Below, one piece after another: positions 1 to 64,000 of a stretch of 64,000 nucleotides of DNA. The DNA comes from Tetragonia tetragonoides (lineage: Eukaryota; Streptophyta; Magnoliopsida; Caryophyllales; Aizoaceae): NCBI GenBank assembly GCA_038025085.1, contig CM076140.1, positions 1,986,501 to 2,050,500 of the forward strand, written 5' to 3'. Numbering within the stretch: position 1 is the stretch's first letter; each line of letters starts with the position of its first letter. The notes beneath the pieces are model-generated. The model did not search any database. It was not told the origin of the DNA and saw only the letters and a program-made list of their open reading frames with translations. The translations under genes were made by a program, and so were the position numbers.

Positions 1-732
1 CTTCTTTGAGATTAGACATATGCACGTACAAGGCACGTACACACACATACAAACACAAAATTGAAAGAGGTTTGTGAGGTGACTTATTATAAAAGAGCAA
101 GTCTTCTATGAAATCACTTTTCAGAAAATATAGGGGTCACTTACTATAAGCCGTTTCATTGCATTGTTTCAATGCACTTCTTTAATAGAACTTCGACTCT
201 ACCCTTACCCTTTAAGTTCTTCGATAACATATACTACTATCTTAATAATTTATTCTAACCTTTATATAGGCATAAATGAGTCATTTCACTTGATTCCTTA
301 ATCTAAGGTCTTTTTTCCTTAGTTGATACTCTTTCGAGTTTCGACTAGTATTATATCACACATTCATTCCGAAATTCTCAACTTTGCATTGAACTCATCC
401 AATCTCGAATACTGTCCATTTCTTCAAAGCCGATAACCATGCAAGTATTAATTCTTAATTAGAAAATCTTAGCACATCACATGAAAATACGAGGGGGAAG
501 TTCATTGACAGGTTAGAAATTAGCTCTATTAGCGTTTTCCCTGAGATTAAATGTGATGTGAATAAGATCAAATTTTAAAGCAAACTTTTGGAGTTTAAAC
601 ATAAAAATCACCTCCTCCAAATTAGTACACCCCACGAGGGGGAGAGAGGCACAAACCCAGATAGTATGTGTAGGCCAAAACCGAGACCAAACGTCTTCCC
701 TTCCCTCACTTCAAAGGGTTTTACCCCAATGC

Positions 733-786
<54 letters not shown>

Positions 787-973
787 TCTTCAAAAATGCA
801 ATCTCCATGGCCTCTTGAACTGCTTCTACTCACTACAATACCTGTTCTGTCACTGACAGCACTTGCAGTGCAGCACATTCAGAATCAGAATCAGAAATCA
901 AAATCAAGTCTTTTTCTCTCAATATCCCTCATTTTCTTCTCCCTCAAAGGAAAGTGCTAGGATAATTAAAGAG
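1..973. other. upstream region of the receptor-like gene, no gene recognised
   Basis: AT-rich sequence without a convincing coding region. A short open frame at 588-818 is mostly the translation of a CT microsatellite and shows no family resemblance. The stretch just before position 974 probably contains the promoter and 5' leader of the receptor-like gene, judged only from position and from the CT-rich tract typical of plant leaders. Nothing else was recognised in the first 580 bases. Confidence 0.5.
735..783. repeat. (CT)n microsatellite
   Basis: An uninterrupted CT dinucleotide run of about 49 bases, roughly 190 bases upstream of the receptor-like gene start. CT runs of this kind are common in plant core promoters and 5' leaders, so it may be transcribed as part of the leader; that is inference from position. 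Confidence 0.95.
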
Positions 974-3331
974 ATGCCCTCTTTAGTTTATGCCCTCTTA
1001 TTGACATTCTTTCTTACCCTGAGACAATCTGGTGCAATACCCAGTTCTCATTCTTTCAGAAAGTCAGAAATTAATCCTAAAGATAGCACTTTTGATCATC
1101 AATGCAATGAAACTTGTGGTAGCTTTCAAGTTTCTTTCCCATTTTATGTAAACAATGCTTCATGTGGGTGGTCACAACCTCCATCCCCTGACTCATTCCA
1201 ACTCTCTTGCCTCAACTCAACTTCCCTTTTCCTCAACATTGATTCCCAAAATTATAAAGTTCTTGAATTATTTCCTGATGGGGTTTTGGTGGATTTCCCT
1301 GGGTTTTCAAACATTTGTCGCCCTTATAATGACTTAAATTCATTTGGGTTTGGGGGGAATCACAACTTTGGGATATCAAGTGACAATGTGATTGGTTTAT
1401 ATGATTGTGAGGACTCTTCTTTGTGTAAGGCTAACTGTGAGGCTAATGACTTGCCTGGTTGTGACAGGAATGGGAATGGGATTGGCCCAGCTTGTTGCTA
1501 TCCCTTATCTGATCATAGTGTATGGCATATAGGGAATGGTTTTGATGTTTTTTCTAAGTATGAGTGCAGAGGATTCTCTTCCTGGGTTATCCCTAGAGGG
1601 ATGTCCTCAAGGAAAAGAGGGGTTAAATTGGAATGGGCTCTTCCTATGAACTCATCCAAAGATGCTTGTGATGTTAATGCACACAGTGTAAATGCCACCA
1701 CTGTTAAGCATGGGATAAGGTGTATATGTGATGATGGGTTTGTTGGTGATGGTTATGCCAAGGGAACTGGATGCTTGAAATGTGAGTGGCTTGGACAAAA
1801 CTCTTTTTTTTTTTTTTAAATTTTTTTATTATAATGGGGTAGATTATGTCTAATGGTGTCAAATCATTTAGTTTTAATGCAATCCCATAAGTTGTCACAG
1901 AATCAGGGCAAGAGACTATAAGGTTGTATCTATAGAACCTTGATACTGACTACATTAGCAAGAAACTGACATCTATGCTTTTCACTGCTTATCTGCATAC
2001 TTTTGGTCTTAAATTTCTGTCTCCTGTTTGCTTTAGTGTGAAGATGCTAATCAGACCCCTGAAAGTCAAAATTATAAGTCTTGTACTGAAGTCAAATTTG
2101 GTCTTTCTGAATTCTGCAGCATGCTTCCAAGATGGAAAGGGAGAATTTGATAAAGATTGTGACCCCAAGAAGCACAGCAAAAGGAAGATTATAATACTAG
2201 TTGGTATGGTGACTTACTATCATTTTAAGTAAAATAGGATTTAAAGAAGAACGTTTCCTTGGAACTGATCTTCATTTCTTTTTTTGCTAAACTGCAGGAA
2301 TTCTTACATCAGTTCTTGCCACTACCTCCTTGATTGCCCTTCTATGTCTGATAAAAAGGTCAGTGAAATCAGCCGGATATGGCTCTCATCACCAGCCCCA
2401 CTTTCGCAGCACCTTATCATTCCGAAAATCTTGTAACACCCGGATTTTCACCTTAAATGAACTAGACGAAGCCACCAAAGGATTCAACGAGGGCCAGAAA
2501 CTGATGGATGGCAGTAGCTGCAGTGTCTTCACCGGCACCCTCAAAGATGGGACCCACATTGCCGTCCAAAGGGTCCCATGCGAGAACGAACGTGACCTCA
2601 TGCAAGTTTTAGCTCGGATTGAGCTCTTATCCACTATCCTACACCGGCACTTGGCTCACATATTTGGTTGCTGCATCGACTCTGGTTACACTCCTATGGT
2701 GGTCTATGAACTCCCCGAAAATGGCACCCTTGAAAAGCATTTACACCGAGGAAAAGAAGATAAGGTTGGCCTTGATTGGTACAAGAGGTTAAGTATCTCT
2801 GCTCAAACTGCTAGTTTACTTGCTTTTCTACAACATGAGATTTCTCCTCCTGTTTTCCACCATGATCTCAAGTCTAGTAGTATATTCCTAGACCAAGAAC
2901 ACAATGTGAAGGTCGCCTGTTTCGGAATGCTGAGTGATATAAAGTTCTGTAGGAGTGATGTTTATGACCTGGGGTTAGTTCTGTTGGAGATAATCTCAGG
3001 CTCAAAACACACAGATACACCTACAGTGGCTCTGCAGAAGATTAGGGATGGTAAGTTAGAGGAGGTGTTAGACCCTCTTCTTTACTTCCATGAACAGCCC
3101 ACTTTTAGGAGAGAAGAGATTGAGATAGTTGCTGATATTGCCACAAGGTGCCTGCTATTTGGAGGGGATGGCAAGCTCGGCATGATAGATGTTGCTCGAC
3201 AACTCGTGCACATCATGAAGGGGAGCATTGATGGAGGTAGTAAAAGAGGGCCAGCATTGGAGGAGACCTTCTCAAATTCTAGTCTACTTCAGATGATTTC
3301 CATGTCTCCTGACTCCATTTATACTCCCTGA
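974..3331 (+). CDS. wall-associated-kinase-like receptor, probable pseudokinase
   Basis: Three exons are inferred: 974-1781, 2120-2203 and 2298-3331, giving 641 residues. The start at 974 is chosen because it begins a clean signal peptide (MPSLVYALLLTFF); the frame is also open upstream to an ATG at 863. After the signal comes a cysteine-rich GUB_WAK-type extracellular domain (from about residue 44, CNETCGSFQVSFPF) and a short EGF-like end (CICDDGFVGDGY). A membrane span lies at about 299-316, then a kinase-like domain. Its key residues are changed: the ATP-binding lysine is Gln388 (IAVQRV), HRD is HHD at 485-487, DFG is CFG at 505-507, and the activation loop is nearly absent, since CFGMLSDIKF runs straight into RSDVYDLG. 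The family best matching from memory is the 'probably inactive receptor-like kinase' group of Arabidopsis At2g46850. A scaffold or co-receptor role at the plasma membrane is likely; ligand and partner are unknown. Confidence 0.85.
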
Positions 3332-3524
3332 ATCCAATTCATCCAGCTATGTGACAATCAGCAGAAGTTCGAAATTGATTTTCCTACCACCACTTGAAAT
3401 CGTGAATGTATTATTCTTGTTTGCTTAAGGTTTTCAATCTTCTTGTACTTGGATCTGTACTGTGTATATGCATTTAGCAATGGGTACTGATGTTCATTTA
3501 GTACACACCTTCAAGTATTAAAGT

Positions 3525-3574
3525 TCTCATTCAGCTCCCCTCAAAAAAAAAAAAAAAAAAAATCTCATTCAGCT
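3525..3574 (+). mobile_element. ultra-short A-tail retroposon with 12-bp target duplication
   Basis: The 12-base word TCTCATTCAGCT occurs at 3525-3536 and again at 3563-3574. Between the copies lie only CCCCTC and about 20 adenines. A target-site duplication around a few bases plus poly(A) is what extreme 5' truncation of a LINE- or SINE-type transcript during target-primed reverse transcription leaves behind. Confidence 0.6.
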
Positions 3575-4595
3575 AAAGCCTAATTGGCTTGCATAATGTT
3601 TTCTTAACATCCATAGAAGCATATAGTATATGTTACAGTTACACAGCAGAAAATGTTACACAGGCCACATCAGAAAAGGGAATAACAAACCAAGTCTCGA
3701 ACAGAAGTTCTTTTCTTTGGTACTTGTGTCTCTATTCTTTACTTCTTACTTGTGTTCACTGCGCACTAGGCACTTTCACCGGAGAAAGATTGCTTGCTTT
3801 GGCCGGAGTAGGGGACTAGAGACCACAACAAGTTGCCAAGAGTTCCCTCGGCCCCTGTATTTTTGGGTTGGGTGAGAGTGAACTTTTGACCAATTAGAAT
3901 CAATTAATGTTTATGGTATCGATGAACCAAGATCAATGATCATTGGATCAAGGAATGACTTCTTTTTTTTAAAAGGAATCAAGGGATGAGTCTTGGTGCC
4001 TATGGATCTTAACATTTCTGTGATGAGCTCAATGGTTTGCCTTGTATATAGGCAGCTCAAAAAACCGCGGCTCTGGCTAAAGTATACACCCTCCTAGATG
4101 CGGCAAACCAAAAACCACGTAAACTTGGACAATATTAAGCGGATTGCCCCATATTAAAGGCATTGAGCATGCATATAAGTTAATGAGTTACTTCGCCCAT
4201 TATCATATAACTACTTGACCGAAAGCTCGATCTGAGCAAAAACCTCTCCAACCAGGCTTAACGCAACCAGACCCATACTCGTGCCATCAGAAAATAACAC
4301 ACACCCATATAACCCTTGTAAGTTTGTAACTGAAATAATCTGACCCAAAACTATACTATTTCTCAATTAAAGTTGCGCAACTTAATGACTTATAATAGGG
4401 TGATTAGAAGCAGAGGAAGTAAATCATATTCATTGTCTTTTGGTCCAATCGCAGAGAGTGAATATATTGGAAACGTGGACATTACATCCTAGATATTTTG
4501 TAAGATCATAATTTGTGGTGCAACCCCCTATTCAACATTTTTTAAATTTCAGGGAGATCAAGTTTGATTGTGGAGCCCCACTATCATCCTTAAAT

Positions 4596-4634
4596 GGCGA
4601 ATCTTGTAACCCAAAAAAAAAAAGGCGAATCTTG
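4596..4634 (+). mobile_element. ultra-short A-tail retroposon with 11-bp target duplication
   Basis: GGCGAATCTTG is present at 4596-4606 and 4624-4634, bracketing TAACCC followed by about 11 adenines. The layout matches the insertion at 3525-3574 and suggests the same origin by retroposition of a transcript tail. Confidence 0.55.
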
Positions 4635-5174
4635 AGCCAATATGAAGAAAAAGAAATTAAGAAAGAAATTAAGGCGGAAAAAGAGAAGAAAGTGTGCAAA
4701 GAGATGGGAACGCACGAACATAAGACTAAGACAACCTTGCATGAATTCCATACAAGGCAACCATTTGTCCACCACAAACGTAGCAAATAGTCAAATACTA
4801 CCAACACGTTTGATATTTTCTATCATGTTTAAAAATAGAGGTGTTACCTTGTTTCAGTAGCCTATGTTTTCTCCTTCTAAGCCACCACATTGCCTCAATT
4901 TTCTTCCTTAAAATCATATTTGACTATAAATTAATCACCGACCCCTTCTTTCTCTCTCCTATCTTTCACCATATAATCCTACATCTAACAGTCTTTCCTA
5001 TCTTACTGATAACATTTTCTCTATTTTTTGACTTTTGATCAGTTTCCAGGTACACTAGACATTTGCTTTTCTCTGTACTTGAAAGTTGAACCTATCTTTA
5101 GCGTTTAGCTTTTTGTATGTATCCATATAAATTTTCCATTAACGTGCACATTGGTTTATGTTTAGTTACCAAAG

Positions 5175-6820
5175 ATGAGTGACGAAGCAATAGCAAGTGA
5201 AGACGCTCAGATGATCCAGTCACCACGCCGACCTGCCCGGCTGAATGAAAGGATCCTCTCATCGCTATCCAGGAGATCAGTCGCTGCACATCCATGGCAT
5301 GATCTTGAGATTGGTATGTGCAATAATTTATCTAGTAATAACTCATTGTAATGTATGCTTGTGCAATAGATTTGGTTTGCTTACAAATGCAGTGAAACTA
5401 ATCACATTTAGCAAATTTCTGGTTGCAGGGCCTGAGGCACCCCGAATTGCCAATTGTGTAAGTTTTTTCCTAAAAAGTTTTACCTTTAACTAAAGACATG
5501 ATACAAAACCCTTTAAGGCTTAAGCATGTCTTGGGTATTAAACTAAACTATTCTGTTTCCTCTGTTTGATACAGGTTGTTGAGATCACAAAAGGAAGCAA
5601 AGTCAAATATGAACTTGACAAGAAAACAGGAATGATAAAGGTAACTAATCAGTTCCTACGTACAGCTAAAAGATCTTGACTTTCAAGACTTTTTTTTTTT
5701 TTTTTTTTTTTTCTGACAACGTTTCATGACCATTAATCTGCACGTTTTGCCCACTGGAATCCTGTAGGTTGATCGGATCTTATATTCATCGGTGGTCTAT
5801 CCTCATAACTATGGGTTTGTCCCTCGCACATTGTGCGATGACAACGATCCCCTTGATGTCTTAGTCCTCATGCAGGTAACTTGATTTGTAATCTAATGAT
5901 TCGCTTAACAGATTCAGTATTCTCCTTGTTCAAGATCATCCCAACAAGGAGAACATAATTTATTGAAAGTGTTAAGAAACCATTTTCATGCTCTGCTGAT
6001 CAGTATTTTGATTATGAACAGGAACCAGTCTGTCCTGGTTGTTTTCTGAGAATAAAGCCAATTGGATTAATGCCCATGATTGATCAGGTACAACAATGAT
6101 CTGAGCACATCCCCCAAATTACAGCTAATCTCACTTTCACTTACTCTTCTAATTAAGTACTAATGCGACAGGGCGAGGCAGATGACAAGATCATAGCAGT
6201 TTGTGCTGACGATCCTGAGTACAAGTATTACAATGATATTAAGGAGCTTCCTCCACACCGACTTGCTGAAATACGACGTTTCTTTGAGGACTGTATCCTT
6301 AAAACAAATCAAAGCAAATCAAGCCACATCCCCCAATCCCTAGGATACAAAGTTTCTTGGTTTTCATTAAGGTTTGATAATCTTGTTTCCTTTAACTAAC
6401 AACACAGACAAGAAGAACGAGAACAAGGAAGTTGCTGTCAATGACTTTCTGCCTGCACAAGCGGCCTTTGACGCTATCCAGCACTCAATGTAAGCGATTT
6501 ACCTCTTCTGTTTCCCTCAGTTAGAGATACATTACCTGAACCTAAAACTATAACATCAACGTGCTTCTAAACCAATTACGTCTTGCCATGTGTGTCACGG
6601 CTACACACGGCATGACAGGATTGGTTTAGTGGCGTTGCTGTTATGAACACTCAGGAACCACTGAACCAGTATTTCTGATGAAGCACAATGGTTCCTGAGT
6701 GCTACATATCGAACCCTCTCCCATTCTTGTATTCACCTCCTTATATATTAATGAGCTTTGTTGTCCATGGCGTGCAGGGATCTGTACGCAGAATACATTA
6801 TGCACACTCTGAGGAGGTAG
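5175..6820 (+). CDS. soluble inorganic pyrophosphatase (class I, plant cytosolic type)
   Basis: Eight exons: 5175-5313, 5429-5457, 5575-5640, 5768-5875, 6022-6087, 6172-6292, 6408-6489 and 6778-6820. Joined, they encode 217 residues, the usual length of plant soluble pyrophosphatases. The enzyme hydrolyses pyrophosphate to two phosphates with magnesium and so pulls biosynthetic reactions forward in the cytosol. The family signature [10 protein letters not shown] is intact, as are the basic region [14 protein letters not shown], the segment YPHNYGFVP, and [10 protein letters not shown] with [17 protein letters not shown] near the end. The protein starts [12 protein letters not shown], with no targeting peptide. 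All seven introns have GT-AG ends. The last intron (6490-6777) holds foldback DNA. The gene converges on DCL1. No defect was seen, and function is very likely intact. Confidence 0.95.
6567..6701. repeat. two adjacent foldback hairpins in the last pyrophosphatase intron
   Basis: Hairpin 1 spans 6567-6629: CTAAACCAAT at its left end is perfectly complementary to ATTGGTTTAG at its right end, with partly complementary inner arms (GCCATGTGTGT against ACACACGGCATG). Hairpin 2 spans 6648-6701 with perfect 13-base arms, CACTCAGGAACCA and TGGTTCCTGAGTG. A third pairing, TGGTTTAGTGG (6622-6632) with CCACTGAACCA (6657-6667), would compete with both. This could be a small MITE or a structured intronic RNA; neither is proven. 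Confidence 0.6.
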
Positions 6821-9388
6821 ATCGCATTCAGAAACCAGCTACATTGACATACAGTTTCTGAACCATTTTGGCCATTACAAGTCCTCTACAACGTTTATTT
6901 TACCGGCTTTAATCGAAAATTTCTAATATGAGCTAATAATTTCCATTACCCCCTTCAAAGTATCAGTAATCTCCTATGTATTTTTGTTTTTCTGATTTTC
7001 GTCTTGTTTTGGCGAGGAGGAACTCCATGTTTGCCAACAGAGACACGAAGAGATTGGAGGTTGTATTTGTGTTTTCCCTTTTTGTTCTTTCAAAAAACTC
7101 ACGTCATGGGATGTAATTTTTGTGGTGTTCGAAGCAAAATTCAATGACCAAGGGTTTCAGTTTAGCTTGTTGTTAATTCATGTTATAAACGCTACTCCTA
7201 GATACCAAACTTTATACTGAGTTTTTTTTTGTTCTTGTTTTTTAGGGTTCCTAGATACCTAACTCATCAGCATTTCAGTTACAATCAAATCTTTCCCTTC
7301 CGAGCCACAAATGCGACATTTACTCCCCTCTGTGAGCCCTTTGAGTTCACGCCTCACAGGCTCACAGCTAGGGAGTATAAAACTCCCAGAATGATGGTGT
7401 GCCATGGGCATGGCTCGAAACTCGAAAGCCACCCACATGCTAAAGATCTATAGCTTGCCTTTCGCATCCTGCCTAAAATTATTTAGCATGTGATGTGGTC
7501 TTCTTAAACATTGGAGATCAATATTAGCAGCTGCCAAAGCCTTGACAGGTGCATGCAGTGGCAACTATGAAATGGTATCGCTTGCCTGTTTTACCGTGAA
7601 AAGTATTGAGAGGGGCACTTTGATCAAGAAAGCAATATTTGTTCTCTCTCTCCTCAACTTCTCTCCCTTGTATTGCTGGGTGACATGCTCATTGATTCTT
7701 AAGATCTTATTTTTGTGACTTGACACTGGCAAGCGAATGCAATTCCAGCTTGTCACGGCTGACGTTCTAAGGGATGTAAAAAATGCAATAGAGCCCGCCG
7801 GAAATCAGAATTCTTATATTGATCAAGTTTACAATACATATTGCAGTAATTGCATCATACACTGCAAAGCTTGATAATTTCGGATAAAATAAATAAGAAT
7901 TCGGCTTATACCAGTGACCAGACCTGAGGCCGATGCAAAGAAGAAAAACTGTCAAATGTTGCATGTTATATTGCATCCTACATGTTTGTAAAATTGCTAC
8001 CTTTTCTGCCGAAGTGTCCTCCCTTTTCTTATGAAATCCGAAAAACCGAACAAAAAATCAAAGAGAGAAAGTAAACAGAGGGCCATTTTGGTGAAATTGC
8101 ATGCAAGTCTGGTTGAAATTCGGCTGAAGGTAGGAACTTGCAAACAAAATTGTCATAAAAGGAAGTATACAAGACTACTCTGTTCTTGGGCTGGTTGTTC
8201 ACGATATATTCGCTACTGAACACGCGAGTCTGAACATGACGTAGTGAGGGTGTCTCAGTCACCATTCACTTTACCCTCTTTTTGCATAGCAAAAAACGTA
8301 GTTACAAGACTACTCATGGACTAACATGGCAATCAGCAGACATAGAACAAGAAGACCCAAAGCACAATTATCCAGTGGGTCGTTGCTGGTACCAAGAAGG
8401 CCAAGGTCACACCGAGGGTTGCAGATCCTAATGTTGGGCAGAAGATTGATTCTTCAGGTACTAGCACCACAACTGTGGAGAGCCAGGACGCCCAAGCTAA
8501 AATATATATAGCTTGTGATTACAAGACACCTGGGCGCAGGGTGGATTTGAGTCCTGATGAATACTTGTACCCAGCCACCCTACATCTTCGACGCCTGTTG
8601 CCAATGATATATAGACCCCTGCTCACTCCAAAGTTAGAAGCCAGCGGCATCCTTAAGCGCAAACCCACAACTCATAGCCATGAAATGAAACACCCATGCA
8701 CCCAACTAAGAAAATCTCTTAGAATTGTCTAGGGCTTCCAGCTATAACTGGGAAGAGTTGGGGGGGGGGGGGGGGCCTCTTACTTTTTTCCTTCTATTGT
8801 TGTTTGGGATATATGTTGGATAACTTTCACTGATTTATGTTCTTTGTAAGATGGCCTTAATGAATTCACCAAATTTCTTCCCGCACAAATATCATAGAGA
8901 GAAGCATGAGGAGCAATTGTCGAATTCCACAAATTGCTGTATGAACAAAACAATCTGGAAAGAATCCAATGTTTAAGAGGAAAGGCGCAAAATATTGACT
9001 GGAAGGAAAAATGAAGTTCAGTAAAAAAAGCTCGATGTTGAAGCAACTGGAACCCGGATCTAACCATGTCCTCCGACCTCCAGAACAAAAAGATGAGCTA
9101 TCAATTAGGATCCATGCAAATAGAATCACTGTTACAGAATTTGCTTTGCGTTTTATTGTGACCTAAACATATTTTGACGGTTGATTGTAAGAGAATTACG
9201 TGCACTGAAAGAATACATTACATTTTTTTTGCTCGTCGAAAGAATACATTACATGATTAGAACTATTGGTCACCTAAAAATGCTGACATGCACCAAAACA
9301 GGGTATTATATGATCAGAAGCAAATGAGCTGCACAACAAACCCTGCTTGGTGTAATATGCACGAACGAGCATCATAACAAACTCACCT
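6821..9388. other. intergenic region between convergent pyrophosphatase and DCL1
   Basis: The first part presumably holds the pyrophosphatase 3' untranslated region and the last part that of DCL1. Several open frames of 60-100 codons (for example 8326-8732 on plus and 8780-9129 on minus) show no recognised family. A run of about 15 guanines starts near 8761. One A-tail insertion with a 17-bp target duplication is listed separately. Nothing else was recognised. Confidence 0.5.
9207..9254 (-). mobile_element. ultra-short A-tail retroposon with perfect 17-bp target duplication
   Basis: GAAAGAATACATTACAT is repeated exactly at 9207-9223 and 9238-9254. The 14 bases between them read, on the minus strand, GACGAGC followed by seven adenines. 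A perfect 17-bp duplication around such a short A-ended insert is strong evidence of a target-primed retroposition event that copied almost nothing but the tail. Confidence 0.65.
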
Positions 9389-12300
9389 CTACTGCGCCTC
9401 AGTCATGACTGATGAGTACCATCTGTTCAGAAGCTCCAATAGAAGAGCTGCAGCAGAATCTTTGGCCTTCTTAACACTTGGCATAGGCTCTCCAATGCAT
9501 TCATCAGTCCAACCTTTGTCGGTGGTGTTGACCCGAACAGCAAACGTAAACTTCTTGGCATGTGCAGGACCACCTTCAGTCACACACCTAAAAACAGCCC
9601 AAAGGCATCAAATGTGAACTTCTTTACCGGGATATGGGGAGGGGGGGGGGAGAGAGGGTGGCTGGGAAACTGATATCTAACCTGTAGAGTGGCATAGGCC
9701 AGTTTCTGCGTAAACAGATATCATTTAATGTCTGCCTTGTGAATGTCTGCCCACTGTTCTTTTTCTTCTTTCCACTCTCATCAGCTTTGTCTTTGGCCTC
9801 AGCTTGTTCTTTCTCCTTTATAGCAACCAGAGCGTTCCGTGCAGCTAATTTTTGCGCCATCTTCTTCTGTGGATTCTGAGCAACCCCAATCTGAACACCA
9901 TCTACGTAAACTTCAACAGTGGCTACATTCCCATCTCGAGTGGCCTTATATTCCAGACCTTCAGCTTGCTGCTGGCATCGTTCTTGCAGCTCTCTCACAG
10001 GATGCATCGGAAGTGTTTCTGGAGTAACCATTGGTTGCAATAAAGGCTCAAAGACCTAAGGTATTGCAAAAAAGAAATCTAAGCCCTCAAATATCCAAAC
10101 ACATTTAACCTTAAAGGCCTAACGTACTAACATGTATTAGACAAACTTTTAAGAAGTAGACTTACTCTCCAAACGATTGCAGTATCACGTCCACTATCAA
10201 GGAAAATGGCTCCAGCAATTGACTCAAAAATGTCACCAAGAACTTTGGGAGCCTTGCAATCTCCTAATCCAAAGGAATTAAATCCAGGTTTTGAGAGATC
10301 TTCTTTAACTTCACAAAATCCCGTATCTGCCGTGTATGACCAAATACCCCACCCCCACCCCCCCCCCCCCAAAACAAAAAAAAGGAAAAAGAAGAGAATT
10401 TTAGTGAGAACTTAGAACAAGGCTTTACGAGGTAATATCATTCAGCAGATGGCAAGGAGTTAATTTCTCCAATAATCCAAACATAAACTAAAAATAACAC
10501 CTGCTTTTCGAGGGAAGTAGATCCATGTCTTAAATGACACATGAAGCTTGTGTTTAACTGCAACTCGAGCAAAATTTTCATTGTTTACAGCTGCTGCACG
10601 CAAATCTGTCAAACGGCCAGGGGGCAAATCTGTATACAAGAAGAACAAGTGCCTAGTAATAAGATGATCCAATACTGCATCACCTACAAACTCTAGCCGC
10701 TGGTAGCAGGAGACCCCAGAAGATGGACGCGAAGCATGAGTAATTGCTTCAACCAGCAGCGTCCTATCCCTGAATTTAATCTTTAGAGCACCTTCTAAGG
10801 CATCAAAATCAACACTTCTAAGAACACCCTCTGGAACATTGGTCAGCCTCTTTGGACACTCGATCTCTTCAGGGTTGAACTCTATGTCAATCCCAATCCA
10901 TTTCATTAAGTGGTTCGCAGCACTCTTTCCACCTTCAACATAGTAAACTCCAATGAGCGATTCAACAACATCTGCCAATGTCTTGCTGGAAAGAACCCTG
11001 TAGGAACTTGAATCACTTTCAACTTCACCATCTTCCATTTCATCATCGTCAAAAGTATCAGCAGCTCTTTCTCTACTGGCCTGTGCAGCTGATCTTTCCT
11101 GATCAAACAAGGATGATTCCTCTTCCTTGCTGTCCTCATCAAACACTGGGAGAACACCAGGCGCAGCCCATCTAGATGGAGCAAAGCGATCAGCTTGGAT
11201 ATATGACTGAAGTCCTTTATTCAAAGCATGCTGGTACAACACCATATTGCTAACCATTTTCTGTCTCATACGTGTCAGCTGACCCTCATGTTTTTGAGGA
11301 TATTTAAGAAAAAGAAATTTACTAACTACCCATTTCAAATAAGCATCTCCCAGAAGCTCTGCTCTTTCATAACAGAACGTCTCTTGACATGAGGCTGCAG
11401 TCAATGCTTCCAGAATCTACATATTGGCAAGCGGTTAGATAGATTGAAACAGATAACAGTCACATCCATGTGAATTCTACTATGACAAGAAGATGAGAAA
11501 GTGACAGGACAACCTTTGTAGCAGGGATTGGATAGCTAATTATACTCTTAAGCTCAATAGCAAGTAACATGCTTTCCACTCGTCTCATTATTGATGGCAG
11601 TCTTTGGGCACCTCGGATAAGCATTCCAGGAAGTGGATGTACAAAACATAACTCAGCAGGTAGAAAAACATAATATGTTTTGTCAAGGGTCTCCTCAGAA
11701 TCACCTTCAGGTTCTACATAAGTCAAATACATTAGTCCATAAAGCTATGCCAGTTACAGAGAGAGAGTGATCTGGGAGTATCAACATACCCTCAGAATGT
11801 TCAAATCTTGGGGAAAGAAGATTCTTGCAATATGAAACACCACGTCCTCTCAGTAAAGGCTGCTGCTTGTATATCAATTCAACTCCATACCTGTTGCCAG
11901 TGACGAAAACCATGATGCCATATGCACCTTTTATTGTGCAGGAGGAAGCAAAAGCTTATCCAATCTGTAAAGTAGACTATCTGTCAAGCAAAACTTTAAC
12001 ACCTGACAGAGTCACGTCTTCCTTCCCAGATTGGATAAGGCGCTTCTGCTTCTCCATGCACAACTTGGTGTGCATTTCGGCAAGCGCGTTCTTGCGTTAG
12101 AATGACAACAATGAAGAATGGAACTAATTGAAATGACAGTGGAATGTAACAAACAGAAAAGAAGGAAATACAACTTATTTAAGTTGGGTAAGTTCTCAGT
12201 TAAAAGAGCTTTTAAAAAAGAAATGTGTAGTATGAAGAAGAAGAGAAAGAAACAACTGCAGATGTTTAAAAGAGCCATACTTCTGCTTGTAGTAGTCTGC

Positions 12301-15300
12301 ATATGAACTATACTCCAAAGGACCAAGGTAACCTTCTTTCCTGGGGAATGAGTTCTCAGCAGTCATATCATAACGTACAGAATCCACATAGAACCTTTTT
12401 CCAGAGTGAGCAGCAGTCACAATTTTACCCACCAAGTCTTCTGCACTGATACAAGAATCAGCCAACATCAATTTGCCTTCAAATATTTCCGGCTTGCTAT
12501 CCAACATGTAATCCCGAACGGGAATCAAGCCAGAAGCCTTGACAACATCATATTGTGCAATTGCTCCTCTGATACCATAAGTAGGATGAGACTTTTGTCC
12601 AAATGCCATACCATAACGCAGCTTTCCAAACCCATACTCTCTTCTATCCCCACCCAGACCCCGCTCATTTGTTCCCAAGTAAACATCTGGTCGGGCCTTT
12701 TGTAGCGGATTGTTCCATGCTTCTGTCTTTGTTATATTCTCAATAAAATTCCAGTTAACTTCTTCTAAAGGATCTAAAGATTTATCGCCAACCATAGGAA
12801 CAAATAAATAAGCCTTTGCGGGATCCCACAGAGTTGTTTGAGGTTCAACATCCACATCTAGTACAATGCTCATCAGTCTCACATGGAAACTCTTCAGGGA
12901 TGCTAGCTGCCCATAGCCAAAATCAAAAGTCACTTCAACAGCCAGTAACTAGAACTCTGAGCCATAAGTTCAATATAAAAAGAAAAGAATTTTTAGACTA
13001 AACTCTGAAGAACGTAAACCATACCTGCCTCTCTGTGATATCTATTGACCCCCGAAAGACGAGAGATACCTTACACTTCATGGTTCGAGCGATAAAGAGA
13101 TCCATCGACATCGATAACACCTAAATTCAAAAACAAAAAAAAATTAATAGAGGATACTCATTCTAAAAGCAACAAGAAACAGAAGAAAGTTTCACAAAGA
13201 TACCTCTGCATCCAGCTCACTGCCAAACAATACTGAAAAATCTGAGACTTGGGTCAAGAAAGGATCCTGTGAGAATCCAATGTTTTCCCAATTCACAGAA
13301 TACATATAGAGACGAAATGATTTGGAATGGTCACAAAAATCTCTCCCAGACAAAATCCATTCCCCCTGTGCGATACAAAGTAAAGACAGTTAAATCCAAT
13401 GCATATTTCTGTACATCCAAAGAAAAGGGTGCAATGCACTCCTGCACAACACAGCATGAATAGGCACCCAATGAACCAAGAAGATAGGAAAGTCAGTGGC
13501 CTAATGCAACCCCATATGAAATTGCAGACCCATTATGGATACCTCGTAAGATATGGCTCCAAACCAAACTTCCCATCATCGTCAATTTGTCAACCTATTA
13601 TTTATGGTGTATTCTCTAAATCTCAAATCATCACTTGTGATTCAATTCAAGGACTTCTTAACATAAAATTTTCCTACTGTATTTTCCAATTGTCATAGTT
13701 TCATATCAAGACTTCTCAATTACAGGAGGACTTTACCATAATAACAATCACCTTTTGCCTTAAGGGGAGGGAAGGGTCCTAGGGTTGAACACCATATATT
13801 ATCTACCTACACACACAATCCACACGCACTATCAAATCTACCCCATTCCCTATGAAGGCTCAACTTGGAAGATTTTAATTTCCTGACGAGGAAGATGAAG
13901 TTAAGAGAGACAAAACAGGCAACCAAGAAGGATATTATGGGTGGAGGAACATCCGAACAGGTGATATTAGGCCAGGAGTTTACGCATATGACTAGAAGTG
14001 AGTAGAACAGGTATAAAATTTTTAAATCCTCATAAAAAATAATAAATAATAAATAATAAAATAAAAAAACAGAATAATGTGGTTAATTTACATTTTATGA
14101 CACGTATGACAGAAGATGGTTCTTCACCAAGAAAAAATAATATGAGAACATGCTTAAAATACTAACCCGAAGGACAGAGGCTACGCCTTCTGGATAAAAT
14201 TCTCTGTGTCTGGCAGTTCCTGGGAGTGGGATTCCTTCATCATTCTGCTCAGTCTTTTCACCATCTTCTCCACTTCCCTTGTCAGGCAAGAGCATGTCAG
14301 TAAAAGCTCCCATCTCATGGAGCTTCTTGCAAGCAGCCAAGCAAACAGCCTGCACATTAAAACCACAAGCAAATCAACATATTGAACACAATGTCATCAA
14401 AGTAGAGACAATTAAAACAACGAAGCACAAATTAAGGTCAATGGCCAGGGAACCTGCTGTGCAAGTCGCATTGAACTGCAAACTGGACCCTCAAGCTTTT
14501 CAAATGGAGCATTGCAAGGGAGTTGAAGCCTACAAGAATATTCTGTGTCCCCACTTGGCTTCTCATGCCGCTCCATGATAAATTCAGGACGAAGTATTGA
14601 ATATCTGGAAGAAAGATTCAAGCAATAGAACAGCATGTTGGGTTTCCGACCAAAAGATGTTTGTTCTATAAGCCAGCTCAAACTAAAATATACACAAGCA
14701 AAACTAAAACTGCACCTGTCACTGGGTAGCTGTGAACAGTAAAAATGGACAAGGCCTACAGCAGAATTCAAGCTCACAGTAGCACCAGTTGAAGCCACTT
14801 GATACACTGAACCTGGGCCAGTATCCACTGATATTAATCTTGAAGTACCCTTAAAATGACTTACATCAGTCCTCTCAATTGCTTCTCTCCGCAAAGTTTC
14901 TTCACTATTTCTGGCGTTCTTTAAGAAAGTTTCATGTGACACGTTACCCCTAACCAGAAAAATAAAGGAGTTTAGTCCCTCTTTCCCTTCCCCTTTTTCG
15001 AAAAAGTGGCAAAAAAACAGTCAAGCTGAACATGAAAAGCAGCCCAAATAGATACCTCTCAACCATCAAGAGATAATCTGACCCTGGCTTTCTTGCACGA
15101 CCCCTTGATTGAATGTAAGCTAAAACAGTTTTTGCAAGATCAAAGCGAATAACCACATTGCATTGCCGAATATCAAGCCCTTCCTCAGCCACACTAGTGG
15201 CAACTAGCAAAGTTACCTGGAAAAAATTGCAACAGGTTCAGCAAGTGGTCGTTCAGAAAACTAGTATGAGGACAAGGAGTCCTCAAAAGAAAACAAAGGG

Positions 15301-18300
15301 AAATAACATCACAAATCGCCCCAATGGCGTTGCACGTCACTAAGAGGCAGCCCTCTAAAAGCCCCAAAAGCCTTGGCCCAAAGAGAGGCCAAATACACCA
15401 CCCAATCCCAAACAAAGTTTAGAGGACTAAAGGCCCCATCAAAAATCCGGCAGTTCCGTTCCAACCACACGCACCAAAAGATGGCAAAAAATGCACACCG
15501 CCATAGCATCCTATTCTCCTTGCCCCTTCCAAGGCCAAGATATTGAGCCTGGATGAGCTGAGTGATCGTAAGGGGCAAATGAAGCATTCCGCACCAATGC
15601 TTAATAGTCGTCTCCAAAGAGACTGTGTAAAATGACAATGCAAGAATAAGTGCACACAAGCCTTGCTAGCCTCAGTACAGGCCCGGGGACAAGGATCAAC
15701 CAGGCCTCATTCGCTGAACCATATCATGAGTGTTCACCTTACCCAATGCCATAGTTCACACAAGAGCGCGCAGTTTAAGGGGAGCCTTTGACTTCCAAAT
15801 GAAATTGGCTACAGGAAGAGGGGGGCAAATCAAAACTGTCCCTAGCCCCAGCCGGCAAATCACAAAAAAAAAAAAAAAAAAAAAAAAAAACCTAAATCAC
15901 ATAGCAACATATGTGCCTCAAAGAAAGGCAGAAAGCATACACGACCGTCTCGGAATTCGGCAATTGTATCCTGCATCTGAGATGTCCGCATTTCCTGACT
16001 ATTATTATGCCCAATCAAACTTGCACACTTGACAAAACCCAAAGATGGAAGCTCAGCAAAAACCTGTATATTTGTGAGAAAAGAGAAAGAATCATAAACG
16101 TTTGCGTAAAAGAAATCGTAAATTTTTTACGTAAAAGGAACTTGACAATTGATCACTGGAAGGAAGTTATGGTGCACTGAACCTTTGGAAGAACCAAAGC
16201 GGCAACAACTCTCTCCACAAATATGATCGCACGGAAATCCTCAGTGTGTTGATAGCTCATAAGTATTTTTATCAGTGATTGCACCTTAGGGGTGACCTTT
16301 CCATCAGCTACAGCAGCTCCAATGATGACATCAACATGTTCTCCACCAGAGACAACTGTAACACAATTAGATTTAGGAAAAAGAACAATTAAACTATATT
16401 AAAAGCTACTAATGCCAAGCAGCGCTAAAATCACTATCCTCTTAACACCCTCATACCAAGGTCGATCGTAAGAGTCCACATCACCCTATATGATTCCACA
16501 TCACTCTATATTCCAATGTCAAGATTGGATAAGGATACTTGCCAACGTATAATTGAAGACAAATTCATGAAAACTTATCATAACTTGTCAAAATATCAGG
16601 AGAATTTGCTCATTGTGCAAAATATCATGAGAATTTGCTCATTGCGCAAAATATCATGAGAATTTGCAAAATATCATGATACTTTGCAAAATATCATGAT
16701 AATTTGCTCATTGCGGAAGATATCATGAGAATTTGCTTATTGTGCAAAATATCATGAGAAATTGCAAAATATCATGAGAATTTGCTCATTGCGCAAAATA
16801 TCATGAGAAATTGCTCATTGTGCAAACATCATGAGAATTTGCAAAATATCATGATAATTTGAAATATCATGAGAATTTGCAAAATATCATGAGAATTTGC
16901 TCATTATGCAAAATATCATGATAATTTGAAAATACCATGAGAATTTGCAAAAAATCATGAGAGTTTGCTCATTGTGCAAAATATCATGATAATTTGAAAA
17001 TATCAGGAGAAATTGCAAAATATCATGAGCATTTGAAAATATCATGAGAATTTGCAAAATATCATGAGAATTTGATAATTTGAAAATATCATGATAATTT
17101 GAAAATATCATGAGAAATTGCAAAATATCATGAGAATTTGATAATTTGAAAATTTCATGAGAATTTGAAAATATCATGAGAATTTGAAAATATCATGAGA
17201 ATTTGAAAATATCATGAGAATTTGCACAATATCATGAGAATTTGATAATTTGAAAATATCATGAGAATTTGAAAATATCATGAGAATTTGCAAAATATCA
17301 TGAGAATTTCAAATTTGAAAATATCATGATAATTTGAAAATATCATGAGAAATTGCAAAATATCATGAGAATTTGATAATTTGAAAATATCATGATAATT
17401 TGAAAATATCATGAGAATTTGCTCATTGTGCAAAATATCATGATAATTTGAAAATATCATTAGAATTTGCAAAATATCATGAGAATTTGCTCATGGTGCA
17501 AAATATCATGATAATTTGAAAATATCATGAGAATTGCAAAATATCATGATAATTTGAAAATATCATGATGATTTGAAAATATCATGAGAAATTGCAAAAT
17601 ATCATGAGAATTTGCTCATGGTGCAAAATATCACGAGAATTTGCAAAATATCATGAGAATTTGCTCATTGTGCAAAATATCATGATAATTTGAAAATATC
17701 ATGAGAATTTGCTCTTTGTGCAAAATATCATGAGAATATCATGAGAATTTGCTCATTGCATGAGAATTTGCTCAATGTGCAAAATATGATGAGAATTTGC
17801 TCACTGTGCAAAATATCATGAGAATTTGCTCACTGTGCAAAATATCATGAGAATGAGCAAATGTGCAAAATATCATGAGAATTTGCTCATTGTGCAGAGA
17901 CCTCCTATGGAGATTATATCAAAATGTGTAACAAGCTAATTCATAATCAAATCAAGAAAATTTCGATATATTAGAGAAACAATCAAGTAATAGCCACCAT
18001 CTAATATATGAAACAGAAATATTTTTCAAGTTCCTCTCGCAAAAAGCTATGACAGCCAATTATAACAAAGCAAGCTCCAGAAATTAGTAACCATCAAAAG
18101 AGTCACAATTTCACCTAAAAAAAAGTAGATAAGAGAGGAAAAACAAGAATGGCATAAGAGGTGCTTGCATATATCAGTGATGACAATACTCAGTACTCAC
18201 CATGACAATCAGAAAGTTCTCCCTCTTCAATATCATCGACACTATCTTGAGGGCAGCCACTATCTTCTTTTATACCATTTGCATCCTTGTTAGAAGCAGC

Positions 18301-21300
18301 TCCCTCTGATAACTGGCATTGTACTAGTGCAACAACTTTGCTCAAATACGATTCTTGAAACTTGACATCCAGTTGGTAGTTTGCCCTCTCATCATTTTGT
18401 AAGGCTACTAAAAAGGATTGTGCAACCTGCAGATGACATAATCGAGCCAAGGAAAGTAGTTACATCATAACCAAGAATCAAAACACCAAAAATATAGATG
18501 TCTATAAACTGCACATCATTGAACCTTGTAAGCACACCACTGTCCCAATTCTCCAAGTGCATAGTTAATGGCCCTTAATTTTTGAATTAAATTTGCAGCC
18601 CCATCACTTTCAGTTCTTTCTGAGACACCATAAACCTGACGTAGTTCTTCCCTGGCTCCTGCGTCTCTAGCTCCCATGAACTGCCATTTGCCTTTTCTTT
18701 TACTCGCTCGTGCAGCTTCTTCAACTGCTAGCTCCATCTGTTTGATTTGGTCATGAAGAGAGCACAACGTCGCTGCTTTGTCATACTCCACAACGATTTC
18801 TGATGGCGTCGGAACATGTTTTTCCAGCTCTTTACGGTCTTTTATTGTACAAACTATGGAGTCCAGCTTGGTCTCAAGATTACGTATCTTTATTGCACAG
18901 TCTACTTGGCTGGAAACACCTACTCCATAAAAATAAAAACAAAAAAGTGGTCCACATTAAGCACGCACCAGTAATTCAGCATACAATATAATAAAGGTAT
19001 GAGGGAAAATTTATAGCTCCAGTGCTGGACAGCAGATGAAGTTAAAGAAATTACTTCAATAATCATGGATCACAAGAAACATAGGTCTTAGGTGTATACC
19101 CTTCAAATTAACAGGAGAAGCAGTCATCCCAAAAACAGTAGGTCTCTTCTCCTTTGGAGTTGTGTGATAGAATTCAGACATCACCAATGAATAAGGATGT
19201 TTCTTCACAGCATGGTGACACTCATCCAGAATAAGGAGGTGTATGCATTCCATTTTAATTATGCTATGCCTCAGAATGTTCAACAATATTTGTGCAGTCA
19301 TAACTAAAACCTGCAGGAAGGAAAAATCTATCATGGTAAAAATCCAATATCAAGCATAAAAGAGATATCAACGAACATAGCAAGCAGAACACTTCCCAGA
19401 GGGTTTTCAGGCTATAAATGTACTCAATAGCAAACCTGTCTTATTCTGAGAGAAAAGTACATACATTAAAGAAAAGAAATTATAAATATTTAAACCAACA
19501 CTGATGACGTACAGTGCTTCAGAGCACTGAATGTCACTTGTTAGCACGGTGATATATATCCAGCTAGTGAAGACACGCACCACACATGCTAGAACAGTCA
19601 AACCAGAGGAGATAAGAGAAGATGGCAACGCTTGCACCACTTGAACATGCAAAGTTGTACAATATTGTACATAAAGGTCTAGTAAAATGAGATCTAATCA
19701 TAGGAACCCAAGTAAGACTAAACATAAATATTCCAAGAAACTGCATGAAGTTTCACATTAAGTCAGCTATTATCAACTTTCCTTCAGCATAGTCTGTAAC
19801 CATAGTATGTAAAACCCAAAAAGGAAGACCAATAACATCTACATTTACGTATTATAGCTGCTCAGACCTTTTTGCAAGAAAGGGTCAGAAGAGGTGAGAA
19901 GAAAACCTAGTCAGGTTCTAACATGTGACCTGCTCAAAACAGTATAACTTTGACAAGAGAAACATCGGTTGTGTTTGGTGGAAAGCTTACAACAGATAAT
20001 AAAACTAGATTTTTCTTAATTATGAAGTACGAACACATTTCACAGTTCTAAATCCTTATCTCGGAATATTTTAACTTGTTAATGAAATCCGCATCATCTG
20101 AATATTATGTTTGGCAGAAACAAAAGCTTATACTTGGAACTAAATTTTTTTCCTAAACAAGATGGGATTTTTCAATGCCAGATGCCTGCCTCAGCATGTG
20201 TTTTTACTTATTACTGAAATCCCTTTTTGGGAATCCAGAAGAATATAATAGTTTCAAGACCGCAGTGACGCATAATATAATTGTCTGCTTTATTTTATTT
20301 TCTTTCCGTTGGTTTTTATTTGGGGGGGGGGGGGGGAGGGGGGGGGGAGACAATTGGGCAATTGATGTACAGACAGAATGTTCACTTACAAACTATTCCA
20401 TTAATGGTCTTTCTCTAAAAAATAAAATCCATAAATGGCCTCTGCATTACCTTCCAAATTAACATAGCCATGGTACATTAACATGAAAACAATTTGATAG
20501 GATAGCAAAAGAAACCTAGCTAGAACACATCTGTAATTGATAATCATCTATCATCACTATCTAAACCCAGAACCATTTCAAAGAATAGCATCTTAGTAGT
20601 GTCTAACAGCATGTGAATAACAAGGAAAACATGAAATGTATAATGTTCGCGAAAAGGTAAGTATAGAAATCCAAATGGTTACTTTGAAAAGCCCTCAGTA
20701 GAGGACTCAAATAGGTAAGAAGAGTAACAAAAGAAAAATCGTATCTGAGATACTTCATGCTTAAGAGTCCACCGCATATACTTCATGCATACTAATTAAT
20801 TTATTACCATTTATACCCTAAACAAACTTCATCCTGATAGGACACCAACTAGCTTAGTTATCAAAAGCATCCTCATGTCTAAATTTTGGCAGCATGTATT
20901 ATCAAGCAGCCAACAGCTCAAGGAAAGGCAGACTAAAATGGTTACCTCCTTAGTATCAAACTCGCGTTGCCACCTTCGAGTGTCCCAGAAATCTTGACCC
21001 ATCTCACCACAGTAATGGCCTACATCGTATCCAGTTTGCTCACGTATAACTTCTGCTTGCTGCACATTTCAGAAGAACACAATTTATGTTACCGTTTTAA
21101 CATTACAATCCTAATATCTAAAGCAACCAAATATAAACCAATTAGTCAACTTTTTTACCTGATAAACCAGCGGAACCTTAGGCACAAGAAATACAGCGAG
21201 TGATTTCTTGTTTTGCTGTTGCAATCTGTGACGAATGCTTTTGATAAGTAGAACAGCAATTAGAGTTTTCCCAGCTCCGGTTTCCAAAAAGGCAATAGTA

Positions 21301-22314
21301 TTCCTTTCCTTAGCTTGCTCAAGTACATCCAACTGATACTGTCGTGCCTGCTCCTCCAATTTCTTCTCCTTAACACCAACCTCATTCTTCTCCACCCTCC
21401 CATTACCTTCTTGGTTCTTCTCAAAATCCATCTTATTCCCATCTCTAATTCGCTCCGCTTCATACGAACCCGAACGATACACAAATTCCTTTGACCCGGC
21501 TTTTCCCTCTCCCAATAAACTTTTGCTTCTCTCTCTCTCTCCACTCCCTATCCCTACTCTCTCTTCTACCATTATAATGCTCTCTTCTCCTACTACTACT
21601 CAAATCTCTATCCCTATCTCTCTCTCTCCTCCCATTTTCCTCCCCTTCTCTACACCTCTTCTTTCCATTACTCCCCCAATCTCTACCTCCACCACCACTC
21701 TCCCCTCGACTTGAATACGACCTCTCAACTCTATAACCGCTACTAACCCGAGCCCTTTTGCCATTCCTCTCTTCACCACCCCTGTCCCTATCATCTAAAT
21801 TTCCAATCTTCGGGGTTCCATTAGGTTTATTACCACAATCAAGCAAACCCTTATTTTGATCAGCACACAAATTGGATACACACAAATTACCATTACCCCC
21901 ATTATCAATATCCATTTTGGGATCATCATTATTAATAACAACAAGTGGAATTCCTACCTCGTCAATATCACAATTCTGATTCTCAACATGCATTTCACAA
22001 ATGCTACTAATATCAGTAGGAGAAACAATACTATTAATATTATTATCATCCATACCGTTATTATTATTATTATTTGTAATACTACAAGGCAAACCGGTAC
22101 CGTTTTTTATGCTGTTGAGAATTTGATCAATTCCACCGAACAAGCTCTGATCATCATCAACACCAGTAATTTGATTTCCAAAATCAGCAACGAAATCGCC
22201 AATGAGCTCACAAGGGATGATGTCATCTTCCTCACAAGCATCGAGCCAATAAGTGGGTGGTCTTGAAATTGAATCGTCGGAACCCTTATTATCAATATTA
22301 TTTCCAACCTCCAT
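9389..22314 (-). CDS. DCL1: DICER-LIKE 1, microRNA-processing ribonuclease III
   Basis: Twenty exons (minus strand, high to low): 22314-21159, 21059-20946, 19310-19100, 18919-18525, 18426-18201, 16355-16183, 16063-15941, 15216-15056, 14949-14716, 14604-14454, 14349-14167, 13365-13204, 13120-13025, 12906-12281, 11890-11790, 11713-11514, 11416-10501, 10326-10166, 10055-9682, 9587-9389. The product (about 1,980 residues) cuts primary microRNA hairpins in the nucleus. Seen in order: an acidic N-terminus ([13 protein letters not shown]), an Arg/Ser/Asp-rich region, helicase motifs ([36 protein letters not shown]), a PAZ region, RNase IIIa ([13 protein letters not shown]), RNase IIIb ([13 protein letters not shown]) and two dsRNA-binding domains. 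Exon number matches Arabidopsis as recalled. Oddities: the summed exons leave one extra base because exon 1 changes frame near 21530, and exons 17-18 carry a compensated shift. Likely regulated by miR162 and by an intron-14 hairpin. Confidence 0.95.
11916..12082 (-). ncRNA. miR838-like primary microRNA hairpin in DCL1 intron 14
   Basis: Inside intron 14 (12280-11891), in the sense of the DCL1 transcript, a 5' arm at 12082-12027 folds back on a 3' arm at 11967-11916 with a loop of about 59 bases. Matching blocks include CTTATCCAATCTG, TTGTGCA and ATGCAC, with a few mismatches and a 2-base bulge: the imperfect stem typical of plant microRNA precursors. Arabidopsis is known to express miR838 from intron 14 of its own DCL1. 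The 3' arm around 11953-11933 reads TTTTGCTTC...TGCACA, which resembles the recalled miR838 sequence at both ends. Processing by DCL1 itself would remove the intron before splicing and truncate the mRNA, giving negative feedback. Expression and the exact mature product are not shown. Confidence 0.7.
13111..13215 (-). promoter_or_regulatory. miR162 target site split by DCL1 intron 12
   Basis: Exon 12 ends with CTGGATGCAGAG (13215-13204) and exon 13 begins with GTGTTATCGA (13120-13111). Joined in the mRNA they form a 22-base site that pairs with miR162 along its length except for one bulged or mismatched base near the junction. The Arabidopsis DCL1 target also spans the exon 12/13 junction, so position and sequence are conserved. 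Only spliced mRNA carries the site, so feedback acts on mature transcript. Confidence 0.9.
15309..15840 (-). mobile_element. LINE (non-LTR retrotransposon) relic in DCL1 intron 7
   Basis: On the DCL1 sense strand this intron segment encodes scraps of the zinc-binding region that ends plant LINE reverse transcriptases: [19 protein letters not shown] near 15820-15765, [16 protein letters not shown] near 15655-15610, and [19 protein letters not shown] in another frame near 15490-15430. Frame jumps and stops show it is dead. A run of about 27 adenines (plus strand 15864-15890) lies beside it. No target duplication could be assigned with confidence. Confidence 0.75.
16588..17897. repeat. 1.3-kb AT-rich minisatellite in DCL1 intron 5
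   Basis: Dozens of degenerate copies of a roughly 19-base unit, AAATATCATGAGAATTTGC, some extended by about 10 bases (TCATTGTGCA). Many copies contain TATCATGATA or ATCATGA, which are self-complementary or nearly so, so transcripts could pair unit to unit. It fills most of the 1.84-kb intron between exons 5 and 6. Open frames inside it, such as 17177-16887 on minus, are only the translated repeat. Confidence 0.95.
19311..20945 (-). other. DCL1 intron 2, no internal gene
   Basis: A 1.6-kb intron between the DCL1 exons ending at 20946 and starting at 19310. It contains a guanine-rich tract at about 20322-20350 on the plus strand. No coding family, transposon ends or hairpin were recognised; short frames in it have no family resemblance. 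Confidence 0.6.
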
Positions 22315-22580
22315 TGCCGGAAAAGAAATTCAACTTGCAAATAAGTGAATAATAACACCACAAAATAAGTTACAACAACAAATTTATTCTACTATCAAAT
22401 AGTGCGCAGCAATTAGTAAAGGAAGAAAAACAAAGTATTATTATTATTATTATTAATTATGACATTGAAGAAGAGTGAGAGAGGAAATTATTTTAGGTTT
22501 GGATTGTGGGGAGATGGAGAGCAGAAAAGGCGTTGATAGACCGTACGAAGCACGCAATTAAGAAGCTCTTCATATGTTTT

Positions 22581-22646
<66 letters not shown>

Positions 22647-23006
22647 AAATTGGTAATTGAGTGATTCAGAGATTCCACGGTCTATCAACGCGATTCTGCT
22701 TTTAGATTCTCGGTGTCAGGAGAAGATGAGTGAGTGAAGAAAAAAAGGAGATATCAAATCACTTCCCTCTTTCTCTTTCTCTCTCACTTTCTCTCTCCTG
22801 ATAATCCGCTGTGAAAGAGAGAGAGAGGGATCTTTTTATTTGGGGTTTCTTTTTCTGGAGATTTTGTTTGGTGTGGGGGTTTTTTTGGAGGTTCTTCGCT
22901 TGAGTTTTATTCTCTCTCCAGAAAGAAAGAAGAACAAAGGCGGTTAGTAGTACTTTGTAGGGATTGTGTGTTCAGCTCACCAAACAGCGGTCACTGCACG
23001 CGGTTA
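22315..23006 (-). promoter_or_regulatory. DCL1: DCL1 upstream region and probable leader
   Basis: The 690 bases between the DCL1 start codon and the MULE-like element must hold the proximal promoter and 5' leader. They include a (GA)n tract at 22584-22645 (CT on the sense strand), a TTA/TAA trinucleotide run near 22435-22455 and further CT-rich blocks around 22760-22820. The microsatellite is enclosed by an inverted repeat listed separately. No unambiguous TATA box was identified. Confidence 0.55.
22521..22700. repeat. inverted repeat enclosing (GA)n in the DCL1 leader region
   Basis: CGTTGATAGACCGT at 22531-22544 has its exact reverse complement at 22677-22690, and GCAGAA just outside the left arm is matched by TTCTGC just outside the right arm. 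The 130 bases between include about 31 GA units. If transcribed, the leader could fold into a stem closing over the repeat. Confidence 0.7.
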
Positions 23007-23851
23007 CAATTTCACTGGCGAAAGTAGCAAATTAGCCCCATGACTTATAATTACTGTGCAATTTAGCCCCTTATGTTTTATTTGTAGCAATTAACTCCCA
23101 TGAGTCATAAAATTAGTACAATTAACTCTTGCTATAAGTCTCCGGCAGAATTTTCACCGGAAAAGTGACATATATTGTTCTTGATACTCATATTCCCCAT
23201 TATTTCTCTCTTTCCTCTGCGTTTTCATTGCCCAGCCAACCTCATTACCTCCTCGGATCGGTGGCTTCTATATCTGCACCACACATCAATAGATATAAAG
23301 TACAGTGATTCATAAGTAAAGAGCGCACCATGGCACCGCTATGAAGCCCACCTCTAATATTTTAAAGGGGGTTGAAACCATGTTTTGCAATTGTGGTTGT
23401 CATTTTCTTCGTCATTTATTAACTTTCAAATTATCAGATATTCGAAATCTGGAGTTGTGTCAATTAAGAGTGAAGATAGCCCCTTGTATGGGTAGAAAAT
23501 ATCCAATGTCTGATTGCCTTGAATTGATATTATCACTTATCAGCTTAGGCTAGGAGCACTAGACATGATTATTTTTAAAAAAAATTCTTTCATTTTGACT
23601 TGGGTGTAGTCTGGATCTACCGAGAGCAATGTCAGATAGAGTTGCTCAAAGCTTCAAACGACCAATCTGTTCAGCGCCACGAAAAAAGGTCAGTTTTCCG
23701 GCGACAGTTATGCCGGAAAATTACAGTAGGAGTTAATTGCACTAATTGTATTACTTATGAGAGTTAATTGCTACAAGTGAAACTTAAGGGGGTAAATTGC
23801 ACAGTAGTTATAAGTCATGGGGGTAATTTGCTACTTTCGCGCAATTTCACT
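23007..23851. mobile_element. non-autonomous MULE-like element with ~150-bp terminal inverted repeats
   Basis: The 10-base word CAATTTCACT occurs at 23007-23016 and 23842-23851. Between them, 825 bases begin and end in long inverted repeats (about 23017-23168 and 23690-23841) starting GCGAAAGTAGCAAATTA and sharing most positions through CCGGCA...CCGGAAAA. Long inverted repeats plus a 9-10-bp duplication are the hallmark of Mutator-like elements. The centre holds a 70-codon frame (23341-23553) without recognised domains, so no transposase is visible. Confidence 0.8.
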
Positions 23852-26849
23852 CGGACGTCAGAAATTTTGTGTCCCAAAAACTTTCTTTTTTTTTTTTTAA
23901 AGTGAATTTTTAAATTATGTTTTAGAGGAGTACAAATGTTTTGCTTGTACAATTATAAATAGGGAATAATTGTAGTATTGACTATTGTAGTCCAGAATGC
24001 ATGAATGTACTATGGTTCTTGTTCTTTTCAACTTAGATCATGTTTTAATAGGAGTATTCGATTTAATTTACGTTTTAAGATTTACTTTTTTTCTCACTAT
24101 TACTATTCGCTTCAGTTTAATCATGTTCATTGGAAGAAGAAAAAATATGCAACAACTTTATTCTTGTGCTTTAGTTCAACAGTTTTTAGGTCATTTCGTT
24201 TCAACAAATTACAATTGTTTATTGTCCATAAACTTCATTTTGGTGTATCAAAGGAATTGGTGTTTAATTTACTTCAATTTCCTTTTACAGAAAAAACAAG
24301 AGGGATGAGATGTCTAAAAAATACCATATCAGGAGAAGCTAAAATGTGGGAGCATACTTGGCATGATTGTCAATACTCCAACCTAACATTGGTTTGACGT
24401 TCGCAGCTCATTGCCTTAATTCCATAATTGAGGGCGGAATTATTGCCGTGGGCATTTGGCTCACCTCCCTTCCACCAATGTAATGAGTGTGAGAGTTTGA
24501 CTTTCTTTGCTTATTCAATCATTTTAAAATGATAACAAAATAAAACATCCGCATATGAGAAAAGTATGCCTCTAAACTGAACTTGGAGGTGTTTTTTTTT
24601 CTACTTACCCCATCATTAGTTTATTTTAGAGAGAAATTTTTTCTCTCATAGTTTAATAATGTTCAATTCAATACAACTTGGTTAAGTAGAAAATAACAAA
24701 TCCTATATATAAGGCAATGATACATGTTATACACCTATAAATGAGTTTGAATACATGTCCTTTTTCTTGCTAATCAACAATCACGGTACAAGAGTACATG
24801 GTTGCAGATATTTAGGAAGTGTTTTTGTTTTCCTTCTTCGGTTCTTCCTACTAATCAACTAATGAACTATACTTAGTAGCTACAAAAGCAAACAAGGGCA
24901 AAAAGTTGGAGGACTTTGATGACCAACCAAGCCACTGGTTTAGTCATCACTTTACACGACCTAACACAAAAGAAAAGGCAAAAATGCGACAACTCGTATA
25001 GGTCAATTTGCTATTGTGAAACTTTATGGCCCCTCAGATTCCTTTCGCTTCCCTCCTGTCTGCTTCTTGGGGTATAACGTACAAGTTCCTCCCAAGAATT
25101 TGTTCCATACAGCTTAAAGTGTGAGATATTTTGGAATATCTATATAAAACAAGGGGAACATTTCTATCCCATAAGCATAAGATCTTCCATGTTGGGACCT
25201 AAGATTTAGTGTAGTTGGTCCCCGGTAAAAAAAAAAAATAAATATTTAGTGTACTTGGATATGAATCATTATGATGAGGACCTCAGACAAATGTTGTTTT
25301 TTTTCACTTATCTAATACTCGTATGTCGTAATCATTTAGTTTAGTAACATATTTTTTCTCTCACATATTAGTTATTACTTATAACACTACGTTATAAGTT
25401 TGCCTATAACACTACGTTATAAGTTTAACTCTCATAAAAAAAGAAAACACATGTAAAAATAAAAAAATAAAAAAATTGGAATATGAGGTTGTACGTTGGA
25501 ATTGCCACTTAACCATGTTTGGGTACAGACGTGCGGTAAATTGGACACGCAAACACAAGCTACAATCTTTTTCCCTTGACACAAAATTGGACACTTAAGT
25601 TTAGATATACAATATGTTTGGACACATTTAATTGGGTGACAAAAACGGAGAAAGGGCTACCCATACACTCTGTGTATATTATACCCTCTTGTTTCATGTG
25701 AGTGGGAGGACAAATTTGCCCCTTGCTCCTTGGAATTTCAGGGGGTAATATGGGTATGGTAAAAAGGGGGAAAAATGAGGAGATGAGAGAGATAGACACA
25801 AAAAAAAGGAAAACAAAAAGATGTAATATACACAAGATGTATGGCTAACTTGGTTGTTTTTCCCCTAAGCCCCTCTCCTTTTATACAAGCCAGCTTACGT
25901 CAAAGGCTGTTTTAGACGTTAAGAGGCATTGATGAAGCACGAAGTGTCTTTAATAAAAGCTGCCATGAGAAGGATATGACCACAGAATAGAAATGCAGAG
26001 TCATTCATGGCCATGGGGCTTTGCTTGCTCGTTTCACCGCACCATCATAGATCCTGATGTGCGACAACTGACATTGACAAGGGAGCAAGTAAAATACTTA
26101 ATTAAGAAACCATTGATCCTTCATTTTTTGTTTTGTTGGGTATAAAAGGAGGAAAGGAGGTTGGAAAAGGATTGTTGATTAAGCAAGCGTTGGGCAGATT
26201 TGCGCTGATATTTAACATCCAACCAACTTTAAGTTGACCCATCAACAAATCAGTTGCAATCATCACCCAAACATCCCTTCCCCAAAAGAAAAAGAAAGGA
26301 AAACAGAAAAAAGGAGAAGTTGAGACTAAAGTATGGACGAGATCACAAAATCTCGTAAGAGGCGGCCTCACCGCTCATACAAACAAGATGTCAAATAAGG
26401 AAAGGAGACCGTGAGAGGGTAACTTATATACGTGGTAATACCGGAACACTAGAAATTGCCGGCCAAATAAGCTGTACCCTTTACTGTCCAACGAGAAGTA
26501 AAACTATTGTTGAGAATTCATCCATAGTTCGCTTCACCCTAATTACGCGACAACAAAATCCCCCACCAAACCTACCTGACAAGTCACATTATATAAATGA
26601 AGCGTACCTTCAAAAACGCTTTACACTATAATCTTCTTTGTAAGAAACACAAACAACAATAGAGGGCCGTTGTTTAAGTTTCCATTCGTTGGTCAATCCT
26701 CATCCGATTCTCATTCAGCAAAAACAACTGCTCAACAGTTCAGGTAAGGGAGGCCCACTTCTCCCTTAAGACTTGAAACTACAGCAAATATGTTATAAAT
26801 CAACTTGGCTATGAGTTAGCTAAAATGACAAGGTAAAATCAACATAAAA
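23852..26849. other. 3-kb intergenic region, no gene recognised
   Basis: AT-rich DNA between the divergent DCL1 and membrane-protein genes. Frames of up to 130 codons (24005-24397 on plus, 25560-25835 and 26102-26371 on minus) are low in complexity and match nothing recognised. One A-tail insertion with target duplication at 25204-25258 is listed separately. The last few hundred bases may be promoter or leader of the gene at 26850. Confidence 0.5.
25204..25258 (+). mobile_element. ultra-short A-tail retroposon with 15-bp near-perfect duplication
   Basis: ATTTAGTGTAGTTGG (25204-25218) and ATTTAGTGTACTTGG (25244-25258) differ at one base and flank TCCCCGGT plus an adenine-rich tail ending in AAATAAAT. 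The tail composition resembles that of the SINE at 57575-57797, so a severely truncated SINE is possible. Confidence 0.55.
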
Positions 26850-27803
26850 ATGTATAGCCAACTCATGCGATCTGAAAATCTACAATTTCGAAAGGATTGG
26901 GAGGGGGATATCCAAAGAGTGTTTTTCAAATGCACAAAATGGCAGCTCGAAGAAACACTAGATCCAATCAACTGTCCTTACCATTACTACTGCAACAGCA
27001 ACTACCCTGGAGATTACCCGTCTTGGGTAGACAATTTGGTACTCCTCTTCACCGCATCATCGTTCTTAGCAACCGCAGTTTTGATGGTGGTTGAGTTAAT
27101 AGGAGCGAGGAAGCCAGCTCGGCTGAAGCGACTCAGTCAGTTGCGGAGATACTTTCTTCCCTCGGGTCCAATTTTCCTGCCTATAATCCTCATTATGGCA
27201 AAGGGATATAGGATAAACACCATATTCCCTCTTTCTTATAACGGCCCTGCAATCCTGCAACTGGTTCGGATCTCTGCTCTCGTCTTCGACACTGAAACTG
27301 AGAGTGATATCAAGTATGTGTTTCTAGAGGCATCAACAATATGAGGAATCCTACATGCAGCTCTGTACCTAGATTCCATAATCTTGCCTTATTACACGGG
27401 ACTTGATGCTCTAGTATCATCGACGTTCTCAGGTGAGTGCTTGTCCTGTGTCTGTAGACAGCAGGTTCTAGTTGTGGGAGGAATGCTGGTTTTCTACAGA
27501 AGTTGGTCATTGACAACAGCCTTGGTGGTGTGTACTCCAGTTTTCAGGATTTTCGGCAGGTTGGCTGTAGAAAGCAAAAGGAGAACTATGTTGATGAAGT
27601 CCACTCTAGAAAGCTTGAGTTGGTTCTTGATGACTATAGAATGTGTCTATATTATAATCACTTCTCCACCAGAGAGAAGTTGGACAAGAGCAGCCAGCTT
27701 TGGTGGTGTTTTTGTTTTAATTTGCCTCCAACTTCTCAAAAGAGTGGTCACTTTAATTGTTACCTTCTCAATTGGCAACCAAGAAAACACGTTGAGGTGG
27801 TAG
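26850..27803 (+). pseudogene. conserved multi-pass membrane protein with one in-frame TGA
   Basis: One intronless frame runs from ATG 26850 to the stop at 27803, interrupted once by TGA at 27342-27344. Both halves are in the same frame, so a single base change explains the break (317 codons with it). The first half has a cysteine-bearing soluble start (FKCTKWQLEETLDPINCPYH) and hydrophobic spans such as LVLLFTASSFLATAVLMVVE. The second half begins GILHAALYLDSIILPYYTG and has further spans ending near FGGVFVLICLQLLKRVVTL. I recall a plant-only family of unknown function with this layout but no name for it. The sequence is otherwise well preserved, which fits a very recent null allele, a sequencing error or stop-codon readthrough. 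It is divergent from DCL1 and convergent with RPF1. Confidence 0.65.
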
Positions 27804-28058
27804 AATCATTTGCATCCGACAAGAAAAACAAAAACGAGACAAGTCTGAACAAACACGAACTAAGTGTTCTTTCATTGAAGTAGATTTGGTGCAATATGCC
27901 ATTAACATTAACAGAATACATATGGGATACCCAGTAAGTGAAATTCCAGATATGTGAACCTGAGATTTTTGCTGACTTTTACAAATGTGTTCCTAGAAAT
28001 TTTGAACTCTACACTAACTCGATGATTCAAAAATTTGCCGCAATAATCCAGGAGCAAG

Positions 28059-31000
28059 TCACAAGAAAAATCTCCTCCGACTGGTGTCCATCTCCGGCTG
28101 TTTCAGACACAAGGTGGTAAAGAAGTGTAGCAAATTAGTTTGCAACTTTGACATGCGAAAAATATTTGTTTCTGTACAGACTACAGTTATTTCTTCCACA
28201 AAGAGAAAGAACAGAAAATCTACCTTATGAGTCCATTCATATTCTCCACCTCTGGAATCAAATGTTCCATGCTGGAGACTGATCAATTTCAATACAAAGC
28301 GAGGACCACATTCCTACATGGAAAACAAAATTAGGAACCATTAATGAATCCAACATTCTCGAATAACAAAAATGATGAACAATGTTCATGCCTTGCCCTT
28401 CCCTCTTCAACCATCTTGATAAATTAAGCTAATTTGGAGAAGTAATGTATTTTTATTGGTACCCAAACATGTTTGCAAACGATATCAACAGCAAAATGAT
28501 AAAAGCTAAATATTAGAATTGAAAATTTCAAAAGTTAGGGGAAGAAAAATAAAGTTAAGTTTTGAGTTTAGCCACTAGTGTGCGCTACACAGTGACTATT
28601 TTACTTATTTTTTCGATAAAAAAGAGGAAGACTCACCTGTAGACGTGCAGTGACTTTTTCTTCAGACTTCTTTGCTGCCTCGGAATCCTTGCCTTTCTTT
28701 GCTTTTGGGTCTGTAGGTCTGACTTCTTTCTTCTCAAATACATACCTTACATAGTACCAAGACACAAGAGTTACTACACAGAATCCAGAGAGCAGTACAA
28801 ATATAATTCCTCCCATATAAAGATCGAGCGATCAACAAGTGGCAAGAGGATGTACCTATGATGGCGGAAGAAGATGTAGTCTCGTTGATTATGAAAGGTA
28901 ACAACACGACGTCCACGGAATTCTGGTTTTTGGGGAAAGATAGATTGAATCATCCTAAATGAAAGATGTGAGGAACAGGAACTGTAAGATGCCAATCAAA
29001 GGCCCTAAGCCTTTAAAAAGATAGCACGAAAGGAGCTAATTTGATCCACACTATCAACATGCTTATAGAAAAGAGGGAAAGACAGACCTTCCGACTCGAT
29101 AACCAAGCCTTGTTGAGAAGTTATTTAACACTAGCTCAGGCCAATGACTTGTTGGATTACCATGATTCTGCAAGTATAATAGCCATAAGAAAACACAAAA
29201 CAAATATGCGCTAAAAGTTTCATGTCTACATGCAGAGGGCCAGTGGCCCTCCATTGAAAACAACAACATGAAACGGAAGTTACAATCATGCTGTCAACAA
29301 CTGAGCCTGACATTCCTCTCGGCCCAAAATGAAGATTACAAACAAGTGAAGATAAGATTAATAATTCCTTTTTAATTCTCTCACATATGTTTTATTAATT
29401 AATCAGTCACCAGACAACCAAATAGCAAGGGCACAGAGATGTCATCCCCTCTTGCAAGGAGCACTTGAGAAATGATACAGAAAGTAACATATCATACTGA
29501 GGGATGACAATTCCTCGTCTAGTCGTCTTGTCTGGGTAAGTCATAAAAAAGAACTCGTGGTCTCAAACAACCAAGATTAAAGAAGAGAGAAGCATGAAAG
29601 CTCAATTAAAATCATGATTAATAAACCTATTGTTCATCAAATCACCAATTGACATTGTATCTCGATGTGGGCTAAATGAAAAAAACAGATACACTAAATC
29701 ACCAATTGACAATGTTTTATTTGAATTTTTGGGAATATGGCAAACATGTATTATGCATTACAATGATGAGCAAACAACCTTTAACTAACCTTAATATCCT
29801 TCCGCAGAACAAGTTTTGAAAGCTTAAAATGGGCCGTTGGTCCATCAGGTAAACCAATCATTAAGAGAGCATCTGGAGCAAAGTATTACCGTCAACAATT
29901 AAAATTGTGAAGGCAAAAAGAAAATAGAATTATGCTTGCATACACAGAAAGCAATAGAGGCAGGGATAGGGGTTAGATTAAATCTGATATCATTTAAGGT
30001 GGCGAACACGTCGGCCAAGTCCAGGTCAGGTAACTTTATGTTAGAATAATATATAGATAGGGTAATTCAGAGTCTATGAACCAAAAATTTGGCTTTGGAT
30101 TGACCAAATGGTCCAAGGCTCTAAGCCTTGAAGGCGCTCTTTTGAGATCTATTACAAGCGCATATTATACTTCTATTTTTCACTTAAAAATTGTAATGAC
30201 ACATTATCACAATGTATGTTAAAAAGTAATTAAGATCCATAGTTCCAATAAATAAGCTAACCTTTGAGACATCGATTCAATAATAAAACATGAATTATGA
30301 ACACACCACATCATTATAATTCACGCGTACAACCATGACCACTTTGATCTTTGGGTAGCAAAGAGAGAACAACAAAGTAACCGATTTGCTAGGCACTAAA
30401 AGATTAAAGAGAGTAAAGCATAACCGAAGTAGAGTAACGGCAGCATAACTACTGTGTCAAGGTTTTTAGTACCGTTGGATCGGCCCAGAAAGGGCCAGGT
30501 TAGTAGGTCATCCAGATTCTGTTAGTTTTGAACTTGGGTCAAAATTTTCACATACCAAAGTAGTGGGGTCAGGTTTCATGTTCGGCCAACTTTTACAAGC
30601 TCTATCAATAATGCTACAACTCTTCCTTATTAAGAGAGAACACTACTGACCTGGTTCCCTTCGATTTGTGTGGACAACAATCAGAGTAGTGAAGTCCTTT
30701 TTTGTTGCATATGCTACAATCTGATAGAATTGTCAAGGAATTGCACACATATGAGTTAGTTTAAAAGTTAACATGCTTCTTTACTTTACAGCATGAGCAA
30801 ACAAGTTTAACCTTCTTCAAGTCATAAGTCCCTCTCTTGTAGTATTCTGAATTTGGAATCACTTCAAGTAATTGTTTAATAAATTCAGGTCCCCTCTGCA
30901 AAATGTGTAGATGAACATTAGTAGCTATACATTCATTTCGCCAAAAACTTTGATCTTTGGAAAAGCATGAGAATGAAGTTATGTGCATAATTACACACTA

Positions 31001-32406
31001 CAACAAGTGGCTACCAAGAAGTACATAATCATACAGAAGGATCACAACAGCTAATTCACATCTTTCATTATAAAGCAACATCATATTTTAAGTGGAAACA
31101 TCTCAACCATTAGTGACTTCAAATACACCTGTAGCACAAAAAAAAGAACAAATCTGTTATTAATGTCTCAAAAATTGCTGCCATTGAATTTTGGACTGTA
31201 CCTTCACTCACCCTCCTGTGAGAATAATGATCATCAGATACCACTTAATAGCTTTACATATATCAGTCAGGGATAGGATCTCTTAGTAATAGGCATTTAC
31301 TCATTTAGTGGGTTGTAAACTTGTAACAGAGAGATACCCTAGTGATCCTGATCATTGCTTGAAATTCAATGCAAAGAAGCATGCTATTATAACAAATATA
31401 GCACTATGAATGCTATACAAAAACAGTTACCGCAGTGCAACACTTCCACATGAGAAGAATGGATCTACGTTCAATGATGTATATCAGGCATACTAGTTAG
31501 CATCTTTGCAATGTTCGAACCCGCAGATGGCGCTGCACATTGCAACAAATAGTCCCCATTCACACTACATTCATGTCATAGTGACTATTCAGTTGACATG
31601 ACAATCTACTCACAGAAACAACATCAATGAAATCCAACCTACATTCATGTCATAGTGACTATTCAGTTAGCATGACAATCTACTCACAGAAACAACATCA
31701 ATAAAATCCAACGGAACGATAAGATTATCACGAAAGCTACAATTTGGCAAGGGTGAAACGAGAACGTACTGTGGAATTGAAACGGCAAGTGGTGATCAAA
31801 ACTTTAGGAATGCGGTCTCCCTTTAGAACAGCGCTAAATTCATCAGCTTCAATTTCCGCAAACAACTGAACAAACCACAAAGTCACACAACATTTATCAA
31901 CAATTCAAGTATTCAACCACAGCTAGACCTCTAACATAAATGTAAATTTAATTTTGAAAAATGAAAAAAAAAATAAAAATGAGAACCTCTTCATCGTCAG
32001 GCTTGCAAACTGTCTCATCAGCTTCCCTAGTGTTCTCAATCGTTCGAGGAACCTGCCTTGCCGGAACCTGCAAAAAGGTAAAAAAAGAAAAAGAAAAATA
32101 TAATTAAAAAAAAAATTGAAGTAGTTTGAAGAGAGGGGAGAGAGAGAGAGGAGAGAGAGAAACCTCTTCGCCGAGTTCGAGAGCGCGTTTCTCAGAAGCA
32201 ATGCGAGCCTTAAGTTTCTTACGTTTCTCAAGTTTCTTCTCATGTTTGAGTTTGGAGTGAAGCTCAGACCTTTTCTCTTTGTTCTTAATCATGGATGGAA
32301 GTATTTGTTTCTTCTTAATCTCCATTGAAGAAGTTGAAGGTTTGGGTTCTTCATCGCCTCCATCGAAGGACTCGTCTTTCTCTCTCCTCTTCATTTTGAA
32401 TCCCAT
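28059..32406 (-). CDS. RPF1: ribosome production factor 1, Brix-domain protein
   Basis: Eleven exons (minus strand): 32406-32164, 32067-31987, 31865-31770, 30895-30812, 30720-30651, 29872-29790, 29167-29088, 28954-28856, 28745-28637, 28313-28224, 28097-28059. They join to 357 residues, normal for the family. RPF1 is a nucleolar protein needed for large-subunit ribosomal RNA maturation. The N-terminus is lysine-rich and probably coiled ([20 protein letters not shown]). The Brix domain follows: [54 protein letters not shown], then [19 protein letters not shown] and [21 protein letters not shown] variable charged insert ([17 protein letters not shown]) precedes [20 protein letters not shown] and the family-typical end [12 protein letters not shown]. 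All junctions are GT-AG with continuous frame. One intron carries a 74-bp tandem duplication. No defect seen. Confidence 0.95.
31565..31712. repeat. 74-bp tandem duplication in RPF1 intron 3
   Basis: Two adjacent 74-base units, 31565-31638 and 31639-31712, begin CTACATTCATGTCATAGTGA and end AAATCCAAC. They differ at only a few positions, so the duplication is recent. No function is suggested. Confidence 0.9.
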
Positions 32407-33973
32407 GTCTGCTGATGCTCTCTCTGTTTTTCCGGTGATGAGAATTGGCAGGGAGAGACTCGCGAGTTGTTTTTGTTCCAGTTAGGGCTTCGAATTTGAG
32501 AAGACAAACAAGAAGACAACTGTGGGCTGGCTATAACTTTGTGGTTTGGGTTCCAGAGGCCCAGATGCAAAATTGGGCCTCAATGTCGGTGCTACACTTT
32601 ATTACAGACTTACAGTACGAGTAAGTTTTTTTTTTGGCCCATCAATATTCGGTTTTTTTTTTTTTTTTTTTTTTTTGGCTCAGCTAGCTCATCAATTATC
32701 ATTACTACACTTCCTTAGTTTTCAGTAGTTTTGCTTCAATTTGCTCATTAACATGAAGTTACTAAACACACGGTTAGACTTTACGCAAAATGAGGTCTTG
32801 AGTCTTGACTCTTCTCAAAAAAAAAAAAAAATGAAGTCTTCTCTCCAAAAAAAAAAAAAAAAAAAAGTCCTGACTGACTAGTGGTTAAAACTAAAGATTA
32901 AATTATGATTAATGTTCATAATTGTATTTTACTAACATTTGTGCCTACAATGAGACCTCCCTAAATGAAGAAGAAGTTCGATTCCTCTTTGTGATATTAA
33001 GAATTTTCTTAATGGAGTAGGGACATTTCTAGAATATATGATTCGTGTAATGATTTTCTTTTTATTGTTTTGAGTCATGTTAAGAGGGATAGAAAAGTTG
33101 ATTGTTTTTATTCACCATCTTGCTAGAATTATTTTGTTTTACAGTTGAATAATGTTGGGAATGGTGTTTTTAGGAATATGTCTCATCATATGTACTCATA
33201 GACAAGTTGCCTTTAAGCTAATGGAGCATTACTTATCCCCTTATTTTTAAAAAATAAATAAATGAATGAAGAAGGGTAAGAAAACTTAATGAAATTATTC
33301 ATAAGATGTGGGATGAGTAACTCAGTGGGGCTAGTAATGCACCTCCCACTTTCCTAACAAAGACTTGACTATTTGAGGTTTAAGTCTCATAAGTTCATAT
33401 TCCTAAATCATAACCTCAAAAAACACAGCTTTCTTGGCTTTTGAAAAAAAATGGAACAGTTTTTGATAGTCAAATCACGCATTAACTGTCTAACCCAACA
33501 CAATTTACAGAATGATTTGAACTAGTGAAGCCAACAGTAATAGAAAGAGAAAATCAATGAGATTTGAAGAAATGCCTTTGTTATGCATCCAAGCAGTGCA
33601 AAAATACATATATAGCTAATCGTTTGCTTGGCAGTGGCACTTGGACAAACTGTTGTGGCTACTAAAAAAAAAACAAACAGAAAAAAAAGGGAAAAGAATC
33701 ACAAACTAGCTAAAAAGACTGATTCTCAGCACATCATTTGATTAAAACATCTCCATAAACGGGTTTCCCATGATTCAACATTATACAAATAAAGTTCAGA
33801 AACTATTTGCAGGCCTCCATGTGTTCTATTTTAGTTCGGATAAGTTACAAATGCAATCGCCTAAAGATGGCAAAATTACAGCAGAGAATTATTTCTTCCT
33901 GTTGGGTTACAGAAAAACAGTACTACTTTTGATTGTCCTTGGCAGATGCATATCGTATATGCATCAAAACAAA
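32407..33973. other. intergenic region between RPF1 and WAT1-type gene
   Basis: The part next to 32406 should contain the RPF1 promoter. The rest is AT-rich, with several adenine or thymine runs (near 32650-32676, 32818-32832 and 32847-32866) and no recognised gene. The region near 33600-33970 probably includes the 3' untranslated end of the WAT1-type gene. Confidence 0.5.
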
Positions 33974-36026
33974 CTAGGGACCTCTCGAAGTGGAATTGAC
34001 TTGAATAACATCTGGTAACATCACAGAACTTCCGTTGCTTTCTGTTGGCGAAGTTGGCTTAGTGATGGTATCTCCTTCATCGCTGCTTTTACCCCACAGA
34101 AGAACATAGAGACCACAAACGACCAAGAAGGATCCTATAATACTGTTAACAAGCCAAAAAGCGCACGTCAAAACAGAAAACAAACCAGACATTGGGGATT
34201 TGCTACTGTTCCCTCCTTTCTAGAATGATGCCAAATTTGACATTCCATAACAGGAAAAAATAATAGAGTAAGTTTATGTGCATATAACAGGAAATATTGT
34301 AATGGAGATGATCCATTTTCAAAGTAAAGAAACTACTGACCTTCCAAGGTAAATTGGTTCATGAAAAATTGTTAAATCCATTATGATTATAAATATTTGT
34401 ATGAAAGGGGTGAATGCTGATGTAAAGACAGGACCCCTCTGTTCAACACACCATGATATCCCAACATAGCATAGTCCTGATCCAATGATTCCCTGCATAA
34501 TTTCCCCCACAAATAATTAGCATAAATCAAGTTCTAAAAAGCCCAATCTTAAAGAATAAGATGCATAAATGAAAATCCCCAGCTTTGCTATCAGAAGAAT
34601 ATCTTGGAAAATGATGTCTCTTTGGAGCAGAAAGGTAGTTTCTGAAGATTCCTTCCAGGACATGCCTCCGGCCATGAAATAACTTGCGGGACCGTTGACA
34701 GTGATTAAGTAATAGTATATATGTATGTCAAATGGCATAAGAAAGCTAACTTTGATTCAAGGAATTCAAAGAACTACTACTACTAAGTATTTTAGCAGTG
34801 GAGAAATGATATGAAAAAGAGCGCTAAAAACACTACTTACAGCAGACAAAACAGTCAAGATCTGCAACTTCCCACTGAGAATCCATACGGTAATGTCCCT
34901 GTTGATGGCGAAACACAGGATGGCCGACTGAATAGCACCGAAAAAGGACATCATAGCCGTGCTCGAGTATTTGTATGGGTATTTCTTACCAATCCTTGCT
35001 TGTATAAGAAACCAACCAGACCAGAAAAGGATGCTCAACACCAGGAAAATTGATCCAAGTATCCATTTTTGAGCACTTTCACCCTTAGTCACCATATTCG
35101 AGTTATTTGCATGGTAAGATGATTCTCCTGAGTGAGTTACTTTATTCAGAGGAACACCTCTGTAGAAGATCAGTAACATCACTCCACCAATGCAAATAAG
35201 TGAACCTAATACTTTGGCCAACCCACCTTTGCTTCTCAAGTTCACACTCTCTTGGCTGCAAAACCTCAATGCTGTTAGACTGCCTCTCTAGTCTGGTTTG
35301 TGCCACTAACCAAATAGACAAATTATCTCACCCGAGTAGTAAAGCCAAAAGGAAAGTGATGACAGGCGTCAAGTTGGTGAACGCACTGGCAAAGGCAGCA
35401 GATGTGTATTGGATACCAAGAAGATTCAAGTACTGCGTGAGTGTTGCCCTGAAAATATCTGTACTTTTTCAACTATTCTTGAAATTAAAGTAGCCAGCTA
35501 AAAGAAGAAAACAAAGTAACATATAGTAATTGCAGTAGCAGATACATGAGAGTAAGTATAAGCCTTGCTCACCCAATCAATGCACTGAAGAAGAGTTGGC
35601 ATAAGATTGGAATTGTCAGCTTGATTCCATTTCTCCTGCAACACAGTCTACTGATAAGTTGCTTGCTTCTCAATTCTTTGATATTTTCACCTTAATTAGT
35701 TAATTTTCCTGCTTTCTTTATTCCTCTTATTTATTTATTTTGGATATAGTGGGGGTGTGGATGTTACTAAAAAAGAACTCATGCTCAGCTTCCATTAGGT
35801 TCACAGTTCACTGTTACATAAGCGGTTTAAATTCACACAATTACCTTTCACAGAAGTAGGCGATAGGCGTCAGAAATATTGTAGAAGCTGTTAGTCGGTA
35901 TGTGATAATAACTAACTGAGTCTTCCCATCAGTGAGGATCTTCTTAAATAGGATGGTTAATACAGCCATTGCAAGATAAACAGCCAGTATCACGAGAAAA
36001 GGCTTCCATTTCTGACATCCTGCCAT
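33974..36026 (-). CDS. WAT1-related (nodulin MtN21 / EamA) membrane transporter
   Basis: Six exons (minus strand): 36026-35845, 35635-35573, 35448-35332, 35255-34841, 34492-34341, 34142-33974, giving 365 residues. The family (UMAMIT/WAT1, drug/metabolite-transporter superfamily) has ten membrane spans in two EamA repeats and exports amino acids or auxin-related compounds across plasma or vacuolar membranes. Diagnostic segments are AVYLAMAVLTILFKKILTDG near the start, YLNLLGIQYTSAAFASAF, the conserved NLTPVITFLLAL, VNLRSKGGLAKVLGSLICIG, then in the second repeat IIGSGLCYVGISWCVEQRGP, VFTSAFTPFIQIFIIIMD and SIIGSFLVVCGLYVLLWGK. The soluble tail is serine/threonine-rich. Phase is continuous through every GT-AG junction. 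The exact substrate cannot be told from sequence. It is transcribed in the same direction as its neighbours RPF1 and the DUF1295 gene. Confidence 0.93.
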
Positions 36027-38089
36027 TTTGCAGGTTATGCTTCCTTCTTTCTATATTATGTTTTTTTTCTGCATAACAAAGCTTATGCTGCCTGATCTCG
36101 TGCAGCGATAGTTAAAGACACCAAAAGGAAGAACAGACATGCTCAACTTGGCAACATCACATCATATGCTTTTTCAAGCAAGAAAATTGATTCTTATCGC
36201 TTTTATTCTCTTTCCTCGACTTTCAGGTTGATTCCACCACAGTTCAAAACCCAAAAGGAGATTGCTAAGCCCACACGCCTTCGTCAACATCTAGTAACGT
36301 CACAGAGTGATCACGATTTTTGAGTTTTACACTATAAACTTACCAAAAATGGGAGCTTTCTTTGTGCCTATAAAGAGTGTCATGCATAACAAGGCATGTC
36401 CTTCTTTTGCATGGAATCTCATTCTTACAAGACAACAGAATGGCAGGAAGCCTCAGGCAAAAATACGCCATCTAAGAATAATATGTCATATCCTATAACA
36501 CATTGAACAACCACTACTACACAGCATTATTACGCCCAACTGCTACCAGTTTAGGCCAGAACAAGTTCCCTTCCAACAATAGGAATCGTCTTCTTTTCTC
36601 AAGGAACATTATGTGTAAATGTGAAGTGAAGAGAACAGAACATCCTCTGAAATCAAAGATAGAACACACGTACGGAGAATTTTTTTTTACAGTAACCACT
36701 GTAAAGAAGTCGTCAGTAGAAACCAGAGAAAGGCTAACAGATGGGAAAATTTACCCCTTCACAAGGAGAAGAAGGCAAATAAAAGAAGGAAATAGAAATA
36801 AAATATTAATTCTTTTGCACAGCAGCATGTTAGCAAACTGTGCCAAAGTGCCTTCCTTTACTGGGTGCCTCAGGAACAAATCTTTCCACCACTTTTCCTG
36901 ATTTGGTTGTCTGATCTAAGTTATCCTTATGTTTTAGTGACCAGATGACCTATAAAAACTTAATGGACAAAAATGAAATCGAACTAGCCTTGCTAGTGAT
37001 TTGAGAACACAAAGATGGTAAAAGGGACAAATTAAGACATGTTTAACTGCAAAACTTTGCAGTCCACCTCATGGTATTTCAGAAATGATGGATGATCATA
37101 CTGAGATATGCAATCTGACATTGACTCTAATGCAGACCTACCTAGTGATGGAGTCAATATAATGCACCAAGTAGGAAAGTGTACAATATGCTCAAAATAA
37201 GTTACTACCGTTAAAATTTCACTGTCATTGCGCCTTCATGACCAGGATTCCAATCATAGTGCGTGCTATCCTTGATTGTATTGCAGAAGAAAATGTGATG
37301 TCATTACTCACTTCTGGTTTCCATCCATGATTTTTAAGAATGGATGGATAACCCCTTCCCCAGTCCTGGCCGACAATCTTAGTGCTGCTGTACACAATAT
37401 GCCAGTGACCATCTATAGTTCAAACATTACAAGGGTATCTTTGTTTTAAATAAGCTTCCTTCTTTCACCTTTGCTAACTTGCATAGTTGCATGACAAAAC
37501 TTTTGGTGTTTGAAGTCAGTCAGGAAGTTCTACCTTATAAACAGAGATTCTTTGCAAGGTTACAGATGGAAGATCTACTGCAATATCTTTGTGTTATTGG
37601 AAGTCCGGTGTTACGTTGAATCTATAGAAAGAGTCAGGACACAGCAACATATTAGAGACTGCTACCTAGAAGGTTAGACAAGAGATTATTTACTTGTTCA
37701 GATCGATATCAGAATCCATGATACATCATATAGGATCATTAGAGAAGAAGGAATACAAGCCAAAGTGGCATTTGGTGTAAAGACTGATTTCTTATATCAC
37801 TAGTTTGTGATAATTTAGGTCTTCCATGAGTAGAAGAGCGCAAAAGGGACACAGAAACATCAGATTCTTTATAAGCTTCTTCAACCATTGTCTACGCAAG
37901 TTAAGAAGGGAACTCATTTGAGCTATACAATTGCATACATTAGACCAGTTGGACAAGGACAGAGAGGAAAAACACAATTAAATCCTCTGTAAGACAAGCA
38001 ACATACATAATATAGTACTGGATAAGTCAAAAAGGGATACGAACACACAAGTACATTGCAATACCAGCATCAATTCCAATAACATCAAA
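36027..38089. other. intergenic region, no gene recognised
   Basis: About 2 kb between the WAT1-type gene start and the DUF1295 gene end. Bases near 36027 should include the WAT1-type promoter; bases near 37800-38089 probably include the DUF1295 3' untranslated region. The longest plus-strand frame (36503-36901) has no recognised family. No transposon ends or strong repeats were seen. Confidence 0.5.
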
Positions 38090-39635
38090 TTAATTGGTCT
38101 TATCTTTTTGCTCTTCAGGGGATGATGACTTGAACCATGGGATCCAAACTGAGGTTGTCTTCTGGTAACGCCGGTAAGATTCCGCTCTGAAGGTTTGTTT
38201 AAGCATTCTCTCCTCAACAAGTGCAGTCACATATGCTAAGCACAAGGTGTTAACCAATGCCCCAACAAAAGTCCACCCATGTCCAAAGCTCCAAGCAAAG
38301 ATGCCGAGCCCCCACCACCAGAGCTGCTCCCCAAAGTAATTTGGATGCCGGGAGTATCTCCACAAGCCTTTCTCTAAAGTGGGCACGATTTCCTCCCCAC
38401 ATGCCTTCAACTCGGCGTTTTTAGTGACAAACTCATGAAGCTGAGTGTCAGCATAGTAAGCGACAATAATGCCAATCAAGCACACAACAGTGGCGACAAA
38501 ATCCCATACACCCAATGGTTTTTCGACTGTGTGGATGATGTACAAGGGAAGGCTTAGTCCCATTAGAAAGACCTGCAACACATTCGAAAATATATACTTA
38601 GGGTCTTAGCAGATTATAGAGAGAGCACATTTGGCCAATTCATCAGATATCTACTCATCTAAAATAAATTCTATTCCTGCTACCCTACATTAACCGATCT
38701 ATGGCATTTAAGAATCCACCCATAATCCTTTTAAGTAAATTTTTTACTATCTGGTGTGATTCTTTGCCCTCTTATTCATTAAGGTACACATTTTAGATAC
38801 CACAGATTAAATAGTGTAATACTGATGATCCTAATCCCATTCTAAACATTGAATCTTAAACAATCAGACCCACATGACCATTGCCCATAAATATTGCATT
38901 AGTATCAAAACTACTAACAATCAGGTAAAAATAAATCAGTAAATAAAAACATCTTTAGTAGCAAAAAATGAGTAGGGTTCAAACTTAAAAAGAATTTAAA
39001 GAGCACAGTAAGTGATACCTGCTGGGCTAGATAGATGGCAAAAAAGCAGACCCACCACCAATTATGGCCATACTGTTGGCGCATATCAGTAAAGCGCCAA
39101 TCTTCCCTAGCACCCCATTGCCAATTTTCGCGGCGAAAATAGTTATGGGAAAGCCTTAAGCTCCACAAAGCTGTCATAAGAATCACAATTCTAGACCTCC
39201 AAAGGTCAAAAGTTGCCAATGGGTGAGTTGCATAATAGTAAACCAGCATCAGAGGGATCACCGTCCAATATGGGTCAATCATCTGTTTTTTCAACCAAAA
39301 CCCAATTAAAACCAAACCCAAGATTCTATTTTGCAAAAATAAACTAAAACACAACAAAAATTGAAAAAAATTGATAAATTTATAGACATATATACCCAGT
39401 GGCTGTTTTGAAGGTGACCAATGAGCCAAAACATGACATTGACGTTGAAGAAAAAGAAGGCATTGGCGAGAAGAAAAGGGTGTTGGTAGCACCATGACCA
39501 AAGGGAGGAGAGAGAATGGTCAGGTTTGTTGTAATGGCGTAGGAATGCGAGGTAGAAGATGATGGAAGGGAGTGGAACTAAGAATGCTACGATCGCATTC
39601 TTTAGGTTGCTGTGGTTGCTCTTCGTTTTGGCCAT
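38090..39635 (-). CDS. DUF1295 / steroid 5-alpha-reductase-like membrane protein
   Basis: Three exons (minus strand): 39635-39396, 39282-39019 and 38572-38090, coding for 328 residues with continuous frame. The protein is mostly hydrophobic, with several membrane spans (for example IVAFLVPLPSIIFYLAFL, ANAFFFFNVNVMFWLIG, FVATVVCLIGIIVAYYAD). Its C-terminal third has the signature shared by DUF1295 proteins, steroid 5-alpha-reductases and isoprenylcysteine methyltransferases: GLWRYSRHPNYFGEQLWWWG. The tryptophan-rich RRENWQWGAREDWRFTDMR is also typical. Members are presumed endoplasmic-reticulum oxidoreductases using NADPH on sterol or fatty-acyl substrates; the plant substrate is not known. 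The C-terminus (SSPEEQKDKTN) is charged and cytosolic by inference. No broken motif was seen. Confidence 0.93.
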
Positions 39636-41628
39636 TTTCTTTTTCTATGGTTGAATTATGGACCAAGAATTTGGACCGATTGAGATTTGTAAGGGCACTA
39701 ATAAGAACTGAACTGAAACGATCCCAATTAGTGATGTGGAGTGGCTATTAGTCCCAGCAAAGAAAGCCCTTTTATAAGTCCATGCTCACTTTGAAGCTTG
39801 AAAGCTAGAAATTTCAATTGATTACTTTCTGCGGCCACTTTTGCTGAGTTTTTTAGACTTTTCTTGCATAGAATTTTATTTATTTATTTATTTATTTTTT
39901 TTTTTGTGAAAGTCTAGTACTAGTACGTAGTTAGTGTAAGAGTATTAAATAAATGAGCAAGTCTTGTCATCTTGGATGAGAATCGGAATAATGGAGTAGT
40001 CATTTACTATGAGTCGTGAATCGTGACCTTATTTTACTAAAAATGTATTAAAATAAGCACCAAAAAAAAAAAGATTTAGGGTAAATCAAGACCAAGTAGG
40101 CAATTAAGGCAAAGGCAAGTAAGGCATTTGAGAGAAAAAAAAGTGAAACGTTTATGTTTAAGCCTCAATCATTGGTTTCCCTTTTCCCGCCCAATGATCA
40201 ATTTTCATAAGACCTATACTATAGAGAAGCAGGCTGGCTGGCACAAACATTTTTTTTTTTTCTCTTTTTCTTTTGGGAATAAGCAATCATTGCACATAAC
40301 ATGTACACAGTACACCAATTTACAATGAAAGCAAATGGGTTTGGGTATATAGAATCTCCTACTCCTCGATTATTATGGTTTTAAGGTGACAATTCTATCA
40401 AGTTGATATCGAGATCTTATTTAGAATAAATTAGAAGAATAATAATAAGCTCTTCATTATTTGAAGATTAAGAATACGTATGGGAAAAAAAACTACAGTA
40501 TTGCTTAGTAGTTATGAGCTTTACTGACTTAAGTTAGTGTTACTATAAGCATTATTACCAAGATCCATGACACGACCTATATGGAGACTAGACAACGATA
40601 ATAATATGAAGGCATGAAGCAATAAATAAAGGTATTGCAATCGGATATATGTTGTTTTACACTTTCAATCGATAAAGATGATAAGTATAAATATCATTCT
40701 CTATCATTGTTTGTAAACAGTGGCGAATGTATTTTGTGGAGTGAGGATTCACTTGAATACACTTGGAAATTCTTTTTTTCTTTTCAAAAATTCTTTATAA
40801 AACTCTTTATTTTTACAATATTTAAGATTTATCCTGTACGTTACAAGGGAGTGAACCCACTTGAACAGATTTCTTACTCCGCAACTGTTTGTAAACTCTA
40901 ACTTTTATTATAGGCGAAATACAAACTAGCTTTTCATTAAGTAAGATTTGTCATCAATTCTATCACAAACTAAACTTCCTCCCAAATTCACATTCTAAAA
41001 AATAGAGATGAAGAACCAGTGATGCATATTAGTTATTAGTAGTAGTAGTAGTAATTAAGAAGAGATTGATTAGGAGATCGATATGTGGTTTTGGTGTATA
41101 GTAGCATGGATAATGATGGTTTGGAACATGTTAAAATAAAAGTTAGTGGTGTGGCTAATCATGATTCTAATCTTTCTCCTTGTCCCACGTCATGTCTCAA
41201 ACGGCACTCTTAGACACACTCCCCTGGTCCCCTCTCACCACCATGCGCCGAACCCTCAAGCTTTCTATTTTTAATTTAGTATTTAGCTTTTTCATTTCGC
41301 CAACCCAATTTCATTCGCATGGCCGCTGGCCCCCTCGCCCCGCAATCCACGTGGCGGCCCCAAAATTACAGCAACACAGCCTTAGGGGACCATGCATGCC
41401 CGGCCCAACAATCTTTAACGATCGCTTTTTTTGAAAAGAAAAATGTTTGGTTAACCCACCTTCACTTTGTAGCTATCTATCTCTCTCCTATTTTAAATGC
41501 TATTTTTTGAAAATAGAGGAGAAAGAATCTGAAAATTAAGACACAAAGGGTAAGTGCGTGTCAACCCAGTGGGTGGATGTATCATTCTTCTAAAGAATAT
41601 TTATTTATTAATGCTATAATAATAAAAG
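39636..41628. other. 2-kb intergenic region, no gene recognised
   Basis: Bases next to 39635 should hold the DUF1295 promoter. The rest is AT-rich with small repeats: a TTTA run near 39877-39905, a thymine run near 40250-40275 and a short AGT run near 41037-41055. Frames such as 40635-40901 and 41180-41510 have no recognised family. Confidence 0.5.
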
Positions 41629-41849
41629 CAGGACAATATTATTTCACTTTTTTTTTTTTTTTTTTTTTTTTGCTACAAGGACGTATGGGCTGACGGGCTC
41701 AAGTAGAGGAGGGGACTCTCCCTACAAAAAAAGTAGAGAAGGTTTTATTCTCCATATATGTCTGAGGATTCAAACTCCTAACCAATGAGCTATAAAAGTG
41801 AGCACTTATCGCTGGGGCTCTCATCTCATCCTCAGGACAATATTATTTC
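41629..41849 (-). mobile_element. tRNA-derived SINE (copy 1)
   Basis: CAGGACAATATTATTTC is repeated at 41629-41645 and 41833-41849, a perfect 17-bp target duplication. The 187-base insert between them reads on the minus strand from a head rich in GAG/CCC, through box-A-like TAGCTCATTGGTTAGGAG and box-B-like GTTTGAATCC, to AGCCCGTCAGCCCAT and a poly(A) tail (the T run at 41649-41671 on plus). Pol III-type boxes with a poly(A) tail identify a SINE. The same family occurs at 57562-57810. Confidence 0.85.
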
Positions 41850-42601
41850 TCTTGGCTTCTCAGGCCAGCTCTCAATTCATCCCTTTTGGGCAAAAAGGGT
41901 AAACCTTTTTTAACCTCAAGCATGCATACTCAGTTTGTGATTCTTCTTTTAAAGGAACCAGCAAAATCATGTGCATACAGTAAGAACACAAAAAGTTGAT
42001 AAGCTTGTAGTGGCAAACTAGCAATTAGCATAGCATGTTTGGTTGGCCATCAATGTCTTTGTTATATGCACTCGATCGATCACTAGAACTTTCACTGTGT
42101 ATCATCACCTTTTTATCTTCATTTTGAATTTCACAATCATGTCAAATTAGTAGAGCATATATGGTTATTTTGTGATAGAATTTTGAAAATGAATGGATTT
42201 TGGTGTGAGGAATGAGGTTTCGAACATTTACACAACTTACTTTACTCAGTATTGTAGTATGTTCATGATTCCTTTTGTAAGTACTGGCAATGCCTTTATT
42301 TTCTTTTTTTCTCCCTTTTTGTGTGTGTGTTTTACTGTTTTGCTACTGTAGAATTCATAACTAGCTAACATTCAACATGAAAAACCGACCAAAATGCTTG
42401 CCGGTCATATATTCATCAACATGAGTTGTTGAAGAAAAATTAATATGCGTGTCGATGTGTATTTTTCTTTTTTTGATTCACACCAGAGGTATCCACCGTC
42501 GATAACAGTAACTATTTCTCCGCGCCTGGCTTGTAGACATCTCAAAGAGTGGGATATCTGGCCAAGAAACGTGTCGATGTGTATCAGGATGAATATGTTA
42601 A
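41850..42601. other. intergenic region between SINE and MITE
   Basis: About 750 bases of AT-rich DNA with no recognised gene, repeat family or RNA. A short GT run near 42320 is the only low-complexity feature seen. Confidence 0.5.
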
Positions 42602-42863
42602 TTAGGGTGCGTTCTTTAAAGCTTACTCGGTCAGTTCAGTTCAGTTCAGGTGTCAGTTCAGTGATTTCAATTTCAGTTAAACGATGTTCAGTTCAGTTCA
42701 GTGGTGCTGAGTTCAGAAACATAATTTTTGTCTCACATATCAAGTTATGTTTAATTCAATTCAGTGATGTCCAGTTCAGTTCAATGTGTCCAGTTCAGTG
42801 ATGTTAAATTCAGTTCAGTTCAGTTCAGTTCTGGTAAGTTCAGCTCTAAAGAACGCACCCTTA
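42602..42863. mobile_element. Tourist-type MITE filled with CAGTT pentamers
   Basis: A 256-base element (42605-42860) begins GGGTGCGTTCTTTA and ends with the complement, TAAAGAACGCACCC, flanked on both sides by TTA. A 3-base TTA duplication with terminal GGG is the pattern of Tourist MITEs of the PIF/Harbinger superfamily. The interior is dominated by repeats of TTCAG/CAGTT, which may have expanded after insertion. The open frame 42445-42801 is an artefact of this repeat. Confidence 0.75.
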
Positions 42864-43148
42864 GTCCTTATATATGTTGGGACCATTTATAGGGGATTGT
42901 TAGGGAAAGTTGCACGTGTGGAGCATACTCGCAAATCTTGCAAATGACTCTCATAATTGCAACAGATTGCTACTTTGCTACTCCAGCTTGGGTAATGGCC
43001 TAATGGGTAATGGGTTTAGGCTTAAGACTTTCTGTTTCGCGCTGGGTTCTTTGTGTCCAGTTGGAGCAACTCCATGGTAAACCTATTCTCATGAACCAGT
43101 ATGATGATGATGATGATCTTATCTAGGAATGAGAATATCCAAAGTAAT

Positions 43149-43706
43149 TGTTGGAAATGAAGCTTGATATGCTTCATGAAGCTTGGTATGCTTCAAAGTA
43201 AAGTCCCACAAAAGGTTTGTTCATAAAATCCATTGTCCCACATTGGTAGAGAAGAGAAGAGCATCTCTTTTGACCGACAAAGATTCTGTAACCTCTTTTG
43301 ATCGACAAAGATTCTGTAACCTCTTTTGACCAACAAAGATTCTGTAACCATTACAAAATAATTGCCCATTATTACCTTCCTAAAAATCCGCCCCACATTA
43401 ATTATTTTCCGTTACATATTTATTATCTTTATATATATTGTTTCTGGACTTCATTTGGATATACAAAAAAAAACACATTCTCTCCATTCTCTTCTCTCAT
43501 TTTCTTATTGGCAGTAGATCAGTTTGCTCTCAAAACCATTGCATCGCAGTACACCGGAGCTTTGGTTGTCGTGTATCCCTGGAGGTCGGTTGCCTGAAAT
43601 TCCCTAGTGTACGTGTGGGGGCAAATTCGACTTTAGGGCAGTGATTTATCACGCCACGACTTTCGTTCGAGATAAGTTTGTTCTATCATTAGCCTTGTTT
43701 CTAACA
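43149..43706 (+). repeat. 5' LTR of the copia element
   Basis: This is a 558-base direct repeat of 48395-48951, differing at only about five positions by eye, including one base present here and absent in the other copy. Inside it, a 28-base unit (CTCTTTTGACCGACAAAGAT plus eight bases) occurs three times in tandem at about 43264-43350, as is common for enhancer arrays in the U3 part of plant LTRs. Confidence 0.93.
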
Positions 43707-46012
43707 TTCTAAAGTCGAAATTGTATTTTCTAATATGGCTGGTGATGGAATCATGATTATTATTGGTGATGCCTATATTTTTGTTCCTCGTGGTCCAAAT
43801 TAGATCAGTTTGTTAGAAAACTAGCTTTATTGCTTTATTTTGGTTTTGGTTTAAGTTCTGATTTGGGATAATTTTTATTTGATTTGGATGTCTTTTAGTT
43901 GTATTTCCTGTGGGATTAGTTCATAATTGGGGCATATCATATCTCATAAGTTAACCACCAATCATTTCAAAGTGTATAATACATCTTGTGAATTGAAAGA
44001 TGTTGACTGTCCCTAAATTTTATATGTGGATTTTCATGATTAATTGTCATTTTTATTGGGGTTAATCTGATTTTGAAATTTGTCGATATGTGAATATATA
44101 AGAAAAAAGTGTGTTCTTGTCGCTTTTGTGGGTTTCTTTTGGGTTGCCATTTGTTTCAACTTTGTTTACTGGTGTCGCTGTCAATGTTTCGTGTGTTTTA
44201 ATAAGGAAAAAATATACTGGGTAAATTTTGTTTCTGTAAAAGATTGATTTTTTGAGCAATGCTTTGTCTTTTATATTGATCGTTCAAGTGGCTTAATAAA
44301 TAGGGAAATGGTGGTTTATTTAAGCAGGTTACAGAAATCATGTTACGCATGGGATATAATTATCTCTTGTAGTATCTACCTATTATGATTATTTTTGGGG
44401 TATTTTGTGTGGCTACTTCATTTGATCGTTTGGGTCTTTTATCCAGTTACCCAGCTGGCCGTTTGCCGTAAGTGACACGATTGATAATTATAATTTGGTA
44501 TTTTGTGCTATCTCAAGTGAATATCTTTCACCATTTTGCGCTTCAAATTTCCAGGAACAGTTGTTAGTTTATTCAAAAGTATTGTTGTTGTTATATACTC
44601 TTGATTTCCGTAGAGTTTAGATGTGTTACATTGAGAAATAATGTTTGGTGGTATTGTCGAAACTATAGGAATCATCAGTTCCATGGTTATAAACCCCCTT
44701 GTCACTACGTACTGAACCCCAACTTCCCTATAATTATATCCAATCAAGTCATGTGTATATATGTTGTTACATATGTATTATTGCATGACATGTGATAATT
44801 TTTTGGTATAATCTGATACTTTATTTGAGTTGTTTGTCACTACATGTTTGAGATTAACATGTTGGTTTGTCTCTGGCAAAGAATCTACCATAAAGTTGCA
44901 TACTCTCCTTATCATATTTTATTCTTATTGTGAAGGAGTTACGCTAATTAATAAGTTAATATCATTAACTCTTTTTAGAGTTATATAGAGACAATAAATA
45001 ACCTGGAGGTTACTAAGCTCATATAATAAGTGTGATTTTGTATACGTAGTTAATGACTAGCACTTATTATTGAGGTCCTGAATATACATGTGTGTTGTAA
45101 CTTATATCTGTCTCGTACAGTCCCTTTTTAATTCATTTTGAGTCTATTTATGTGTATACGTGATTGGATTGGTTTTGAAATGAAATTGGAAACCTTACGG
45201 TATAGCAAGTTATAGTAATATTTTATTAAAATTCTGTTTATTAGTCTGGTGACTACTAGTTAGTATATTGTATGAGCATGACGAAATTGATCATGTTTGG
45301 TTGTGGTGTACCTACTGTTTGCTTGTCTTAAGTAAGGCTAAAATGCTCCGTTCATGTCTTCTAAATTTATTGGGGTAAAGAGCAGAGATGTGATTTAGGC
45401 AGAGGTTAAAGAAAGGCATTAAGTTGAAATACATGAGATAGGTAAGGCATGATTTTGATGTTCTCAATTGGAAGTTCCTGCTTGCTTTGTAATATTGTAT
45501 ATGCCCAATATATGTCATTGACATAAGTTAAAGAAAGGCATTAACTTATGATGCTACCAAGGCAAGAGTGTGTTGTATCATGTATGTCATTGGTACAATG
45601 TCGATTTGCGTTATTAAATTAAATTATCAAAGATCTTTACTCCTGCTTGTTAAAAACAAAACTTGGAAATTTGATGAAAAACCGCAATAGTGTTATTGAT
45701 GCTATTCAAATAGGTCATGTTTTCTTTCTCCAAGTTTGTTACATGGTCAGCACTAGACATTAGTAGTGATAGGTTTTATACCTTGAGTATATATAATTAT
45801 TTAATATGGTGATGAGTCGTTTAAGATTCTCACTTTGAAGTTCATGTACCCACATAGACAAAAGGCCTTACTGTACGTAGGATTAATTTTTGTGAGACGA
45901 AGGTCATCTTTAGATTTAATGTCAAAAATGTGCTTTTTTATTATATACTTTGGTGAGGTGAGGTCACCGTTATAATTATATACGTACGTAAATCTTTAGT
46001 ATTCTTATATGG

Positions 46013-46062
<50 letters not shown>

Positions 46063-48394
46063 TGTTCAATAATTTTGTTGTTGTGGTTATTATATTGGAT
46101 CATATGGACTTCATTTTGTAATACTAGTTCTCCATTAAGATTTATATGACTGGTCATGATGTCTAATTTTGAGCTTCTATATTATGAGAAAATCATGAGA
46201 TCCATTGATTCTAATTATTGTAACGAAGTTATAAATAGTTGAAAAGGAATCAATTTTGATGTGCAATAATACTTGGATAGTATATGATCTTCCTTGGGAC
46301 TATAAGGCACTTGGTAATAAGTGGGTATTTTGAATGAAATATAGAATTAATGTGATCATCGACAAGTAATTGTTAGTGCGGGAGTTATATGAGGACTATA
46401 ATTAATTCTCATTTATTGTGATTAAATGTTGCTCCTTTGATCTGAAAACCGTTACGGATTTTTGTAAATTGATTAAATAATTTATAATATATGGGAACAT
46501 TGTGTGAATAGTTGGATGATATTTGTAGTTCAAAACATGCAACAAAATTCACATGTTTTTTTGGGTTCCTTAATATTATCTATTGTGGTATATTGGTATA
46601 TACTTTATATTGTCTTCAAAGGAATTATAATTAAATTGATGAATTGGTATATATATTGAGAACATGTGGGGGAAGTTGTATATTTACAAATATTGTTGGT
46701 GTTCTCAATATAATTCGATCCACCCGATTCTTTGAGAATGTGGGGGGTAACTAATTAAAATTAGTGTACTACTCATAAAATCGCCACATGTAGCTTTCTT
46801 GAGATGTTTGAGCATAGATGTGTTATAAGTTGTCTTCATGTGGATGATATACTTAATTTTAGTAAAAGTATTGATATGATAAACACAATATCAACTTTCT
46901 TGAAATCATGCTTTGACATGAAAGATAAGGGTAAAGCTGATGTAATTCGCTATTAGCATTAAGATTACTAGAAGTCTTTGTGGGTTTGAGTTTGAATCAG
47001 ATTCAGTTGTTGAGGATTATTTATTTATTTTTTTTAAGGAAAAAAAAAAGAAAAAATAAAAAAGCTTAGTCAATTTGATTCTACTCTCGTGAGACCCCTA
47101 ATGCTACTAGCATTCAGTTAAAAATGAATAAAAGGTAATAGTTTATCACAAGAGGAATATGCATGCTAAGAGTATTGGGACTTGGGAGTGCTATGTTTTT
47201 TATGAGTTACCATACCAAATATGCATAAAATGTGTGCAGGTTGAGTAGATATACTCATAATCCCAATCGTAATTATTAGAGTACTTTGATTATATTATTG
47301 AGGTATTTGAAAGGTACAGCTAATTCGAGTTTGCATTACAAGATTTTCCTTGTATTTGAAGGATTTTTGGATGCCAACTAATTCTCAGAGAATGATAAAA
47401 AATCATTTTATTAGTGGCAATGTTTTTATTCTTGCTAGTGCCTGGATATTGTGGAAACACTTCCAAATTTCTTTTGTTGTGAATGTTACAATGGAATCTA
47501 AAGTTATTATTGAAGAATTTGGCATGTTACGAAGCCAAATGACTAAGAAGTTTGTTGGCAGATATTTCATTGTGGGGGAGACCGGTTCCCCTAGTATCTA
47601 TGTATTGTGATTGTCCATTGTGTTTGTTAAGTGGCTAATAGAGTAGCCGACAACTATTCTTTCAACGGAAAGAGAAGGCATGTACGCCTTAGACATGGAA
47701 TTGTGAAAGATCTGATCAGATATAATGTGATATCACTCGAGTGTGTTAAGTTGGAGAGGAACTTGCAAATCCTCTTCCAAAGGCCTTTGTGGAAAGATAG
47801 TGCTTGAGTCAGCACTAGGAATGGGGCTTCAGCCCAGTGGGAGTGAATTGTGATGGATACCCAACCTGGAATATATCCAGGTTCAATGAGGTCAAACGAA
47901 ATCACAAAACAACTCCAGTCATGTACTACAAACCTCATTCCTCTATAAAATGATGTAGTACTTTTTCTGTATACTGTCATGTGTGTGAGGTTGAGCATTT
48001 TAGCTCTTAATGAGTTCATAGCCTTGTAAGGTGGTGTGAGACAGTACACACTTGATGAACTCACCTATGTGAATGTGGGGGAATTGCCCGCCCCCTATGA
48101 GAGCATTGGGCTAATGACTCTCTAGAGCGCTCACAGAAATATCCAGGCACGTAAGGGGCTAATGTATATATGTTTTCGCGAGAGTAAATCTGATTTTGAG
48201 GTTAAACTAGTGCGCAGTTTGTACTGAACAAATACCGTGAAAGGTTCAAGGAATTTTTTCCACCTAAATGGTTGTTGGGCAAACTTGTATGCACAAGGTA
48301 CTAATTCAAGTCCACAAGACATTAGTATCGTAACGTGTGACCTCCTACTGCCATAAACTTCTTTTACCACTTTTCTTTGAATCATGTGGGGGAT

Positions 48395-48951
48395 TGTTGG
48401 AAATGAAGCTTGATATGCTTCATGAAGCTTGGTATGCTTCAAAGTAAAGTCCCACAAAAGGCTTGTTCATAAAATCTATTGTCCCACATTGGTAGAGAAG
48501 AGAAGAGCATCTCTTTTGACCGACAAAGATTCTGTAACCTCTTTTGATCGACAAAGATTCTGTAACCTCTTTTGACCAACAAAGATTCTGTAACCGTTAC
48601 AAAATAATTGCCCATTATTACCTTCCTAAAAATCCGCCCCACATTAATTATTTTCCATTACATATTTATTATCTTTATATATATTGTTTCTGGACTTCAT
48701 TTGGATATACAAAAAAAAACACATTCTCTCCATTCTCTTCTCTCATTTTCTTATTGGCAGTAGATCAGTTGCTCTCAAAACCATTGCATCGCAGTACACC
48801 GGAGCTTTGGTTGTCGTGTATCCCTGGAGGTCGGTTGCCTGAAATTCCCTAGTGTACGTGTGGGGGCAAATTCGACTTTAGGGCAGTGATTTATCACGCC
48901 ACGACTTTCGTTCGAGATAAGTTTGTTCTATCATTAGCCTTGTTTCTAACA
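48395..48951 (+). repeat. 3' LTR of the copia element
   Basis: This is a 557-base copy of the left LTR, with the same TG...CA ends and the same three 28-base tandem units. It is followed directly by the GTAAT target duplication. Near-identity to the left LTR implies a recent insertion, because both LTRs are identical when an element integrates. Confidence 0.93.
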
Positions 48952-48956
48952 GTAAT

Positions 48957-49854
48957 CATCATGGTGTCACTTTTGACTCTGGGTCTTAACTTCAACAGTA
49001 ATCATCATACATGGTGACATTTCAGGATAGCTGGAATTATGCCGTTATGGTGTCATTTCAGAGTGAGTAATAGGACTTACCAAGTCCAAGTTTGAAGAGC
49101 AAAAAAAAAAAAAAAAGGGTCCAAGTAGAATTATTTCATTAAGGGTGGTCGAGATCCTCTGCTGTGCTGTTTTGGTGTTGTCCCTATTTTCCCTTGTAAA
49201 TAGTAGGGAGCGGGTTCGGGAAATAACACACTTGAGTGAGAGAGAGAAAGAGAATAGCACAAGAACAACACAGCAGACGATCCATACTCACGTAAAAGTA
49301 GTCCTCACTTAATTACTTCCAGAATCATTTCAATGTTTTAAGTTGTCAATTGTCATCCTTCTGTTGTTGCTCTTAGAAACTGGAATTTTCAGCAAGGTAA
49401 ATTTTTTTTGTTCCTGGATGGTACGAGTAAACAAGATGTTAATAATGGGAACAACAGCAATTACAACAACACATGGGAAAAAAAAAGAAGCCCATTTCAA
49501 TGATAAAATCCTGTCCCAGATTCAGTAGGTTAGAGGGTTTAAACCTCATGCACTAATTTTTGTGCAATCAAGACTCAAAGGGAGATTGGCTATCCAAGCA
49601 CGGTTCATGAAATACAATTCTGATGCCACTCTGCGGCCTGCGGTACTTGGAAACTCATACCCACCGGAAAAGCAACCAAAGCCAGGGACCTAGGTGAGAA
49701 TAGGCCGGGAAAGAACAAGAAGCAGCAGCAGTCAGCCAGTCACCAATGCTGAATGCTGCTTCAAAAATGTAATCTGTACAGAGTACATAGTTTCTAGCAT
49801 ATGGTCTCTACATCTCAATACAGTATACCTTACAGGAAGAGTTAATTAGATGGA
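48957..49854. other. intergenic region with a possible foldback element
   Basis: No gene recognised. At about 49151-49175, GATCCTCTGCTGTGCTGTT is largely complementary to AACAACACAGCAGACGATC at about 49264-49282, so the segment 49140-49290 could be a small foldback transposon. An adenine run at 49101-49116 lies between two GTCCAAGT words and resembles the A-tail insertions elsewhere. The part near 49600-49854 is probably the 3' untranslated end of the acetyltransferase gene. Confidence 0.5.
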
Positions 49855-51736
49855 TCACCAGAGGCGCTTGATCATGAGGATCCGACGTTTTCTCCCAATC
49901 CAGGTCACCCAGGGAGGGTCTCGAGAGGCCAATCTATATCCGGCATTTGTGTACAATGCTCGTGCACCCTTGTCATCCTCATATGCCCTTAACACTAGAT
50001 ACTCATACCCCCACAACACTGATATCACCTCACAGGTTTTCAGCAGCACTGTTGCCACTTTCTTTCTCCTACACAATTTTTTTTTAATTATTTAAATTTC
50101 ACAAATACTGTCAGTGGTTTAATTTATACTCCAAAATATATATCAATTTGTGTTTCGAAATTGAAAGGAGTGATTCTGGAATGACTGAATGGATGGAAGA
50201 GTAAGCTGGAAACCTGTAATTGTTAGGAACAGCAATTCCTGATACGTAAAGGTACTCTTGAGCGCCATTAAGGTGCTGAAGCACATCATTGTCTCTTAAC
50301 ACAGTTACATCCACAACACCGACAAAATTCTGATGATTTTCGTCTAGCTGTGAATGTGTCGTTGATGTATCTTCTTGCTTTGCAGGCTCTGCCACCAGAC
50401 ATGCATACCTGTTTTAGTCTCATTTGTTAAATTAAAGGTTGGATATGAATATGGATATGATATCATTTCCACAAATAAATACTGTTATTTGACATTTGAT
50501 TTTCGAATTAGTAACTTAAAGACATAGGGAAGATTTGGTCACTAAGATACAAATATGCTCTATATATGCCCTCAAGTTTCTTGTAGAATTGTGTGCTCCT
50601 GGTAATAGAAGCTTACATATCATCAGGAGATGTGTGTTTCAGTTCAGTGGAGTTCAGTTTAGCTTATTTCAGTTTGGTTCATTATTGGAAAAGAACACAC
50701 TCTCCTAGTATATATAATATATAGCTGATCACTTGTAGTACTACAGTGCTATTTCATAGCCCAATTAACCACATTTGACTGCAATTGACTGCAAATATGC
50801 AATTACCCAGTTCAAAAAAACATAATATTCAATGTATAGATGATCAAGATCAACAACAGTTACCTGTCAGGTGGAGAATGCTTAAGCCTGTAAATAAGTC
50901 CAGCAAGAACTTCAGCCTGGACATGTGGTGTTTACAATCAGAAAACTTGCAACCCCACAAAATACATATATCTAATCTAATCAGACAACATCTTAATTTA
51001 GACATAAAGTTTATGTTTTCCAATCACTCCAATATTGAAAAAAACTCGGTCTTTTGGGAAAACAAAATAAACATTGTACTGAAATTGGTCCTAATTCAGC
51101 AACACTGTCCACTTTTAGTGAATTTCCCACATCAAAATGTATGCAACCTTATCATTAATTGACTTAGACAAACAGAGATAAAATTAATTAAGCCTAATCT
51201 GAATTGATGTACTATCAAATAAACATTTGCCCTTAATAATGAAATTGAGATATAAATGGGCCAAAAGTAAGAATTACCTGAAAGAACTGGTAGAACAAAT
51301 CATCAAAAAAAAGGCCAGGAACATGAAAGGCTTCAGCTTGAATCTCAGCCACCATTTTCATCTCACTCTTATCCTCTACCATCCTCCTCACCTTCCAATC
51401 ATACTCCTTCACCAAATACCCATCAAATTCTCTCTCATCATCATAATGATGATTATTATCATCAGTTGTACTAACTGTACTTATTTGGACTTCAACCTCA
51501 GCCGTCTGATCAATCATATTTGCCACTTCATCATCATCAGTACTGGGTGGACGTTGTTGCACCAGAGCACTGCCGTTTCTATCACTAGTATTAAGGCTAG
51601 TGATTTGAAAGTGGTTTCTGGGTAATCTTTTCTGTTTAATTACTGTTCTTGTAACAACTGGGTGGGGTTGATTAGGGTCTGGAAAGAACTTTCTGGAGAT
51701 GCTGATTATGTGGTGATTAGCTTGCAGATTAGCCAT
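49855..51736 (-). CDS. GCN5-related N-acetyltransferase, probably plastid-targeted
   Basis: Four exons (minus strand): 51736-51278, 50916-50864, 50408-50214 and 50068-49855, giving 306 residues. The first true ATG is at 51736. The N-terminus (MANLQANHHIISISRKF and on to residue 50) is rich in Ser, Thr, Arg and Asn with few acidic residues, fitting a chloroplast transit peptide. The GNAT fold follows: MVAEIQAEAFHVPGLFFDDL, GVVDVTVLRDND, then motif A with YVSGIAVPNNYRRKKVATVL, where the acetyl-CoA-binding pyrophosphate loop RRKKVA departs from the usual R/Q-x-x-G-x-G/A. Motif B-like LVLRAYEDDKGARALYTNAG closes the domain. Plant plastid GNATs acetylate protein N-termini and lysines; the substrate here is inferred only from family. 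Intron 2 contains a small MITE-like inverted repeat. Confidence 0.88.
50625..50706. mobile_element. short MITE-like inverted repeat in acetyltransferase intron 2
   Basis: AGGAGATGTGTGTTTC at the left end pairs with GAACACACTCTCCT at the right end, and the interior contains CAGTTCAG words. Ends and interior resemble the Tourist-type MITE at 42602-42863, so this 82-base segment may be a deleted relative. Confidence 0.55.
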
Positions 51737-52602
51737 CACTAATCTTGTTATGTGAATAAGTGATTATTCAAATATGTTGACTAATTAGTTGGTAATAGAG
51801 TAATAGTACTACTACATTCGTGAAGAGGATTTTTCAAAACAAGGGTTTTGTTTTGACCATCTTGGGACTCTAATGTTGGTGTTCCTGTGGAAAAGATAAC
51901 GGGAAGGAAGAAAAAGGAAATAAAAAGAGAGAAAACGTTAACATGGAGTGAGTCAAAACATGTGGTTGTGATTCTTGTGAAGAAGGGCTCTTTGATTTGA
52001 AATGCCAACTGGAACCAAAACTAGCCTAACACTTGCCTGGCTCAGATTTTGTGAGCCAAAGCGCGCAAGCAAAAGGAACCAATGGGGATATCGCTTCCGT
52101 AAATTTTTATATGTACATACCTCCATGTACCACATAAGAAAAAATGGAAAAGCACACGTGCAAGTTATGTGTGTCATTAATAACGTAGTGCGCGCGGCAC
52201 TCCAAGCTTTGTGTACGCGAGTGTACAATTCACGCGTTGACCACCTTGCTAGTAGTTTTCTAGACAGCTTATTAGTAGTATGGCAGTCAATTTATTAGTG
52301 TATTTTACTCTTTGTATAGAGTTAAAAGTGAACCGAAGCTATACATTTCATAGGAAAAAGTAGCGCAAATGTATGAAATTAATAAAATAAATTCTTAAAT
52401 TCTTGTTAAGAAAATAAAGGTTTAAAGATTTGTCTTCTGCATTGTCTTCTACTATTAGACATTGAAGGGGTTGCTCCTTCCATTTTAAACAAATAGCTAC
52501 ATATATATTGTGATTTCAAGTCGAGTGCAAATAATGATAGACCTTGAATAAAGCTCTCTTGTTGCTCTTTCTTGATCATGAGCGTCATTTCACTGAGCTG
52601 AA
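51737..52602. other. intergenic region, no gene recognised
   Basis: It should hold the acetyltransferase promoter at its left side and the 3' flank of the dehydrogenase pseudogene at its right side. Bases about 52420-52520 resemble 62450-62540, next to the second dehydrogenase copy, so the duplication included 3' flanking DNA. No other feature was recognised. Confidence 0.5.
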
Positions 52603-55600
52603 TTAGTTGACAACTTCTATTCCTGTCAAAGGCTTTCCTTCATGAAGCTGAAGAGCAACATCACCAACCACCTGCATATTTGTCAGTTGTGAAACCAGTA
52701 TCAGAAAGCACAAGATTTACTAAAACATATCCTGAACACAACATATATAAGTGACATTAAGCTTTCCAAGGCATGCAATATGTACTGAATTCTGAGACAA
52801 GGATCGGAGTTATGCATCAAAGAAAATTGATACTCCATAGCCCTACTCCAACGATATGAAAGCTCGATATGGATTAAAAGGACCTCTCCGGCAGACATAG
52901 GGTCATAGCCCATAGGGGATTTGGTGCAAATTCTCTCAATGAACATCAGTATTCGCTTATAAATTTTTATGAGCACAAAGATTTGCGTACCTTGGCCATG
53001 GACCTGAATGAATATTCCGTGAGCCCAGCAACATGAGGTGTGATTAGAACATTCGGAAACTGCAAAATTGGATCATTAGGATCAGCTGGTTCTTTCCAAG
53101 CCACATCGATACCCAAGCCACCCAAGTAACCTGATTTGAGATGATCAGCAACGGCATCATAATTTAGGAGACAGCCACGTGCAACATTCACCAAATAAGC
53201 CCCCTGGAATGAAAATTTTACAAAACATGAACTATGTATCTTTCATCAAAGACCACTCAAAAGAAGCTCAACAATGGAAAGCCATATTGTAAAATTAGAT
53301 TCAGATAGCTAGCACATCCAAAAAGCACCTTTTTCATCGATTGTAGAAATGAATGGCTTACCACACCAGCCTGCATATAAATATTGGATACATTGATCAG
53401 CAAGCGTCTCAGCGTGCCAACAAGCACTTTGCCAGTAGAAGGGAGTTAGACATATAGGAAAAGTAGCCTTACAGTCTCACGGTTCATACTCAAGCAACAA
53501 ACAACTATGTCTGCCATGCCTGCGAATTTATATATATCATCATGACTACCTTTCTCATCAACCAGATCATGAATAGGATTTTTTTCGGCTGTGAAACCTG
53601 AAGATAGAGATAATTCTGTAAGACATTTAGTGACGAAAGATAAAAGAAGGCAGGGGAAAAAATGCAAGTAGTTCTTGTGCCATACGGCCCATACCATTCA
53701 ATTCGGGGGAGGTCCAGCTACGTTTTGTTGCAAGGATTTTAACATCAAATGATGTCAAGCGCTTTGCCAATTCACGACCAATGTTTCAATATCCCATACT
53801 GTAAACCTGTATTGCTATTTGTATTATTCGACATGAATGAAACTAGTGATCCAAACTACTAGTCTATTCTGAAAGAAAGAGAGGTTATCTTCTTCACGAG
53901 TACTGATAACATCAAGTCCTTATTCAGTGATCCATTAATCTTTCTTTGAATTGGGAGTAGCAAAGTTAATCAGAACCCAACGCCATCTAAGATCATAGTC
54001 AGTACAAGAAAAAGAAGTTGAGGACATCACTGTAAGAATTAGAGGTACATTTGAAATAAGAATCCACCCGTTTTAATTAACGATAGGAACTTCAGATCTG
54101 GTATATGGTTTTATGAGGTTGAATATTTGCTTAAGATATGTTGGATTGACGAGATGTGGACCTGTTGTGTATTCCCAATCCCCCCACCCCCTCTCTGATT
54201 TCACTGCTTCTCAGTTGGTAAGTGGAGTATATAAAATGATAAGAAAAAAAAAAGTTAGATTAGTGTTTCTCATGGCTCAGACAGAACTCAAAAACCAAAC
54301 ATGTAATGTTTAGGACTAAAAGACTAACTTAATGGGAGGCCACAAAGCATAAAGAATGAAACTTACTGTTTTCCCAAATAGCGTTTCACCAGTGGGCTCG
54401 CCAAGCTTTTTTAGCCTTATTGAGACCTCCATCTCCTTTTGCACAATACACTCTTCACTATGAAACACTAGCAATAGATGCAAGCAACGAATAGTTCTAA
54501 CTGGAGCAAAGTAAAACTTCCTCAAATGCTAGTGTATATGTATCAAGAACAGTAAGAGGCCCTAGCATGACTCCGAAGTGTGAAATACATGGCATTAAGG
54601 CGTAAGCATAAACAAAAGCATTGTGAAAGTTGAAACAAATACGCATAGGTGGTGGTCTGGTTAAAAGTCACCCTTTAGCAAGTAGTTTTTGTTGTTGAAA
54701 TTTGCAATTCACAATTTTAGCACTTGTTTCTCTATCAAAATCCATACAGAAACTTGGGAAAAACTGGCAATTCATAAAGCAAGATACAAAAAATTAGGAA
54801 CTTTTGATCAATGATCAAAAAAACCTACTTGCTTACGAAGAAGGCCCATCATCAGATATATTGCCATCTCTGCACATGAAGCTGCATTTCCTGTATTGTC
54901 TCCTGGAATTCGAGCAACCTTAATTCCATGTTCTGTTGCTGCTTCCACATCAACACCTGCTCAAAATGATGCAGAAAGTGATAAGATGATGTCAATGTAG
55001 GCTGGAGAACCTGACTCAAACCAAGCACTGTGCACGCAGAAGAGAAAATGAAACAACAAGGAATAAACAATACAGAAAATCCTTCACTATCATACGAAAT
55101 GACAAATGTGATGAAATTTACCCTCCAAGCCGACTCCAAACTGCAATATGAGCTTTGTTTGTTTCGCGCAGGATATAACATCATAATCTATTAGCATCAT
55201 TTGAGGAACACATATATGATAGTTGCCAATTACACTGGGTACATCATGAAGTGGAACATCATCAACCTACAAATTTGATATTTAGACAAGAGAAAGACTC
55301 GCATTAGTCCCATAAAAGAAGCGCTTTACAGTCCTCAAACTTATCTTACATAGATTATTGTTAAACAAATTGAATATGGGAGCAGCATAGTTTTATCATC
55401 GCAGATACGACAGCAGAATATAAGCCTGAAAAGGAAGAGAAATCAAGAAAATGATCATGAAAAGAGGCGGTTATGGGTTTATTGAACAAACAAGAGAACT
55501 ACATGCCATCAAACTTGAAAACTATAATTAATCATAAACTAAAAACTATGGGATTGCCATGAATGCCTTTTGCAGTTACCTGGATATAAGGAGATTTCCG

Positions 55601-55753
55601 TAGGTACTCTCTAGTATACAGATGAGAAGCAGGAAGATGTGGCCCACAAAACATAACTCGAGTCACTTGCTTTCCCCCTCCCGTCTTCATGTCAATCCCC
55701 ATTGAACCTGTTTCAGGGGGTGAGGAAGAAAAATAAAAAGGGGAGGGGGGCAT
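52603..55753 (-). pseudogene. D-isomer 2-hydroxyacid dehydrogenase, nonsense-mutated copy
   Basis: Eight exons can be traced (minus strand): 55753-55580, 55266-55122, 54956-54829, 54435-54367, 53806-53695, 53597-53473, 53370-53329, 53203-52991, plus a last one at 52671-52603 (nine counting it). The family (as in Arabidopsis At1g72190) reduces or oxidises 2-hydroxyacids with NAD(P). Preserved blocks include VTRVMFCGPHLPASHLY, LGEPTGETLFGKT, YLVNVARG, DPNDPILQFPNVLITPHVAG and the end LHEGKPLTGIEVVN. The exon starting at 53806 reads VYSMGY-stop-NIGREL: the second glycine codon of the Rossmann GxGxxG loop (expected GGA) is TGA at 53788-53786. All splice sites keep GT-AG and frame is otherwise continuous, so loss of function is recent. 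A LINE lies 12 bases upstream of the first ATG. A sister copy is at 62796-64000. Confidence 0.85.
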
Positions 55754-55764
55754 TTGAACAAATT

Positions 55765-56514
55765 AACAACATTCAAAGATTTAGCTAGTCTTTTGGTGCT
55801 GGAGATGCTGGAGAAAGTTCAATTCAGAGTTTTTTGGTGGTTCAAAAGTCATTTTTCAGTCACTAGAGCATCATTACAGTGTTGGATTCAGAATGTAATT
55901 TTGGTTACTTCTAACACAGTAACACAGGCAGTAGGTGCTAGAATGAATAGACATAATGTTGAGTGGAAACCTCCACATGAAGGATGGATTAAGATGAATC
56001 TTGATGGGTCTGCCATTGGTAAGCCGGGACCCACAGGATGTGGCGGCAGCATAAAGGATCATAATGCTGAAATTTTGGGGATTTTTTCAATCAATCTTGG
56101 AGTTCAAGACTCTAACATGGCAGAGTTGTATGCATTTAAATATGCAATCATTTTTCTGAAGATGTATCTTCAATGGCCTCACCTTCGTGTGTGTTTTGAG
56201 AGTGACTCTCATAACATAGTCAACTGGATGAAAAAAAAAAGACATGAGACTATGGGAGCATTGGCGTTTATTTCGTGAAATGGATAAGGATTTAGCTAGT
56301 CTTGATGGTTTTTCTATTACTCATGTTGTTAGAGAAGTAAATTCAGATGCTGATATTTTAGCTAAAGCAGGTGTAAATAGGAGTATGAGATGTATCTGTG
56401 GATGTAATAGGGCTTTAAGAGGCCTCAGGACATATGTGTTTGATGATTAGGCAATTAGTTGCCGACTATTAATATAATTTGTTGTTTAAAAAAAAAAAAA
56501 ACAACATTCAAAGA
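55765..56514 (+). mobile_element. 5'-truncated LINE with RNase H domain and poly(A)
   Basis: AACAACATTCAAAGA is repeated at 55765-55779 and 56500-56514, a 15-bp target duplication. The 720-base insert ends in poly(A). It encodes the RNase H domain that terminates many plant LINEs: WKPPHEGWIKMNLDGSAIG, NMAELYAFKYAIIFLK, then, after a one-base slip in the ten-adenine tract near 56231-56240, ITHVVREVNSDADILAKAG. The rest of the element was lost by 5' truncation. It inserted just upstream of the first exon of the dehydrogenase pseudogene, on the opposite strand. Confidence 0.9.
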
Positions 56515-57561
56515 ACTTCAAAGGGTAATGCACATGGATGCAAAAAAGCAAAAGCAAAAAAGGAGAAGAATAGAAGTAGAGTCTACAACCAACATGTTAC
56601 TAAAATCAATTGAGTATATACCTGCTACAATCAATCAACATCATAAACAAAAAGAGTACTTTCAAATTTGAAACAAACAAACCTACAAGCTACAATCAAC
56701 ATCATAAACATGAATAGTACTTTCAAATTTGAAACAATTGGAGTACAGGTGACATAATGTCCAGAGATCATACAAAGCACACGGCTTAATTTCTTCGTTC
56801 AGGGTAAGCATGATCATTCAAACTACAAATGTCCCAAAGAAACATAAGGCTGTAATATAGGTGGTGACTACTGGTGATGAGTGGTGAGCCACCTGATCAT
56901 CAGTCCTATGTACAATATGAGACCATACACAAAGAGATAGACGAACCTGATGAGGAATTTCAACTTTCAAGCTAGAAGAACCGCGAGCTTGTCTGAGACC
57001 AATAAGAGGGATCACAGCAGCTGCCAGCCACCAATGTACATGTACGCCTACAAGAAGATATTGTGGAAGCTCGTACCGTGATCAACAAGATGCATATATA
57101 GGAGCTTGTTGAAAGCATAGAATGCAGTCGTTTTTCACAAGTCCTTTAAACTTATGGAGTTATTATGTGAACCACTCCACATGCTGTACGTGAGTGACTG
57201 AGTCTGTTAACCATGTGTACAGGCAATGTTCACACATGCTGCAACAACATCCCAGGACTTGTTTGGAATAGAAAATGACTCATCAGTCTTCATAGATAGC
57301 CTTGCTACTAAGAATCCCTTATTGGGCTAAATTTTATAGTGGTTGTGTAAGAATTGGGCCTTCTAAGATCTCACTTCTAGTTAGGTTCACTGAAATGTTT
57401 GTCCCTATACCAAAAGTCCCAAAAGCCCAGTACATACATAACTCGCAAATGAAAAACGAAATATAGAAAAAAAAAAAAACCCGCCATTTCTACTTCTAGC
57501 AAAATCTCGCTCCAATTTTCCAAAATCCAACTAGTAATTCTTAACAACACAACATACACAT
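56515..57561. other. intergenic region, no gene recognised
   Basis: About 1 kb. The first 200 bases contain a short imperfect direct repeat (TACTTTCAAATTTGAAAC near 56652 and 56717). Nothing coding was recognised; the minus-strand frames at 56818-57015 and 57377-57568 have no family resemblance. Confidence 0.5.
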
Positions 57562-57810
57562 TAATCACTCCCTTATTGATGAGGTGGGAGCTGAACTGAT
57601 AAATGCTCCACCCTTATAATCCAGTGGTTAAGGATTTAAATCCTCCTTCATGTAGGGAGATTAAAAAAACTCCTCTACCTTTCTTTGCAGGAAGGGTATC
57701 CTCCTCTCCCTCATGTAGGGAAATAAAAAACTTTTCTACCTTTCTTTGCAAGGAGGATATCCTCCTCTGAACCCGTCATCCCATCAAAATAAATAAATAA
57801 TCACTCCCTT
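57562..57810 (+). mobile_element. tRNA-derived SINE (copy 2) with internal duplication
   Basis: TAATCACTCCCTT at 57562-57574 recurs at 57798-57810 as a 13-bp target duplication. The 223-base insert aligns by eye with the minus-strand SINE at 41629-41849: similar GAGGTGGGAGC head, box-A-like CCAGTGGTTAAGGAT, box-B-like ATTTAAATCCTCC, and ACCCGTCATCCCAT before an AAATAAATAA tail. About 60 bases (CATGTAGGGA to ATCCTCCTCT) are present twice in tandem between about 57649 and 57770, which makes this copy longer. Confidence 0.83.
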
Positions 57811-57965
57811 GCTCACATCACACGTCACAAGGCAGAACCTCCTCGATTTTCCCAGGTTTTCATATACGCCAAAAAAGAAAAAAATGAAAAAGAAAAAAGA
57901 AATCCCAAATCCAACGGTCACCAACTCACCACACACTGTCAGTTCACTCCCACTCAATCCAACCG

Positions 57966-58020
57966 TTCAAGACTCTTCTAGAAAACTCTCCTCTCCCTCC
58001 AAAACCTCTCTTTATAAAAG
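57966..58020 (+). promoter_or_regulatory. heat-shock-element-like array and TATA box of the Hsp70 gene
   Basis: TTCAAGACTCTTCTAGAA at 57966-57983 has the spacing TTC-nn-GAA-nn-TTC-nn-GAA with a single mismatch (GAC), the binding pattern of heat-shock factors. A TATA box, TTTATAAAAG, follows at 58011-58020, about 135 bases upstream of the start codon. The arrangement suggests that heat or plastid stress raises expression; that is inferred from motif and position. Confidence 0.7.
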
Positions 58021-58154
58021 TACCACTACAACTTCTCTCTCCTCGCTTATTCATCTCTCTCATCTTCATCTTGTCTTTGTCATCACCAACTTCAGAAACA
58101 AAAGAAAAGAAAACCTCCATAACCAAACCAGAAAACCTAGAGTTCCGTACAATC

Positions 58155-61710
<3,556 letters not shown>

Positions 61711-62795
61711 GAGATTCTCTCAGGGAGCATAAGGGCAACATATTCCAAGCTATCCTGTTACATAGACTGCAAGTCTGCTACTGCAGAGATGTGTGTGTTC
61801 AATATACTAACTTGTGACTTGTGAGGTAAATTGATATACTGAAGATGTCTAAATAGATCAGACAGGAAGGAAGTGGAAGGAGTTAAAACAGCTGATGAAG
61901 TCTAAATTGTCTAAGGTTTCTTCTTCTTTTCGATGTATTTTTGTATATATGTAGTACTGGAATTTTTTTTGAAGTTTTGTTAGTTGGGATGGAAATCGTG
62001 TATTAGTTCTAATTGTTCTTGAAGGCCTACAATAGCTTATTATGCAAAGGTTTATTTTCAGTTATGTCCTGTTCTCTAAACCTTTGACCCAACCGAAGTA
62101 GGCAATGCAGGGAATGGTACAACCCTGGGTCACGGTGCCAGTTCAAATGGTACAACCCAGGTGAGAAAACAAACATTTACACTAACACAGCAGAGATGAT
62201 TAGATGAGTTCTCTCATGTACCAGTACAACTGTCTGTTGCTTTTGTGCATTCATCTTTATTTTGAATTTTCGACCGCCTAATAAAACTTTTACAAGTAGC
62301 TTTAAACATATTAGTATATGATAATGCAACTGCCTGAAGCTACACAGTTCATAATAAAAAAAAGAAGAAAAAAAGGTGAGAACAAATGTACATTAGTAAT
62401 AGTATTTCCAGAAATATTTTGTTCAGCATATCAAGACTCAAACAGTTGTGTGGTGCAAATTTTGTGATGTACTAGACGTTGAAGGTGCTGCTCCTTCCAT
62501 CCAAACAGATACTTATTTATTTGTGACTTTAAGATAACGTGAATACTACAAAAAAACATTCCTACTTGATAATGGGCTTAACAAATCAGGGCTATGAACC
62601 AAGTCCTGCATACCAAGGCACGCGATGAAATAATTTTGAATGAAGGAACCTGCAACCATGAACTCCAATGAAGCTCTCCACAAGCTGAATCAGTTTTTGT
62701 TGAGCCCTGCTGCTCTTCCTGTATCATGAGCAGTAATGGTATATGCGACTTCTATTCTTGTCAAAGGATTTCCTGTCAATTCACAGTGAGCTGAA
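61711..62795. other. intergenic region between Hsp70 gene and second dehydrogenase copy
   Basis: The first 350 bases are probably the Hsp70 3' untranslated region. Bases 62450-62540 resemble 52420-52520 beside the other dehydrogenase copy. Around 62735-62835 a short segment (CTTCTATTCTTGTCAAAGGA) is repeated imperfectly, so the last dehydrogenase exon overlaps a local duplication. No other gene was recognised. Confidence 0.5.
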
Positions 62796-64000
62796 TCAAT
62801 TGACAACTTTTATTCCTGTCAAAGGATTTCCTTCATGAAGCTGAACAGCTACATCACCAACCACCTGCATATTGTCATGCGTGCAACCAGTATCAGAAAG
62901 GGCAATAATTACTAAAACAAATTCCGAGTATAACAGACAATATCACAGCACCAGCATCACAACATAAGCCAATAACAGCAAACAACATTTATTTTTATCT
63001 TCTCCCTCTTCCAATTCAAGAAAACAATCGCACCATGCATTATTTACAAGGAAAACATAGCCCGGTATGCTCCAAGTGGTGTCCATCCTTAAAATTTTCC
63101 TAGCAAATTCAGTGAATCCGAGGAGCTAAAAAGTTCCACACGGAAACATACTAAATGTTAGACATCATCATGAATTAGCCAAGGTAGGTGCAAATCTCTC
63201 AATGAACATCAGGAAATCTTTTAAACTCTCAGTACCTTGGCCATGGATCTGTAGGAATATTCTGTAACCCCAGCTACATGAGGTGTGATTAGAACATTTG
63301 GAAACTGCAAAATGGGATCATTAGGATCAAATGGCTCTGTCCAAGCCACATCGATAGCCAAGCCGCCCAAGTCACCTGATTTGAGATGTTGAGCAACAGC
63401 ATCATAATCCAGGAGACCTCCACGTGCAACATTCACCAGGTAAGCCCCCTGCAATGCAAATTGAAACAGATGAATCATGTATCTTTTTCTTTTATCAACG
63501 ATCAGTCAGCAAGGAGCTCAACAAGAGGATGACATTTTGTTGAACTAGTATATTAACATTCAAAAAAAATAAAAAATAAAAAAATAGCTAGCATACGCAA
63601 AAGTACCTTTTTCATGGATTGTAAAAACGAATGGTTTACCACACCAGCCTACATACAAATATTTGACACATTGTTCAGCATCTCGTCGTGCCAATAAGAA
63701 AATTGCCAGTAGAAAGAAGTTGACATATAGGAAAGTAAATTTATAGTCTCATGGTTCATATTCAAGCAACAAGCAACTATGTCTGCCTTGGCTGCAAATT
63801 TGTATATATCATCATGACCACCCTTTTCATCAACAAGATCATCAACACAATCATTTTCAGCTGGGGAACCTGAAGATGTAGACATTTCTGTAAGATATGT
63901 ATTGAAGAAAGATAAAAGCAGTCAGGAATGAAAAGAAAGCAGTTGTTACACATGTAACAATAATCTCCATACCATTTGGTAGGGGGGAGGTCCAACTACG
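62796..64000 (-). CDS. D-isomer 2-hydroxyacid dehydrogenase, second copy, cut by the window edge
   Basis: Five C-terminal exons are visible (minus strand): 64000-63973 (runs off the edge), 63869-63745, 63648-63607, 63448-63236 and 62864-62796. They match one for one the last exons of the pseudogene at 52603-55753, with identical lengths of 125, 42, 213 and 69 bases. Preserved blocks include VNHSFLQSMKK, YLVNVARGGLLDYDAV, DPNDPILQFPNVLITPHVAG and LHEGNPLTGIKVVN. The donor after the 125-base exon should be GT, as in the sister copy, but reads AT (63744-63743), a C-to-T change on the plus strand. Unless another donor is used, this intron would be retained or the exon skipped, so the copy may be damaged. 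The nucleotide-binding loop lies outside the window and cannot be judged. Confidence 0.75.

What the first reader, a model, noticed from the sequence alone, without database searches (positions are those of the whole stretch)
11916..12082. Self-targeting microRNA hairpin (miR838-like) inside DCL1 intron 14
The intron between exons 14 and 15 folds into a stem of about 50 bases with arms 12082-12027 and 11967-11916. Arabidopsis encodes miR838 in the same-numbered intron, and the 3' arm here (11953-11933) starts TTTTGCTTC and ends in TGCACA-type sequence like miR838. The miRNA machinery would then cut its own enzyme's pre-mRNA. I recall miR838 as poorly conserved outside Brassicaceae, so an orthologous hairpin in this plant would show an ancient feedback loop whose stem survives while the mature sequence drifts.
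Basis: partly seen in the sequence, partly recalled or inferred. Interest (0 to 1): 0.88.

Follow-up and report, generated by a model that had tools for sequence, protein, structure and literature searches.

The report
Ancient self-cutting hairpin inside DCL1
In a plant related to quinoa and carnations, the gene for the enzyme that makes microRNAs carries in its 14th intron a sequence predicted to fold into a very stable RNA hairpin, at the same place as the Arabidopsis miR838 hairpin and likely inherited from the same ancestor; the enzyme would then cut its own unspliced message, and this feedback loop would be far older than the literature assumes.

Summary
The hairpin is real. Window 12082-11916 (minus strand) folds at -84.3 kcal/mol (z -9.9; 0 of 200 shuffles) and is the strongest GC-corrected fold of 2128 stretches scanned. 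It lies in intron 14 (12280-11891) of DICER-LIKE1, with a miR162-type site across exons 12/13. The plant belongs to Caryophyllales (SH-aLRT 100).

Likeness to mature miR838 alone is not significant: 27 other places in the window do as well, and Rfam's MIR838 model gives 19 bits against a cut-off of 190. Shared ancestry rests on position plus conserved sequence. Reading frames on public plant contigs that run from intron 14 into exon 15 fit this intron's 3' region in 7 of 19 cases, against 0-1 of 19 for each of the gene's 18 other introns; MIR838-bearing and legume-like sequences are among the seven. The genome search found two copies of the hairpin, differing only at the loop tip.

The window's own DCL1 copy has four frame-breaking indels; the copy on C14 is open for 1994 codons. 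Cutting by DCL1 is inferred: no small-RNA data could be seen.

The parts
9389..22314 (-). DICER-LIKE1 gene copy, 20 exons and 19 introns (ATG at 22314; 3' end approximate)
   Evidence: phmmer to PDB 7eld in three frames; splice sites read
11891..12280 (-). Intron 14 (GT...AG), between exon 14 (ends ...YADYYKQ-K) and exon 15 (YGVELIYKQQP...)
   Evidence: retained, it would bring a stop at about 12198
11916..12082 (-). Hairpin, likely orthologous to the Arabidopsis MIR838 hairpin
   Evidence: fold -84.3 kcal/mol, z -9.9; pairs listed; same fold in the C14 copy, -85.8 kcal/mol, z -9.7
11933..11953 (-). Predicted miR838-like 3p strand TTTTGCTTCCTCCTGCACAAT (ends may differ by 1-2 bases)
   Evidence: 20 of 21 bases paired with 12064-12044; the genome search with up to 2 mismatches found it only at the two DCL1 copies
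12044..12064 (-). Predicted partner (star) arm GTTGTGCATGGAGAAGCAGAA
   Evidence: pairing; aligns to Rfam MIR838 5' arm GTTGTGCAAGAATGAGAAGCA-AAGC
12065..12082 (-). Lower stem, 5' strand (18 bases below the predicted duplex)
11916..11932 (-). Lower stem, 3' strand; holds GGTGCATATGGC (11928-11917), which recurs in legume-like sequences
11934..11940 (-). TGCACAA, ending 43 nt before the end of the intron; the same word can be read at about 41-51 nt in MIR838-bearing and legume-like sequences
11991..11999 (-). Terminal loop; with the loop-closing base 12000 it holds all three differences between the two genome copies of the hairpin
12097..12101 (-). CTAAC, best branch-point-like word in the last 250 bases of the intron (A at 12098), just outside the 5' base of the hairpin (inferred)
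13204..13215 (-). 5' half of the miR162-type site (CTGGATGCAGAG) at the end of exon 12; anchors the intron numbering
   Evidence: exon 12/13 location of the site from PMC4833791; miR162 letters recalled
13111..13120 (-). 3' half of the miR162-type site (GTGTTATCGA) at the start of exon 13
21497..21541 (-). Two frame-breaking differences in exon 1 (2-base insertion near 21541, 1-base deletion near 21497) relative to the C14 copy
10312..10538 (-). Two more frame-breaking differences: 1-base insertion near 10538 (exon 17), 4-base deletion near 10312 (exon 18)

Best explanation
Intron 14 of this plant's DCL1 gene holds a sequence that folds into a predicted 63-pair hairpin at the same place as Arabidopsis MIR838, likely inherited from a common ancestor, and DCL1 is predicted to cut it out of the unspliced transcript, so that the enzyme would destroy part of its own pre-mRNA. 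Shown by calls: the intron, the computed fold and its excess over shuffles, two genomic copies that differ only at the loop tip, and recurrence of the hairpin's 3' base at a similar distance from the 3' splice site in MIR838-bearing and legume-like sequences. Inferred: when DCL1 is plentiful it cuts the hairpin about 17-18 bases above its base, before the splicing machinery acts, and releases a miR838-like duplex. The two pre-mRNA pieces cannot be spliced and are lost, so DCL1 falls. When DCL1 is scarce the intron is spliced and DCL1 rises. The released small RNA need not have a target: a genome search with up to two mismatches, both strands, found its sequence only at the two hairpins.
For: Fold z -9.9 and -9.7 in the second copy; lowest of 2128 stretches. 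Intron 14 by count, anchored on the miR162-type site at exon 12/13. About 17-18 bases below the predicted duplex, and 20 of 21 bases paired in it, suit DCL1 geometry (the DCL1 rule is recalled). Intron-reading frames on plant contigs: 7 of 19 tested fit the 3' region of this intron at 15 bits or more, against 0-1 of 19 for each of 18 decoy introns. Rfam's MIR838 3' arm fits two of those 19 frames at 66.2 and 41.8 bits, which shows a MIR838 lying directly upstream of exon 15, and fits the window's own frame at 17.4 bits, p 0.02, with TGCACAA 43 nt from the intron end. All 3 differences between the two copies of the hairpin lie in 12000-11992; 0 in the other 157 bases, against 158 of 5845 in the other 18 introns, p 0.014, the tip having been set apart after seeing the data. 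The mechanism is proposed in print for Arabidopsis, and Medicago intron 14 is reported to fold alike and to match three 21-nt small RNAs (PMC4833791 passages).
Against: No small-RNA, degradome or RACE data could be seen for this plant. Mature-sequence likeness is not significant alone (27 other places as good). Rfam MIR838 scores 19 of 190 bits and aligns out of register. The two-arm alignment does not single out the hairpin's sense strand. The whole-hairpin difference rate between copies (3 of 167) is not lower than in other introns (p 0.63). Twelve of 19 intron-reading frames miss the threshold, among them MIR838-bearing P0156, and one of the seven that pass (P0139) matches without TGCACAA. 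Legume-like P0126 and P0138, which fit the window, do not fit Rfam's MIR838 arm itself (p 0.55 and 0.41). Frames P0131, P0132, P0139 and P0140, whose exon 15 is one residue from Nepenthes (Caryophyllales) and Nelumbo, show no TGCACAA (P0132 and P0140 are too short to tell). Salvia is reported to have no precursor-like stem-loop in any of its 19 DCL1 introns (PMC4429486), and a grape prediction found no match (passage cut off, PMC2717091). The window's own DCL1 frame is broken. In Medicago the miR838 homologue was not among the small RNAs and 5' RACE failed.
Confidence: 0.68

Rival explanations
1. The hairpin is a splicing element first: it sits between the branch point and the 3' splice site and folds out, bringing the two within reach; any cutting by DCL1 is incidental.
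For: The last 60 bases of intron 14 have no good branch-point word (best 6.0 on a simple hand-made scale, 18th of 19 introns), while a full CTAAC lies at 12098, 16 bases outside the hairpin's 5' base; the 3' splice site is 25 bases outside its 3' base, so the folded-out distance is about 40. TGCACAA stays about 41-51 nt from the splice site in other plants.
Against: Intron 17 also lacks a near branch word (5.0), so the test is weak; a CTAAC by chance in 390 bases is common. A bridging stem would not need a miRNA-like duplex.
Confidence: 0.15
2. A separately evolved intronic hairpin (convergent with MIR838, as Physcomitrella miR1047 is), with the same feedback use.
For: Weak direct likeness to MIR838; intronic DCL1 hairpins are described as independent in moss, intron 7 (PMC4429486 passage).
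Against: Same intron, same arm, TGCACAA at a similar distance from the splice site, and linking legume-like sequences that fit the window's 3' region.
Confidence: 0.1
3. A recent transposon-type (MITE) inverted repeat that happened to land in the intron.
For: Long inverted repeats in plant introns are often MITEs (recalled).
Against: The genome searches found two copies in 752.8 Mb, both in DCL1 (the DNA search skips very common words); its 3' base recurs at the orthologous place in other plants.
Confidence: 0.02
4. In the window copy the hairpin is a relic of a dying gene: the DCL1 frame is broken and the stem is intact only because the break is recent.
For: Four frame-breaking indels against the open C14 copy; first stop after 284 codons.
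Against: Exons still differ by only 0-2.5% from the C14 copy; three of the four indels are at a GA repeat or are single bases and could be assembly errors (no reads seen). The C14 copy carries the same hairpin.
Confidence: 0.3

Closest known systems
Arabidopsis MIR838 in DCL1 intron 14 (Rfam RF03974; Rajagopalan et al. 2006, seen only as cited)
   Same: Same gene, same intron number, long foldback ending just before exon 15, TGCACA(A) at the base of the 3' arm, GCC:GGC in the lower stem, GTTGTGCA..GAGAAGCA on the 5' arm
   Different: Far below Rfam's cut-off (19 of 190 bits); upper stem and loop unalike; lower stem shorter; no small-RNA proof here
Medicago truncatula DCL1 intron 14 hairpin (PMC4833791, passages)
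   Same: Same intron, hairpin with a miR838-like stretch; three 21-nt small RNAs match it; intron retention brings an early stop
   Different: A legume; the small RNAs were not the miR838 homologue. Its sequence (a supplement) could not be compared here
Physcomitrella miR1047 in DCL1 intron 7 (as described in PMC4429486 and PMC4053937, passages)
   Same: A hairpin in a DCL1 intron, proposed to lower DCL1 mRNA when cut out
   Different: Different intron and sequence; described as an independent origin
Small RNAs named miR838 by sequence likeness in other plants (e.g. ghr-miR838a/b predicted in cotton ESTs, PMC3210780; others in the listing)
   Same: Name and a pyrimidine-rich sequence
   Different: Predicted by likeness; the passage seen does not place them in DCL1 intron 14, and one search shows how easily such likeness arises

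Membership tests
MIR838 (orthologous locus) | Lies in intron 14 of DCL1, two introns after the miR162 site | tested here: met
   with the published location
MIR838 (orthologous locus) | Stable long foldback in the sense strand | tested here: met
   z -9.9, 0 of 200 shuffles
MIR838 (orthologous locus) | miR838-like sequence on the 3' arm | tested here: inconclusive
   not significant as a free search; 17.4 bits, p 0.02 in the exon-15 frame; indirect support through other plants
Rfam RF03974 as curated | Score at or above the gathering cut-off of 190 bits | tested here: not met
   19.0 bits, E 0.41, out of register; hence not filed as RF03974
Plant microRNA locus (annotation criteria, recalled) | Precise 20-22-nt reads from both arms | not testable with these tools
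   no small-RNA reads available
Plant microRNA locus (annotation criteria, recalled) | Foldback under 300 nt with at most a few unpaired bases in the duplex | tested here: met
   167 bases; one unpaired base on the 3p strand and one on its partner
DCL1 self-regulation by pre-mRNA cutting | Cut DCL1 pre-mRNA fragments in the plant | not testable with these tools
   no transcript-end data

The most novel reading that the evidence does not exclude
The intron-14 hairpin of DCL1 is an old core-eudicot device, present before rosids and Caryophyllales parted, that ties splicing and self-destruction together: it spans the stretch between branch point and 3' splice site, so the same folded stem that brings the splice partners together is the one DCL1 cuts. 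In this plant the window's DCL1 copy has lost its protein frame and may live on as a non-coding MIR838-type gene that loads and titrates the DCL1 made by the C14 copy.
Probability: 0.2. Interest if true: 0.8.

Novelty: new member of a known kind. Interest (0 to 1): 0.6.

Why it matters
Passages seen here call miR838 non-conserved (PMC4833791, which also describes the Medicago hairpin) or seemingly Arabidopsis-specific (PMC4053937). A hairpin at the same intron position in Caryophyllales, with linking sequences in legume-like plants, would make the DCL1 self-cutting loop an old control of the whole microRNA system in core eudicots and testable in any of them. What appears to be kept is the foldback, its base and its distance from the splice site rather than a target site, which fits an RNA that matters by being cut, not by what it silences.

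Tried and rejected
Mature miR838 as proof: dropped, because 28 distinct places in the window, the arm itself included, score at least as well (23 for the A. lyrata form), and a pyrimidine tract at 12250-12225 in the same intron scores better. Rfam at gathering cut-offs: no hit in the window; at E 10 MIR838 is second of four matches, out of register. Two-arm alignment to the Rfam consensus under four scorings: with two scorings the hairpin's antisense strand ranks first and its sense strand third; with a third both strands tie for first with two other places; with the strictest the antisense strand ranks sixth and the sense strand is not among the first eight. So this was not used as proof; a looser scoring was worse. 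A first pass of the intron-reading test without fixed spacing, 30 frames, gave the same leaders but left P0126 (p 0.076) and P0156 (p 0.21) unremarkable. Scans of viral and prokaryote contigs for plant DCL1 found none. Two of the hairpin's open frames: no Pfam match. Assembly-quality control on the HSP70 gene: frames change with introns, so it told nothing, and the genome search meant for it did not complete. MITE origin rejected.

Full report
What is there. The minus strand at 12082-11916 is predicted to form one long foldback: outermost pair 12082/11916, 63 pairs, nine helices, a 9-base loop at 11999-11991. Its energy is -84.3 kcal/mol against a shuffled mean of -46.0 (z -9.9, 0 of 200). In a scan of 2128 stretches of 180 bases over both strands of the window, a minus-strand stretch over this hairpin has the lowest energy after correction for GC.

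Where it lies. phmmer of the three minus-strand frames (stops as X) against the PDB places the exons on Arabidopsis DCL1 (7eld). Splice sites give 20 exons and 19 introns. The twelfth exon junction reads CTGGATGCAGAG|GTGTTATCGA, the miR162-type site (letters recalled) that the literature puts at exon 12/13 (PMC4833791, passages), so the hairpin intron, 12280-11891, is number 14. A transcript that keeps it would stop after 27 further codons, at about 12198.

Which plant. The genome (G000, 752.8 Mb, 27 contigs) is unnamed. The closest named DCL1 proteins are Chenopodium quinoa 88%, Heliosperma 87%, Ancistrocladus 85% (120 of 457 matches listed). In a quick-method tree of 35 DCL1 proteins the plant's intact copy falls with quinoa, Heliosperma and two unnamed sequences (SH-aLRT 100), inside a group that adds Nepenthes, Ancistrocladus and Drosera (100). 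It is thus a Caryophyllales plant, far from Brassicaceae.

Two copies. The genome search found the hairpin twice, on C2 (the window) and C14 (98%), and DCL1 exon 14 twice, plus a weak hit elsewhere (42% over 64 aa). The hairpins differ at three bases: two in the loop and one, 12000, in the loop-closing pair, which is predicted to stay paired in both. None of the other 157 bases differ, against 158 of 5845 in the other 18 introns (p 0.014; the loop tip was set apart after seeing the data). The hairpin as a whole, 3 of 167, is not slower than the introns (p 0.63). The window copy has four frame-breaking indels against C14 (+2 near 21541, -1 near 21497, +1 near 10538, -4 near 10312) and a first stop after 284 codons; the C14 copy is open for 1994 codons. 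Whether this is gene decay or assembly error cannot be told without reads.

Is it MIR838? Direct likeness is weak. The mature ath-miR838 (letters seen in PMC9495863) aligns to the 3' arm with gaps, TTTTGCTTC..C.TCCTGCACA, but 27 other distinct places in the window score as well. Rfam MIR838 gives 19 bits against a cut-off of 190, and aligns out of register. The consensus arms printed there align in register as GTTGTGCATG---GAGAAGCAGAAGC to GTTGTGCAAGAATGAGAAGCA-AAGC and GCTTTTGCTTC--C-TCCTGCACAA to GCTTTT-CTTCTACTTCTTGCACAA. In a two-arm scan the sense strand of the hairpin ranks third, tied first, third and outside the first eight under four scorings. That is suggestive, not proof.

The deciding test used public proteins. 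ORFs called on plant contigs sometimes read from the end of intron 14 straight into exon 15. Two searches returned 47 different short proteins of this kind (33 of 33 candidates, 47 of 4333, which include those 33; sequences). I kept the 19 of 47 with at least 16 residues before the exon-15 motif and scored their possible codons against the 61-base stretch before the 3' splice site of every intron of the window gene. Seven of 19 reach 15 bits for intron 14 (P0121, P0126, P0136, P0138, P0139, P0154, P0159); for each of the other 18 introns it is 0 or 1 of 19. Six of the seven carry, in the expected register, words compatible with TGCACAA and/or GGTGCATATGG (P0126 with one change); P0139 matches upstream of TGCACAA only and may be chance. 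The other twelve, P0156, P0145 and P0122 among them, fall short. Scored instead against Rfam's MIR838 3' arm (100 shuffles each), P0159 gives 66.2 and P0156 41.8 bits, so they carry MIR838 itself directly upstream of exon 15 (that MIR838 in Rfam is a Brassicaceae family is recalled). Four more reach p 0.04 or less: P0121, P0136 and P0154 in register, and P0135 at another part of the arm. P0126 (p 0.55) and P0138 (p 0.41) do not. The window's own frame gives 17.4 bits (p 0.02) with TGCACAA 43 nt from the intron end; in the others it can be read at about 41-51 nt. By exon-15 identity to the 103 of 120 listed DCL1 proteins in which the exon was found, P0126, P0121, P0136 and P0138 look like legumes, and P0154 resembles Lupinus and an unnamed protein at two differences (an inference from 33 residues). 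So the 3' base of the hairpin recurs in MIR838-bearing, legume-like and Caryophyllales DCL1 at a similar place. It is not universal: several frames, some with an exon 15 one residue from Nepenthes and Nelumbo, do not show it.

How it would work. By the Arabidopsis model (as told in PMC4833791 and PMC12825306, passages), DCL1 cutting the intron yields non-productive pieces of its own transcript. Here 17-18 bases of lower stem lie below the predicted duplex, which has 20 of 21 bases paired. The genome search for the predicted 3p strand, both strands and up to two mismatches, found only the two hairpins, which fits action in cis; looser plant target rules were not searched. The best branch-point word in the last 250 bases is a CTAAC at 12098, outside the 5' base, while the last 60 bases have no good one; if that is the branch point, the folded stem spans branch point and 3' splice site. 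This is a hypothesis: intron 17 looks similar.

What is known. Ten held papers join miR838, DCL1 and intron 14. Passages of six were read: miR838 is called non-conserved or seemingly Arabidopsis-specific; a miR838-like hairpin with three non-homologous 21-nt RNAs is described for Medicago; none was predicted in Salvia's 19 introns. Small RNAs named miR838 by likeness are listed for other plants (listing; cotton and Boechera passages), not placed in DCL1 in what I saw. Searches on Caryophyllales crops (15 of 7,272 listed, none of the 15 with miR838, so it says little), eudicots and the intron by name, together, listed no title or abstract reporting this hairpin in Caryophyllales; most subscription papers are not held.

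Verdict. Orthology to the MIR838 locus is likely (about 0.85). Processing by DCL1 is inferred from structure and from the Arabidopsis model, and untested here.

Noticed in passing
window 21541, 21497, 10538, 10312: Four frame-breaking indels in exons 1, 17 and 18 of the window's DCL1 copy; the copy on G000:C14 is open. Gene decay or assembly error.
   Followed up: partly
window 16589-17880: Intron 5 of DCL1 holds an AT-rich array of ATATCATGA-type repeats with many palindromes; the stretch differs in length between the two copies.
   Followed up: no
window 6541-6720 and 7321-7500 (minus strand): Second and fifth lowest GC-corrected fold energies of the window scan, downstream of DCL1; nature unknown.
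   Followed up: no
window 12096-11980 (minus strand): The 5' arm and loop are open in one frame for 39 codons (ALAEMHTKLCMEKQKRLIQSGKED...), with no Pfam match.
   Followed up: partly
P0122 (exon 15 identical to Persea americana): An intron-reading frame compatible with AATGGTGCATATTGG before exon 15, 12.8 bits, p 0.07: a hint, too weak to claim, that the lower stem could reach magnoliids.
   Followed up: partly
P0123, P0125, P0133 (exon 15 like Alnus, Carya, Quercus): Short frames VHLAIG / MHLAIG / MAIG before exon 15, reminiscent of GTGCAT..GGCAA in legume-like ones; too short for the test and unremarkable.
   Followed up: partly
window 857-3328 and 57888-61700 (plus strand): A wall-associated-kinase-type receptor kinase gene and an HSP70 gene.
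   Followed up: no
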